A program made the translations under genes and the position numbers. A stretch of DNA of 64,000 nt from Coptis chinensis (lineage: Eukaryota > Streptophyta > Magnoliopsida > Ranunculales > Ranunculaceae): the NCBI GenBank assembly GCA_015680905.1, contig CM027379.1:91597501-91661500 (forward strand), given 5' to 3'. The notes beneath the pieces are model-generated. The model was not told the origin of the DNA. It did not search any database and saw only the letters and a list, made by a program, of their open reading frames with translations. The number at the start of each line of letters is the position of its first letter. Position 1 is the stretch's first letter. Below are positions 1 through 64,000 of this stretch, piece after piece.

Positions 1-1697
1 GTCAACCCTTGTCAACTAGTCAAGGTTTGACTGGTCAATAGCAGTCAACCAGTCCTAAACTCATCCAACCAAAACCCCAAATACTAAGGCCCAAAGTGTT
101 TAGTCTTTCCCAAGCCCAATCTAAAATAACTTAAGCCCACAAATTTTATTTCGGCCCAAGCCCAACTTAAACAAAACTTTAGTTCTGGAGCACCGGATCG
201 TGGTCTCCTTCTTCTCCCTCAACAGCTTGCACCACCATCGAAATCAATCACCACTACTCTCACTTGCGTATACAAATTTATTAGCATGCATAACCAACAT
301 AGATTAGTAGCAGTCTTTATCAAGGCATAGGGATGTCCATAATGTATGCCAAGTAAACAAAAAAACAACGTTATATATAAATCATGGAACAAGGAGAAAT
401 ATCTCGAGCATTACCATACGTAATAAGTTAAAATTTGCTTCAATAATGTTTTCACATCAGCTATAGCTATACCAAACATTTACATACTCATAAGAATCAA
501 AGATTCAAATATATATTAAGGGCTTCCAAATAATCAATGCCCTACAGATCACCAATGACAATACAAGCAAACCCATATATACCAGAGTGTAGAAAGAATC
601 CATGTCAGACCACAAATAAAACTATACTCACATGTAATCAATTCCTTGGATCTATACGGACACACTTTTTCTTGGATTTTATATCTGTTTTGTACTTTTG
701 TATAATCTATGTTATGATAGTCCATTTATGTTAGAGAGCATTTAAACTATAGCCAAAAATAGTGACTCCACGAAGAAGAAATTGAATTGCCTGATAAAAC
801 TTTCAAGTCTGTAAACACATAACTAGAATAAACAATTATTGTCAATCAACTGTATATATAAAGTTTAGTCTACTCACTCATGATACGCTCCTGTTGCCAG
901 CAAATCCCCAGCAAGAAACCTCCCTTTTCCTCTTTGAGTAAAACTCTTTTTTTTGTCTCTCAGTCAAACCCTTTCTCTGTTCAAACTCGTATATTTGTTT
1001 TTCTTTCTTTCCCCCCCCCCCAAAATTGGGATAGGGTTTATCCTCTTTACCATATCTCTTTCTAATCTTTATCATTTTATTTTATTTTATTTATTCTTAT
1101 TCTTATTATTAATCATATATTATAAAAATAATAAATAGAAATAGCTGGGTGTTATAAAATCAAAAGCAGGAAGTTGTTTTAATTAAGCATTTATATTATG
1201 CATTAGTTGCTAGACCTAGGCAATATGCACTACTCTATTTGTAGAGTTGTGTATCAGAGCATTTAGAGTTGTGTTTAGAGCGGACTTAAAAGCCTGGGTG
1301 TCTTTTTTTGTTCTTGTGAACTTTCTATTGTTAATGCAATGAATGTTATAAGCTTGACAAAGACAAATTCATGATCGTTCGTGGCTTCGTGCACTTTAAA
1401 AGATCAGATTACGATAAGAAGAAACAAGTACAGCTGCATACGACGGACGTATTCTATGTATGAAAGCCGCCCAAAGCCCAGTTCTTATTTTGGTGGTAAA
1501 ATTCATCAAATTCATTTTCGATTGCTTAGCTCAGTTAAGAATTGGCCTAATGTGTGAAATCCTTGTTTCGGCTTGTGAGTAGTTAAGTACGGCTGGTACT
1601 CACTTATGTTGCGCTAACAGATGAAGGCAGACTGAATTTAGAATAAGCTCTACTGATGCCCAATGTAAATATTTTAGATCAGTGTTCCACTTTGGTG
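1..1697. other. Left flank of the nested retrotransposon; no gene recognised
   Basis: I see no convincing coding region. It is AT-rich with a C homopolymer at 1011-1021, and a TATA-like string (TATATAAAG) near 852-862 followed by pyrimidine-rich DNA that could be a promoter and leader. No product can be tied to it. The short open frames here show no family motif. Confidence 0.5.
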
Positions 1698-1702
1698 GTG
1701 TA
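1698..1702. repeat. Target-site duplication (GTGTA), left copy, element A
   Basis: GTGTA immediately precedes the TG of the left LTR. The identical 5-mer follows the right LTR at 42932-42936. Five-base duplications are normal for gypsy integrases. Confidence 0.9.
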
Positions 1703-2260
1703 TGTGAGGGAGTAATATTCACATCTAATGAATATCGCACACGTGTCCAACATATACAGAAATACCAACCAACCTCATATCCTCCTCCTCAGAGCTCGCT
1801 TCCTAGTGACTCGACTCAGGCAAGAAACTGATCTCATGTATTCGTCCTGCAAGCTTGCTTCTAAGTGACTCGAGTCGAGCAAACGATCTATCCCAGAAGC
1901 GACCTCCATAGTGCTCAATCTTCTTGTCCACAACGGCTCGTAATGTATGTCTTTACTACAACCATCAAGATCGAGACTCCATGCACGCTTAACAATAAAT
2001 GTCCTTAACTCGCCATCAAGGCTCGCAAGTGACCTGAAGACCTGGATCTGACCTGACAGAGGAGACCAAGAGGCACGGGCATCTTGCCTATATAAAGAGG
2101 AGAAGGAACTACGTCTGATCTGATTCAAGTCTCCCCCGAGCAGAGAAAACTTGATACGTAGGCAGTTTGTCCAAATAAACTCGGTCAATCTAAACCCACA
2201 AACACCTTTCACTCCAATTCTTGCCTACATTTGTAAGGTTAACCAAATAGAACCTTTACA
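1703..2260 (+). repeat. 5' LTR of element A
   Basis: A 558-bp direct repeat of 42373-42931 with scattered base changes. It starts TGTGAGGG and ends ACCTTTACA. A TATA box lies at 2089-2096. Conserved text near the end (CTTGATACGTAGGC) is shared with the LTR of B and with the solo LTR at 43431-48642, so all belong to one LTR superfamily. Confidence 0.93.
2089..2096 (+). promoter_or_regulatory. LTR TATA box of element A
   Basis: TATATAAA followed by AGAGGAG, conserved in the 3' LTR at 42759-42766. The position, about 165 bp before the LTR end, suits a Pol II promoter inside the LTR. Confidence 0.7.
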
Positions 2261-2261
2261 T

Positions 2262-2277
2262 TGGCGCCATCTGTGGG
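2262..2277 (+). other. Primer-binding site of element A
   Basis: TGGCGCCATCTGTGGG starts one base after the LTR end. The TGGCGCC(G/A)TCTGTGG pattern is typical of Tat-type gypsy elements. Confidence 0.8.
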
Positions 2278-2604
2278 TCGAATTTCTTGGAAATTCACCT
2301 ACTCAAAGTTCTATTTCTTCAATCAACTATTAAGAACCTTTAATTTCCAAAACCATGAAGCATGGAGCAAAAGCCGTGAATGGATTACTCAACGAAAATT
2401 AGCAACTACAATATTACTAATTCAGATAAGCAAACTCATTTCTTATATTTGTTTCACTTTTGGATTCAGATTATAATTAATTTTTTAGAGTTGTCATAAC
2501 TCTAGAATAGCAGCAACATAGTTTTTATTGTCTGCCATAACTTGACAAACCAGTTCACACACTATCTATACTACAAGCGTGCTCTAGCCATCGCTAGAAT
2601 ACAT
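2278..2604 (+). other. Leader and decayed gag start of element A
   Basis: The text up to about 2390, around CATGAAGCATGGAGCAAAAG, aligns with the leader and gag start of copy B at 4294-4375. After that the similarity ends and no further gag of A is recognisable. Element A's own coding region therefore appears broken near its first codons, where the B/C block begins. Confidence 0.5.
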
Positions 2605-2970
2605 ATCAAGACCTACCAAGTCGCTTATATCTAGACCTGCCAGGCCACTCACATCAAGACTTGTCAGGTCGCTCATACCAAGACCTGCCAGGTCGCTCAT
2701 ATCAAGACCTCATCCAGGCCACAAATGTCAAGACCTGCTAGGTCACTCACGTCAAGACCTACAAGGTCACTCATACCAAGACCTGCCAGGTAGCTCATAC
2801 CAAGACCTGCCAGGTCGCTCATACCAAGACCTGACAGGTCGATCATACCATGACCTACCAGGTTACTCACGTCAAGACCTTAGCTAGGTTGCTCATATCG
2901 AGACCTCAGCCAGGTCTCTCATATCAAGACCTCAGCCAGGTCACTTATATCAAGACCTCTGCCAGGTTGT
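2605..2970 (+). repeat. Palindromic 24-bp minisatellite (GACCTGCCAGGTC core)
   Basis: About 15 degenerate tandem units of roughly 24 bp, of the type CAAGACCTGCCAGGTCGCTCATAC (variants in nearly every unit). Each unit centres on the perfect palindrome GACCTG-C-CAGGTC. Related units occur at 3850-3945, and in reverse complement at 7910-8197. The repeats sit in LTR/UTR sequence of the Tat copies. Confidence 0.85.
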
Positions 2971-3779
2971 CACACAAATTATGCCACCTAATTGCAAGCA
3001 TCTAAATCAATTTTTATGATCAAGTGGAGTTGAACCTAGAACTAGGGCTAGAAAGATGTAATAGATAGAAAGAGCAAACTAGCTTGATCTATCATAGATC
3101 GGTTACATTATGAATGGGAGCTCGCAACAGCCATATGCGCAAGTTCAATTCGACTATGAGTTGAGCTCAATGCTCAATTAATCTCCAAATTAATAGTTAT
3201 TTGTTCTAATTTCTTTTAGATATTAGTTCGATCTAGTGCAAGTCAATCAAGCTCTAAACTGTGGGCTAGCAACAACTATCTCCGAAGGGGGGCTAATCAT
3301 TGCAATCTAAACAGGTCAATCAAGCTCCAAAACTGGGGCTAGCTATAATCATGCCAATTCAAGGCTAGTTATCAACTGCATCTCCAAACCAAAACGCTCA
3401 CTTGAGCTCAAAGGCTATATAGCCCACCACTTCTCGCTAATTGAGGACCTACACTTCTAGGATCAATTCAATGCAGAACGCTCTCTAAGAGAAAAACGCT
3501 CACCCAAGTTCAAATGCCACATAGCCCACCACTTCTCACTAGTTGAAGACCTATGCTTATAAGATCAACTCAGTGTAGAAAGCTCACTAAAGCATCCGGG
3601 TCACTCGAGCTACAACTTTCTTACTAATTGAGAACCTACACTTCTAGGATCAATTCAGTACTTGTCAAACCAGCATCACTTGCATCTTCAGTTACTACTC
3701 CACATGTTTCCCACGTGTGGAATTACTCTCTCATCAGCTCGCCCCCACAGAATTGGAACGACCTAATGAGAGGGGGTTG
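2971..3779 (+). other. LTR/UTR-derived tract of Tat copy B, inverted relative to 7378-7905
   Basis: No coding capacity. Much of it (about 2975-3640) matches the reverse complement of 7378-7905, for example the CACCTAATTGCAAGCATC and TAATTGAGGACCTACACTTC stretches. Internal near-duplications exist at 3400-3640. It ends in a purine-rich GAGAGGGGG just before the LTR-like start at 3780, which looks like a polypurine tract. Confidence 0.6.
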
Positions 3780-4277
3780 TGTCAGGGACTAATATACACA
3801 GCCAATGTATATTATACACGTGTCCAACACAACTCATCGCATAACTATATCAAGACCTGCCAGGTCACTTATACCAAGACTTGCCAGGTTACTCACGTCA
3901 AGACCTTAGTCAGGTCGCTCATATCTGGTCGCTCAGCCAGGTCTTGTAATGCTCAAAGATGGAAAGACATCCGTTACAGTAATTCTATAACAATAACCAT
4001 GCATTCATTCATCCTCCATTTAAGCTCATTCAAGAACCACATTGACCAAGGGTCACAGGGAACTAACAAAGTAAGGGGAGAGCTCTACGCTCACATTCTC
4101 TCCATCTCCAACTCAATCACACAACATGATCTAAACTACGTCTGACTTGATTCCAGTTCACCGGAGAACTAGATACGTAGACAATTCGATCATTCGAACT
4201 CAGTTATATCATCACCAATCTCATCTAGCCCCTATTCTCATAGGTTGATCAGGTCATACACAAAATGCACCTTTACA
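3780..4277 (+). repeat. LTR of Tat copy B
   Basis: Starts TGTCAGGGACTAATATAC after a polypurine-like GAGAGGGGG and ends CACCTTTACA, immediately followed by a primer-binding site. It carries three or four of the GACCTGCCAGGTC units near its start and the conserved (A/C)TAGATACGTAG block near its end. No second B LTR with a matching duplication was found, so B is incomplete. Confidence 0.7.
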
Positions 4278-4278
4278 T

Positions 4279-4294
4279 TGGCGCCATTTGTGGC
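4279..4294 (+). other. Primer-binding site of copy B
   Basis: TGGCGCCATTTGTGGC directly follows the B LTR end. It differs from that of element A by a few bases. Confidence 0.75.
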
Positions 4295-4360
4295 TTGATT
4301 TCTTGAGTTCACATCCAGTCAACCAGAAAAACCTTTAAACAAATCTCAAGCCCACGAAGC

Positions 4361-5674
4361 ATGGAAAGCCTACAAGAACAAATGAAGAGTATGGCCGCCC
4401 AGATGGGAACCAAGAATGATAACATCACCCTCTTATGACAGGAAAATGCCGAACTAAAAAATTAGGTGGCAGCCCAGAATCCCAACGGAGTCACAGGTAA
4501 GGACGGTATTAACGAAGTGAACTAGCAAATCAATGAGCTACCCCAGCGAATTGACCAGAGTACTGTGAAGAAGGACGCCACTCTGATCATCTAGAAGATG
4601 CTAAAAACTTATCGAGCATTCCCATTCACACCGGAGATACTCAATAAACCCTCCCCATATGATTTCATTCAGCCGCGCTTTGCGACGTATGATGACAATA
4701 CGTGTCCTAGTCAACACGTAGCTCGCTATATCTAGAGCCTCACACTCTATAGTGCACAAGAGTTTGACTACTTGCAATGCCACTTGTTTCCTGCAAGTCT
4801 AAAAGAAGAAGCCCTCGACTGGTTCTACTCACTGGAACCAAACTCCATCGATAGCTTTGAGAAGTTAACCAACCAGTTCACTAATCATTAAATCCATAAC
4901 AACGTAAGAAAACTGACGTCGACTCACTCTTTAAGCTGTCTTAGAAGAAAGATGAGTCAATCCGCTCTTTCTTAGGGAGATTCAAGACAGACTTGATGTC
5001 TATAAAAAGCGACCTTTAAGAGTTCTTTGCAACCTTGGCATTTACCAAGGCAATCCGGAAAAACACCTGGCTATACAAGCCGCTCATGAAGGAGCATCCT
5101 GAAAAACTGGAAGACTTGTACACTCGTGTGTACAAATACATAAAGATACAGGAAGCTTTAGATCATGACGGTGAACAAGAGGAAGTCGCAACAATCTTAA
5201 ACGCTGCCCCGTCCCAAAAAAAGAGACCCAGACCACAAGGACATAAGTGTGGTACCAAGACGCATACGAAGCGCGAGTTTGCTGTGCTCACAAGATCTCC
5301 AACTACATATTGGAGAAAGTAAAAATAGCGGGCTATTACCGACCTGAGATAAAATGGCCAGAAGACACACTAGGAAAGCCATACTGCATTTTCCACAAAG
5401 CGAAGTGCCATGAGACCAACGAATGCCACGGACTCAAGCAATACCTCCAAGACCTCATTGAGGCAGGCCATATCAAGCACTATACTACTATAGCCGATGG
5501 CGACTTGCACCACAAGCTCATGGCTCGTAGAAAGCAAAGCCGAACTGCTCTACGCAACCATAACCAAGATCGCTCCCACGCTCGAGGACGCTCTATGGAC
5601 CGATCTCGTCATGATTGTCGCCAACATTCATCTGACAGAGATAACAATAGAATGATCAATATGATCACCTTCTA
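4361..5674 (+). pseudogene. gag of Tat copy B, decayed
   Basis: The frame opens at ATG 4361 (MESLQEQMKSMAAQMG) and soon meets TGA and TAG codons that read Arg and Gln in the related copy C. A capsid-type stretch, ALDWFYSLEPNSIDSFEKL, is readable near 4808-4865. Two longer open pieces remain at 5035-5322 and 5247-5675 in different frames, so at least one frameshift separates them. The C-terminal piece is rich in Arg, His and Asp and has Cys/His spacing (YCIFHKAKCHETNECHGLK) typical of the Tat gag zinc-knuckle region. Same order and content as gag of copy C. Not functional. Confidence 0.8.
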
Positions 5675-5689
5675 GGACAACTCTGTCAC

Positions 5690-6205
5690 ATCCACAAGGG
5701 AGAAAAGGAGATGGGTAGGCACCCTCCAAGAAGTCTACCAGTTCTCCTCACAAGCAGCTCCTACCCCACACGCAACTACCCGCAACTCAGGGGACATCAT
5801 CTTTACTGAGACCGATCTGAACAAGGTGTGTCTCCCACACAATGATGCCTTGGTGGTCCACATCAAAATCAACGACTGGACTGTCAAGCGGGTCATGATT
5901 GACCAAGGCAGTTCATGCGACATCCTATTCTACCGCACCCTTAAGGAGATGAAAATGCCCAGGTCCGTCATGATTGATCTAATAGCCCCCTCTATGGCTT
6001 CAACGGATCACAAGCCGACCTAATAGGAGACATCATTTTACCTATCTCAGTTGGATCGCACGAAGAAAAAGTCAGCATTAATACGCGCTTCAGCGTTCTG
6101 GATGTCAACTTATCTTATACTGCTATTTTGGGACACTGTTGGATCCACAAGATGCAAGAAGTGCTATCAACACTCCATCAGGTTTTACGCTTCCCTAGCC
6201 CCAGA
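5690..6205 (+). pseudogene. Aspartic protease of Tat copy B, decayed
   Basis: The retroviral-type protease core is readable at 5826-6023 (VKRVMIDQGSSCDILFYRTL). The usual Asp-Ser/Thr-Gly triad is Asp-Gln-Gly here, whereas copy C keeps Asp-Ser-Gly, so the active-site loop is mutated. A frameshift follows near 6023, and the flap/ILG-like part continues to about 6200. The protease would process Gag-Pol. This copy is dead. Confidence 0.75.
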
Positions 6206-7366
6206 GGCATGATGGAGCTCAGAAGCAACCATCTCGATGCCTACAATTGCAATCAGATCCTCTCAGTCAACAACCATGCTGAGGCTTCACTCAAAAATAA
6301 GGGAGAGATCGGCAAAACCAAGCTTGCAGAAGACTTCATCACTGAGGTTAACACCCTGGCCAAGACCCCTTGAAGCGATCTGCCAAAGGAAAACACTAGG
6401 GGATCGATAAAAAATGCCCCTCCAGAAGCTCAGACCCCAAAGGTTGCCCACCCGTTTCGGTCAAGGAGACATCGCCAGAGACCAAGACTTGAGAGGTCGC
6501 TTAGCTCACTGAGCCGGCTGCTCAGACCGAGATTAAGGAAAATGTCAACCTAGGAACTGAGGATGACCCCAAGTTCGTTTATGTAGGAGCTAATCTTGAT
6601 CCTACTCTCAAGGCATAACTTGTAAGTTTTTTATCATTAAATAAAGATGTTTTTGCTTGGTCGTACATCGATGTGCCTGGAATTGATCCTAATATTGCAT
6701 GTCATAAGTTAAATGTTAACCCTAATGCTAAACCAGTTTGCCAACGACCTCGAAAGTTATCCCTTAAATTTCAAAAAGCAATCAATGAATAGGTCAAAAA
6801 TCTCAAAAAAGTTGGCTTCATTAGGATGGTCGATTACACTGAATGGGTCGTTAACACAGTAGCAGTCCCAAAAAAGAATGGCACTGTTTGCTTTTGAGTG
6901 GACTTTACAAACCTAAATCTAGAAACTCCTAAGAATAGCTTCCCCTTACCAAGAATCTACTGACTTGTGGACCAGACCTGTGGCCACGAGCTCTTGTCAT
7001 TCATGGATGCATACAACGGCTATAACCAAATCCCACTAGTAGAAAAAGACCAAGAGAAAACCTCATTCATGAGAAAGCAAGGAATTTACTGTTACAACGT
7101 TCTCCCGTTCGGCCTCAAGAATGCTTGAGAGACCTATCATCGACTTGTCACCGATATGTTCCAAGACATGTTAGGTGACACCATGGAAGTCTACATAGAC
7201 GATATGGTCGTCAAAAGCAAGAAAGCTGGAGACCACTTAGATCATCTCACACAAGCGTCCTCCAAACTTCGGTGAACTCAGATAAAGTTTAACCCTGAGA
7301 AATGCCTCTTTGGAGCGTCCTCTTGGAAATTTTTGGGTTATAAAGTCTCACAACGTATGAGAATAG
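6206..7366 (+). pseudogene. Reverse transcriptase of Tat copy B, truncated and decayed
   Basis: Linker and RT up to the palm/thumb. Readable parts include FMDAYNGYNQI (catalytic motif A, about 7003) and MEVYIDDMVVKSKKAGDHL (motif C, about 7184). Several TAG/TGA stops interrupt it (for example near 6367, 6790 and 6896). Homology ends at about 7350, so RNase H and integrase are absent from B. The sequence then runs into a 10-base LTR-end-like string and the inverted copy C. B keeps the motif-A segment that C has lost. Confidence 0.8.
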
Positions 7367-7377
7367 GAACCTTTACA

Positions 7378-8265
7378 TCATGAGCGACCTGGCAGGTCTT
7401 GATATAGTTATGTGATCCTAGAAGTGTAGGCCCTCAATTAGCGAGAAGTGGTGGGCTACGTAGCCTTTGAGCTCAAGTGACCATTTTGATTTGGAGATGC
7501 ATTTGATAGCTAGTCTTGAATTGGTGTGACTATAGCTAGCCCCAGTTTTGGAGCTTGATTGACTTGTTTAGATTGCAATGACTTGCCCCCCTTCGAAGAT
7601 GGTTGTTGCTAGCCGCCAGTTTGGAGCTTGATTGACCTGTACTAGATCGAACTAATATCCAAAAGGAATTAGAACAAATAACTGTTAATTTGGAGATCAA
7701 TTGAGCATTGAGCTCAACTTGCAGTCGGATTGAACTTGCGCATATAGCTATTGCGAGCTCCCGTTCATAGTGCAACCGACCTATGATAGATCGAGCTAGT
7801 TTGCTATTTCTGTCTATTACAACTTTCTAGCCCCTATTTCTGGGTTCAACTCCACTTGATCATAAAAATTGATTTAGATGCTTGCAATTAGGTGGCACAA
7901 TTTGTGTGATGACCTGGCGGAGGTCTTGATATAAACGACTTGGCAGAGGTCTTGATATGAGCGACCTAGCTGAGGTCTCGGTATGAGCGACCTGGCTGAG
8001 GTATTGACATGAGTGACTTGGCAGGTCTTGGTATGTGCAACCTAGTAGGTATTGATATGAGCGACCTGGAAGGTCTTGACATGAGTGACCTGGCAAGTCT
8101 TTATATGAGTGACCTGGCAAGTCTTCCTATGAGCAACCTATCAGGTCTTGGTATGAGCAACCTGGCAGGTCTTGATATGAGTGACCTAGCAGGTCTTGTT
8201 ATAGTTATGTGATGAGTTATAATGGACACGTGTATAATATACATTGGTTTTGTATATTAGTCCGT
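7378..8265 (-). repeat. Inverted LTR/UTR tract of Tat copy C with GACCTGCCAGGTC array
   Basis: Reverse complement of the B tract at about 2605-3850. Read on the - strand, it starts TGAGACGGACTAATATAC at about 8265, passes a 24-bp palindromic minisatellite (8197-7910), and continues into the CACCTAATTGCAAGCATC region. It probably represents the 3' LTR of copy C, because it lies directly downstream of C integrase. Its far end, at the junction with B, is rearranged and no canonical LTR end is seen there. Confidence 0.65.
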
Positions 8266-9134
8266 CTCACTTTGAGGGGTAACACGCTTGTTATATGTCT
8301 TTCTCAGAGTTTGATGGTAAGATGCCACTCGAATGGCTGCTATGTCACATCGTTCTTCAAGTAAGTCGACCTCTTGAGCAAGAATGGAATTGTTTTGCCT
8401 GGATTCGACGATCTCAGATCGAGTCGTTGTAACTGTTATCTCAGTATGAATGACGTTCTCAGTATCGTAACATAGTGAGAATGGTGACTCGCCTGTACTA
8501 GAACGAGCTGTCGTTCTATGAGCCTATAGGATATTTTCTAACTGCATTGGCTACTGATTTTATTCTTTTCAATCTTCTTTTTCAAGTTCTACAGAATTGC
8601 TTTGTTACTAGCTTCTGCTTGACCATTGCTTTTAGCGTACTGGGGAGTAGAGAATGCGTGAACGATCTTCCACTTAGCTAAGAATTCTTTAACTATTTTT
8701 CCCTTGAACTGGGAGCCATTATCCATCACCAGTGTGTGGGGGAGGCCAAATCTGGTAATGATGTTTGTCCAAATGAAGTTTTTGACATTAGATTCCTTGA
8801 CATGAGCCAAAGGGATAGCTTCCACCCATTTGGTGAAATAATCTGTCGCAGCTAGGATGAACCGGAAGCCTGTGCTTTTCTGTGGAATGAATGAGCCCAT
8901 GATGTCCAAGCCCCACATCTAAAATGGCCAAGGGCTAGCAATATTGATGAGTTCGCGAGCTGGGTGGATGATATTGTGGCCAAATGTTTGGCACTTAATG
9001 CATTTCAGTACATACTTCTTTGTATCAATCTGCATTCTCGGCCAGAAGTATCCTTGTAAGATCGCTTTGTGAGCCAAAGAGAGACCTCCTGCGTGGTTTC
9101 CGCATTCTCCCTCGTGGATCTCTGTGAAAATCAT
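8266..9134 (-). pseudogene. Integrase of Tat copy C, decayed
   Basis: The N-terminal H2C2 zinc finger is readable at 9134-8940 (HEGECGNHAGG ... CIKCQTFGH). The rve core follows at 8918-8589, with the D,D,E residues in GLDIMGSF, VMDNGSQF and SNGQAEASNK. A TAG codon just before 8918 interrupts the otherwise continuous frame. Homology fades after about 8589, where the C-terminal domain should be. In an active element it would insert the cDNA and make the 5-bp duplication. Confidence 0.85.
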
Positions 9135-9313
9135 CTGACCCTGTTCTGGGTTTATGCACCTCAGATGGGGTCCTTCGGCGGACTTTCTGAAAAGTTTGTC
9201 GTTTACTAGGCAGTAGCGACCTGACTGGTATTGAACCTGTCTAGCCTTGATGCAATCTATTGGTGCTTTGCCTAGCTAGATATAATCTATGATAGGTTAC
9301 ATCCATGTTTGAC

Positions 9314-9814
9314 TCATCTGAGTGTCAGAGAGTGGGCATAGGTCGCCGATTCTAGGACATGCTCATTTTGGTAAGCGGGTCGATCAACTACTTTGATGAA
9401 TAGTTTTCTAGGGTCACAGTTCGGTGTTTGGGTCACGAGATATGCCAAGCTGTCAGCGTGGCAATTCTCTTCCCATAGGAAATGGTGTATGGTGACTTTC
9501 TTGAAAGAAGGCAGTAATTGATTTACAACTTGAAGGTACTTAGAAATGTTACCTTCATTAGTGGTATACTCACTGGCAACCTGGCGAATGACTAGTTGTG
9601 AATCGCTAAAGACCTTGAGCTCATGAACTTTGAGCTCTAACACCATATGGAGTCCCATGATCAAGGCTTCGTACTCAGCTTCATTGTTGGAGGTCGCAAA
9701 ATCGATGCAAACTGATTTTTCCACCATAGAGCCATCTAGTGCCACTAGGACTACTCCGACCCCGCTGGCACCTGGATTGCTAGCTCCGTCCATGAAGAGT
9801 GACCATACCGACAA
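9314..9814 (-). CDS. Second (archaeal-like) RNase H of Tat copy C
   Basis: An open 166-residue frame with the RNase HI acidic residues: Asp in SLFMDGASNPG, Glu in SNNEAEYEAL, Asp in FSDSQLVIRQ, and Asp in ENCHADSLAY. It lies between the RT-linked RNase H (10303-9854) and integrase. An extra RNase H in this position is the established hallmark of the Tat lineage. The domain looks complete, but it is part of a decayed polyprotein and is unlikely to be made as a working protein. Confidence 0.85.
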   Translation of the reverse strand: MSVWSLFMDGASNPGASGVGVVLVALDGSMVEKSVCIDFATSNNEAEYEALIMGLHMVLELKVHELKVFSDSQLVIRQVASEYTTNEGNISKYLQVVNQLLPSFKKVTIHHFLWEENCHADSLAYLVTQTPNCDPRKLFIKVVDRPAYQNEHVLESATYAHSLTLR

Positions 9815-9853
9815 GTCGTGTTATTTAGAGGTCGAGGTGTTGTCCTATGGTTC

Positions 9854-10303
9854 CTAGTTCAAGTCGTCAATTGAGAAATCTGCTAAGAAATCAGTAACAA
9901 CCTGGCCCTTCTGAGAGGTTCTTGAGGTGAACTCAATGTGGTGTTCACCGAGTTCTTCTGCCCATACTGCCATGCGAGTTGTCTTGTTGACTTTAAGAAA
10001 TATCTTCTTTAGTGGCAGGTCGGTGAACACTTTGATTGGATGTGCTTGGAAGTAGGGCCTAAACTTTCTTGTTGAATAAAGTAATGCCAGTACTTCCTTT
10101 TCAATGTGGGAGTAGTTCTTCTCAGCTGGCAACAATGTCTTGCTTGTGAAGTAGATCAGCTTCTTTGGGTTTTGTTCCTCTTTGAAGAGAACTGAACTAA
10201 TAGCGAAGTCAGACACAGCTAAGTATAGCCCCAGCGTTTCACCATCAATTAGTTTTGCCAGCACAGGTGGTGTTGTCAAATAGTCCTTGAGTGTGGAGAA
10301 CAC
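9854..10303 (-). pseudogene. RT-linked RNase H domain of Tat copy C
   Basis: An open frame of 149 residues resembling the Ty3/gypsy RNase H (RT_RNaseH): LAVSDFAISSVL, then YFTSKTLLPAEKNYSHIEKE, then TDLPLKKIF. The usual first catalytic segment is V-S-D as seen. It belongs with the RT pieces at 10400-11277, separated from them by a frame break around 10304-10400. A proline-poor linker leads to the second RNase H at 9814. Confidence 0.8.
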
Positions 10304-10399
10304 TTTGTGGCATTACTCGTTCCATGAGAATTGTTCGCCCTTCTTGAAAATTTGTAGGAAAGGTTGGCATTTGTCTGAGGCTCTCGATTTGAATCGGTT

Positions 10400-11277
10400 T
10401 AGAGCTGCCACCATTCCTAATAGTTTCTGTATCTGCTTCTTTGTTTTTGGGTCGGGCATGTCCAAGAATGCTCGAATTTGACCTGGGTTTGCTTCTATCC
10501 CACGTTATGAGACCTGATCAGAAACTTCCCAGAGGACGCTCCAAAGAGGCATTTCTCAGGGTTAAGTTTCATCTGAGTTCGCCGAAGTCTAGAGAACGCT
10601 TGTGTGAGATTATCTAAGTGATCTCCAGCTTTCTTGTTTTTGACTGCCATGTCGTCTATGTAGACTTCCATGGTGTCACCTAGCATGTTTTGGAACATAT
10701 CGGTGATGAGTCACTGGTAGGTCGCTCCAGTGTTCTTGAAGCCAAACGGGAGGTCGTTGTAACAGTAAATTCCTTGCTCTGTCACGAATGAGGTTTTCTC
10801 TTGGTGAAGCACATCAATGTACAACCAAGCAAAAACATCTTTATTTAATGATAAAAAGCTTACAAGTTGTGCCTTGAGAGTAGGATCAAGGTTAGTTCCT
10901 ACATAAACGAATTTGGGGTCATCCTCGGTTCCTAGGTTAACATTTTCCTTCAGATTGGTCTGAGCAGCGGGCTCAGTGGGCTGAGCGACCTCTGCGGTCA
11001 TGGTCTCTGGCGGTGTCTCCTTCATCGGAAGGGGTGGGGCGACCTCTGGGGTCTGAGCTTCTGGATGGGCGCTTTTGATCGAGCCCCTAGTGTTTTCCTT
11101 TGGCAAATCGCTTCGAGGGGTCTTGGCCAGTGTTTTGACCTCAGAGATGAAGTCTTCTGCCAACTTGGTTTTGGCGATCTCTCCTTTATTTTTGAGTAAA
11201 GCCTCAGCAGGCTTGTTGACTGAAAGAATCTGATTGTAATTGTGGGTATTGAGTTGGTTGCTTCTGAGCTCCATCAT
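10400..11277 (-). pseudogene. Reverse transcriptase of Tat copy C with internal deletion
   Basis: The N-terminal linker and RT start are open (11277-10711). They run from FVYVGTNLDPTLKAQLVSFL to AWLYIDV and then jump directly to HQEKTSFVTEQGIYCYNDLP. Compared with copy B about 390 bp is missing in frame, removing the catalytic motif A segment. Motif C follows at 10698-10495 (MEVYIDDMAVKNKKAGDHL). Without motif A the enzyme cannot be active. The order RT-RNase H-RNase H-integrase matches Tat pol. Confidence 0.82.
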
Positions 11278-11304
11278 GCCTCTGAGGCTAGGGAAGCATA
11301 AAAC

Positions 11305-11634
11305 CTAATGGAGTGTTGATGGCACTTCTTGCATCTTGTGGATCCAACGTCCTAAAATTGTAGTATAGGACGAGTTGACATCCAGAATACTGAAGTGCAT
11401 AATGATGTTGACCTTGTCTTTATGCGACCCAACTGAGACAGGTAGAATGATGTCTCCTATTGGGTCGGCTCGTGATCCGTTGAAGCCATAGAGGGGGGTT
11501 ATTTGATCGATCATGATGGACCTGGGCATGTTCATCTCCTTAAGGGTACGATAGAATAGGATGTCACATGAACTGCCTGAGTCGATCAGGACACGCTTGA
11601 CAGTCCAGTCACTGATTTTGACTTGGACCACCAA
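11305..11634 (-). pseudogene. Aspartic protease of Tat copy C
   Basis: A 109-residue open frame with the canonical active-site loop (VKRVLIDSGSSCDILFYRTL) and the downstream DVNSSYTTILGRWIH segment corresponding to the flap/ILG region. It is more intact than copy B. It lies between gag (12705-11760) and RT (11277), as expected for gypsy pol. A stop follows near 11640 upstream, so it is not continuous with gag. Confidence 0.78.
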
Positions 11635-11759
11635 TGCATCATTGTGTGGGAGACAAACCTTGTTGAGGTCGGCCTCAGTAAAGGTGATGTCCCCTGAGTT
11701 ACGGGCAGTTGCGTGTGGGGCAGGACCTGCTTGTGAGGAGAACTGGTAGACTTCTTAGA

Positions 11760-12705
11760 GGACACCTACCCGTCTTCTTTTCTCCCTTGTGGACATGATA
11801 GAGTCGTCTTGGAAGGTGATCATGTTGATCGTTCTGTTGTTATCTCTATCAGATGAATGTTGGCGACAATCATGACGAGATCGGTCTAGAAAGTGTCCTC
11901 GAGCGCAGGAGCGATCTTGGTTATTGTTGCGTGGAGGAATTCGGTTTCATTCTCTATGAGCCATGAGCTTGTGGCGCAGGTCGCCATCGGCTATATCAGT
12001 ATAGTGTTTGATATGGTCTGCCTCAATGAGGTCTTTGAGGTAGTGCTTGAGTCCGCGGCATTCCTTGGTCTCATGACACTTCGCTTTGTGGAAAGCGCAG
12101 TATGGCTTTCCTAGTATGTCTTCTGGCTGTTTTACCTCAGGTCGGTAATAGGTCGCTGTTTTTATTTTCTCCAGTATGTAGCTTGGAGATCTTATGAGCA
12201 CGATGAACTTCGCTTCGCCGGCGTAATGCGCCCCGGTACCGACTTTCCGCCCTTGTGGTCTGGATCTCTTTTTTGAAGACGGGGCAGCGTCTGAGATTGC
12301 TGGAACTCCCTCTTATTCACCGTCGTGATCTAAAGCTTCTTGTAGCTTTGTATATTTGTACACTCGAGTGTACAAGTCTTCCAGTTTTTCAGGATGCTCC
12401 TTCATGAGCGACCTATATAGCGATGTATTTTCCGGATTGCCTTGGAGAATGCCAAGGTTGCAAAGAACTCTTGAAGGCCACTTTCTATAGACATCAAGTC
12501 TGTCAATCACCCTAAGAAAGAGCAGATTGGATCGTCTTTCTTCTAAGACAGCATGAAGAGTAAGTCGACGTTGGTTTTCTTACGTCTGTTGTGGATGTAA
12601 TGATTGGCAAACTGGTCGGTTAGCTTCTCGAAGTTATCAATGGAGTTCAGTTTCAGTTAGTAGAACCAGTCAAGGGCTCCTTCTTTCAGACTTGCAGGAA
12701 ACAAG
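11760..12705 (-). pseudogene. gag of Tat copy C, C-terminal part (N-terminal part at 40154-40582)
   Basis: The gag frame begins at 40582 on the - strand, is cut by the Athila insertion at 40153/12706, and continues here. Open pieces at 12510-12313 (MKEHPEKLEDLYTRVYKYTK) and 12201-11947 (PYCAFHKAKCHETKECRGLK) match copy B closely. Frame changes near 12310 and 11940 show decay. The junction sequence AACAAG|TG ... is discussed with the Athila insertion. Confidence 0.8.
12701..12705. repeat. Target-site duplication of Athila-1 (ACAAG), left copy
   Basis: ACAAG precedes the LTR TG at 12706. The right copy at 40154-40158 reads ACTAG, one mismatch. Removing 12706-40158 restores gag text that matches the uninterrupted B gag near 4775, apart from one base. 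Confidence 0.75.
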
Positions 12706-14241
12706 TGATAAAAGTAAAAATGATTAACTCTACTTATGAATAAATGATAAAATCTAAACGCAAGTAAAATTAAAACTTTACGAAGACTATTGTTTATCAA
12801 AGATTTATACTCTCGATACTATTGAAATAGAGTTGGAATAGAAGATTCGTTCCACTCCTAGTTCTTTAGCATTCAATGTTTTCTAATATTGTGAATCTAT
12901 CCAAAGTCTAATGAGAGTAATGGTGGGAATTTATACTATGATGTGAATTCAAATAACAAGATACGAATAACTAAATGATTCAACTACGAAATGCTACGGA
13001 ATACTAAGGGTTAAATCTAGATAAAGAATTAGGGGGGATTGAATCCACCTTAACTTGACTTAATCAACTAATAAAGATTCGTCGTGATAAAAATTTCCAT
13101 GTTTTCGCATATCAAAATGGTATTTCTAATCCTTAATTATATATGGTAATCTCTACCAATTAATAACTAGCATGTGAAGCAACCAAACCCATTCTCATGG
13201 TGAACTAATCACTTTCTAGAATTGAATAGATTATCACGACGATTTCTAAGTTAACAACGATCAAGCTTCATCAAGGCTTCTTCAACCCCGTCTAATGGAG
13301 GTTTAGCCTAGAATCATTATGCTATCATTTCCGTATGAAATTGAATTACACATAATATAAAGATTCTAACTTTATTAAATTCAACTAAACAATAATTGAA
13401 ATCTAAATTAACAACTAAGAAATTATTAAATAACAAGAATTGAAATTAGATCTAAGCAATTTTAAAAAACAAAATCGAAATTATCAAGAACTAACTATTT
13501 TTATTAATCTAATGAAAGAATAACAATGATTCCAATAACTAATCTAAAACAAGGAATGAAACTAATTAATGGAATGAAAACTAATTAATTAACTAATTCA
13601 AAAACTTAAAACTAGATCTAGATTATTCTCTAATGGCCACCTTCTATCCTAAGCTAATTGATCCTTAAGAGCTAAGTCTTGTGTGTGGAAATAGAGGAGA
13701 CCATATCCACATTTTCGTGCATGGGCTGAGGATCCATGTTATGGGCCGGAAAATCGAGCCCAAAGCCCAATTTCTTCTGTCCACAGGCCTCTTTTCAGCT
13801 AGCTTTGACTTGAATAGACTTTTCATCTACTTCTCCTCCTCTGATTGGGTCAAGGGTTTGACCACTGGAAAGCTCTTTCCGAGCCGGTCGTTTTGACATA
13901 AGGTACGCCCAATTCCAAGGTCTGAGTCCAAAGATACGGTCTACGGAAGTTCTGCTGACTTTTGTGTGCTGTTTCTGCCGCGTTGACTTTGACTTTTCAG
14001 CTTTTGGCCGGGCTTTACAAAGGGTTTTTCTCCTTGAATTGGCCTTTAATCACAAAACTTCTTAGCAACCAACCCTTGCTCCTTTATCTTGCTAAAGTGG
14101 CACATTTCTGCACATAATTGACTTCAATGCCTGGAATACATAAAAGCACGTAATCAACATTAGCTCTTATTTATTACTTGCATAATTGGTCTAAAAGTAT
14201 TATTGTTAAGGGGTTAAAACTACAGTTTTGGGCTCTTATCA
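12706..14241 (-). repeat. 3' LTR of Athila-1
   Basis: A 1536-bp direct repeat of 38615-40153 with scattered substitutions. Read on -, it starts TGATAAGAGCCCAAAACTG and ends TTTACTTTTATCA. Confidence 0.92.
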
Positions 14242-14255
14242 AACCACCCCCAAAC
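14242..14255 (-). other. Polypurine tract of Athila-1
   Basis: GTTTGGGGGTGGTT on the - strand directly precedes the LTR TGATAAG. The same arrangement occurs in Athila-2 at 36560-36573. Confidence 0.75.
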
Positions 14256-14375
14256 AGCATTTTGCTTGTCCTCAAGCAAATATGAGAAATTAGAATAAGT
14301 GACTAAAAATGGAGTTCTAACTACTCTCTTTTCGCCGAGTGCGATTGCATTGACCATATCCAGCAAGGCCTTAAA

Positions 14376-14396
14376 CTACTAGGAATTCCCTAGTGG
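14376..14396 (-). promoter_or_regulatory. Conserved 3' UTR hairpin, Athila-1 copy
   Basis: On the - strand CCACTAGG-GAATT-CCTAGTAG, an 8-bp stem with one mismatch and a 5-nt loop. It lies within about 45 bases that are nearly identical to Athila-2 at 36384-36430, although the elements differ widely elsewhere in the UTR. Function unknown. Confidence 0.6.
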
Positions 14397-15002
14397 ACGA
14401 GTTATAGCCTCATGAGAGTTTTCCAGTGAAGGTACTCACAAACTTCATCTATAGTACAATGACTAAGAAATAAAACTATTGTTTCCTTATCTATGTCTCA
14501 ATTATCTATACTAGCAATGAATACAGAATAATTAAGTCGAAACCTAAGCTAATATATGCATAATAATCAATCATCTACGAATAAACATATATACAATGAG
14601 TAATACTATGAAATGCACTAGCAGGTCCGTTTCTGAAAACTCGGAATAGCATCCTTACGTAGGTCCTCACATAAATGTCAAGACAAAAACCACTCTGATT
14701 TTTCTGCTCAAGTTTTGCTACTCTAGTGTGCAGTGGGCACATTTTACCTTACAATCTCAATGACACACAAGGAAGCAGAAGTCGATCAAACACATCTGCC
14801 ACTTACTATCACACTAACCTATTCCTAATTGAGCTAGAGGTCTTTATTAGGTGTTGCGGTGATTAGGAGATGGTTTGAGAAGGAAGAAAATGGATATTCA
14901 AAATAGACAAGTCTGAGATAATAAAGTCTTCATATTAAGTAACTAGAGAAAACCTTGCTCTTTACTTTTGCTTCTACACTTTGTTTCCATCATTATATTA
15001 AG

Positions 15003-15075
<73 letters not shown>

Positions 15076-15261
15076 TTTTTTTTGACTGACTCATTTGATT
15101 TTATTTTTTTGGAGTTCTAGCTCTTTATTTTCTTTTATTTTTTTTTTATTTGGATGGAAACTTTCTTTTCTTATTTGAAGCGACTAACAAATTCTTGATT
15201 TCAAAGGTCTTTCTCTTTTCTATTCTTCATCTCTATTCTCAAACTCATTCAAAGAATGGAT

Positions 15262-15301
<40 letters not shown>

Positions 15302-16129
15302 TGTTTGTTTTGTAACAGGGGTAAAAGGATTTTATGGTTTATGAAAGGCTAAAGAAAGGCTCGAGGGGACTAGCGGAAAATAATTCATAGGTTTGAATTT
15401 CTGGCTATATCGATCCAAAGAGGGCCTAAATTCTCGCTTAGGATATGGTATAGTGATCAAGCAAGTGGAAGTGTGATTTCTTTATCCGGATTTTACTTCT
15501 CCCTTGTGTTATATTTCTCAAATGTTTCACTCATATAAGGCTTTAGGCTATATTCTCACAGGATTTGTAGAATAAGTACTCTATCCTAGATTTCAGAAAC
15601 TTACTGCCAACAATCATAGATACTCATGTAACATATTTATAGATAGATGCAAAGATTATTACCTACATATTAACCTAAGTTTCTAAAAACTATTCTAATA
15701 CAAAAGCTACGTGAGATTTCTAGATTATCAAGGGACTAGAGAAGGAAATCAATACCAATATTCCTAAGTATACATCATAAACTTTTTATTAATATTTTTA
15801 AATTTTTTGATTTTTTTAACTAGAAATAAGTGTATACTGTACATATCTATATCCTAACAGATGCCTTAATTACACGTATTTCTATGCCCCCCCCTCCCAA
15901 ACAAGAAGCTTGCTCTGTCCTCAAAGTATTTAAATAAATAGGGTAGAGAAATACCATGGAAACGCGTGAAATTCTAGAACATCTACAAAAAAAGGTTAAA
16001 CATACTAATATAGAAAAGAAAAACTTACGCAACTTTATAAGAGTTCCACCCGTTATGGGGTTAATGAGAAATAAATTGCTTGGGACATAAGCAAACACTA
16101 ACTAAAATAAAAACTAACCTTAACTACCG
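14397..16129. other. 3' UTR of Athila-1 with microsatellites
   Basis: No coding capacity recognised. Contains (TA)n at about 15006-15058 running into poly-T to 15083, and another poly-T at about 15267-15297. Several blocks match the Athila-2 3' UTR (34741-36559) in reverse complement. Confidence 0.6.
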
Positions 16130-17060
16130 TTTAAGCCTCATCCTCCTCATCTTCAATAAAGAAATGAGGTTCCTTCGAAACCTACCACGCCATGGTAATT
16201 TTCCATGCCCGTCACCGGGTGTCATCAACTCGTGCTAACCTGTCGAGTGTTACTATGTCGGATGGGGTGTAAGGGGCGACCAAATGAGGTTGCACCTGCC
16301 ATCCCAGCCAAGTCATAACTCAAAATGAACGAACCACCCAATTGGTGGGTCTCATGACTTCAACCCTTTTCCAATCCGTGATCTGGGTACAGAATTTAGG
16401 TAAACACCCGCACATGATGCGACACACCAAAATAGGCATAAGAAGATACTTATGCCTCATGTTTTGGGCTCTCTTTAGACTAGCCACTAATACTCTGGAA
16501 ATGTCATATCGCCGACGTCTCTCAGCTAGAGCAAGGAAAACGTCACCAACAGTACTATTAGCAGAAGTAAAATGTCACTCCCCTAAAATATTCATCAGGA
16601 TGAATAACATGGTGGTGCCTACATTCAGAGACAGACTCCCAAGGGCTATGTTATAACGCCCTTAGTCCATTATACAAAATACCCCTCCCCTATAATACTC
16701 ATGGAAATATGTATAGTCATAGAGGTATGCATTATCAGTCATATATCCCCACGTGTGGATAGGATCAGGCAAGGGCAATCCCGAAACTAACGCTACCAAA
16801 GACTTACTGAATTCCCTTGTATTGTCATTAATTGCAAGGGAGAATTTTTGTTCTCCGTCTTGGTTACATAGAAAGCAATATTATTGTAGAAAAATTCAGT
16901 AAGCTGAGGTGAATACGAGTCGTCATCACTTACCAGTAGATGCCTCCATCCTAACTGCAATCCTGTCGTGAAACCAATGTCCATAAGTCTCGCTTCCCAA
17001 CAAGTCTTCGAAAGACTGCTCTGGTATGACTATAGGTGATGTCATCACCAAACTACTTTC
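16130..17060 (-). pseudogene. Env-position / putative plant transposon protein ORF of Athila-1, decayed
   Basis: Downstream of gag-protease, where Athila elements carry their third ORF. Readable pieces: GWRHLLVSDDDSYSPQLTEF at 16940-16880, resembling the plant-transposon-protein domain found in many Athila ORFs, then LSLNVGTTMLFILMNILGE near 16640-16580. The second block matches LASMTMNVGTTMLFILLNIM in the second ORF of Athila-2 (about 34275). Several stops and frame changes interrupt it. The role of this ORF is unknown, and a true envelope function is not supported by what I see. Confidence 0.6.
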
Positions 17061-17104
17061 TAGAACTGTTGCAAATGATCCTGGAACACCCCGCAAAAAA
17101 TTTG

Positions 17105-17300
17105 AATTTTTCGTGCCTAAGGAGGTCAGGGCGCGGGGTGCGCTTTGACTATGATCGAGTTCTAGGCACTTAGGCTAGGGTGCACTCAATTTTTGCCTGG
17201 GATGGGCGCGGGTCACGCTTAGGTGATTTTCGAGTTCCAGGTGGTTCAAGCGCAGGTGGGCACTCAACTGAGGCGCAGGCGCGCTCCGTGCAGCTGTAGT
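17105..17300. repeat. GC-rich minisatellite-like tract (GGGCGCGGGTCGCGCTC type)
   Basis: Degenerate repeats of GGGCGCGGGTCRCGCTY separated by 25-45 bp, ending in GCGCTCCGTGCAG. The same kind of tract occurs in the Athila-1 leader at 38294-38480, with remains at 21535-21560. It stands out as GC-rich in an AT-rich region. Confidence 0.65.
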
Positions 17301-17393
17301 GCTAAAGTGAAGAAGAAAAAAGGGAAACTTGGGAGTGAAAGGTGAGAGATGAAAGTGGGATGTAGTGTGGGTTGTGAGTGTAGAATGAAGGAA

Positions 17394-17402
17394 GTTTATA
17401 TA
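17394..17402 (-). promoter_or_regulatory. Possible internal TATA box upstream of the Athila-1 env-position ORF
   Basis: TATATAAAC on the - strand is followed by a pyrimidine-rich stretch (CTTCCTTCATTCTACACTC). This resembles the TATA plus pyrimidine leader upstream of the small ORF in Athila-2 at 33054. It lies about 350 bp upstream of the env-position remnant. Prediction from sequence only. Confidence 0.4.
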
Positions 17403-17559
17403 CATTGTGAGCTTCCAAAACGAGTCAGCAAGTTGCCAAAAAGTTTTAAGACGATTGCCGGAAACAAAATATTTCCGAAACCGAAAACGGAAACAACCCA
17501 TATTCTTGATTCTAAAACAAACCTAATATCTTTTAGATTGAATTTAGAATAATAACTTC

Positions 17560-18539
17560 TAAATTCTTTTAGATTTCATCCTACCACAACATCTATCATA
17601 GGTATGCCAATATCAGCAATATTCCCAACAATCATCGCAAACTTACATAATACATTTTGGATCATATAAAAACCATGTTAAAAGAAATAATACCACCCCC
17701 AAACAATTCGGAAAGGTGGGATTAACAATAAAATCGACGCACAATTTGAAAAGAACCAAATTATATTAAAATTCAAATTCAAATATAATTAACTACCGAA
17801 TTCAAATTTAACTACGGAATTCAAAATTAACATCCGAACTAATAAAAACAATAATGCAATACATGCATAATTCACACCATAGAGAAACATGACTCAAAAA
17901 CTGAGAAAACATGCAATAGTGGAAAACGTGAATTATGTTAACCGTGGACTTAGGATCTGGTACTTACAGCCACACACTCCCTAGGGAGGGCCCGGTTACC
18001 AGAATGGTGCACTTATCAATATATGGAAGTGAAATGTAGCACACCGAAGAATAAAATGAGTCTTTTATAGTCAGATACTTAACACTTTATCTAACACATA
18101 TGTATATAATGAACATGTAGTTTACCATATATCAATAACCTAAAGAGTTGTGGGTCTTTTTCATAAATAAATAACATGGAATGTACCCCCAAACAGAATC
18201 AAACACCAAGATTTTCGACGACGCAACTTAGTGAAATGAAAGCGAAGTCTGATAGATCTAGAATGTAACCGAGCATGCACTTTCTTTTTCCTCTAACAAA
18301 AATGTGGCCAAGTGAATGAGTGTGAAAAAATGGATGGTTGTGGAAGATATGGTGGATATGGATGAATTTTATAAGTAAGGAATTGAAAAAATGAGAATGT
18401 GGGTTTAGCATAAAACTCATTTGTGGCATGGGTTGGTATTATCACACAACTGAAAGTGAAAGTGTTAGGTGGCTCTTTAGGTAGTATTTTCTTAACAGTA
18501 GAGTTTAGAAAATCATGAAGCATAGGAAAAACAAGAGGA
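17560..18539. other. Athila-1 region where pol should be; no RT or integrase seen
   Basis: The - strand has short open frames (18523-18293, 18429-18199) rich in Phe, His and Pro without any RT motif. No YIDD/FMDD, H2C2 or D,D,E pattern was found in either strand. The region therefore looks like replacement or non-coding sequence between protease and the env-position ORF. Confidence 0.55.
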
Positions 18540-19241
18540 TCAAGTGCAAACTCTAAGTTCCTTTGAAAGGGTGGAAAGAGGGGGAATCGAGGCAGTTAGT
18601 GCACAAGGTAGTTCTTGATAGGGTGAATCATCACCTGTTCTAAGAAACTCGTCGAGTTCTTCATCCAGCTTGGTCACATACACATTACTATGGTATTCCT
18701 CTGTATCCCTGAGAAACTCATCAATCTCTTCCTCATCTATAAGATGGGTATCGACTGGTGTAGGGACAAAAATGTCGAAGTCTGAACATCCAAAGGAAAG
18801 AAATTTGGGCATCGGATTATCAGGAAACGTGTTATCGAAATAATCTCGAGCGATGCTAACCTCTCCATCGACAGTCGTATTTGGGTACGGTTGAATCGTC
18901 TTAAAAATATTTACCTCAACAGAAAGATGGCCAAAGGATAAGGACATCGAACCATCGCGGCAGTTTATGAGCGCGTTGGCAGTTGCCAAGAAAGGACGCC
19001 CTAAAATGATCGGAATAGAGTCATTAGCGACTTCTATATCAAGGATAACAAAATCAGTAGGATAGTAGAAATCCTGGACCTTAACAAGCACGTTTTCAAC
19101 CACACCCTTAGGGTACTTAATGGATCGATCCGCTAATTGCAATGTCATTTTAGTAGGTTGCATCTCTTGTAGACCTATTTGTTTGTATAGGTAATACGGG
19201 AGTAAGTTAACACTCGCCCCCAGGTCTAGTAAAGCGGTCAT
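18540..19241 (-). CDS. Athila-1 aspartic protease region (uninterrupted 233 codons)
   Basis: The active-site loop is TALLDLGASVNLLPYYLYKQ (Asp-Leu-Gly-Ala). It is followed by LQLADRSIKYPKGVVENVLV and by the hydrophobic ILGRPFLATANALINC segment typical of Athila/Tat proteases. The last 100 residues are acidic (for example DEEEIDEFLRDTEEY). The frame is open throughout, unlike gag before it, although no upstream Met start for a separate protein is evident. It would normally be translated as part of Gag-Pol. The matching protease in Athila-2 (26441-27115) is badly broken. Confidence 0.75.
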   Translation of the reverse strand: MTALLDLGASVNLLPYYLYKQIGLQEMQPTKMTLQLADRSIKYPKGVVENVLVKVQDFYYPTDFVILDIEVANDSIPIILGRPFLATANALINCRDGSMSLSFGHLSVEVNIFKTIQPYPNTTVDGEVSIARDYFDNTFPDNPMPKFLSFGCSDFDIFVPTPVDTHLIDEEEIDEFLRDTEEYHSNVYVTKLDEELDEFLRTGDDSPYQELPCALTASIPPLSTLSKELRVCT

Positions 19242-19313
19242 CGTGTGGGAATCCCTTAAAGTGCATTGTATCGTAGGACGACCAGGGTCCTTGTACTTTA
19301 CGATTCCATTATG

Positions 19314-21286
19314 TTATGATAAAGTTGGAAATTGTTCAGTTAGAAAAGCGTCTTTCGTAATATTAGTCTTACGCCTTTTAGTGCACAACTCTTTGAGAAA
19401 CTTAGCATGGTGAGGTAATTTTTTAATTGCTTCGAGAAAGGGTAGGTTAATCGTTAGATTTTTGAAAACTTCTCTAATCTTGTCAAAGTTTGTATCTCTG
19501 GTTAACATAGCTAATTTCTGGCGAAACGGTGGTTTCTCTTTATATTTAGTGTATGGATCAACTTGATGTCTAACCTTTGCTTTATGTTTCTTAGGTTGTG
19601 GTTTAACTGGTACCTCTACAGGGGTAGGATCTTCAGTTTCCAGTTCGGTATCTAGTAGAATATCAGGTGTAGGGACCACTGGTGGGGTAACCACAGGCAT
19701 ACTTACGGCGTTATCAACCACTCTGCCAGAACGGAGAGTGGTGATAGCATTTAACTCACCTACGTTTCTATTTTTATTACTAGTATTACCGATTACCTCA
19801 AAGGCTGTGTTTGGTATTTTAGGATTAGATAACGCTTAACCTGGAAACACACCTTTTGGTTGGGCTTTCTCTTGGGCTAACTGTTGGGTTAAATGATTAA
19901 TGGATTGTAAAACCTGTTAGTTAGATTGAGCCATGGTTTGGAAAAGTTGTTGGCTAACCTGAATGAAGGCGTCAAGACGATCCGGTTGTGTAGGTGTAGT
20001 GGTCACAGGTGGTGTGACTGGAACTATCTCACGTTGATTATTAACAGGTGGGTTGTGATAGTTATTATTAACCGGAATGATACCTCTATTAACATTATAA
20101 TTATTATTGTTATAATTATTATAATTACCTTGTCCTTGTCCTTATCTCTGGGGAGCTTGGTTGTAATTGGGTGCTGGCCTAACATTTTAATTATTATACC
20201 CTGGAGGTATAACTTGTTGATTATTTTGCCAACCGAAATTACAAGGTGCGTTAGGTTCGCTATTAATGGAATAAACATTGTTCGGTTGTGCGGATAGATG
20301 TTCATAGACTAGAGGACAATAGGAGTCAGGATGCACAGGATTCAAATAGAAATTACAGGGAATAGAGTTGACATTCATGACAGGGGTAGGCTTTTGTTGA
20401 ACAGCAATAGCCTCTACCTTTTTAGTAAGAGATTCGATTAAGTTTTTAATCTCAGGATCGGGTTTCATCTCAATCATACCGGTGGCCTTAATTGTTGAAG
20501 AAAAACTAGCGGAATGGGGATATCGTCACTACCCCCGATTATTATTATGCTTTGTTTGATTTTCTAGAAATCTATAAGCCTCTGAGGCTCCTTTATTGAG
20601 GAAATTACCCATTCATTATGTCAAACACCGCTTTGTGGTGGTGTAACAGTCCCTTAAAAAAGGCACGAACTAACGTGTCTTTCGTGAGGTTATGGTGTGG
20701 ACACTCTATAAGAAGATCGGTGAAAAGATTCCAAGCCTCTGAAAATGATTCATGAGGATTCTGTCGAAAGAAATGAATCTTGGAAAGCATTTCATCGGTC
20801 TACAGTGGTGGGTAAAAATGTTCCATAAATAGTTGAACAAGTTCGGCCCACGAGTCCACAGAATTAGGCGTTTGGGCGCTTAACCAAGGCGCGCCTTTAT
20901 CGGCTAAAGTGAAAGGAAACACCCTTAGTTTAATTTGTTCAAAGACAACCGTATGATGGTGGAATGTAGTAAGGACTTGGTCAATCCTACGCATGTGCTG
21001 ATAAGGTTTTTCATGATCTAACCCATGAAAAACGGGTAACAAATTAAATATATTTGGGGATTCGAAATCCCCATCGGTCCGATAGAACGATGCAAGATTT
21101 AGGGCTATCGTTCAAGGCTTTGTAAAAGTCAGAGAGAGGAGACTCTCTTTCTTCAGCCATTACTTCAGGTGGTGTGTGTGGTATATTAGCTAGAGGTGTA
21201 GTGAGTGGTATACTAGAAAGGCGTGTTTGTTGACGTTGCCGGTTGATTACGTTAAGAATTTTTCTTCGGCGTGACCTTAATCTCAT
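19314..21286 (-). pseudogene. gag of Athila-1, several frame breaks
   Basis: Starts at ATG 21286 (MRLRSRRRKILNVI). Similarity to Athila-2 gag runs throughout: FYKALNDSPKS, then LPVFHGLDHEKPYQHMRRID (21042), then FRQNPHESFSEAWNLFTDLL (20770), then an Asn/Gln/Pro-rich region (20477-19950), then FKNLTINLPFLEAIKKLPHH (19440). A one-base frameshift lies near 21043, with further stops near 20800, 20605 and 20187. It encodes capsid/nucleocapsid in the parent element. The Asn-rich middle part gives misleading open frames on the + strand. Confidence 0.82.
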
Positions 21287-21289
21287 GCA

Positions 21290-21560
21290 AGGCTAAGACC
21301 AATCTTAACAAAACACAACAACACTCCAAACAGTCCTGATATACTAGTATGAACCTCTAATAGGAGATGCGAGGTGTGGAAGAAAAGAGTACCTGAATGC
21401 CTCCTTGCTTCGCTTATGAATATCGTCTTGTTTACACGTGCTCAGTGTGTATAACAAGTTAGAACACTGAAAACCTTGAAAGAAATGGAAGTTTGAAACA
21501 AACCTATGGAAATCGGGCAGTTTCAGTAGAGAGCACAGGTCGCGCTCAAAATAGGCCTAG
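21290..21560 (-). other. Athila-1 leader, gag-proximal part
   Basis: Untranslated sequence between gag start and the Athila-2 insertion. It contains the end of the GC-rich motif tract (GGTCGCGCTC near 21540). The other half of the leader is at 38299-38614. Confidence 0.6.
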
Positions 21561-21565
21561 GTAGG
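21561..21565. repeat. Target-site duplication of Athila-2 (GTAGG), left copy
   Basis: GTAGG immediately precedes TGATAAG at 21566. The identical 5-mer follows the 3' LTR at 38294-38298. Confidence 0.9.
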
Positions 21566-23302
21566 TGATAAGCACCCAAAACTGTAATATTAAACCCCGA
21601 GAGACATAGCATTTTGGTCGATTATGTGTTTAATAATCATGTAATAATTATATTTTTGTACTTTTGCAGGTTTCCGCAATTAAAATGAATATAATGATAA
21701 AACATGCATCGAAGTACGGGAATACTGGAATATTTGAAGTTTCCCACTCAACCCCCGTGAAGCCCAACAAAGCCTGACTAGAGCCGAAGTTTCCAAAAGA
21801 ACAAAACCAGTACAGAACGGGTCCACATATAAAGAAGCAGCAAACTTCCAAAGCTCAAATCGGAAAAATCTAGATGCCGACGTTGGCTAGTGAAGCTGCT
21901 ATAGCGACCCGTGCGACGAACTCTGTGCAAGGACAGAAAGTCGTAAAAATGCCAAAATCGGTGCCGCCACTGGACACAGTAAGTGGACCCACTCTGCAGG
22001 CCTAAAGGCATGACGAGTCAGCATAGGCAGGTGGCAAGTGATGGGTTCAATTTGGTGCCACCTTACAAGAGGAAAGACACGTACCAATTCAATGTTTGAA
22101 TTGAATTGGGCTAAAAGACGAAAACAAAACATAAAAGGACGAAAACTTAATAAGTAAAAGACAAAAGTTATAACAGATGAAAACAAAACTTTGATTCTCA
22201 AAGTTTTAAACAATTCAATTAGCTAACGAACAAAACTCAATTAAGGCTTCAGAAGACATCCGCCTATATATATGAGGGGGTCACCTTCATTATTTCCCCT
22301 TCAGCATTTTCATGCTTTAGCATCCGCTTAGCTTTAGTTCGTTTTCTTTCAGTACTTACATTCTGTCATTTTCATTCCAGCAGCTTAAATACTGTAAGTT
22401 ATTTTACCTTTAATAACAGCCATTTCTTTTCTAGTTTAATTCCTGTCCTGCATTTATTTACTTAATGTATACAACAAGTTTTATTATTCCTTCTATGACC
22501 ATGAGCTAATCCCCCCCCCCCCTCAGGGGGAGGGTTATGTTGCTCGTGTGAAAATCCGGATTGACTCTTTAATATTCTAGAATCACTACTTAGGATTTAG
22601 GCATATATTAGACATCCGGTCCCAAAATAACTGAGACTGTACCAATTTGGAGGCCGATGCTCCAAAAGCGCCTCGTCTTGCTAAAAAATGTCTCGCTACG
22701 ATTCTCCAGTGTCGACAGACTCTCCAATTCGTCCAGCTGATGTGAAATCGAGCTAGGAGCTGAAATAATATACCAGAGATAAGATATTAGTTAAACTCTT
22801 TATGCTAGTGCAATGCGGCCTAGAGATGTAGGCATGCCCTAGGGATCAATACTCGGCGTCGTCTCCGAACACGAGACGAATTAGAGCTGTAGTGATGTGG
22901 TAGTAAACTGTTGAAAAATGATTCTTGCATGAGCATGATTAACTCTCTCCCTGTTTCTCCATCTTTGTTTACCTACATCAAAATCACCGTAGTAATTTAC
23001 ATTAATTGCATTACCGTAAAATTAATTAAACCAACTAAAAAAAACCTAAAAATCCTACTCACTAAAAGTTGTAATTCCAGTTGTGAACCTTTTCCGAGCC
23101 CTAAGGTTTGGACGATCCCTTACTCGACCTATCCTACCAAACCCACGTGAGTAAGGTAACTTGACGAAAACGTACGACTATACGGACTTTTGACTTGGAA
23201 CTTTGGTCTTTGGACTTCGGACTTCGGACTTCAGACTGTGGACCTCGGACTTAATTAATCAAGAAAACCAATAAACGTGACTATTCTAGGGTCACGTAAT
23301 CA
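21566..23302 (+). repeat. 5' LTR of Athila-2
   Basis: A 1737-bp LTR, mostly near-identical to 36574-38293. Two patches differ strongly: about 22508-22745 and the last 27 bp. A TATA-like CCTATATATATGAGG lies at 22263-22277. Short GGACTTC-type repeats occur near 23186-23250 (one more unit than in the 3' LTR). Confidence 0.92.
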
Positions 23303-23304
23303 AA

Positions 23305-23322
23305 TGGCGCCGCTGCACGCCG
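23305..23322 (+). other. Primer-binding site of Athila-2
   Basis: TGGCGCCGCTGCACGCCG begins two bases after the LTR end. The first 11 bases fit the tRNA-Asp-type site usual for Athila (TGGCGCCGTTG...). Confidence 0.75.
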
Positions 23323-24491
23323 AAGGACTCTGGACTTAACGTAATAACTGGAATAAATCCATAAAAACCCCCTCCCCTACCTCCTCATCTTTTTAATTTT
23401 CATTTCTGTTACAATACTAACGAGTTACGTAACTCTTTACCCTAACTTTTTCTACTAACAAATATCTGTGAACCAAGTTTTGTTTATTTTCATTAGCACA
23501 GTCTAAGTACTCCGTAGGAATTTGAAGTACTGAACAGACAAAAGAGTCTCGGACGAGACTAAATTAGTAGCACGCGAGACTAACATGGAGTATCAACACT
23601 CCGGTTTTCAGGTACAGGCCACTTTCCTTTTCAGTACTCTTTTGGACTCTCTGGTCCTGTTTTTCTAGTAAGCATAAGCTCGGGAGTTAGTCGATCGCTA
23701 TACGAGGAATCGCGGGACGCCAGGTTTCAAACTCTTAAACTCCTCAAACTTTGTCGAGGATATTATTTGCTATAACCTGTTTTACCTCGTATATTTGTAT
23801 GTTGGCATGAGAACTCCTTGCATGTAAAGGTGGTTCGTCATTACATATTCACGTTAACACAATTAATATGATTCGAATATATTTGGATATATGCGTAGCT
23901 TCAAACCACCTACTTAGAATATTTTTGTATGTGTATGTTACATCAATTCACGCATCTGCGATATTCAATTGCATGAGTTCGTTCTCGACATTCCCCTAGC
24001 TCACATATAACTTACATATAGTTACACGTATAAGTAATATAGATTTGCATGTGTAGACTTTCTGCGTAAACTAGTATATGTTAGTTAGTTTCTATTTTGG
24101 CATCTATCGTTTTTAATTGCATATTTCATAATCACATCTCCATAATACATTAATTACGTAAAAAAAAAAAGTCATAGTAATTAAAAATTTCATCTTAATA
24201 ATCTTAATAATACCCCACATAATACACCATCATAAATCATCATCCTATTTCATCAGTGTCTAGGAAACTCGAAAGATTGAGGTTGTCTAATTAAGGAACG
24301 TGCTAGCACGGACAACCTCCCTCAATCCTCTTAGGTGACCTAGCTGCTGGAATATTCACACGTTATCCTAGCTTACCTGCTCGAGTTAGCAACAGCTCAG
24401 GAAGACGTGCTTCACCTCCCTCCTTCCTAAATTCTAAAACCTCCAGTCATTATTCGTTCCTTATGAGCCTTAAATTAAAATTTATATTTGT
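23323..24491 (+). other. Athila-2 leader (untranslated)
   Basis: About 1.2 kb of AT-rich leader between the primer-binding site and gag. I see no coding region. Long leaders are usual in Athila elements. Confidence 0.6.
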
Positions 24492-26440
24492 ATGAGACTA
24501 CGGTCTGGTAAACATAAGGAATTAGAACTTACATATCGTCGTAAAAAATACAAGAAACAACTGTTTATTTTATCTCCTAGACATAGTTCCTCCTCCGTAA
24601 ATCAACCTCGTCAAACATCTCCGTTGCCATTATCTCCTTTAATTATGGCTGAGGAAAATCTCACAGTCGAGAAACCCCTTCCGGATTTCTATACTGCCTT
24701 ACAGGAAGGACCTGCTTCCTACATTAAACTGGATGCGATTGTAGGTGATTCTCGCATTCCGCCAAACATTTTCGGTTTGTTACCTGTTTACCATGGTTTA
24801 GACCATGAAAAACCGTACAATCATCTTCGTTGGATGCAACAAGTAGTCACCACTTTCCGCCATCCGACGGTTACCAACGAACAAGTCTTGCTTAGGTTGT
24901 TTCCCTTCACCTTAGCTGATAAAGCTTCAGTTTAGCTCACCGGACAAGTGCCGCAATCCATTGACACATGGGCCAAACTCGTACAAGCATTCATGATAAA
25001 GTTCTATACTCAGAAGAAAACTACAGAAATGCTTCAAAAGATTCAATTCTTTCGCCAGCACCCCCAGGAATCCTTTTCGGAAGCATGGAGCAGATTTACT
25101 GATCTGCTTCTCGAATCTCCCCATCATCAACTCGACACCGCTGTATTAGTCCGTTCATTCTTTAATGGTCTCTCTGACCATCAAAAGGAAACATTAGATA
25201 TCATGAACAGCGGTTGTTTTATGGACAAGGGCGCTACTGAAGCATACACTTTTCTTAAGAAACAGGCCTCACGAAGCACCCATTGGGGAAACACTGATTC
25301 TTCTAGATCTTCTAAAGACACTCATGCCAAAGTTACGTCTATGTTCGAGGTCAAACCTGATCCGGAATTAAAAACTCTAATCGAGTCCCTAAACAAAAAG
25401 GTCGATGCTCTTTTGGTACAAGTAAATGAACAAAAACCCAAACAGGTCATGGCTGCCAACGCTTCCCCATTCCCTCTTTGCTTAAGTCCTGAGCACGCCG
25501 ATTCTTATTGTCCTTTGGTATACGAGTGCCCTCCCCAATCTTCTGAAGAGGCTTGTGCTTTCAACATCCCTAATGCACCTTGGCGACAACATCCGAATTT
25601 ACCTTGGGCACCCCCTGTCCAACAACAAGCTCCTCCAGGTGTCAGCAACGTTCCTGTACGACCACCCGCGAACTACAATTCCTATCGTCAAGGCAATCCT
25701 CCGCAATTCCAGCAAGGGCAAAGTAATTTTCCCAACAACGCAAATATAGGCTACCAAGACAACCGCAACCTTGTTCCCGCTAATCAAGGATATGGCAACC
25801 AAAATCAACCCGTGAATAATAACCGTGAACTGGTTCCTACTGCTCCTCTGGTACAATCCACAGCCGATAAAACGGCTGAAACTTTCCCCATCACGGAATC
25901 AAACAAAATCAAATCCTAGCTTCTATCCAATAGTCTCTTCAGCTGTTAGCTCAGGATAAAAGTCAAAAGGGCGTGTTCCCTGGCCAAGCAGTTCCAAACC
26001 TTAAGCCTACAAACATTGCCTTTGAACTCAACAATGCACCAAGATCTAGTAATCCAAGCCAGGGTAAGGTAAATGTCATTACCACTCTCGGTTCTGGCCG
26101 AACCATTGACAATAATATACGTATGCTAGACGAGGAATCGACGAAAGCCACGACTGACGTCCTTCCAACTCCTACCTCGCAACCTATAACGGACAAAGTT
26201 GTACCTTCCAAATCTACACCCACGTCCCTAGGAAAAGATACCACTGATCCTTATATGCGATTCCGCCCAAAAGCTCCGTTCCCTGCCCGTTTGGTAAAGA
26301 ACAAACATGACGAACATTTTGATGAGATCTGTGAAACCTTCAAAAATTTGACCATAAACTTACCTTTCCTAGATGCGCTAAAGCATTTGCCCAAGCATGC
26401 CAAGTTTTTGAAGGACATGTGCACCACCAAACGGCGTTAG
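24492..26440 (+). pseudogene. gag of Athila-2, two disabling breaks
   Basis: Starts at ATG 24492 (MRLRSGKHKELELTYRRKK). The first break is a TAG at 24933-24935 in place of the Trp codon seen in Athila-1 (APWLSAQ vs ASV*LTGQ). The same frame continues open to 25919. It includes FRQHPQESFSEAWSRFTDLL, a Cys/His stretch (ASPFPLCLSPEHADSYCPLV) and a Gln/Asn/Pro-rich tail. A frameshift near 25900 and a nearby TAG precede the last piece (25973-26440), which ends FKNLTINLPFLDALKHLP ... CTTKRR. Core similarity to Athila-1 gag is clear along the whole length. Confidence 0.85.
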
Positions 26441-27115
26441 AATGTATCTCAACAAAGCGTTCCTCACTGAGTAGTTTCCCTCGATTACCACTACCAATGG
26501 TGTGGTAAAGTACAAGGACCTAGGGTCTAGGTAACCAGTATTACCATGCACGTTGGCGACAAGTATACCGCCATCTTGCACTTTTAGACCTAGGTGCCGT
26601 GTTAACCTACTTCCCTACTACTTATTTAAGCGGTTAGGTTTTCATGAATTAAAACCTACCAATATGACTCTGCAACTAGCGCGATCGGCTCCATCAAGTA
26701 CCCAAAGGAATAGTAGAATATAGTAAAGGTCCAAGATTTTTACTACCCGGTTGATTTTGTCATTCTAGATCTTGAAGTAGCCTTGTGACTCCATCCCTAT
26801 CATCTTGGGGCGTCCTTTTCTTACAACTGCCAACGCTCTCATAAATTGTCGGGGACGGTTCAATGACATTGTCTTTCGAACCTTTACATCCGAACTCAAC
26901 GTGTTCAAATTAATGAAATAGTTTTCCGATCCTATAATGGAGGGCGAGATTAGCTTGGTTGATAGTCTGGAACATGATTATTTCACAAACTCTTTTCCCC
27001 CAGACGAGATACACCAATTTCTTTCTTTTGATAATCCGGAGTTTGACGATGACTCGTACATAAAGGATGTCCATGCATTATTAGAGTCGATTACCACTAT
27101 TTGACCTTAATCTTT
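26441..27115 (+). pseudogene. Protease of Athila-2, heavily decayed
   Basis: Homologous to the intact Athila-1 protease but broken by many stops and frame changes. The active-site region is recognisable as LDLGA near 26588, and VPKGIVE and SIPIILGRPF-like pieces follow near 26700 and 26800. Not functional. Confidence 0.7.
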
Positions 27116-27225
27116 GTGTTGCAAACTGATTCGAAGAACTGGATTAAGCTCTTTTCCATTGAAGAGATGATCCGTCCACGAATCCTTGATCCCCAATCCT
27201 CCAACTCGGTTTTAAAACCTCTACC

Positions 27226-28245
27226 CTCGATTTGAAATCGTGCATCATCTCGATCCGATGGTAGTCACCCTATAATAATTTCTACTCACTTGACTACCGA
27301 CGAAGAGGCACGTTTGATTCATGTCATTCGTGAACACCGCTCCGCTATCGGATGGTCCTTAGATGATATCAAGGGAATAGACTAGCATATGCACGCATCG
27401 CATACATCTTGATGACAGCACAAAGACATCTCGAGAACCACAACGCCGCCTTAATCCCACCATGAAGAAAGTAGTAAGAGAGAAAGTTTTACGTTTACTT
27501 GATGCGGGTATCATATACCCTATCTCTGATAGTGACTGGGTTAGTCCTATCCACGTTGTTCCCAAAAAGTCCGGCATTCAAGTTGTATAAAATGAAAATG
27601 GTGAGTGCATCTCCACTCGCATTCCTTTGAAATGGAGAATTTGCATTGACTATCACAAACTTAATGCCAGAACCCATAAAGATCACTTCCCTCTCCCATT
27701 CATTGACCAGATGCTAGAACGTTTAGCCGGTCATGCTTACTACTATTTTCTTGATGGCTATTCTGGATACTTCCAAATTGTCAACAATCCAGCCGATCAA
27801 GAAAAGACAACTTTCACATGTCCCTTTGGAACCTTTGCATACAAACGAATGCGTTTTGGTCTTTGTAATGCCCTAGGCACTTTCCAACGCTGCATGCTTC
27901 ACATTTTTAGTGATATGGTGGAACGTTATATGGAAGTCTTCATGGACGACTTTTCCATTTACAGAAATTCCTTTGACGACTGCTTATCCAACCTTTCTAA
28001 AGTATTAACACGTTGCGAAGAGAAAAATTTGGTACTCAATTGGGAGAAGTGTCATTTCATGGTTACCAAGGGACTTGTTCTAGGTCATATTGTTTCGAAA
28101 GACGGGATAGAGGTCGATAAAGCTAAAATTGTTAAAATTGCTTTACTACCTTTCCCACGTACAGTTCGTGATATCCGTGCCTTTTTAGGCCACGCTGGGG
28201 TTTTCTGGGGAGATTCATTCAGATTTTTCTAAAGTTGCTCGACCC
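27226..28245 (+). pseudogene. Reverse transcriptase of Athila-2
   Basis: VREKVLRLLDAGIIYPISDS (near 27475) leads into an uninterrupted stretch at 27627-28232. That stretch has KWRICIDYHKLNARTHKDHF, motif A region FLDGYSGYFQIVNNP, FGLCNALGTFQRCM, and motif C MEVFMDDFSIYRNSFDDCL (FMDD, as usual in Athila). The thumb follows with VLGHIVSKDGIEVDKAKIV. A TAA near 27588 and a frameshift near 28200 disable it. The polymerase core itself is the best-preserved part of the element. Confidence 0.88.
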
Positions 28246-28745
28246 TTAACCAATCTCCTCGCTTAAGGATGCAGTATTCAACTTCAATTTCAATTGCAAA
28301 CAAGCTTTTGATACTCTAAAAACCGCTCTGACTACCGCTCCTATCATTCAACCCCCTGATTGGTCTCAACCATTCGAACTGATGTGTGATGCTAGCGACT
28401 TTGCTATTGGCCCCGTACTAGGCCAACAACGTGACGACAAACCCATTGTCATTTACTATGCTAGTAAAACTCTTAATGACGCTCAACGTAATTATACCAC
28501 AACTGAGAAAGAGTTCCTAGCTGTTGTCTATGCTTTGGATAAGTTTCGCCCCTACCTAGTTGGAACATCGACCATCGTATAAAATGACCATGCCGCAATT
28601 CGGTACTTACTCGCGAAAAAGGACGCAAAACAACGATTGTTCTGCTGGATCCTTCTCTTACAAGAATTCACCCTAGAAATCAAAGACAAGAAAGGAACCG
28701 AAAATGTCGTAGCCGACCGTTTATCAAGGCTGGTTGGTGACATCG
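28246..28745 (+). pseudogene. RNase H of Athila-2
   Basis: Reads LMCDASDFAIGPVLGQQRDD at 28381, then YYASKTLNDAQRNYTTTEKE, then YALDKFRPYL. A TAA at about 28580 stands in the VYTDH-type segment (reads TSTIV*NDHAA). The end, [15 protein letters not shown], lies near 28690-28735. One RNase H only, as expected for Athila and unlike Tat copy C. Confidence 0.85.
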
Positions 28746-30060
28746 ATAGTGATTCTGAAGCTATCGGTGATTCCTTCCCAGACGAATACTTGTACTCTAT
28801 TTTCTCATCTCCATGGTACGCAGATATCGTTAACTACCTAGTTACTGAGGAAGTCACCTCCTTTTGGTCACGTCCTGATCATAAAAAGTTCTTATCCACT
28901 GTGAAATATTATTTCTCGGATGAACCCTACCTCTTTAAGTATTGTTCCCACCAACTCATTCGTCACTGCATTCTCGATTGGGAACACACCGATGTATTAT
29001 CCTTTTGCCATGAACAATCTTGCGGAGGATATTTTAGTGGAAAGAAAACTGCGGCCAAGGTGTTACAATGTGGTTTTTACTGGCCTACCATTTTTCGCGA
29101 TGCACACGAACATTGCATAGCTTGCATTCGTTGTCAGCACCTAGGTCGAATTACCAAACGAAATATGATACCCCTAAATCCTATCTTGATTGTGGAAATT
29201 TTTGATGTTTGGGGCATTGATTTTATGGGACCCTTCCCTATTTCTCAAGGTTTCCTATACATTTTAGTCGTTTGTAGACTATGTGTCCAAATGGATTGAG
29301 GCACTTTCGCATGTCGCTCAAATGACCATAAGACTGTCGTGAGATTTTGTAAAAGAAAACATTTTCTCTCATTTTGGTGTTCCCAAAGCTATCATCAGTG
29401 ATGGGGGTACACATTTTTGTAACAAAATTTTTGGGTTTTTAATGAAAAAATATGGAGTTACTCACAAGGTTGCTACTCCATACCACCCACAAACGAGTGG
29501 CTAAGTGGAAGTCTCCAACAGAGAGATAAAGTCTATTATGGAGAAAACTGTCAACCTATCAAGAAAGGACTGGTCTCTCCGCTTATCAGATGCCTTGTGG
29601 GCATACCGAACAACATTTAAGACACCTATAGGGATGTCTCCTTACCACATTATTTTTGGAAAACCTTGTCATCTACCAGTTGAACTTGAGCATCGTGCCC
29701 TTTGGGCCATCAAAAGCCTCAATTACAATATCATCGAGGCAGGCGAGAAGCGAAAACTATAATTAAATGAGCTGGAGGAGATTCGGAGTGATGCTTATGA
29801 TCTCTCGAAATCCTACAAAGCTAATATGAAAAGAGTGCACGACAAGCACATTTTACGTAAGGATTTCAAAATTGGCCAAAAAGTTTTCTTGTACAACTCA
29901 GTTACACATCTTTCCCGGTAAATTGAAAACCGATGGTGCGGTCCTTTCATTATGTCACCGTGAAACATTATGGGGCAATCTCTTTTCTTAATCCAAAAGA
30001 TAACAAATAAATTTCAAGTCAATGGACAACGCCTAAAATATTTACCACGAATTACGCTCA
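28746..30060 (+). pseudogene. Integrase of Athila-2
   Basis: The H2C2 finger is visible ([15 protein letters not shown] near 29005 and [18 protein letters not shown] near 29112). The core follows: [16 protein letters not shown] (first Asp), IISDGGTHFCN (second Asp, near 29392) and [15 protein letters not shown] (Glu, near 29508). Breaks are a frame change near 29275 and a TAA where Gly-Gln would be (TSG*VEVSN, near 29500). Sequence after 29762 resembles the integrase C-terminal domain, with stops. Confidence 0.85.
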
Positions 30061-31551
30061 CCGATGTTGAATGTGACTCTTCTTCAAGATCCGGTATACC
30101 ACGGACTAGATGTTTCATTTGGCATACTCAATCTTGTTTCTATAGAGGTGCGCCATTTTGGTAGCGGGACATCTTCTATCTTATGATCTCCAAAGTTCTT
30201 TGAAGTGTGTGGTTGCAAGCGCCGAACCTTAGTCCACGAAAACTCTTTTTCAGAACCGAGTATAAATGTCTTACGCAACACGAAAAACGTGCTTTTCGAT
30301 TAACGATGGGTACCTAAAATTTCACCTCCTTCCTTATCTTTCCTTTTCTACTCTCTGCCTCGCGAACTTCAGCTAATCATTTGGTGTAAGTCTCACTCAT
30401 CACGAATAGGGAATGGTCATAGTTCTTTTGCTTGTAAACGACGTGCGCGAAGGATGGGCTGGTGTATGCATTGCCAAACACCCTTCTGTCTAGGTCTTGA
30501 CTTCCTATCTGATACTAGCCAGTTTAAGGTATACTTTTGTCTAACACCAGCTGCGCAGGATAATCTTCGTCGCCGCGCCGTTTCTCCCATAGGTTGGGAT
30601 TCGTCTCGAGAATCTGACGTTAACAGACTCGATTCGTCTTGAGGATACAACGTTAAAAGACTCGATTTGTCTTGAGGATCTGATGTCTAAAGACTCATCT
30701 TGTAGATATGTTTATATTGTTGCCTTTTCCCTTTGCATTAAGTTTTGCACATGAGATTCGTGTCCAACCTCGGATGTCACATACTTGGAACATAAACGGG
30801 CAATGGATTCCACCAGACCAACCCTAGAATTGGTTACTTTGAGTTCCCTTGGGGGGGTTTGAGGATAGCCGTATGTAATAAGGGCAATTTTATGAGACCG
30901 TAGTGCGCATGGTCCAGGATGGTACCATCCTGCCCCTAACCCCATAATACATAAAGGTAAAGCCACAGTCTGGCTGGATTGGGTTCGCTCTAGAGCCGAC
31001 ATGACAGTTGTCTATGATTATAGATGGTGACTCTTTTGGACATCCAGTGTTCTTCACGTTTATCTCCTTTGTATATAAATAAAATCTTGGTTTATAAATA
31101 AAACACCCTCCTTCTTTTCAAAAACTCTTGTGACCTTTGAGGATGATTCATACAATTGGATAGCATTTTTCGTGCCGATCATTTCAATATCTCATTCGTC
31201 CAATTCGGAGTCCAAACGAGTCGTGGGTAAGCATTTAGATTTTTTTAGGCTTAAATCGGGCTTCAGGCTTGATTTGGGCTTGGGGAAAATTTTTGGCCCA
31301 ACCAAAATATCGAATTCTCGGTCCATTTAAACACAAAAAAACCGGAACACACGCGTCACATTTACATCATTCTTCTCCCTAAAAAACCGGATCTTGCCCC
31401 CTCTCGATTTAGTCTCGCACGAGACAGGCCCACACTAAAACCAGGTATCGCGCGAGACCCTCACATCTCCGACCAAGATTTCCTTCCGTCAGAACATCCC
31501 ATTTCTCCCCCTCATCGGTAATCAATAGCCATCCTCTCCCTAAGACCAGTA
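30061..31551 (+). other. Athila-2 spacer between integrase and env-position ORFs
   Basis: No intact ORF. Three tandem copies of a 33-bp unit (CTCGATTCGTCTTGAGGAT...) lie at about 30596-30700. TATA-like strings (TATATAAATAAAATC near 31071 and TTATAAATAAAACA near 31091) precede the first env-position ORF by about 460 bp. Confidence 0.55.
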
Positions 31552-32726
31552 ATGGCTGGAAACAGGCGGGTTTGTGTGGAATTTTTTTTGGAAATTTGTT
31601 TGAAAACGGGATGTTCGCTCTATTCTTTGATCATGAAATTCACTCTAGAGGATGGAAGAGTTTGTTATATGCCAATGGAAGGCTTTATTCCAAGGATTTG
31701 GTGATGAAATTCTACGACAATGGGAGCTTTAATGGCGACCATTTTTGGGTCACCGTCGAGGGTGTGCGCCAAGAAGTCACACCTGTGTTGCTCTCCGAGA
31801 TCCGCGGGCATTCCTCTGGTGCGACCACGCGTCTTGACTTCAAGAGCCCGTGTACCCACGGACTTCGACCTAATGCTTTCGACACGCTAATCGAGGGAGA
31901 GCACAACATTGACGGAAATGGGCGTATCGGTATTTCGGTCGCGAAACCACCGGTGGCCGTGTGACTCAATGGCTGGGGACTGAGCGTCATTGGCACCTCG
32001 AAGCGCCCGGACATCAACAAGACCTTCCTCCACCTTCTCGGATCCTCCAGGGGTGAAAGGGTAACCTCGCATCGTTACCTTTCTTTTTATAGTATCACAC
32101 ATGCCACTCTTAGGTCAGCCCCTCTTGCCGTTCTAGTAACGCAAGTTATGATTAATCTGGGTTTTCTGTCCGCCACCCCACTACTCCCCATACCACAATA
32201 TGAGAATATGCTTGTCTTCAAGAAATGCATACTAGACCCTTGGAAACCCACAACACCTAGAGCTGCTGAGCACGATAGCGTAGGCTCATCTCACCCACCC
32301 TAACTTTGGTGAGACTGCTATGAGTAAGATGACCCTTCCCATAAAGGCCTTACGTGCTGTGAACAGTGGTTTGAGAGACATGTACACTCACAAGGTATCG
32401 ATGAGACGTACCTTGGGCGAATTAAGGACAAATATGACCACTCGCCACGAGTCGATGACAGACAGCATGGGCGAATTCCAGCAGGAAATGAGAGCTTCAG
32501 TGACTACATTTCAGGACCATATGCTTACTCGCCAGAACCAGTTCGAGCGAATGTTCATGGCGAGCCAGCATCAATTTCAGGCTCAGGTGATGGATACTCT
32601 GGGTGATATCCAGGAGCAGTTAGCCTCCACGGGGAGCTCGTCTTTGCCGCGACGTCGCGGGACTCACAGTTCTTCTTCTGCGGCCCGAGGATTACGCTTT
32701 GACTTTTTGAGGATCATCGGTAGCTA
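31552..32726 (+). pseudogene. First env-position ORF of Athila-2 (plant-transposon-protein-like), frame-broken
   Basis: An ATG at 31552 opens MAGNRRVCVEFF. The conserved part is read in another frame at 31572-31964, including LVMKFYDNGSFNGDHFWVTV and GVRQEVTPVLLSEI. This pattern (FY-N-G ... V-G ... t ... I) is shared with the second ORF (KSGYFQNGQFFVRANG). The C-terminal part, 32320-32727, is open: a Gln/Met-rich, coiled-coil-like helix (MTDSMGEFQQEMRASVTTFQ) followed by a basic tail (SSLPRRRGTHSSSS). At least two frame changes. Athila-1 has no clear counterpart of this first ORF. Confidence 0.55.
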
Positions 32727-33053
32727 GATTTATTTTTCGGTCTTGTATAATATTTATATCAGATATTTTATTTACGTGTTTGTATTTTCCAGCTTAATAG
32801 TAGATTGTTTCCTAAAATTTCTATCTTGATATATTTGCTATATCTAATATTATAGTATATAGGTAGGAACATATATTGGTAATAATAAATTATATACATA
32901 TATATAAATATATATTTTAAATGTCATACTTAAACAACAAATTTTAATGTAAACTAACGTTTTATAAAACGTTCAGAAAACAATAATGAAAACGCATAAA
33001 AAACGGTCATGAACCACATCTAAAAAACAGTCAGAAAACAGCAATTTTCTTTC

Positions 33054-33061
33054 TATAAATA
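33054..33061 (+). promoter_or_regulatory. Possible internal TATA box in Athila-2
   Basis: TATAAATA is followed by about 95 bp of pyrimidine-rich leader (CTCTTCCTCCATATTCACTC) and then the ATG of the 39-codon ORF at 33159. Context resembles the - strand TATA/leader in Athila-1 at 17394. Sequence-based prediction only. Confidence 0.45.
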
Positions 33062-33158
33062 AATTCAACTCTTCCTCCATATTCACTCATTTCATATTTT
33101 TCCCTCTACACTTCTTATTCTAAAAAACGTTTTTAGATCACTCTAAGTTTCAAGATTC

Positions 33159-33278
33159 ATGGATGCACTAGAAAAGTTTGAGCAGCAGCAGATTGAATAT
33201 GCTACTCAAGTCGTCATGCTCGGTTGTTTTATTATAGTCATGTTGTTAATGTGGCATATAGTTCTATCTAATATTTAG
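33159..33278 (+). CDS. Small ORF, 39 residues with one predicted membrane segment
   Basis: MDALEKFEQQQIEYATQVV is followed by an uninterrupted hydrophobic stretch (MLGCFIIVMLLMWHIVL) and ends SNI-stop. It therefore has a charged, Gln-rich N-terminus and a C-terminal transmembrane helix of about 20 residues. It lies between the two env-position ORFs, downstream of a TATA-like box. I do not recognise a family. It could be a chance ORF, or the remnant of a membrane-anchored env-position product. Nothing directly shows expression. Confidence 0.35.
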   Translation: MDALEKFEQQQIEYATQVVMLGCFIIVMLLMWHIVLSNI

Positions 33279-33537
33279 GTTTGTATTTAATTCCTCGTAT
33301 CATTATGTTGTGTTTCCATACCGTTGTACGTTCTTACATCTTATTGTGATAGTATATCTACATTTTCCTTCTACTTACGCTATTAAAAAAAAAAAAAAAA
33401 AAAGGGCACTCCTTGTCACATGCCCCATTCTTCTCATCCACACTACATCCACTTTTGCGCATATCTTAGAAGATACACGCGGTCTAACTACCCTGTGACA
33501 CCTCAAAACGTATCTTTTACATTTTTGGATGGGTGCC

Positions 33538-33546
33538 TATTTATAA
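33538..33546 (+). promoter_or_regulatory. Possible TATA box upstream of the second env-position ORF
   Basis: TATTTATAA lies about 75 bp before ATG 33619 and is followed by a C/T-rich leader (CTTCACCACTCCATC). The third TATA-plus-pyrimidine arrangement in this element. Confidence 0.35.
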
Positions 33547-33618
33547 CAAGGATAGACACCTCAAAAATCTAACTTCCCTTTTTCCAAAATAATCTTTTTC
33601 TTCACCACTCCATCTTTA

Positions 33619-34740
33619 ATGGCCCTCACTCGAAGTTTCGTGCCCGAGCAAAATTTTAGCAAGCATTTTATTCCAGAGAATTGGTCTTGTTATTTTATAA
33701 AAGCGGTTATTTCCAAAACGGACAATTCTTTGTCCGTGCTAACGGATGCGAGCATGAATTGACTATGGAAATCATCTATGAGGTACTTCAAATTCCTATT
33801 ACAAACCAAGGAGTACACCTTCAGGATTCACCTTTCGATAATATCCGGCATCTGATGTTTGCAACTATCCTTCCGCGGCCGAATACAACCGGAAAAACCG
33901 AATTGTTTATCGGCGATCTTTGCAAAAGAACCAATTATCTGTGATCCAATGGGTAGCTCATAATGTCCTCGACGCGTCTAAGACTTCGAAATAACCAAAC
34001 CCTCCTCCATTTACTCGGGTCTTGCGGAGTAACTGCAATGATTTTTGCATTATTAAATTTCTGCGGAATCGCGATCGACGCGTGCGGGGAAAAAGGCAGC
34101 TCCTTTACCAACCATTGTGACACTTATCATGATACGTTGGGGTTTTTCTAGTACTTCTCCTCATGCACCTCTTCGAACAGCTAACATTCTTACCATTCAC
34201 TCAGTATGTAGGAACGGATTCTGGAACCCCAACGTCGAGGGATTGGCATTCACTATTCCACTAGCCAGTATGACTATGAATGTTGGAACTACCATGTTAT
34301 TTATTCTTCTGAACATCATGGGGGATTGACATTTTTCCACTGCATCAAAGTCAGCGTGTAAGACATTCCATGCATTGGCCCAGCAACATACCGCCCTCCG
34401 ACATTCTGGACCTAGTAATTGAGAATCTTAAGAAGGCTCGGTCTTTTCGGCAACACTATATCACCCCCCGCCATTCTGACATGCGGGATAGTGAGGACGT
34501 ACTTCCCTTAATTCGCGCCACCTTTCGAGATTTGGGTAAAGGTCGACTCTATATGTCCAACAAACAAGATAATTAGTTCTTTGCGATTTCGACATGGCGG
34601 CGCCCCGCAAGGTATCTTAAGAAAGTTCGTTCTTTCCCTAATAATGATAAAATGATAGCTCATCTAGACAATGCAAAGAAGAGGAAGTGGAGTGAAGTCC
34701 GGAAAGCTATGATAGATTGGCGGGATGCAAAGGAATGACA
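33619..34740 (+). pseudogene. Second env-position ORF of Athila-2, frame-broken
   Basis: ATG 33619 opens MALTRSFVPEQNFSKHFI. After a frame change it reads LFYKSGYFQNGQFFVRANG, EIIYEVLQIPITN and a further open piece to 33944. The later block LASMTMNVGTTMLFILLNIM (34260-34320) matches the env-position remnant of Athila-1. It ends after basic text (NAKKRKWSEVRKAMID near 34670-34720). Similar in domain layout to the first ORF, so the two are probably diverged paralogues within one element. Confidence 0.55.
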
Positions 34741-36559
34741 TTTCTCTGAGGGGACGAGGCAAGGATGGACTATCCCCGTTCAAGGTTGGGGCAATGTGAG
34801 TTGATGCATGTACATATTTGTTTTATGTTTTGATGTGAAATAAATAAATAACCTAACAGTGTGCTACTCTAACAGTGTGCTTCTACTTTTATGATATATA
34901 TAGTGTGTTACAATAAATTTCTGTGGAAGATGTCAGCTATATTTTTGCTCATAGCCTCTCAGGTATACTCTTTCTTCCACTTAACACTTTGAGGACACAG
35001 CATCCGACTGTTTGGGGGTGGTGGGAACCTTTCGCAAAAATTAGGCATGCATAGTTGTATATAGTTTACTTGATATCTAAATAAACGTATTTAGTGACAA
35101 ATTCTCATTTCCCTTTCTATGATGAAAAATATTTAGAAATCTCACCCTAGCATCAGAATTAGGACTTGTTCTTAGAAACTTAATTTAATACGTATGCAAT
35201 AGTTTTTACATCTTTTCATGAGCATTCATGCACTGACTATCATTTAATGTACAATGCTAGTGATAAGTTTAAGGACCCACGGTTAGACAACTTAGTTTTC
35301 ATATCCTGTAAGAATCTAACCAAAAGCCTCAAAATGTGTGATATATGAGTAATGACACAGAGGAGTAGTTCTTCCGAATAGAGAAGTTCACACATCTACT
35401 TACTTGATCACTACCCAAATCCTAGGCAAGAATTTAGGCATTCTTTGGATCGATATAGCCAAAAATTCACACCTAAAAAAAAAAAAAAAAAAAAAAAAAT
35501 TTACCGCTAGTCACCCCACTGAACCTTTCATTAATCCTTTCTACTTCACCAAAAATCATTACCCATCTAGTAACTACAAATAAATAAGCCTACCTAGATG
35601 ATGAGTATGAGAAATAGGATGAAGTGCAGAAAAATGAAGAGAAAAACCTTGTCAACGAATCAAAATCAGTTACCTGTTTCAGAAGAAAAGAAAAAGAAAA
35701 AAGAAAATAGAAATTGTTTCCAAAAATCAAAAGAAATATCAAAGTTAGAATTCCCCCCAAAAATCAAATCAAAAGGGAATACAAAAGCTTGAAAAATCCA
35801 AGTATGGAAACCCATGTTAGAAGCAGGAAAGAAAATAAGGATTCTCTAGTATAAATATCTCGAAGACCTTATTCTCTCATACTTATCATTTTTTAATTTT
35901 CCATTCCAGTTTCTTTTACACTACCACCTAAGCCCCATAACACCTAATAAAGACCTCTAGCTCAATTAGGAATATGATAGTATGATAATAAGTAGTAGTT
36001 GTGACTTCTCGACCTCGGCTCCTCTGACTGTCATTGAGTATGTGAGGAAACGTGTGCCTACTGCACACTGGAGATAGCAAAGCTTGAGTGGAAAAATAAG
36101 AGAGAAATTGTGTTTCGACACATACCTGTGAGAACCTACTTAAGGACGCTATCCAAAGGATCCAGAAACGGCCCTGCTCGTACATTTCATTTTAAGATCA
36201 CTACATGCATGCTCATACATAGATGTTTTGATTATTGTATGTATATTAACTTGAAATTCGAAAGAATTAAATCCTTGTTTCCCCCGCTAGTGAGATGTCT
36301 AGATATCTGAGATTAATTAAGGAAACAAGCCTTTGTTACTAAGTCGTTGTAGTATAAATGAAGTTTGTGAGTATCTTCTCTGGAAAACTCTCACGAGGCT
36401 ATAACTCGTCCACTAGGGAATTCCTAGTGGTTCAAGGCCTTGTTGCATACGGTCAATGCAACCGCACTCCTGAAAATGAGATTTAGCTTAGGACAACACA
36501 TTTTTGACCACTTATCGTTTTAATGTCTCTTCTTTGCTTGAGGACAAGCAAAGTGCTTG
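34741..36559 (+). other. 3' UTR of Athila-2
   Basis: Non-coding. Poly-A at about 35479-35499. Blocks shared with the Athila-1 3' UTR, including the hairpin at 36410-36430. Short open frames here have no family match. Confidence 0.6.
36410..36430 (+). promoter_or_regulatory. Conserved 3' UTR hairpin, Athila-2 copy
   Basis: CCACTAGG-GAATT-CCTAGTGG, a perfect 8-bp stem with a 5-nt loop, about 130 bp before the polypurine tract. The same hairpin and its flank (CTCACGAGGCTATAACTCGT) occur in Athila-1 at 14376-14396. Confidence 0.65.
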
Positions 36560-36573
36560 TTTAAGGGGTGGTG
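36560..36573 (+). other. Polypurine tract of Athila-2
   Basis: TTTAAGGGGTGGTG abuts the 3' LTR start TGATAAG. Confidence 0.75.
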
Positions 36574-38293
36574 TGATAAGCACCCAAAACTGTAATATTA
36601 AACCCGAGAGACATAGCATTTTGGTCGATTATGTGTTTAATAATCATGTAATAATTATATTTTCGTTACTTTTGCAGGTTTTACGCAATTAAAATGAATA
36701 TAATGATAAAACTTGCATCGAAGTACGGGAATACTGGAATATTTGAAGTTTCCCACTCAACCCCGTGAAGCCCAACAAAGCCCGACTAGAGCCGAAGTTT
36801 CCAAAAGAACAAAACTAGTGCAAAACGGGTCCACATATAAAGAAGCCAAGAAACTTCCGAAGCTCAAATCGGATAAATCTAGATGCCGACGTTGGCTAGT
36901 GAAGCTGCCATAGCGACCCGGACGACGAACTCTGCGCAAGGACAGAAATTCGTAAAAACGCCAAAATCGGCGCCGCCACTAGACACTAAGTGGACCCACT
37001 CTGCGGGCCCAAAAGCATGACTAGTCAGTATAGGCAGGTGGCAAGTGATGGGTTCAATTTGGTGCCACCTTGCAAGAGGAAAGACACGTACCAATTCAAT
37101 GTTTGAATTGAATTGGGCTAAAAGACGAAAACAAAACATAAAAGGACGAAAACTTAGTAAGTAAAATACAAAAGTTATAACAGATGAAAACAAAACTTTG
37201 ATTCTCAAAGTTCTGAACAATTCAATTAGCTAACGAACAAAACTCAATTAAGGTTTCACAAGACATCCGCCTATATATATGAGGGGGTTGCCTTCATTAT
37301 TTCCCCTTCAGCATTTTCATGCTTTAGCATCCGCTTAGCTTTAGTTCGTTTTCTTTCAGTATTTACATTCTGTCATTTTCATTTCAGCAGCTTAAATACT
37401 GTAAGTTATTTTACCTTTAATAACAGTCATTTCTTTTCTAGTTTAATTCCTGTCCTGCATTTATTTACTTAATGTATACAGCAAGTTTTATTATTCCTTC
37501 TATGACCATGAGCTAATCCCGCCCCCCACCGGTTATCTTTACTTCGATGTGAAAATCGGATTGACTCTTTCATATTCTAGAATCACTACTTAGGATTTAG
37601 GCATAGATTAGACATCCGGTCCCAAAATGATCGAGATCGTACCAATTTGGAGTCTTGATGCTCGCAACGCCTCGTCGCGCGACCCAAAATGTCTCTTTTA
37701 CGCGACTCTGCGGTGTCGACAACTCTCCATTTGTCCAAATTGTGAAATCGAGCCAAGAGCTGAAATAATATACCAGAGATGAGATATTAGTTAAACTCCT
37801 TATGCTAGTGCAATGCGGCCTAGAGATGTAGGCATGCCCTAGGGATCAATACTCGACGTCGTCTCCGAACACGAGACGAATTAGAGATGTAGTGATGTGG
37901 TAGTAAACTGTTGAAAAATGATTCTTGCATGAGCATGATTAACTCTCTCCCTGTTTCTCCATCTTTGTTTACCTACATCAAAATCACCGTAGTAATTTAC
38001 ATTAATTGCATTACCGTAAAATTAATTAAACCAACTAAAAAAAACCTAAAAATCCTACTCACCAAAAGTTGTAATTCCAGTTGTGAACCTTTTCCAAGCC
38101 CTAAGGTTTGGACGATCCCTTACTCGACTTATCCTACCAAACCCACGTGAGTAAGGTAACTTGACGAAAACATACGACTATACGGACTTTGGACTTGGAA
38201 CTGTGGTCTTTGAACTTCGGACTTCGGACTGTGGACCTCGGACTTAATTAATCAAGAAAACCAATAAATGTGAAATAAAAAGCGTGTTAATCA
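36574..38293 (+). repeat. 3' LTR of Athila-2
   Basis: A 1720-bp partner of 21566-23302, followed by the GTAGG duplication. The U5 end reads AATAAAAAGCGTGTTAATCA, whereas the 5' LTR ends TATTCTAGGGTCACGTAATCA. Confidence 0.92.
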
Positions 38294-38298
38294 GTAGG

Positions 38299-38614
38299 GC
38301 GTAGGTCGCGCTCTGGTAAAGCTGGAGTTCAAGGTGTTTGGTCGCGGGTCGCGCTCGAACTTAGCCTTGGTAGGGCGCATGTCACGCTTAGGGAAAAATT
38401 GGAGTTCCAGGCGTTTGGGCGTGGGTGGCACTCAAATTTGGGCTGCCTAGGGCGCGGGTCGCGCTCCGTGTAATTCTGCAAAGAAAAATTTCACTGCTGA
38501 AACAGACAACCACAGTTAGAATCAAACAAGGGTGGGTGAATTTTGGGACTTTGGAAGACTAACAATTCTAAAGAAAACAATACTAAAGGGAACTAAGATG
38601 GCAGCAGCGATATT
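38299..38614 (-). other. Athila-1 leader, LTR-proximal part, with GC-rich repeats
   Basis: Contains four to five degenerate GGGCGCGGGTCGCGCTC motifs (38294-38480). Next to the 5' LTR, the - strand reads TATCGCTGCTGCC, a degraded match to the Athila primer-binding site. Confidence 0.6.
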
Positions 38615-40153
38615 TGATAAAAGGAAAAATGATTAACTCTACTTACGAATAAATGATAAAATCTAAACGCAAGTAAAACTAAAACTTTGCGAAGACTATT
38701 GTTTATCAAAGATTTATACTCTCGATACTATTGAAATAGAGTTGGAATAGAAGATTCATTCCACTCCTAGTTCTTTAGCATTCAATGTTTTCTAATATTG
38801 CAAATCTATCCATAGTCTAATGAGAGTAATTGTGGGAATTTATACTATGATGTGAATTCAAATAACAAGATACGAATAACTAAATGATTCAACTATGAAA
38901 TGCTACGAGATACTAAAGGTTGAATCTAGATAAAGAAATAGGGGGGATTGAATCCACCTTAACTCGACTTAAGCAACTAACAAAGATTCGTCGTGATCCA
39001 AATTTCCATGCTTTCACATATCAAAATGGTATTTCTAATCCCTAATTATACATGACAATCTCTACCAATTAATAACTAGCATGTGAAGCAACCAAACCTA
39101 TTCTCATGGTGAACTAATCACTTTCTAGAATTGAATAGATTATCACGATGATTTATAAGTTAACAACGATCAAGCTTCATCAAGGCTTCTTCAACCCCCT
39201 TTAATGGAGGTTTAGCATAGAATCATTATGCTATCATTTCCATATGAAATTGAATTATACATAATATAAAGATTCTAACTTTATTAAATTCAACTAAACA
39301 ATAATTGAAATCTAAATTAACAACTAAGAAATCATGAAATAACAAGAATTGAAATTAGATCTAAGCAATTTTAAATAACAAAATCGAAATTATCAAGAAC
39401 TAACTATTTTTATTAATCTAATGAAAGAATAACAATGATTCCAATAACTAATCTAAAACAAGGAATGAAACTAATTAATGGAATAAAAACTAATTAATTA
39501 ACTAATTCAAAAACTCAAAACTAGATCTAGATTATTCTCTAATGGCCACCTTCTATCCTAAGCGAAATTATCCTTAAGAGCTAAGTCTTGTGTATGGAAA
39601 TGGAGGAGACCAGATCCACATTTTCTGCATGGGCTGAGGATCCATGTTTTGGGCCGGAAAATCGAGCCGAAAGCCCAATTTCTTCAGTCCACAGGGCCTT
39701 TTTCAGCTGGCTTTGACTTCAACAGACTTTTCATCCACTTTTGCTCCTCTGATTGGGTCAAGGGTTGGACCATTGGAAAGCTCTTTCCGAGCCGGTTGTT
39801 TTGACATAAGGTACGCCCAATTCCAAGGCTTAAGTCCAAAGATACGGTCTTCGGAAGTTCTACTGACTTTTGTGTGCTCTTTCTGCCTGCGTTGACTTTG
39901 ACTTTTCAGCTCTTGACCGGGCTTTACAAAGGCTTTTTCTCCCTGAATCTTGGCCTTTTAATCACAGAACTTATTAGCAACCAACCCTTAGTCTTTTATC
40001 TTGCTAAAGTAGCACATTTCTACACATAATTGACTTCAATGTCTGAAATATATAAAAGCACGTAATCAACATTAACTCTTATTTATTAATCGCATAATTG
40101 GTCTAAAAGTATTATTGTTAAGGGGTTAAAACTACAGTTTTGAGCTCTTATCA
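38615..40153 (-). repeat. 5' LTR of Athila-1
   Basis: A 1539-bp direct repeat of 12706-14241. Ends in TTATCA on + (TGATAAGAGC on -) and is followed by ACTAG, the mutated right copy of the target duplication. Confidence 0.92.
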
Positions 40154-40582
40154 ACTAGCGGCATTGCAAGTAGTCGAACTCCTGCGCATACTATAGAGTG
40201 TGAGGCTTTGGATGTAGCAACCTATGTGTTGACCGGGATAGGTACTGCCATCATACATCGCGACGCATGACTGATTGAAATTGTGCGGGGAGGGTTTACT
40301 GACTATCTCCGGTGTGAATGGGGATGCTCGATAAGTTTTCAGCATCTTTTGGACAATCTGAGTGGCATCCTTCTTCACAGTACTCTGGTCAATTTGCTAG
40401 GACATCTCGTTGATTTGCTGGTTCACTTCGTTAATACCATCCTCAACTGTGACTTCGTTAGGGTTCTAGGTTGCCACCTGATTTTTTAGTCCGGCATTTT
40501 TCTGTCGTAAGAGGGTGATGCTGTCATTCATGGTTCCCATCTAGGCAGTCATGCTCTTCATTTGTTCTTGTAGGCTGTCCAT
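40154..40582 (-). pseudogene. gag of Tat copy C, N-terminal part
   Basis: Starts at ATG 40582 on -, with a leader and first codons like copy B (MDSLQEQMKSM). It continues to YDGSTYPGQHIGCYIQSLTL and is cut by Athila-1 at 40153. The rest of the frame is at 12705-11760. In-frame stops are present, as in B. Confidence 0.75.
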
Positions 40583-40649
40583 GCTTCGTGGGCTTGAGAT
40601 TTGATTGAAGGTTTTTCTGGTTGACTGGATGTGAACTCAAGAAATCGAG

Positions 40650-40664
40650 CCACAGACGACGCCA
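40650..40664 (-). other. Primer-binding site of Tat copy C
   Basis: TGGCGTCGTCTGTGG on -, preceded by the LTR end ACCTTTACA (40666-40675). Only about a dozen bases of the C 5' LTR remain before the sequence changes to the antisense ORF region of element A. Confidence 0.7.
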
Positions 40665-40682
40665 ATGTAAAGGTTTTATTTG

Positions 40683-41981
40683 TTAAACCTTACAATTAGA
40701 ACCAGTTCGCTTGCGCAAAGCACCTGACCCACTACCAGCAGCACGGTCGGCGACCCTAGCCACCTTGGTTGCCCTAGGATCAGGTGCATCTGCCTTCCGC
40801 TTAGCCAGGCTGCTTGGCCGGCGAGGCACAAACCCGATCTCCTCCAGGTCTAGAGGCGAGCCCTCCCGCAGCCTCTCCTATGGAACGACCCCCACACCAT
40901 CAGCGCCACCATGGACAGGTCATATCACTGAACCACCCTCGGACCCAAAGGTCCCAGCTCCTCGGGCAGCATGCCCATACCCAGAGGGGTTCTTATTCCT
41001 TTCTTCCCTCGTAACAATCCCACTATTTCCCCTTTCCATTGTTGACTCAGTAGACGACTCATTATCAATTCGACCACGCACTCGCTTCTTTTGGTTCCTT
41101 CTCTTCAAACTAATCTGACGACCTCCCTTCTCCACAAAGTACTTCACTACTTCAAGCAGCCTTCTTTGTTTCTGAGCTCGACTTAGCTTAGCGAACTTCT
41201 CAATAACCCCACGCGAACTTCCCCTGGAAACAGCAACCTCTGGAAAACATCAAAGAGATGAATCAAATTCAAAACCAACTACCAAAATAGATGAGCAACA
41301 AACAACAAAGCGATACATACTAGCAAAATTACAAACCCTAGTTTCAACACTAAACCTATGGGCACAATAATTTCCAACCACCAATAACGGTCTCTTTTCC
41401 CAGGGTTCATTGCTAACCCCATCTAGGACTCTCGACTTCTCAGTCAGTGTCTGTAAAATAAAATTGTTAGCCCTGGACCGCTTCACAGCATAGTGCACCA
41501 CGATATCAGCGACCTCAATGCGATACTCACCGCTCTCATTCAACAAATCAAGTACCCTTAACAAATGCCAGGTATTGCCAATGAACTGGCAAGGCGCTTT
41601 CTCACAAAAATTTAAAAACTCACTGGTTAACTTGGAGAACGGTAACCTCATTCCAGCCCTCAGTTATCCCTCACAAACCACCACTCCATAATCTCTAGGA
41701 ATGAACTTTGTACTAAAAATGTTCTCTACAGATCCCAACTTATATATAGCCAGTTTGCTAACCATTATACCACAAGCTTCCCTTAACTCTACAAAGCTAT
41801 TTACATCGTTCCTATCTACAATTATCGGAGGCAAACCACTAGAAGAAGAAGATGCCATAACAGAACTGGAGTTACTCATTATAACTATTACAGATGCTGA
41901 TCTCACTTCTACCTCCTTACTCTCGAACCCTAACGACTCCTCTATTACTTATTTAGAATGAGTGTCATCTGAGTTAGACAT
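40683..41981 (-). pseudogene. Antisense extra ORF of element A (Retand-type aORF), probably with an intron
   Basis: Lies on the strand opposite to element A, between its interior and its 3' LTR. This is the position described for antisense extra ORFs in Tat/Retand elements. ATG at 41981 (MSNSDDTHSK) is followed by an in-frame TAA, then an open frame with VNSFVELREACGIMVSKLAI and MRLPFSKLTSEFLNFCEKAP to 41356. An intron of about 120 bp is likely (donor near 41355, TTTTCCAG acceptor near 41240). After it come SRGSSRGVIEKFAKLSRAQK, a basic FVEKGGRQISLKRRNQKKRV, and a C-terminal KRK-containing tail ending at 40683. The fold resembles plant transposon gag-like domains. The exact splice phase is unresolved. 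Confidence 0.6.
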
Positions 41982-42372
41982 TTTTCACTTTTTCTCTCTC
42001 TTTTATCACAACACAATGACCTAAACAAGATTACAAGCAAAGAACCTTCAAAGCAATAAGAGAAAACAAAAATGGAGGAAAGACTAACCTGGTTACTCTA
42101 AAACCTTTTGCAAGTTCTGAAAAATGACAAAACGATGGCTCTCTAGTTCTCTAGATGATGCGGTTTTGTGCAGAAAAACCTTTCAGTTCCCAAGGCAAGT
42201 CATGATTGCACTCAAACCCTGGACGACACATCACCTTTTATAGCGTCTTTTTGAATTCCACAAAACGAGGCGATTGGAATTTCTCATTACAGCTATTCGC
42301 ATCCTCATATTTGCTAAACATGTGCTATTGTTCTTTCTCATCAACTCGCTGCTTTGCAAAAAAGCGACCTAT
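41982..42372 (+). other. Spacer between antisense ORF and 3' LTR of element A
   Basis: No coding region seen. It ends in a weak purine run (AAAAAAGCGA) before the LTR, a poor polypurine tract. It probably includes the promoter and 5' UTR of the antisense ORF. Confidence 0.5.
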
Positions 42373-42931
42373 TGAGAGGGAGTAATATTCACATCTAATG
42401 AATACCGCACACGTGTCCAGCATATACAAAAATACCAACCGACCTCATATCCTCGTCCTCAGAGCTCGCTTCCTAGTAACTCGACTCACGCAAGAAACCG
42501 ATCTCATGTACTCGTCCTGCGAGCTAGCTTCTAAGTGACTCGAGTCAAGCAAACGATCTATCCTAGAAGCGACCTCCATAGTGCTCAATCCTCTCATCCA
42601 CAACAGCTCGTAACGTATGTCTTTACTATAGCCATCAAGACCGATACTCCATGCACGCTTAACAATAAATGTCCTTAACTTGCCATCAAGGCTCGCAAGT
42701 GACCTAAAGACCTGGATCTGACTTGACAGAGGAGACCAAGAGGCACGAGCATCTTGCCTATATAAAGAGGAGGAGGAACTACGTCTGACCTGGTTCAAGT
42801 CTCCACCCCATCAAAGAGAACTTGATACGTAGGCAGTTCATCCAAACGAACTCGGTCAATCCAAACCCACAAACACCTTTCTCTCTAATTCTTGCCTACA
42901 TTTGTAAGGTTAACCAAATATAACCTTTACA
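42373..42931 (+). repeat. 3' LTR of element A
   Basis: A 559-bp partner of 1703-2260, starting TGAGAGGG and ending CCTTTACA. TATA box at 42759-42766. Followed by GTGTA. Confidence 0.93.
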
Positions 42932-42970
42932 GTGTACATTCGGAAAATCAGATTATACACAATTTCCTTC

Positions 42971-43155
42971 AGAATAAGTTTGTGGACAAACAACTGTTTG
43001 ATATTGTTGTCCACAAGACCTCAGCTGCTGATTAGTGGAGTGGCTGTCCGAAAAAACTGTTTTATTGCCCTAAAAAACTGTTAAACTACTCGAAAATGAA
43101 TTTGACCAATAGAAAGGTGGCTGTTTGTGGACAAGTCAGTCCGCAAATTTGTTCT
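42971..43155. mobile_element. 185-bp MITE, Mutator-like by target duplication
   Basis: Flanked by the exact 11-bp direct repeat CAATTTCCTTC at 42960-42970 and 43156-43166. The ends are inverted repeats: AGAATAAGTTTGTGGACAAAC against AGAACAAATTTGCGGACTGAC (reverse complement of the right end), about 16 of 21 matching. Length, AT content and lack of coding capacity suit a MITE. A 9-11 bp duplication points to the Mutator superfamily. Confidence 0.75.
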
Positions 43156-43166
43156 CAATTTCCTTC

Positions 43167-43430
43167 GGTTGTTGTTTAACTATTCAATGATTCATTCGAC
43201 AAACTAAAACACAATCTCAGTCATCTATTGCTTCTGGGCCTTTTATTAGCTCACCAATGGGCTCATTCAGTACGGGCCTGAATCCTAGGCATCCACTAGT
43301 TACTTATGTTCAGGAAATGGATTTTGTGGCAAAACAGGAACCAACATGAGTGGCAACTGGCAACAACGAAAAATGAAAAACAAATGCACCAAAGGAATAA
43401 GTCTTTAATTAGTTAAATTAGCAAAGGTGC
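43167..43430. other. Intergenic
   Basis: Nothing recognised. It ends with GGTGC (43426-43430), the left target duplication of the solo LTR. Confidence 0.5.
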
Positions 43431-44582
43431 TATGGAGGACTAATATACGTTTTATTAGTATTGCTCACATGTTCAGCCAAGCAGTTAGCTTACCACATCA
43501 TCACTATCATCTTTAGTTCAGTTCGATATAATCTCCATAAGCAGCTCAACACATTTTCCAGGTCGAACTGCAAGATCTCAGCCATGTCGAAGCCAAGACC
43601 TAATTCAATTCACTCGGTCAAATGGGGAGTCATGTAACATCCAAATATAGAAAGACACTACAAAAAAACAGTCAATAAACGACGCCCTTATTTGTTGTTT
43701 TAGGACAAAAACGTGTGCTTTAATCCGTTGTTAGGGCCGTCATAAAAATAGTTGTGGTTTTTGAAAAACGACGGCCCGGGGCACTTGTTTATCCAATAAT
43801 ACAACGACGGCTTTTAACACTTGTTTTTTAAACAATGGCTATTGACACTTGTTTTCTATAAGTTCATCCCATCTTAAAATGTACATTAACGACATCCTAT
43901 GGCCGTTGTTTATTAATAATCATATATGTTTTTTGGTGCTCATTTTAGTACCTCGTACCCACCTGATAGTCATTTTAACCATAATATGAACTGTGCGTTG
44001 TAAATGTATAAAATTAAAATGGAACACAAGTACTGAACAAAAGCACAAAGGATTCATTTAATACTTCGATTTCCACAAAAGTCAAACTCAAGTAAAACAT
44101 TTGTATATACAAGTGTCTTTCATACAACAAATAAATTTAAATTACATGAGTATAAACTTTTCACCATCGAATGATACCACCGAATGATACCACCCTCTTC
44201 AACGTCACCAAGGTCTTGAATCTCGTCCACCATGTTGTAGTATGCATTTTGCAATAACCCTCACAATCACCAAGCAGTCTTCCAAAACGCAAGAACTCTA
44301 CAACAAACATTTTGCAACTCACATGATATATATAGAGATGGACTCGAGGGAACCCAACAAGAGAACTCCCGTCTGATATATATAACAAACTATCTAACTC
44401 TAATTTCAGCAAAGTAACATTTAATATAAGCCTTCAAATACTCAAATAACAAGGAGAGAGATCACCACAACCATGGCTGCCACCGAGTACTATGATTTCA
44501 ATTAATAGTTTCACTTGGTGTTCTTGTTGGTCTGATCATGATGGTAAGCATATGATGATGCAGGTCTGAGGATATAGCTTCG

Positions 44583-44730
44583 ACTCGGGCAGATTTGGAG
44601 TGTCGAACACCTTGCAAATACGTTGTTCACCCTTGCCCTTTCTAAGCATTAACCTAACTGTGGCAGCATGAGCTAGCACCTACCCCCTTACTGGTTTCCT
44701 TGGATCAGCAATGAACACACCACCACCTGG
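44583..44730 (-). pseudogene. DMC1: Captured fragment of meiotic recombinase DMC1
   Basis: Directly continuous with the HD-ZIP IV START block in the same frame. It reads PGGGVFIADPRKPVRG, a TAG, then [20 protein letters not shown] and [13 protein letters not shown]. This is the near-C-terminal segment of DMC1 (family pattern GG-FI-DPKKPAGGHVLAHA, then [14 protein letters not shown]), and it is closer to DMC1 than to RAD51. About 49 codons are present. The in-frame stop sits where DMC1 has the GGH residues. DMC1 performs strand exchange between homologues in meiosis. This piece lacks all ATPase motifs and cannot act as such. Confidence 0.9.
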
Positions 44731-44734
44731 ATGA

Positions 44735-45896
44735 CATGATATGCTAGATGTTATAGTCTGAACAGTCTTTGCTAATGAGATAATGGAAGGGAAAATATCC
44801 ATCCATTTGTTCTGAAAATAAAAGTACATGTCTAATCATAGGCCATGCAAGACATAGGTAGACTGAATTTCAACTATTGGAGTCACTAACTAGGATCCTA
44901 CTTTGGATATAACATCATGTTGCTCTTCATATATAGTAGACATTTTCATCCAACAAAATCGAACAAGAAAGAATATGACATAAAACAAAAAGATTACAAA
45001 AAAAAGGTAAATTACTTTTAGTGTGAAATTTGTTCAACACTAAAGACTACGAACTTAACAATCTATCCAGAAAGTATCACGTATTATACAATTTTAAATG
45101 TAGATTTCTTTGAGATTGAGAACTTACAACATCTAAGAATGCATCAGCAAGAGTAACTAAACTAAACCTTTCCATACTAAAGCGTTTCACCTTCCAAATT
45201 CTTTCTGTAATTAACAATTTTGAGCCAAGAACAAAGCCAAAGTGTGGTGCAATAAGACTAAAATGTACTTACCATTCATTGTCACTTGAATCGCCTAGCT
45301 AGCAATATATTTATCAACAGAAATATTGAGCAAAGGAATAAATAATACCTCTTCTTTGAGTCAGACATTTTCAAACCAAAGATGTTGTTCATTGAATGAC
45401 ATTGGTCCTAGAATTGTCGAACCTCCACAGTTAGGACAGGATATGCTCCTCAACGCGGCTTGTAGCCTGAAATCCTCATTTTTTAGGTTCCCATTTTCGG
45501 CTTTGAGTATCACATTCTAGCTTCTATCTTGTTGTGCCTAAATAAACATCAAACATAACAAGATAAAGTGTTGTGAAATTTAAAATAGCAGCAAAGCTTA
45601 TATTGTGTTATCACATTAAGTAATCGTTAAACAGGAAGAGGCACAAGAATTGGTCATTAATGAGAATCAACCAAATAGTTGAGCCAAGGTAATGAGCTTA
45701 GCTTTTTCTCAATTCTTATCCATCCATAAGTTTATTTTTGGTACGCATGGATACTATTGTTGCTTGGAAAATGTGCATAATAAAGAAAGTAGAAATGAAA
45801 GCTAAGAACACCCACCTTCATCCGAGTTTGCCGATTTTGGAACCAGAACTTAACTTGACGAGTTTTAAGTCCAAGTTCTTGGCTAAGTTTCTTGGC
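44735..45896 (-). pseudogene. Captured fragment of an HD-ZIP class IV homeobox/START gene
   Basis: Four exon-like blocks with plant splice sites. (1) 45896-45816 encodes the third homeodomain helix (LSQELGLKTRQVKFWFQNRQ), with a donor after RMK. (2) 45537-45349 encodes the zipper-loop region, including ILKAENGNLKNEDFRLQAAL and the diagnostic CPNCGG. (3) 45204-45128 encodes the START-domain start FSLVTLADAFLDV. (4) 44811 to about 44735 encodes NKWMDIFPSIISLAKTVQTI. Order and phases fit an HD-ZIP IV gene (GL2/HDG type), a family of DNA-binding epidermal regulators. In-frame stops (TAG in DRS*NVIL, TGA in ENV*LKEE) and missing parts make it non-functional. The first homeodomain helices are absent. 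Confidence 0.9.
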
Positions 45897-46689
45897 CTAT
45901 GATAACAAAGAAAGTGTGCTTCATGTGTAGGTAAAAAAGGTGAGAAATACTGCAACTCTTCATACATCTGCCAAAAGATTGAATAGAAGAGTGTACAAAG
46001 TGCTTTCAGACTTTTATAAATGAATGTACAAACATTGAAAGAACAAAATCAGAGGTTTAAATGTCCACCATATTATTACCAAATGAAGGGAGCCATCTGA
46101 TCTTAGAGGTTCAAATCTAACAACAAGTGATCTGATCTCCATGGGAATCTACATAATTAACAAGAAAAAAAAATGATGCCCATCTCTCTCTTTGGCTGAC
46201 TTTTGTTAATTTTTCAATAAAAAAAATAGTATAAAACTAATGATTTACATTAATTAGGACCCATCAGCTGGTTATGTTTACCTGTCAAGGTCCTGAATCT
46301 ATACAAGTGTACATGAGCTGAAAATAATAGCAAACAAAGGATTAGAGATAAACACCATAAATGAAAAACTAATTATTAGTGAAATAGTGCTCCATTGTAT
46401 AGTACAAGCTAAGTGTGCAACTACAACTGTCTTTAGAATACTAAAGCTTAACATTATTCAAATTTGATGAAGCAAGGAGTAAGGAATCGATAAATACAAA
46501 TCATAAGGTGTTAGATGTGCAAAGATAAGAAAGTGCTTCTTAATTTCCTATAATGTCATGGCCAAAATCCTTCTGACTTCTACGCAGATGTACACGGCCC
46601 TTACTCACACCTTGTGTTCTTGTACAACAACAATGCCATGTCAAGCCAAAAAAACCAAAACTAGTATTAAACTGTTAGTTATGTGTTTC

Positions 46690-46932
46690 ACCAACCTGAA
46701 GGAGATAATAGAAAATGCAAAGCCCATATGGATCTTCGCTACTCTGCACATCAACAAGTGACCCAACCTTTGAAGTAGTAAATGAGATGTGCTCATTCCA
46801 TATCACAATGTCAAGCTCCTGCCTCCCAATATGAGAAGGAATTATTGGCCAGTTACTATCGCCTTCCTTCACTATTTGAATCACAATTCCACCATTTAAA
46901 ACCCATCCAAATCTTTCACACATATATTTCAA
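46690..46932 (-). pseudogene. Unrecognised exon-like block inside the CACTA
   Basis: An open - strand block: [20 protein letters not shown], then [20 protein letters not shown], then [20 protein letters not shown], ending YYLLQ at a plausible donor (CAG|GTTGG). The composition looks like real coding sequence rather than random AT-rich DNA. I cannot assign a family, and it does not match HD-ZIP IV or DMC1. It may be a third captured host fragment. Confidence 0.4.
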
Positions 46933-48647
46933 CTACTTAACTATATACCTATCCAAATCATTTCTCCACGTACAAACCCAATATGAGCTACAACCATAAG
47001 AGTGGTCTTGAAGACACCAGCTCATTTGTAAATTGTTTCAGCAGGTAGCTGTGCAGTCAAACTCCCTTTTTCTTCAAAGCAAAGTTACTGAGTCCTCATC
47101 AGATTATGTTCAAATGAATATATAGTTAGATAATAATAGTTATTCAATATGAGAAATTGCACTAATACTTATGCCGCTCAATACATGGAACCTTCACAAA
47201 TTCTACAAAAAACTCAAGTTCCAAGTAATATTCTCAAAAAAACATAAGGATATAAGCTACTAGCCTTAACGTAAAAATGAAAGAACTTCTCTAACTACTA
47301 ATGAATATACTAATTGAATAACTTTTAATCAAATATATAAAAGAAACAATAACTTTAATCACATACAGATTAGAACTTTCAAATTTCAACCAAAATCAGA
47401 AAAAGATATGATAGCTAATAGCTTAAATTGGAAACTGCTATATCCATACAAAAAACATGCACAATTACAAGAAAGCAAAACATTGAATACCTTCTATTAC
47501 ATAGATACGAATAGCAAGCAAAACTTTCAAATTTAAACTATCTAATTTTGAGCTTAAATTTGCAATATCAGATAAACAAAGTGTTGGCTACAGTTGAGAG
47601 AATACAAAGGGTTATAATTTTTCTATAAATTAACCAAACAAGTAAATTGAAATTTCGAAACTAAATTTACCAGAAAAAATTCAGGAAAAAACAAATCAAA
47701 CATTGAAGAAGATGGGAGATATTGGAACTTGTCTCTTGAATTCCAATCTTGAACCAAAATTCTGAGAACCAAAATATCACAAACATTGAATCCGACCTTT
47801 AAATCCTCAGCTACAATAATAAAAGCGAAGAAGAAACGAGATTGTCTTACTAATTTGTCATATCATAATTCATACCTCTATTAGTTGACAAAAAAACAGC
47901 GTGAAATTGAATTTAACTCAAAGTTCAGTAAAGTTGAACTTTGTAAACTCAAATTGATGAAACAAAAGGAAAATTTTACACAAAAACACGAATAATCGAT
48001 CAATAGCCTCGAACTCCCTGAATAGATAAATAAGATGAGGTGAGGAAATAGAGGGAGTACCTGAGAAACGCCGTAAATCTGGCCTGGGTGTGGAGTTGAG
48101 ATATAATGGTGGCCTTTGGTGTGGAGTTGAGGCGGAGAGAAACAGTGGTGGCGTTGAGAACTAAATTTTTCTGTTTGTTGTACTTTTTCATTGGGTATGA
48201 GGGTGGGAATGAGCCCGGGGAAAGCCCACTCGCAGCAAACAGAATACAACGGCCAATGAGTCCATCAATGACGGCCCAAAACACTCACGATATAACAAGG
48301 GCCGTTAACCGTGGTTTTTGCCCCGAGACTGATGTCGTTTTTTAGCCAAAATGGTGTAGTGAGGCTGCCGTTACAGCAATCCCTTAACTTCAACTCCACC
48401 TTTAAAGATTCCATATTCATTGCTTATTAATGACTGTTAATGAAGAACATGACCTAACTAGAAGGAAGAGGAAGGATCAGCAACTGATCTATAAAAACAG
48501 AATAGGAACTACTTCTGACTTTATTAAAGTTTATCAGAGAACTTGATACGTAGGCCATTCGTTTATACACGAACTCAGTCAACCACCTGAACTATTCTCT
48601 ATTCCCAACCAGCAAGGCTAACCACTGAATCAAGCATTAACAGGTGC

Positions 48648-50009
48648 ACGCCCTCTGGGTGTCATCAAGCATTTATACTAATTCTTCTAATATTTTGTCC
48701 GAGAAAAAAACATAAACTTTGATGTATGTAAACTAAGTAGATCCACAATGAAAATTGACAAAATTTGCAAAAACTATAAGGAAAAAGAAATGTTAGCGAT
48801 AAACAGAAATATAATATTCAACTTCTCGCATGCTGACATGTACTCGTACACTGTTATAAATCATGAAACGTGATGGATCCAATTGAGAAAAAAAATAAAA
48901 TGGCAAACTGGTTTGTAAATGTTGTGTATTATTTGCACAATTATATACTAACCTACATGAAACTCGTGCACACAAATTGGAAATCACAATTATACTGTGA
49001 TGAACAATTGTCAAAAACCTTTAACATGTTGAAGGAAGAAACTAATGAAACTTGGAACCATACATTCCCAAACTACGCCTCACATACACCTTGTGTAGTA
49101 CATGTTTAGGACAATGTCAAATGCTTGCAAATTAAATTATAGGAATTAGGAAGTACAACGCAGATAATTGAAAAGGAAAATACTGATCTTTACCAACCTT
49201 TTCGACTATAATTCTTAATCAATACAAATAGATAATGAAACACTAATTTTTGCCAATGGCAAGAGGGTGTGCACGCTGAAGTTTTCATTTCAGAATGCAC
49301 GCCAAATAGTGTATAAGCGGCAGATATGTAAACTAATTAATTCATGTGAGCGTCAATTCAAATCTTCCTATGGCCTCGAGCTGGTGTGCTCCCAAGGAAG
49401 ATATGAGCCAAATATTCAATCTCTAACAAACAAAATGGGTAACGATAGTCACATGAGAAATCGCTTGATAAATGAAGATGGCCCAATCCTCAATAGGCAG
49501 GAACCTAGTCCCTTAGATTTCATCCATAACTTTTATTGCTCCTGTTTATATGCATACTTGTACTTCCATCTGAGTTAACCTGATTCACACAACTTCCTTA
49601 CCAGTAAAATATCAATGCAAGTGAGTTATCCTGGTCCCAATATGACATTCTCTCACCTATAAAACACGTTGATCTGTACTCACAATTTCTCTTTTATGCA
49701 AAATTCTCTTTAACTTCTTCAATGTTCCAGTGCAAATGAAAAACTAATTCAACTCAAATGACCGATTATGAAACATAACCAAATGTTAAATCATATCCGT
49801 GGTTGCCAAAGATAGATATGGATTCATTTTATATAAATATTCCAGAAAAGCTTCTACAGCTAAAAGTTATTGCAATTTCAAACATCCAACACCTTGTTAC
49901 TTACAAAGCATATGTGAAAAACAAATTGAGTCACCTAACTGACACTCATGAAATCTCAGTATATTTAAGGCAATGGATATAAGATACGGAATGAAACAAC
50001 ACACTGTTG
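48648..50009. other. Intergenic between solo LTR and copia element
   Basis: About 1.36 kb without a recognisable gene or repeat. The short open frames (for example 48870-49109 and 49267-49578) have no motifs. It ends at the left copia target duplication AAGTG (50010-50014). Confidence 0.5.
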
Positions 50010-50014
50010 AAGTG

Positions 50015-50530
50015 TATTTGAATATAATTTCTGCAACAAGAACAAACAGTGAATATAAGAAGGCTGAGGTACGGATCGGTACGCTCTCTTTAAGGTTGTT
50101 TCTGATATGTTCTTCTCTATGCAGATAGACCACGTCAACCTCCAGGATACAACATCTAGTTATTACTCTTCTCTGTTTACTGCACACAAACCAAAGAAGA
50201 AGGGGACGTAGTTTAGAAAATAAGGCTTTGCAGATTCTATATAAACTGCTGGAAGAGGCGTTTATATAGAGAGAGGAAAATGGTGTAGAAACATGGAGCA
50301 CTAGTAGATCCAATTTTGTAGGGAACTGCTTCCATTTCCCGATAAAGATTGGAGTCCATTAGTCCACTACATTTCTGTTTCCCAATCCATATCCAAATCT
50401 ATTTCCAAACCTATCAGGAAACAATTAAGGAAAAAGGTTTACCAAAAAGAAGATAAGGGATCAACGAGCCCAAGCCCAAGCCTCAAGCCTCAAGCTACGA
50501 GCCACTTGTTTTATTCAAAATAACACAACA
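50015..50530 (-). repeat. 3' LTR of the copia element
   Basis: A 516-bp direct repeat of 55050-55612. On - it starts TGTTGTGTTATTTTGAATAA. The TATA box TATATAAACGCC lies near 50266-50256 on -. Compared with the right LTR it lacks about 38 bp around 50210. Confidence 0.88.
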
Positions 50531-50545
50531 ATCCCCCACTTATTT
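50531..50545 (-). other. Polypurine tract of the copia element
   Basis: AATAAGTGGGGGAT on -, adjacent to the 3' LTR. Confidence 0.7.
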
Positions 50546-51099
50546 TTGATAAAAACAAAATATAAAATATATTTAAGGGCAATCAATATCAGTTACACTG
50601 TGTCCAAGACTTAAACCTTTACATAGTGAAAATTACTAAAAGTATAAGAGTCATAAGTAACTAAGTCTTAAACTTAGGTCTTGAGTATACAATAAGTTAG
50701 AATCACACATAACATATACAATGTTCTCCTTTCATGTCCTGCACATTAAAGGCCCTGCACTTTCGTCCTTGTTCGTGTATGATCTAGAGAATCAGCCTAC
50801 ATTCTAATAGAAAGCGGCATGTACTTTCACATTCACTAGGTGAGTCTATCAAGAGTGCTCCTGTAGCTATGCACTTTGCCCATAAGGACCATAGAACTTC
50901 ATTAAAAGTTTTCCCAGAAAACTCAACCTATGTATTCGCTTCAGGATATCATGCATTTTATTAATCAAGCATGGAATGATTAATAAACAACAATGCATGA
51001 CTCATCACCAACATTCTATGACTTGTTCTTCCTTTTGAACCTAGTTCTTGGGATCTCCAGTCCCTAGGTTGGGTTACCATCATAGATGTTCATCTTTCA

Positions 51100-52346
51100 A
51101 TTGACTTCAGTTCTATGGTAGTAGAGTAATCCACATTGTATCTCTGGCCAGAGCTTTGGTTTGTGAATCTGCAAGGTTATCTTCAGATCTCACAAATTCA
51201 AAATAATATGGGCTCTCCCAGTAATAGTTGTAATGCTATCAACAAAGTATTATTGTAACTAATACCATCTATCTTAGACTAGTATATGAGTAAGAATGCC
51301 TTGTACTCAACTAGCTTATTCACTCGTACTAGCCAAAGCAATAATCTCAGACTCTATAACATACTATGCTATAATGGTCTCTTTCTTGGACTTCCAAGAT
51401 ACAACACCTCTACCAATGCTAAACACATAGCCACTGGTGATCTTAGAGTCTTCTGAACGGATGTTCCAATCTGAATCTATTGCCTACTAGTGTACCTGCA
51501 AATAACACCTCCTGCATAGGTAATGTCAAGTCTTATACAATTTGTAGCATATCTCAAACTACCAATGATACTTGTATATTCCTTTTAATTCACAAGTTCA
51601 CCATTATTCGCAAATAATTTAACACGGGGATCAAAAAGAGTACTAAATGTCACGCAATTGAAGTAGTTATACTTCTTCAACATTTTTTTTCAATGTAGTG
51701 TGACTGATCCAACCATATGCCATCAGATGATCTTGTAATTTTGATTCCCAACATTACATCAGCCTCATCTAAGTCCTTCATATCAAAGTTAGAAGACAAC
51801 ATGTTCTTGGTATCTTCCACAACATGTAAATTATATTAGAACCAAAGATTAGTAGATCATCAACATATACACATATGATAACACATATATTCCATCAAAA
51901 TACTTATAATAAATGCACTTGTCACTTTCATTTATCTTGAACCCACTGGTAATGATAAAGTTATCAAATTTCTTATGCCACTGTTTAGGTGCCTGTTTCA
52001 ACCCATAAAGTGACTTAAGTAATCTGCATACCCTTTTACCACTACCTGGTTCCACAAAACCTGTTGGCTGATCCATGTAAATCTCCTCTTCTAAATCTCC
52101 ATTTAGAAAGGTTATCTTAACATCCATTTAATGAATAGCAAGATTATGAATAGCAGCAACAGAAAATAAAACTCTAACAGATGTTATCCTAATAACATGT
52201 GAATATGCGTCAAAGAAACCAAAGTTCTCTCTCTGTCTAAAACCCTTGATAACAAGCCTTTCTTTAAACTTGTCCATTGAACCACCAGTTTTAAACTTTG
52301 TTCTTAAAACCCATTTGATTCCTATAGTTTTACAACCAATAGGCAA
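51100..52346 (-). pseudogene. Copia reverse transcriptase and RNase H, decayed
   Basis: RT begins around IGIKWVLRTKFKTGGSMDKF (52320). It continues with MDVKITFLNGDLEEEIYMDQ (52127) and LLKSLYGLKQAPKQWHKKFD (52020). The YVDD catalytic motif (CIYVDDLLIFG, about 51880-51845) is present but in a shifted frame. RNase H follows near 51480-51290 (ITSGYVFSIGRGVVSWKSKK), with a TAG in IIA*YVIES. Several frame breaks, so inactive. Confidence 0.85.
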
Positions 52347-52499
52347 ATCAATAAGTTTTCAAGTTTTGTTTTCCATGAGAGAATCAATCTCACTTGAATG
52401 ATCTCTAAAACTCAAAATCAAAAGATGTGAGAGCTTCTTCAATGGAGGAGGGATCTCCTACCAAAGTATAGTGACAAAGTCGGGTCCCAAGACCTTAGT

Positions 52500-53545
52500 G
52501 ACCCTAAGCTCTTTTATTTATTCTAGGTTCATATTATGTGTCCATAATTCTATCATGCAATCTAGATATGTCAGTGTTAGAAACATCAATATTAGGGGCC
52601 TTGGAGGATAATACCCCTACTAGCACCCCCACTATTTCTAGATAAATATGGAAATCTATCTTAAAAAAACTCAGCATAAAATGATCAACAAAAACATTAC
52701 TCTTCATATGTAGAAAAACGTAGGCATTGTTGTCCATATCATTACCTAAAAGGACACACATAAAAGCCTTACTCTCAAGCTTTGAGATTTTAGGATCATG
52801 CTTCCTTACAAAAGCCAGACATCCCCATGTTCTGGAGTAACTCAAATTAGGTTTCCTATTCTTCCATAGCTCATAAGTTGTAACCTTTGTCTTAGAATTA
52901 ACAATTGTATCCAGCACATATATAGCATATAATCAAAACAACTTCACCTACAAAATTTAGGGTGCTCCAGAACTAAGCAACATAACAACAATTAATCCCT
53001 TAAGTATTCTATTCTTACGTTAAGCTACTCCATTCATTTCAAGTGAATAAGGAGCTGTCGTCTCATGACTAATACTATGTGATTGCAAGAAAAACATTAA
53101 AATCAGCATAACCTTATTCATTACCTCAATCACTTTGAATTACTTTAATGTTTCTATCATGCTGATTTTGAACCTCAAGTACACAAGCTTTAAAAGCATA
53201 AAAAACACCAATTTTATTTTTCAGCAGATATACATATGTAAGTTTCGAGCAATCATCAAAGAAGGTAATAAAATATCTTTTACCACCTCTAGTCAGAACA
53301 CCTTCAAGCTCACAAATATTAGTGTATACCAAGTCTAGCGGATTTGTACTTCTTTCAACTGACTTGGGAGGCTTCTTTGTGATTTTGGCATTAATGCAAG
53401 ATTCACTATGTGCAAAATCATCATCATTCAAATTAAGAATTAAATCAAGTATGCTCATGTTCTTAACATATTTCATATTAAGATGACATAATCTACCATG
53501 CCAAACATTAACTAAACAAGAAATCATGTAAGTAGATGTATACAA
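52500..53545 (-). pseudogene. Copia integrase, decayed
   Basis: A GAG-pre-integrase/zinc region reads VWHGRLCHLNMKYVKNMSIL and ends CINAKITKK (53510-53370). The first catalytic Asp is in NPLDLVYTNICELEG, although the usual H-T/D-D dipeptide is altered (YTN), followed by RYFITFFDDCSKLTYVYLLK. A break follows near 53126 (IKVIQSD, second Asp). The distal part at 52917-52534 reads TYELWKNRKPNLSYSRTWGC and CLAFVRKHDPKISKLESKAF. Frame changes separate the pieces. Confidence 0.82.
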
Positions 53546-54442
53546 TTATTAAGATCAACAACATCCAATTCAGTCCATACTCCTAACAATCTCCACCTTG
53601 GATCGAAACTGGTCTAACTGAACCATTGACTTTGTCTCACTAGTCAGGCATGACCAGGGCCAAGCCTAGGGACCATACATGCATGGTACCCTCACATATC
53701 TCTCACCCAAGACTGATACTGTCCCTAACCTTAGCCATCACTTAGCCCAATCTTCAGTTGGACCTCATCTAAGGTGTGGGGTTCTATATCAATAGAAGTG
53801 TAGCTCCATTACTAATTGATGTGGGATCAGCAAACTTCAATATCTCTTTATATGCATATCCCTTACCAACAAAGACACCAAACTTGGTGATCATATATGT
53901 ACAAAAGAGAAATTAATCTCAAACAAGTATATCTAGTCAATGAAAAAACTTTCAATGCATATTAATCAACACCCAGTGCTATAACATATTGACAAGATAA
54001 ATAACTAGAACATATAGTCTTAGGTTTTAAAATTCCTTAAATTAAAAACCCTAGCATGTAATTCTAAGTTTCAAATCACCGCACTATATAAAACAAAGAA
54101 TTATATGTATTTGGTAAAGAGTACGATACCTATCCGATTGAAAAATCGGATTATCACGTTTCGCTATTCGGCTGAAAATTGGCCCATAAAGAACTGTAAA
54201 AATAAATTAGCTTTGGACGAATTTGGCTTCAAGCCATACACTGTTGGAAACATCTCTAAGTTAGCTTAGCAACGCAAAAAGTGGATTGTGAATCCGATCA
54301 TCGAGCAATAAGTTATAGCCGTTTTCGTCAAAATTGTCCTACCATTCCGAATTTCAAACTATTTCTTCTTTTTCGACAATCTCCGAATTCCAAACTCCAG
54401 ATTTTGTTGATTGCATAAAAACAAATAAGAGAGTTTCACAAT
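53546..54442 (-). other. Copia interior without recognisable gag
   Basis: About 0.9 kb where gag and protease would be expected on -. No zinc knuckle, DSGA or copia gag motif was seen in any frame. Origin of this text unknown. It could be 3' UTR of the captured E2 transcript plus leader. Confidence 0.45.
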
Positions 54443-54900
54443 TCAACACCAAGAGAAGCTTTTTTCAACTTGAAGGATCACCAACAAGGACAATGGAGAT
54501 GGTTTCTTAGAATGATTCAGTGGATCTACGAGCACATCGACGCACTCTCCTGTTATAGGCATGGCTATCTTGTTGGTACATTTGAGCAGCCTCTGAGCCA
54601 CCTCAGAGTTTGCAGGACTAGTTGGATTTGGATCCGTCAGAAGTGACTGAACTGATGTCACACACCTTTAATGACGTGGTGACCACACATCTTGAATGAT
54701 GTCCATGCAAAGTGTGTCATCAAGATAAACATTGGGATGAAAATTTTCAGAAGTAAATCGAACACGAGGCAGCTTTTCAGGATAATTATCTCCAAAAATC
54801 AATCTTAATTTGAACACGCCACCTTCCCAGGGTGTTTCGTCTTGACCAAATATGGTTGCACTCCACACGAACAGATTCTCGTTGCATCCCTTCCGGACTC
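54443..54900 (-). pseudogene. Intronless ubiquitin-conjugating enzyme (E2, RAD6/UBC2-like) fragment
   Basis: The - strand reads KGCNENLFVWSATIFGQDET, PWEGGVFKLRLIFGDNYPEK, VRFTSENFHPNVYLDDTLCM and DIIQDVWSPRH, then a TAA, then TSVQSLLTDPNPTSPANSEV. This is the E2 core with the HPN motif and the catalytic Cys (TLCMDII). About the first 30 residues and the normal C-terminal helix are missing or altered. The fragment runs across what is several exons in plant RAD6-type genes, so it looks like a processed copy. It lies inside the copia element, between the 5' LTR and integrase. E2s carry activated ubiquitin to substrates. This copy is disabled by the stop. Confidence 0.88.
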
Positions 54901-55049
54901 CAAATTATGATTTGCATTAAACCAATTAATACTTTTGTTGTCACCTTTGGTTCCACATACAAACTTGTAATCGCTGAACACATAAACGAAAACTAGGAAA
55001 CAAACCTTAACCTTTCTTCTTCGTATTCATTGTGATACAACCTTAAAAC

Positions 55050-55612
55050 TATTGGAATATAATTTCTGCAACAAGAACAGACAGTGAATATAAGAAGGCT
55101 GAGGCACGGATCGGTACACTCTTTTTAAGGTTGTTCACGTCTGTTCTTCTCTATACAGACATACCACGTCAACCTCCAGGATACAACAGCCAGTTATTAT
55201 TCTTCTCTGTTTACTGCACACAAATAAAAGAAGAAAAGGACGAACAATGAGACTGATATTATGACTACCCAAAAACGTAGTTTAGAAAATAAGGTTTTGC
55301 AGATTCTATATAGGTTGCTAGAAGAGGCGTTTATATAGAGAGAGGAAAACGGTGTAGAAATATAGAGCACTAGTAGATCCAATTTTGTAGGGAATTGCTT
55401 CGGTTTCCCGATAAAGATTGGAGTCCACTAGTCCACTACGTTTTTGTTTCCCAATCCATATCCAAATCTATTTCCAAACCTATCAGGAAACAATTAAGGG
55501 AAAATGTTTACCAAAAAGAAGATAAGAGATCAACGAGCCCAAGCCCAAGCCCAAGCCTCAAGCCTCAAGCCTCAAGCCACAAGCCACTTGATTTATTCAA
55601 AATAATACAACA
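55050..55612 (-). repeat. 5' LTR of the copia element
   Basis: A 563-bp partner of 50015-50530. TATA box TATATAAACGCC on - near 55339. It contains short tandem AGCCCAAGCCC/CTCAAGC repeats near 55540-55575. Followed by AAGTG. Confidence 0.88.
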
Positions 55613-55617
55613 AAGTG

Positions 55618-56345
55618 TCATCAGTGATGGTTTGGCCTTTTGTCGACTTCTGACAGTACAATTTAAACAATTATGATCAAATTTTTTTGAAAAGTTATGT
55701 ACTAAGGGTAACAAGGATCCAAACCATACACTTCAAGAACTTAGAAGAAATCACATATTGTACTTGAAAGTAAATGATTTGAGACCACTACCTGACCAAT
55801 CTGCAAATTTTAAAGTACACCAAAAGGCTAAAAAAAACAAATGACAAACCTAAAAGTTTGACTTGAGTCCCATAACAACTTAAAATAAGAGAAAAATGGA
55901 AAATTTAGTGGCCTACATGAGTAGCTTAATCAACGATTTATCTCTTTCTTTATTATTACCATTTGCTTTATTATTATTTTTTCATTTAAACATAAAAACT
56001 TCATTGAGATAATCTAACCAGAGACAGGTTGTGCAATCAATAAGCTGAGATCCCTTAATATACCAAGGTCATTTGCTTTCCTTAGATGGGGGAAATGGCT
56101 AGGATCAACTCGTTTATCAACAATAAGCTTAATAACGACACTACAAAACAATTAAAATTTCATGCATACGTCAGTATAGTAAGACAACAATAAATGTTAA
56201 TGAATATGTCAGTATATCAAAATAAAACTGAAAGAAAAAAGGAGAAAGAGCAACCTTATATGCCTAGTTCCCAATCCTTTGTAACCTGTCTAGGAGGTGT
56301 GCCACCTGATTCCAAATAAGACAGAGACCAATTATTTGATATGTA

Positions 56346-56394
<49 letters not shown>

Positions 56395-56882
56395 AGTCCG
56401 TTATATGAACTCCACCTCATATGTACTCCATCACTAAAAGTGGATTTATAAGATGAATTTAGGGCTGATTTTTGGTAAAAATAGACTTCTCATAATGGAG
56501 AATCTCTCTATAAAAAATCAGCCCAAACCAACTCAAAAGAATTGATAAGGTTAAACATTTTCGTTTATATATATATTACAAATTGAATTAAGACCCCATT
56601 TTTTGTGGATAAGATCTTCTCACAATGGATACCATGCCCACAAAATTTCATCCTATTTGGATATGTATAATCTTGTGAAAACTAGTGTTCAATTTTGAAC
56701 ATTTATCTAACGGTCCAGAATTTTCCGATTTCATAATAACATTTAATTCGGTTTCACATATTTGAATGAACCAAAATTTGGTAGGGATGTTATTCATGGT
56801 GGGGAGATCATATCTACAAAATATCATCTCTTAATTCAATTGGTAGGATGAGATATATATATTTGGGAGTGGCTCGGGAGTG

Positions 56883-56937
<55 letters not shown>

Positions 56938-57470
56938 GTAGGTTCCGTTTACAACACTTTTTATACAACATTTTATACAATACCCCTTGAAAATATGAAT
57001 TAAGCCTTGATTCTTTGTAGATATGATCTTCACACCATGGAGATCATCTCCACAAAAATTCAACTCATTTGAAAACTCCTAACAATGAGAAAAATTGTGC
57101 TCAACCTATGAATTTTTATCAACGGTTCAGAAATATCAATTTTGTAACCCATTTTTGGCAAACTTAAAAATGTTCAAAGGACTCTATTTTTTATGGAGGT
57201 CATATCCATGGTAAGAATATCTTATCCACAAAACATTAGCTCTTAAAACATCTTGAAGGGTCCGGTGGGGGGAATTGTATAAACGGAAAATGCCTAGATC
57301 GGACGTTGACTTAATCTTTAGGACAACTGAACCCGTTGAATCTGCCAGACAAGTTTTATTCCACTGTCAGACGTGGTCCCCACTAGAAGATAGTGTATAG
57401 TACCCATAATACCCTTCCAAATATTAGTTATTTTTATTTGAAAAAAATAAAATTAACATAATAGGAATTT
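55618..57470. other. Non-coding, microsatellite-rich DNA with diverged internal repeats
   Basis: No gene recognised. It has (TA)n-(CA)n at 56347-56392 and long (TA)n at 56885-56935. Between and after these, a roughly 100-bp theme recurs three to five times in degenerate form. One version is GAATTAAGACCCC ... TTTTTTGTGGATAAGATCTT ... ACGGTCCAGAA near 56580-56720, and another is GAATTAAGCCTTG ... TTTGTAGATATGATCTTC ... ACGGTTCAGAAA near 56998-57135. Probably an old repeat family. Confidence 0.5.
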
Positions 57471-57473
57471 ACA

Positions 57474-57770
57474 TATAAACTCTTGAAGATCTCCCACCCT
57501 CTAGTTACCTCTCTTACATCAGAAGTTTTTTTCTCTCTCCTATTCCTACCCAAACTGGACGTCACTTCTTCTCTCTCAACAACATTCACTCCTGAGTACA
57601 CAGTCTCCAATGAAAACTTCATTTCTTCCCGCCCAATTTCCTTCCTCCCTCTTTTTTCCCTCTATTTCTACTCTGATAAGATACTTTACCTTTCATTCTA
57701 GAGTTCTTCATCTAAGAAAATCAGTTGGAGAAGCACTGCAGATAACCGTGTGCTTGATAATAGGCTAAAA
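57474..57770 (+). promoter_or_regulatory. Possible promoter and 5' leader of the downstream + strand gene
   Basis: TATAAAC at 57474-57480 is followed by about 200 bp of C/T-rich DNA (TTCTCTCTCCTATTCCTACC), typical of plant 5' UTRs. The next + strand exon starts at 59889 after a clear acceptor, so a non-coding or short first exon here, followed by a long intron, is possible. No donor site was settled. Inference only. Confidence 0.3.
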
Positions 57771-57995
57771 TTAATTATTTACATTTAAGTTGATTACACT
57801 TATAAATGTTTCTGTTACATTCGAGTTAAATGTCAGTTTAATAGCATCATCCTAAATGTCCCAAGTCACTTTGATCATTGGATTCTTTCCACATGTTGTA
57901 AAAGTAAAGCAAAATAGGGATGAAAACCATATTAACCGTGTACTTTCAAGTTATCCAAATTTGAATTTTATAGCACTACATATTGTTATACATTT

Positions 57996-59868
57996 GAGAT
58001 AAGATGTCTTACTATGATCATATTCATTTCAGCTAAATTGTAGTACGCTCTCTAAAGTGAACTTATATAGTGGAGTATATATGAGATAAGATGTCTTAAT
58101 ATGATCATGTTTAGTTCAGGTAAAATGTAGTAAACTCCCAAAAGTGAACTAATATAGTGTTGTACTTGATAGGATTATATACTAAAAACATTACTTTTGT
58201 ATTAACTCTAATTCTTTATATTTTGAATGAAAATCATATGGGCAAATATTATGCATATTATATATGTTATTAGTCATATGCATGTGTCTAATACTTTATG
58301 TTGTAGATGATATGGTGTGAACACACATAAGATCATATCATCAGTACCTCATAAAGTATAAGTAATCGTTCACAACCTAAATAGATTTGGACAAACCATT
58401 GGTACGGTTGTAGTATAATCTGGTATTAGTCTATCTTGACTATAGGATTATACTAGTACACTTTGTGTGTATTGAACAGGACCAAGTGAGGTTGTTTCTC
58501 CTTATACTGACTATATAAGAGAACAAACGCCTCTGTTATTATGGATGCTTGTCCTCCTAATCCAGATATAATAACGGGCACTTACGTGCATTGTACATTA
58601 CTTTAAATCATCAATGAGTGAGATTCATTGGTGAATTAACAAACTCGATGGATTAGGTAATGACATTGTATGTAAGGTGTGCTGTTGATTATAAAAGGAA
58701 TCTGTGTCCCACAAGAAGTCGGGTTGATGATGTCCCCTTGAGGAGCTAAAAAAGATTGTAATGTAAACCCTGCAGGTGGATTTATTCCGACATGACAATG
58801 AGGTTGAGTGGTACTACTTAAGGACAAAAGAAGTTGATTAATGTAGTTGTCAGTAACTTGACTTAATCAATGGACATTCGATATCTTAAATACGGGGAGA
58901 TCAATGAGCATATAATATGGGGCCCATAAATGCTGACACATAATTTGGGATTAGGGCGGTAGTGTAACAATGGTCTTTAGTGGAATAAGCCATTTGTTGA
59001 CGGACTTGGGCAGTGTGTTCGGGGCGAACATGGGAAGCCCAAGCCCGTCAGAAGGCCCAACCCTAATTTCTCCTCATGGTCCCTGTTGTAGCCTATAAAT
59101 AGAATACTCTTTCTCTCTGGCCAAAATTTACTATTCACTTGTTTTGAAAAAGAGGCAAGAAAAGTAGATCTGAATTCGTTTCTGATTTTGAGAGAAAGAA
59201 GGGGATTGGTAGATCGTTGTCCACACAACGTCCAATCTATTTTAAAGGAATACAACAGAAGATCAAGAGGTTGATTGTTGATTTCAGATTTGATAAAGCT
59301 TGGATTCTTAGAGTTATCTAAATCGGATTCAAAGGTATGTTTTCCAATCACAAATCGTGGATACCCATTAATTCCGCTGCGCGTGGTGTTCGCGGTTTGT
59401 AGAAATAGTCATTCTGAAATAACGGTTCCTACAGTACTTGGGAGATAAGATGTCTTAATATGATCATGTTCAGTTCGGGTAATCTGTAGTACACTGTCTA
59501 AAGTGGGCATATATAGTGTCGTACTTGGGAGATAAGATGTCTTGGGATGGTCAAGTTCAGTTTAGGTAAACAGTAGTATGTTGTCTAAAGTGGACTAATA
59601 TAGTTTCGTACTTGAGAGATAAGATGTCTTGATATGATCAAGTTCAATTCAGGTAAATAATAGTACGGTGTCTAAAGTGTGCTAATATAGTGTTGTACCT
59701 TGGAGATAAGATGTCATAATATGATCTTGTTCAGGTCAGGTAAACTGTAGTAAGGTGTCTAAGGTGGAATTATATAGTGTCCTAGTTGGGATATAAGATG
59801 TCTTAATAAGATCATGTTTAGTTCAGTTAAACTGTAGTACGCTATCTAAAGTGAACTTATATAGAAGT
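57996..59868 (+). repeat. Tandem array with an exact 87-bp period, interrupted by a solo LTR
   Basis: Units begin GAGATAAGATGTCTTA at 57996, 58083, 59442, 59529, 59616, 59703 and 59790. Each step is 87 bp, including across the insertion once 58167-59433 and one duplicated GTACT are removed. Units contain ATGATCATG and end in TATATAGTGTCGTACTTGG-like text. Substitutions are frequent but there is essentially no length change. It ends 20 bp before a splice acceptor. Confidence 0.9.
58167..59433 (+). mobile_element. Copia-type solo LTR inserted in the 87-bp array
   Basis: Starts TGATAGGATTATATACT and ends AACGGTTCCTACA (1267 bp), flanked by exact GTACT duplications at 58162-58166 and 59434-59438. 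TATA box TATAAATAG at 59094-59102. Near the end is ATTCCGCTGCG, a sequence typical of plant copia LTR ends. There is no second LTR and no coding interior, so it is a solo LTR. Confidence 0.85.
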
Positions 59869-59888
59869 GTTTTGGGTTTTTGTTTCAG

Positions 59889-60846
59889 CCATGGTCACTA
59901 AAGCATATCAAAGTCCAGAGGAATTATACCATGATGGTGATTCTGAAAAGATTATAGAGAGGAATTATTGTAGAAAGAAAGCTCACTATTGGTGGAAAAG
60001 TCATGTCGAGATGGGCACATTTGACGAGTACTAGATTATTGGCCAGAGACCAGAAGCAATTGTGGCTATATGTAACAATAATGGATACCTTCATTTCCGT
60101 AGGTACCATCCCCAGACCCCTCATTGTCCAGATCTAGAGACTTTGGCCCATTTGATGGAGATTTTCGTGGTGACAATTAACAAGTTGTACAACTTCGAGC
60201 TCAATATGGAGGCGGTGGTGAAACGAGAATTTCACAAGTTAGTTTCTAACATAGACTTGCTCAGGAATTGGCGTTTTGATGTAAACTTCATGGCTAGGTA
60301 TCTGTATGAGATGGGATGGGACTGTAACAGCAATGCAAAAAAGGCCAAGGAAATGAGATTTATTCTATACCCAAGCGTGGTTTATGCACTTAAGTTCCTG
60401 GGAGAATTTGAAAGTACAAAGGACTATGATGTTTCAGAAAAACCACCACGCCCGGAAGCACTGCCATTTCCACTACCATGCCAAGTATTAGTGGATAGCC
60501 AAGGAAAAAAGGTAATTCGTATGGTTTTGAAATATATAATAGTATTTGATATATAAGGAAAGGAAAAGCTACTGTTGCTTGTTTATGTTGTATGTTATGT
60601 GCAATAAATCTGAGTTCAAATCTTGTGTAGTTGAAAAGAAACTACGACAAGGCTATAACAGATTCTGAGGACATTGAATGGAAAGCATATCTACTCTCAA
60701 AACGACCACGACTAGGAATGGGTGGAAGTGGTCATAAGTGCTATGTGCCTGCAAAGCCAAAGGACCCATGCATCACAAATACACTGCCATGTGGATCTCT
60801 TGAAGTTGACTTCTACGACGAACACGAATATAGTGATTTGGAGTAA
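59889..60846 (+). pseudogene. Unrecognised multi-exon gene with an in-frame stop
   Basis: A strong acceptor (TTTTTGTTTCAG) ends at 59888. ATG is at 59891 (MVTKAYQSPEELYHDGDSEK). Exon 59889-60511 ends AAG|GTAATT, the intron runs 60512-60630 (TTGTGTAG), and exon 60631-60846 ends CDS at TAA. Phase 0 is kept across the intron. Codon 48 (60032-60034) is TAG. After it the frame is open for about 160 codons (GQRPEAIVAICNNNGYLHFR, then NWRFDVNFMARYLYEMGWDC), then LKRNYDKAITDSEDIEWKAY and an acidic end (DFYDEHEYSDLE). No family recognised. The composition and the conserved splice frame suggest a formerly real gene of about 280 residues or more, convergent with the Ulp1-like locus. Confidence 0.6.
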
Positions 60847-61473
60847 TTTGTATGAGGAAAGTTTTGGAGTTTCAAACTTGTTTTATATGACCCTTTTGTT
60901 GTGATGAAAGTGAATACTAGTATTGATAAGTTTTAGTAAATTATATGGTAGAAGTTGATAGTTTTAATCTGTTGAAAGTAAGAACCCAAAACAGACCAAA
61001 ATACGATGCTTTCCAAATTTAAAGTACACCAAAATAAACAAGGGTTCCGAATAAACAAACAAATCCACGCCGTACTTCATGAACAACTTCAATAAATGTC
61101 ACCAGGCATGGAAGTCAACCTGCAGTCTAGAAGATCTTTGGCTATCGTATTTCCGATAAAGAACCCAGGGTGGCCAAATTGTAAGAGATAGCAAATAAGT
61201 AGTCTCGACAGAGGAACATAATTACTCACGATAATTGGTATATGATATACTCACTTAAATTTATTTTTAAAGATAAAAGGAAGACACTTCCAAAGCTAGG
61301 AAGGGGTCAGCACAGCCGTTACTGATTGAGTAATAAACAGACAAGCATTCTACGTAAAAATTGTGCAGAACTCAGCAGGTAACTATGGTATCTTACAACA
61401 GTCACACAATGTCCTACTAAAGTAGCAAACTTTTAATCCAAAATTAGAGTATAAATTAGTGTTTGAAACATAT
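60847..61473. other. Intergenic between convergent loci
   Basis: AT-rich DNA between the ends of the two convergent genes. Probably both 3' UTRs. No repeat or further gene recognised. Confidence 0.5.
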
Positions 61474-64000
61474 TTAAACAACCATTTCCACCTCAGCAGT
61501 AGCAGCAGTTGGTGCATTTTCAACTTCAGATATACCCTTGACTGTTGGAGTTTTTTCTCCCGCATCAAAGTCCAAAGACCGAGCAGCTCTCCTCATACAG
61601 TACTCTTCGTCGGTCATGCCACACTCCAACAAGTCCTTTGCTATTCTTTTCCTGATATACGTTCGCCTCTTTGATTGAAAGACGGGTGGAAAATTTCTGA
61701 GTAGGCAATCAGCAAAGGCAAGTATGTATGCACCATAGCTGGTGTCGTCGTCATGTTTGGATCATTCGGCAAACTCCAATTTCCACTGGCGACCTAGTTT
61801 TGCCATGTTTATACACTCACTATCTGAGCGAAGAAGTGCGTAAGGGAGCACCGTCAACAACTTTGTCAAATGAGGTGCGGGGTCCAGAGCCCAGACGACA
61901 CCATCTTTCGGCTTCTCCAACGAGTTGTAGATTTGAACAGTCCACATGACAAAGTTAACGATGATGAGGATCCAATGCACTCCTTCAACATTCACCGTCA
62001 TCATCAACCCACGACAGTTTCTCAAGTCTGGCCTCGAACTGTCACGCTGAACCAGTTCGATGATACGGGCATTTAAATTACCCACAATTTGTAATCTCGC
62101 TGCACAAAGCTTATCTTCTACGGACATTTACTGGTCTTCTAAAATAGTGGCCAATCCATTGTACAAATCACACAAATAATGCTGTCATTACAATAATAAA
62201 ATAAAATTAAATAAATCATTATACTGAATAAAATAAGGAAAGAATAAATCATTATAGAGTTCTATAGAATAAAAGACACGAAACGTGTGTGAAATTACCG
62301 AGAACCACGACTCTGCAACTATGATGTACAAATTCTCCATTCCACATGGCTGAGCTACGGAAGTGTACCACCGCCTAGTAAGCACATGTACGAGTCCAGT
62401 ACCTCGAACCTAAAAACAATATTAATAATCAACATCAAGTATATGTAAAAGAAGTACTTTAATAGACAAAGACATACCACATCATTAAGCCATCCTCCCC
62501 CGAATAGTCCATAGAAGCTACTGATGTCAATTTGAAACCCACTCCCATACCGTCTAACAATGTTAGAGTTACTGGTTTCATCATTGTCGTGCTTATTCCA
62601 GTAATATGGCAATTGTACATTTGAGGTATGCAATTCCGTCAGGTCATCTCCAACACTTTTCCGACTAGCAACACCAAGAGCTCTATCTAGCAATCCCACT
62701 CCCTTATTCAAAACACCAAGAATCAGATCTTTGCAAATGTCAGCCACTTCAATCTCGAGTTCACTCCTTGTATATTGAGTAAATATTCGTTGTCGCGATC
62801 CCTGTGTCATATCTTCTTGCATCACAGAAGTAGCCACAGAATATTCTCCCTCTCCTTGATCAACAATCAGGAGGCAACCTTCCACCTCATTCTTAGAAAG
62901 TCCATCACCACGATCATCCACAATGGATGTCTCACAAGCATCCTGTGTTAGAAAGGAATGAAGTCAGAAGGCATCTATGATGTCACACAGCAGGAACATA
63001 ATGTCCCACTAAAATAACAACCTTTCAATCCATATTTAGAAGATAACTTAAGAGTAATTTGGGAGGTAACTAAAATAAAGGGTCCGTACAATAAAATAAT
63101 GTACCTTGACTGCATTTTCCCCTTCTACAGGAGCAGTTGGTGCAATATAAATTTCTGCAATAGCGCTCCCACAAGCAGATTTATGTTCAGATATAGCACC
63201 TTCTACCGCATTAGTGCAACCACCCTGAACACTCACAGCAGGCATAGGGCATAATTCTGCGGCTTGCATCCCCAATTCCTTGAAAATAGTAGCCTAAAAA
63301 AACATAATAATAACCTATAGACACGACAATATTTAAAAAAAATAATAATGAAGCACAAGCATCGGTATTACCATATCAAATGCAAAATCATCAGTGTATT
63401 GTTTGTTAGGATCAAATTCTAGTCCCCCATCTTCTAAGTTGTCCTCACAAATTGGAACTAATTCAACTTCACCATCACTTGGAGTCACACAGACAACCTA
63501 AATAAGCAAACTTTATATAAGCTCAGAAAGTAGATATGATGTCTCAAAGAAGCCACATAAAGTCCCACTCATATACAAAGTATTTAATCTCCACTAAGAA
63601 TCTAAATAAGTCATAGGGACACATTTAAATTTCAATTACCTTGGACGCACTTACGACATCCACAGTCGAAATTAGTGTAATTTCATTACATAAATTTTCC
63701 TCTAAATGAGTCTGTTCCCCATCGATACCCACTGTTTTAATCTCAGGAAGTGTCTTCTCATTACCCACTGCCTCTATTTGCAATTGATGATTCCTTGACA
63801 CATACGATTGGTAGACTTCCATGTCACTCATGCTCTCCTTCAGGTGTTCACCAGCCCTAACAGTCGGCTCAGGTTGACACTGCTCAGTATAATACTTGTT
63901 AAATTCTTCAGTCAAAACATCTTTCAGCAAGTCTTCTCCGCCCCTATCAATAACATCAGGCTGACTCCCCGACAGTTGCACATTTAGATACTTGTTGAGC
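61474..64000 (-). pseudogene. Ulp1/C48 SUMO-protease-like gene, multi-exon, catalytically dead; continues past the window
   Basis: Exon-like blocks on -: 64000-63640, 63497-63372, 63293-63105, 62942-62478, 62409-62299 and about 62130-61474, with good GT/AG sites at most borders. The N-terminal blocks are acidic (EDLLKDVLTEEFNKYYTEQC). The protease part starts at FYGLFGGGWLNDV and runs through VHVLTRRWYTSVAQPCGMEN. It contains the His region (VEGVHWILIIVNF, near 61970) and ends in SYGAYILAFADCLLR. The catalytic Asp (family YDSL) is Asn (QIYNSL), and the catalytic Cys (family DCG) is Tyr (TSYG). A TGA lies at 61762-61764, and a TAA precedes the last block. Transposons (MULE, CACTA) often carry such genes. 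Confidence 0.78.

Follow-up and report, generated by a model that had tools for sequence, protein, structure and literature searches.

How Pack-TYPE transposons capture pieces of host genes is still under debate. In the available excerpts of the published accounts, Tgm-Express1 of soybean is a 5.7 kb CACTA element harboring exon–intron pieces of five unrelated host genes (PMC1947982). The Pack-CACTA or Pack-TYPE elements of Arabidopsis, rice, and maize are non-autonomous, contain captured coding DNA, and grow in a stepwise fashion (PMC8903248; Catoni et al. 2019, as related in citing text). CACTA elements of Chenopodium have captured AP2 and Neprosin fragments (PMC8978399).

In Coptis chinensis, a medicinal plant, positions 43656–48361 of the analyzed stretch of 64,000 nucleotides (the window) constitute a small, non-autonomous cut-and-paste element, a CACTA transposon of the Pack-CACTA type. 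It resembles Tgm-Express1, another CACTA element in which several unrelated host genes are represented by fragments, five in the soybean element and three in that of Coptis. The two differ in family, host, and captured genes, and Tgm-Express1 lies in a host gene and is described as being transcribed and spliced there (PMC1947982). Circular permutation of a gene piece is a feature of the Coptis element that the available part of the Tgm-Express1 account does not mention (PMC1947982). With the Pack-TYPE elements, as far as the excerpted text describes them, it has in common the non-autonomous state, captured coding DNA, stepwise growth, and ends shared by several groups (PMC8903248); it is set apart from them as a three-gene composite in which one gene piece is permuted and the end parts resemble two element subfamilies. 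The likeness to the Chenopodium elements lies in the small internal host gene fragments, a flower-development gene included (PMC8978399).

Ends and Copies of the Coptis Element

The initial annotation proposed CACTA-type ends, and these are confirmed: CACTACA, as in the CACTA (En/Spm) superfamily, is present at both termini, the element running from CACTACA at 43656 to TGTAGTG at 48361.

43656–48361, unstranded: whole non-autonomous CACTA element, 4706 bp, flanked by AGA and AGG
43656–43662, plus strand: left terminal inverted repeat CACTACA, read from the window sequence
43656–44469, unstranded: left-end block, of which at least the first 0.62 kb is common to other loci at 70–96%
47015–48361, unstranded: right-end block, common to L026 and L027 at 71–72%
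48355–48361, minus strand: right terminal inverted repeat CACTACA, reading TGTAGTG on the plus strand

The end sequence of the window element is CACTACAAAAAAAC, and the same ends are expected in an autonomous partner. A repeat, D1, has four copies at 43767–43915 and one only, 68% alike, near the right end (48294–48321), and there is a single inverted 13-base match (43731/48268). The longest stop-to-stop ORF of the element is 127 aa. In the partial account of the Chenopodium elements, the gene fragments lie upstream of a TAD, taken here as transposase-associated (PMC8978399), whereas Pfam detects no transposase domain in any of the 15 stop-to-stop ORFs of at least 60 aa in the Coptis element, which, like a Pack-CACTA, has no transposase of its own. 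The long ORFs of L028, L014, L016, and L018 were considered as candidates for an autonomous partner among the fetched copies, and by eye they look like other element types.

The composite is found at five genomic places (two on C3 and one each on C4, C5, and C8), four of them besides the window. L010, L011, and L013 are full-length copies at 95–96% with perfect target-site duplications (TSDs). Both element ends are present in the four composite copies whose right end was found, and the composite has been mobilized as a unit, as is characteristic of Pack-TYPE elements. Perfect 3-bp TSDs flank 12 of the 14 family members, members being those with both ends found. The TSD of the window copy is imperfect (AGA/AGG, two of three bases), which counts against the Pack-CACTA reading, and that of L021 is mismatched (CAA/TAT). 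Together with donors on C1, C5, and C6, the four additional copies and the perfect TSDs uphold the earlier proposal of a Pack-CACTA that captured at least two unlinked genes.

All 19 other loci retrieved on the basis of the left end share at least the first 0.62 kb of the left-end block. L026 and L027 have only the left and right ends in common with the window element, and none of its captured gene pieces matched in them at E 1e-8. In subfamily B (78–81%), the left end and DMC1 are common to 8 of the 8 loci read. The DMC1 junction of this subfamily has derived bases in common with the window element, and its DMC1 piece stops at nearly the same point; in the two loci tested, that piece reaches further upstream than in the window element.

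Captured Gene Fragments and Their Donors

Between the ends lies host gene DNA with donors elsewhere (L029, L030, and L040), as in other Pack-TYPE elements. The donor loci are on three other chromosome-sized contigs, and a parent-gene search in the same genome places the best ones at C5:89.13 Mb (DMC1) and C1:50.54 Mb (HD-ZIP IV), with Mago on C6. Because non-coding gene sequence is kept in the fragments, they were captured as DNA.

44470–44732, minus strand: captured DMC1 genomic fragment, part of an exon and following sequence, 83% to L029, with Pfam Rad51
44723–44985, minus strand: HD-ZIP IV block, L030 6401–6673, the START exon NKWMDIFP and the sequence before it
45018–45157, minus strand: HD-ZIP IV block, START piece, L030 5208–5356
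45155–45254, minus strand: HD-ZIP IV block, L030 4604–4704, 94%
45285–45891, minus strand: HD-ZIP IV block, part of the homeodomain exon, intron, and zipper exon (with TAG and TGA), L030 3725–4327, 88%
45902–46095, minus strand: permuted HD-ZIP IV block, downstream START part out of gene order, L030 6671–6883, 75%, E 3.8e-39
46262–46984, minus strand: Mago block, also at locus L042 (C9:32.34 Mb), 82%
46670–46880, minus strand: Mago nashi exon fragment with GT donor at 46694–46695, Pfam Mago_nashi E 5.3e-20, PDB Mago chains E 2.3e-20

The DMC1 segment of the initial annotation is genuine. Its match to the parent-like locus L029 (reverse-strand 2293–2572) amounts to 83% DNA identity over 233/280 columns, and Pfam assigns it to Rad51 with E 6.9e-20 when one stop is read through. 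HD-ZIP IV meets DMC1 inside a DMC1 exon at a microhomology of 4–10 bp. The block said to pass from START to DMC1 in one frame does keep the shared register, but an in-frame TAG at 44680–44682 interrupts it within the DMC1 fragment of the window copy.

The HD-ZIP IV donor is the ROC3/HDG5-type gene L030, to which five DNA blocks of the element match. The L030 match and a Pfam Homeodomain assignment (E 7.1e-9) bear out the HD-ZIP IV exons reported earlier; however, gene order is not kept, as the downstream START piece precedes the homeodomain. The order in the element is START downstream part, homeodomain, zipper, START upstream part, and DMC1, such that the HD-ZIP IV piece is circularly permuted. 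The corresponding L030 blocks (6671–6883, 3725–5356, 6401–6673) are arranged identically in all five composite copies. In the START exon of L030, the two cut ends of the permuted piece are separated by no more than about 7 bp, and coding sequence from the zipper-to-START interval is absent.

Mago nashi is a third captured gene, missed in the initial annotation. Its donor is the least certain of the three, since the best candidate, L040, is only 79% alike and carries other residues at positions where the captured piece matches known Mago chains. The C9 family (L042) is a possible source; no CACTA ends were found in 8.5 kb around the C9 locus. The three captured genes are unlinked and comprise a meiosis gene (DMC1), a homeobox gene (HD-ZIP IV), and an RNA-handling gene (Mago nashi).

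Parts of the same HD-ZIP IV gene also occur in two other dispersed repeat families. A second CACTA-like family, TE2, is unlikely as the direct source of the HD-ZIP IV piece: in five stretches (L031, 7.5 kb; L032–L035, 4 kb each), there is no START match beyond gene position 4894, and the TE2 stretches form their own clade in a tree of 11 sequences. The START-bearing family of L045 and L046 is likewise an unlikely source, its main START block being 78% alike vs 84% for the C1 gene. For the short downstream START block, L045, L046, and the C1 gene are all about 75–76% to the window.

Origin of the Permuted HD-ZIP IV Piece

The permuted order may point to capture through an intermediate that was circular, tandem-duplicated, or formed by template switching. 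Gap repair in which the template changed repeatedly inside the HD-ZIP IV gene, with one backward jump (6883 to 3725) followed by a move to DMC1, is a plausible route, the balance tilting slightly against it. Several borders show filler or a short microhomology, 12 bases that include the filler of the 6883/3725 border match L030 on its opposite strand (6551–6562), and template switching is described in part of the literature on animal Pack-TIRs (PMC8277862). The 12-base match is weak, however, as the whole element has 13 opposite-strand 12-mer matches (11 diagonals), and 50 mononucleotide shuffles gave 6.4 on average and up to 15. Moreover, a return to about 7 bp from the starting point would be a coincidence, its chance over 3.2 kb being estimated at less than about 1%.

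The permuted block order in all copies and the proximity of the cut ends would be expected if a 3.2-kb stretch (L030 3725–6883) had closed into a circle, recombined with the element in a single crossover, and then undergone internal deletions. The crossover site would be a short microhomology between the START exon (CATCCCAGTGG) and DMC1 (GATCCAGGTGG). Two further loci, L045 and L046, which belong to a single repeat family, carry the START region in native order, and the gene order of the donor is therefore no product of misassembly. A single crossover nevertheless predicts upstream DMC1 beyond the insert, where none matched; the three internal gaps need a separate explanation, and the circle itself is not observed. 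This route is rather doubtful.

Less probable still, and on the whole unlikely, is a fusion of two CACTA elements after the model of Catoni, in which insertion at L030 6671–6673 and tandem duplication would be followed by mobilization of the interior by the outer ends, with deletion of the inner ends as far as the gene border. It accounts at once for the permutation and the coincident ends, the TGG overlap at L030 6671–6673 has the length of a CACTA TSD, and fusion of neighboring elements is a growth model for Pack-TYPE elements in the published excerpt (PMC8903248). On the other hand, an inner TIR remnant is absent at both junctions. The HD-ZIP/DMC1 border falls in a microhomology, which leaves the extent of the overlap uncertain; in copy L011 the match ends at L030 6667. 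That this CACTA family captured the HD-ZIP IV gene via a circular or tandem-duplicated intermediate, recorded as the permutation, is proposed tentatively, at somewhat below an even chance.

Coding Potential and Stepwise Assembly

The composite copies lack an open spliced reading frame. The zipper exon carries a stop in all five, and the DMC1 TAG is present in four of five, being absent from L012, the most divergent copy. In L012 alone the START–DMC1 block is open, so translation of the chimeric exon may have been possible at one time. Even so, a functioning fusion protein is unlikely, and one from the present copies is rejected in view of stops and frameshifts.

The same stops and frameshifts weigh against a functional chimeric gene, or an siRNA source controlling both DMC1 and the HD-ZIP IV gene, as do the protein matches to the START–DMC1 block: 65/65 list the Rad51 domain only, and six aligned proteins, including the four of widest coverage among the 65, have DMC1's own upstream or other residues where START would be. 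The retained register and its open state in L012, perfect 21-mers common to the window copy and the donor exons (20 for DMC1 and 12, 13, 31, 0, and 0 for five HD-ZIP IV exon stretches), and the documented chimeric transcripts of Tgm-Express1 in the available excerpt (PMC1947982) speak for such a role, which is quite improbable overall. No perfect 21-mers are shared with the Mago donor exon. The captured parts look dead as genes, and nothing points to a new working gene. Ancestral neighboring genes or an assembly artifact in place of transposon capture can safely be dismissed, with nothing found in favor, five copies at distinct sites, and donors on C1, C5, and C6.

Very probably, then, the element is a Pack-CACTA that was assembled in steps and spread as a unit, its fragments being passengers without an intact protein. 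An older subfamily would first have taken a genomic piece of DMC1, as the longer DMC1 piece in that subfamily suggests. In one lineage, a rearranged, permuted piece of the ROC3/HDG5-type HD-ZIP IV gene may then have replaced the upstream part of the DMC1 piece, a step for which the anatomy is observed and the mechanism inferred. The right half, with its Mago nashi piece and a right end that resembles another subfamily's, would have combined with the left part; here too the anatomy is observed, and the step may have come before or after that of HD-ZIP IV. Since the last 1.3 kb on the right is similar to another subfamily and DMC1 appears first in the older one, the element appears to be a mosaic built in steps. 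The likeliest routes of assembly would be template switching during repair of a double-strand break or gap, or else fusion of neighboring elements. A CACTA transposase acting in trans presumably moved the composite as one unit to at least five places, and stops and frameshifts suggest subsequent decay as neutral sequence.

The element is of a known kind, its one point of mechanistic interest being the permuted HD-ZIP IV piece. The family forms a divergence-ordered series of ends only, ends with DMC1, and ends with DMC1, HD-ZIP IV, and Mago, and candidate donors are known. The presence of the HD-ZIP IV gene in several repeat families provides a test case for the repeated capture of some genes. 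The scrambled order of the captured parts records how such patchworks arise, and the permuted fragment could discriminate among circle, tandem-duplication, and template-switch models. If a circular or tandem intermediate holds true, the permutation could be a readable trace of the Pack-TYPE capture mechanism.

The element, its ends and its copies

The window corresponds to C3:91597501-91661500 in a genome of 935.6 Mb, where C3, like the other C numbers below, denotes a contig. The element is bounded by the CACTA-type ends recognized in the initial annotation and harbors pieces of three genes.

Features of the element in window coordinates
43656: left end, begins CACTACAAAAAAAC
44470-44732: DMC1 piece, matches the candidate donor L029 (C5:89.13 Mb) on the reverse strand, 83%
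Five blocks: HD-ZIP IV piece, matches the candidate donor L030 (C1:50.54 Mb, the C1 gene) at 75-94%
46670-46880: Mago nashi piece, 79% to L040 (C6:76.0 Mb), supported by Pfam and PDB, GT donor retained
48361: right end, finishes GGTGTAGTG

Subterminal repeats are clear at the left and weak at the right. The longest stop-to-stop ORF is 127 aa, and Pfam finds no transposase domain in any of the 15 such ORFs of at least 60 aa in the element. The flanking sequences 42774-42839 and 48504-48560 are alike (81-92%), lie 5.7 kb apart on either side of the element, and are possibly parts of an older retroelement that hosts the CACTA insertion. Elsewhere in the window, 9314-9820, 18540-19313, and 24936-29299 are retrotransposon remnants with RNase H, protease, gag, reverse transcriptase, and integrase zinc domains (Pfam).

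The left 385 bases match all 40 of the candidates scored (of 134 in the genome) at 74-100%, some along part of the query. Twenty of the 40, including the window copy, were fetched, and in 14 the right end was located by motif at a plausible place. Perfect 3-bp duplications flank 12 of these 14 two-ended loci; the failures are L021 and the window copy, whose flanks AGA/AGG form an imperfect duplication. The duplication of L015 is weak evidence because this locus lies within a TA repeat. L024 has two candidate right ends 42 bases apart, and the one chosen is the sequence that also occurs in L022 and L023. The sole motif of L012 and that of L016 were not accepted as element ends, while the motif search of the fetched loci found none fitting in L014, L018, L027, and L028; by BLAST, the right end of L027 is degenerate. 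L018, L020, and L021 (C6:35.68-35.97 Mb) have a common left flank and probably stem from local duplication, not independent insertion.

Four copies exist besides that in the window. With the permuted HD-ZIP IV block as the genome query (33 candidates scored, 57 matches), the whole query is spanned by five loci, at C3:91.64, C5:64.10, C4:37.18, C3:65.77, and C8:75.55 Mb. Three of the four non-window copies are full length (95-96%); the fourth, L012, has another element nested in it, with CACTACT/AGTAGTG ends, and matches the window no further than 46923. Kimura distances among the five range from 0.012 to 0.062, with L012 the most distant, and transitions outnumber transversions in nine of the ten copy pairs and equal them in the other. 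L041 (C6:26.76 Mb), perhaps a truncated sixth copy, consists of 585 bp that share 95% identity with the element's right half and stop within the Mago exon.

Captured genes and their coding state

The parent HD-ZIP IV and DMC1 genes presumed by the initial annotation have matches in the same genome, L030 and L029, respectively. Judged by its frames, L029 is a multi-exon locus. A PDB search with the DMC1 piece returns RAD51 on top and DMC1 behind; the name DMC1 comes in part from source names among the protein hits of the START-DMC1 block (e.g., P0010, P0019, and P0021), and we take the captured Rad51-type piece to be DMC1. The spliced protein of L030 harbors Pfam Homeodomain and START domains, its relatives bear the names ROC3 or HDG5, and, spliced by eye, it corresponds to Coptis chinensis IFM89_020114 (825 aa, reported identity 100%). 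L040 is a less sure candidate than the donors of the other two genes because its residues differ where the captured Mago piece agrees with known Mago chains. As intron sequence is kept, the captured pieces derive from DNA and not cDNA.

The initial annotation had described a START-DMC1 fusion in one frame. The register is indeed preserved, and in L012 it stays open throughout, but the other four copies contain a TAG. Every one of the five copies has one or more stops in the zipper exon, which in L010, L011, and L013 has also lost 5 bases. When the block is used as a protein query with TAG read as Q, 65 proteins are retrieved, and Rad51 is the only domain listed for each. START is absent ahead of the Rad51 part in all six proteins aligned, including four with 92-100% query coverage; DMC1's own upstream or other residues precede it. 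The stops and the START-less hits indicate that the fusion is a fossil register rather than a gene. The window copy has 20 perfect 21-mers in common with the DMC1 donor exon; 12, 13, 31, 0, and 0 with five HD-ZIP IV exon stretches; and none with the Mago donor exon.

The HD-ZIP IV permutation

In gene sense, all five copies carry the blocks in the order 6671-6883, 3725-4327, 4604-4704, 5208-5356, and 6401-6673 (L030 coordinates), followed by DMC1. The last block ends at 6667-6673, a range given because microhomology with DMC1 blurs the border, and thus lies within about 7 bp of the first block's start (6671) in the START exon. We estimate the chance of such close agreement within a 3.2-kb stretch at less than about 1%. 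In the genome search with the permuted block, the two START pieces adjoin each other at five loci; the C1 gene has the native order, as do L045 and L046, which belong to one repeat family.

This order could result from template switching that included a single backward jump. The extra bases at the 6883/3725 border sit inside a stretch of 12 bases that matches the opposite strand of the HD-ZIP IV gene itself. This favors template switching weakly, as 13 such hits (on 11 diagonals) occur in the whole element, while 50 shuffles average 6.4 and reach 15 at most. For animal Pack-TIRs, template switching has been proposed (PMC8277862), and a review from 2026 treats capture models (PMC13317346). Tandem duplication between two bracketing CACTA elements could also produce the permutation. 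A circle joined at microhomology could do so as well, but no match to upstream DMC1 sequence was found past the far end of the insert.

Possible repeated capture and the parts of the mosaic

The homeodomain-zipper region of the C1 gene occurs at no fewer than 18 loci beyond the five copies and the gene itself, and its short end alone at two or more further loci. L031 (C7:24.25 Mb), L032 (C5:51.84 Mb), and L035 (C2:85.55 Mb) are one long element beginning CACTACACCAAAAC, compared along 7.4 kb in L032 and L035, to which L033 and L034 are related; judged from one end, it presumably represents a second family of CACTA elements. A tree built on 11 homeodomain-zipper sequences places this family, the five copies, and the C1 gene at roughly equal distances from one another, an arrangement compatible with separate captures. 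The START region is in native order at five loci, two of which were read (L045 and L046, 98% alike along 2.8 kb). The START half is thus carried by a third dispersed repeat family (L045 1143-3183 and L046 1166-3191, at C8:41.47 and C1:67.35 Mb).

CACTA elements with several host genes are already described in reports on soybean Tgm-Express1 (PMC1947982), Pack-TYPE elements (PMC8903248), and Chenopodium elements (PMC8978399). Capture of DMC1 with HD-ZIP IV, or permuted capture, is not named in the titles or abstract openings among the matches listed from one literature collection, queried without the phrase "circular permutation".

Subfamily B (eight loci: L015-L021 and L025) has the left end and DMC1 in common with the window at 78-81%. 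At the DMC1 junction region, all eight and the five copies have GTGGTGTGTT, as opposed to GTGGCATGTT in the gene. In L019 and L025, the two tested, the end of the DMC1 piece falls at gene position 2578, versus 2572-2578 in the five copies; on its upstream side, the piece in these two loci extends into a further exon of DMC1, whereas HD-ZIP IV occupies that place in the window. Given the junction bases and the longer upstream DMC1 of subfamily B, DMC1 was most likely captured first. Six further short DMC1-like matches (C6:17.04, C3:57.73, C3:102.87, C4:9.10, C3:101.37, and C1:52.03 Mb) have a 50-aa open frame in common and are perhaps yet another DMC1-carrying element family.

Mago nashi exon fragments lie outside the five copies at C9:32.34, C8:19.40, C4:89.60, C8:20.77, C5:71.36, and C8:81.42 Mb. 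The Mago block (46262-46984) recurs at the first of these at 82%, where the 8.5 kb read contains no CACTA ends. L026 and L027 have the left 0.7 kb (74%) and right 1.3 kb (71-72%) in common with the window, and none of the captured gene pieces is matched in either. Together with subfamily B, these loci show that the element is a mosaic whose parts also exist separately.
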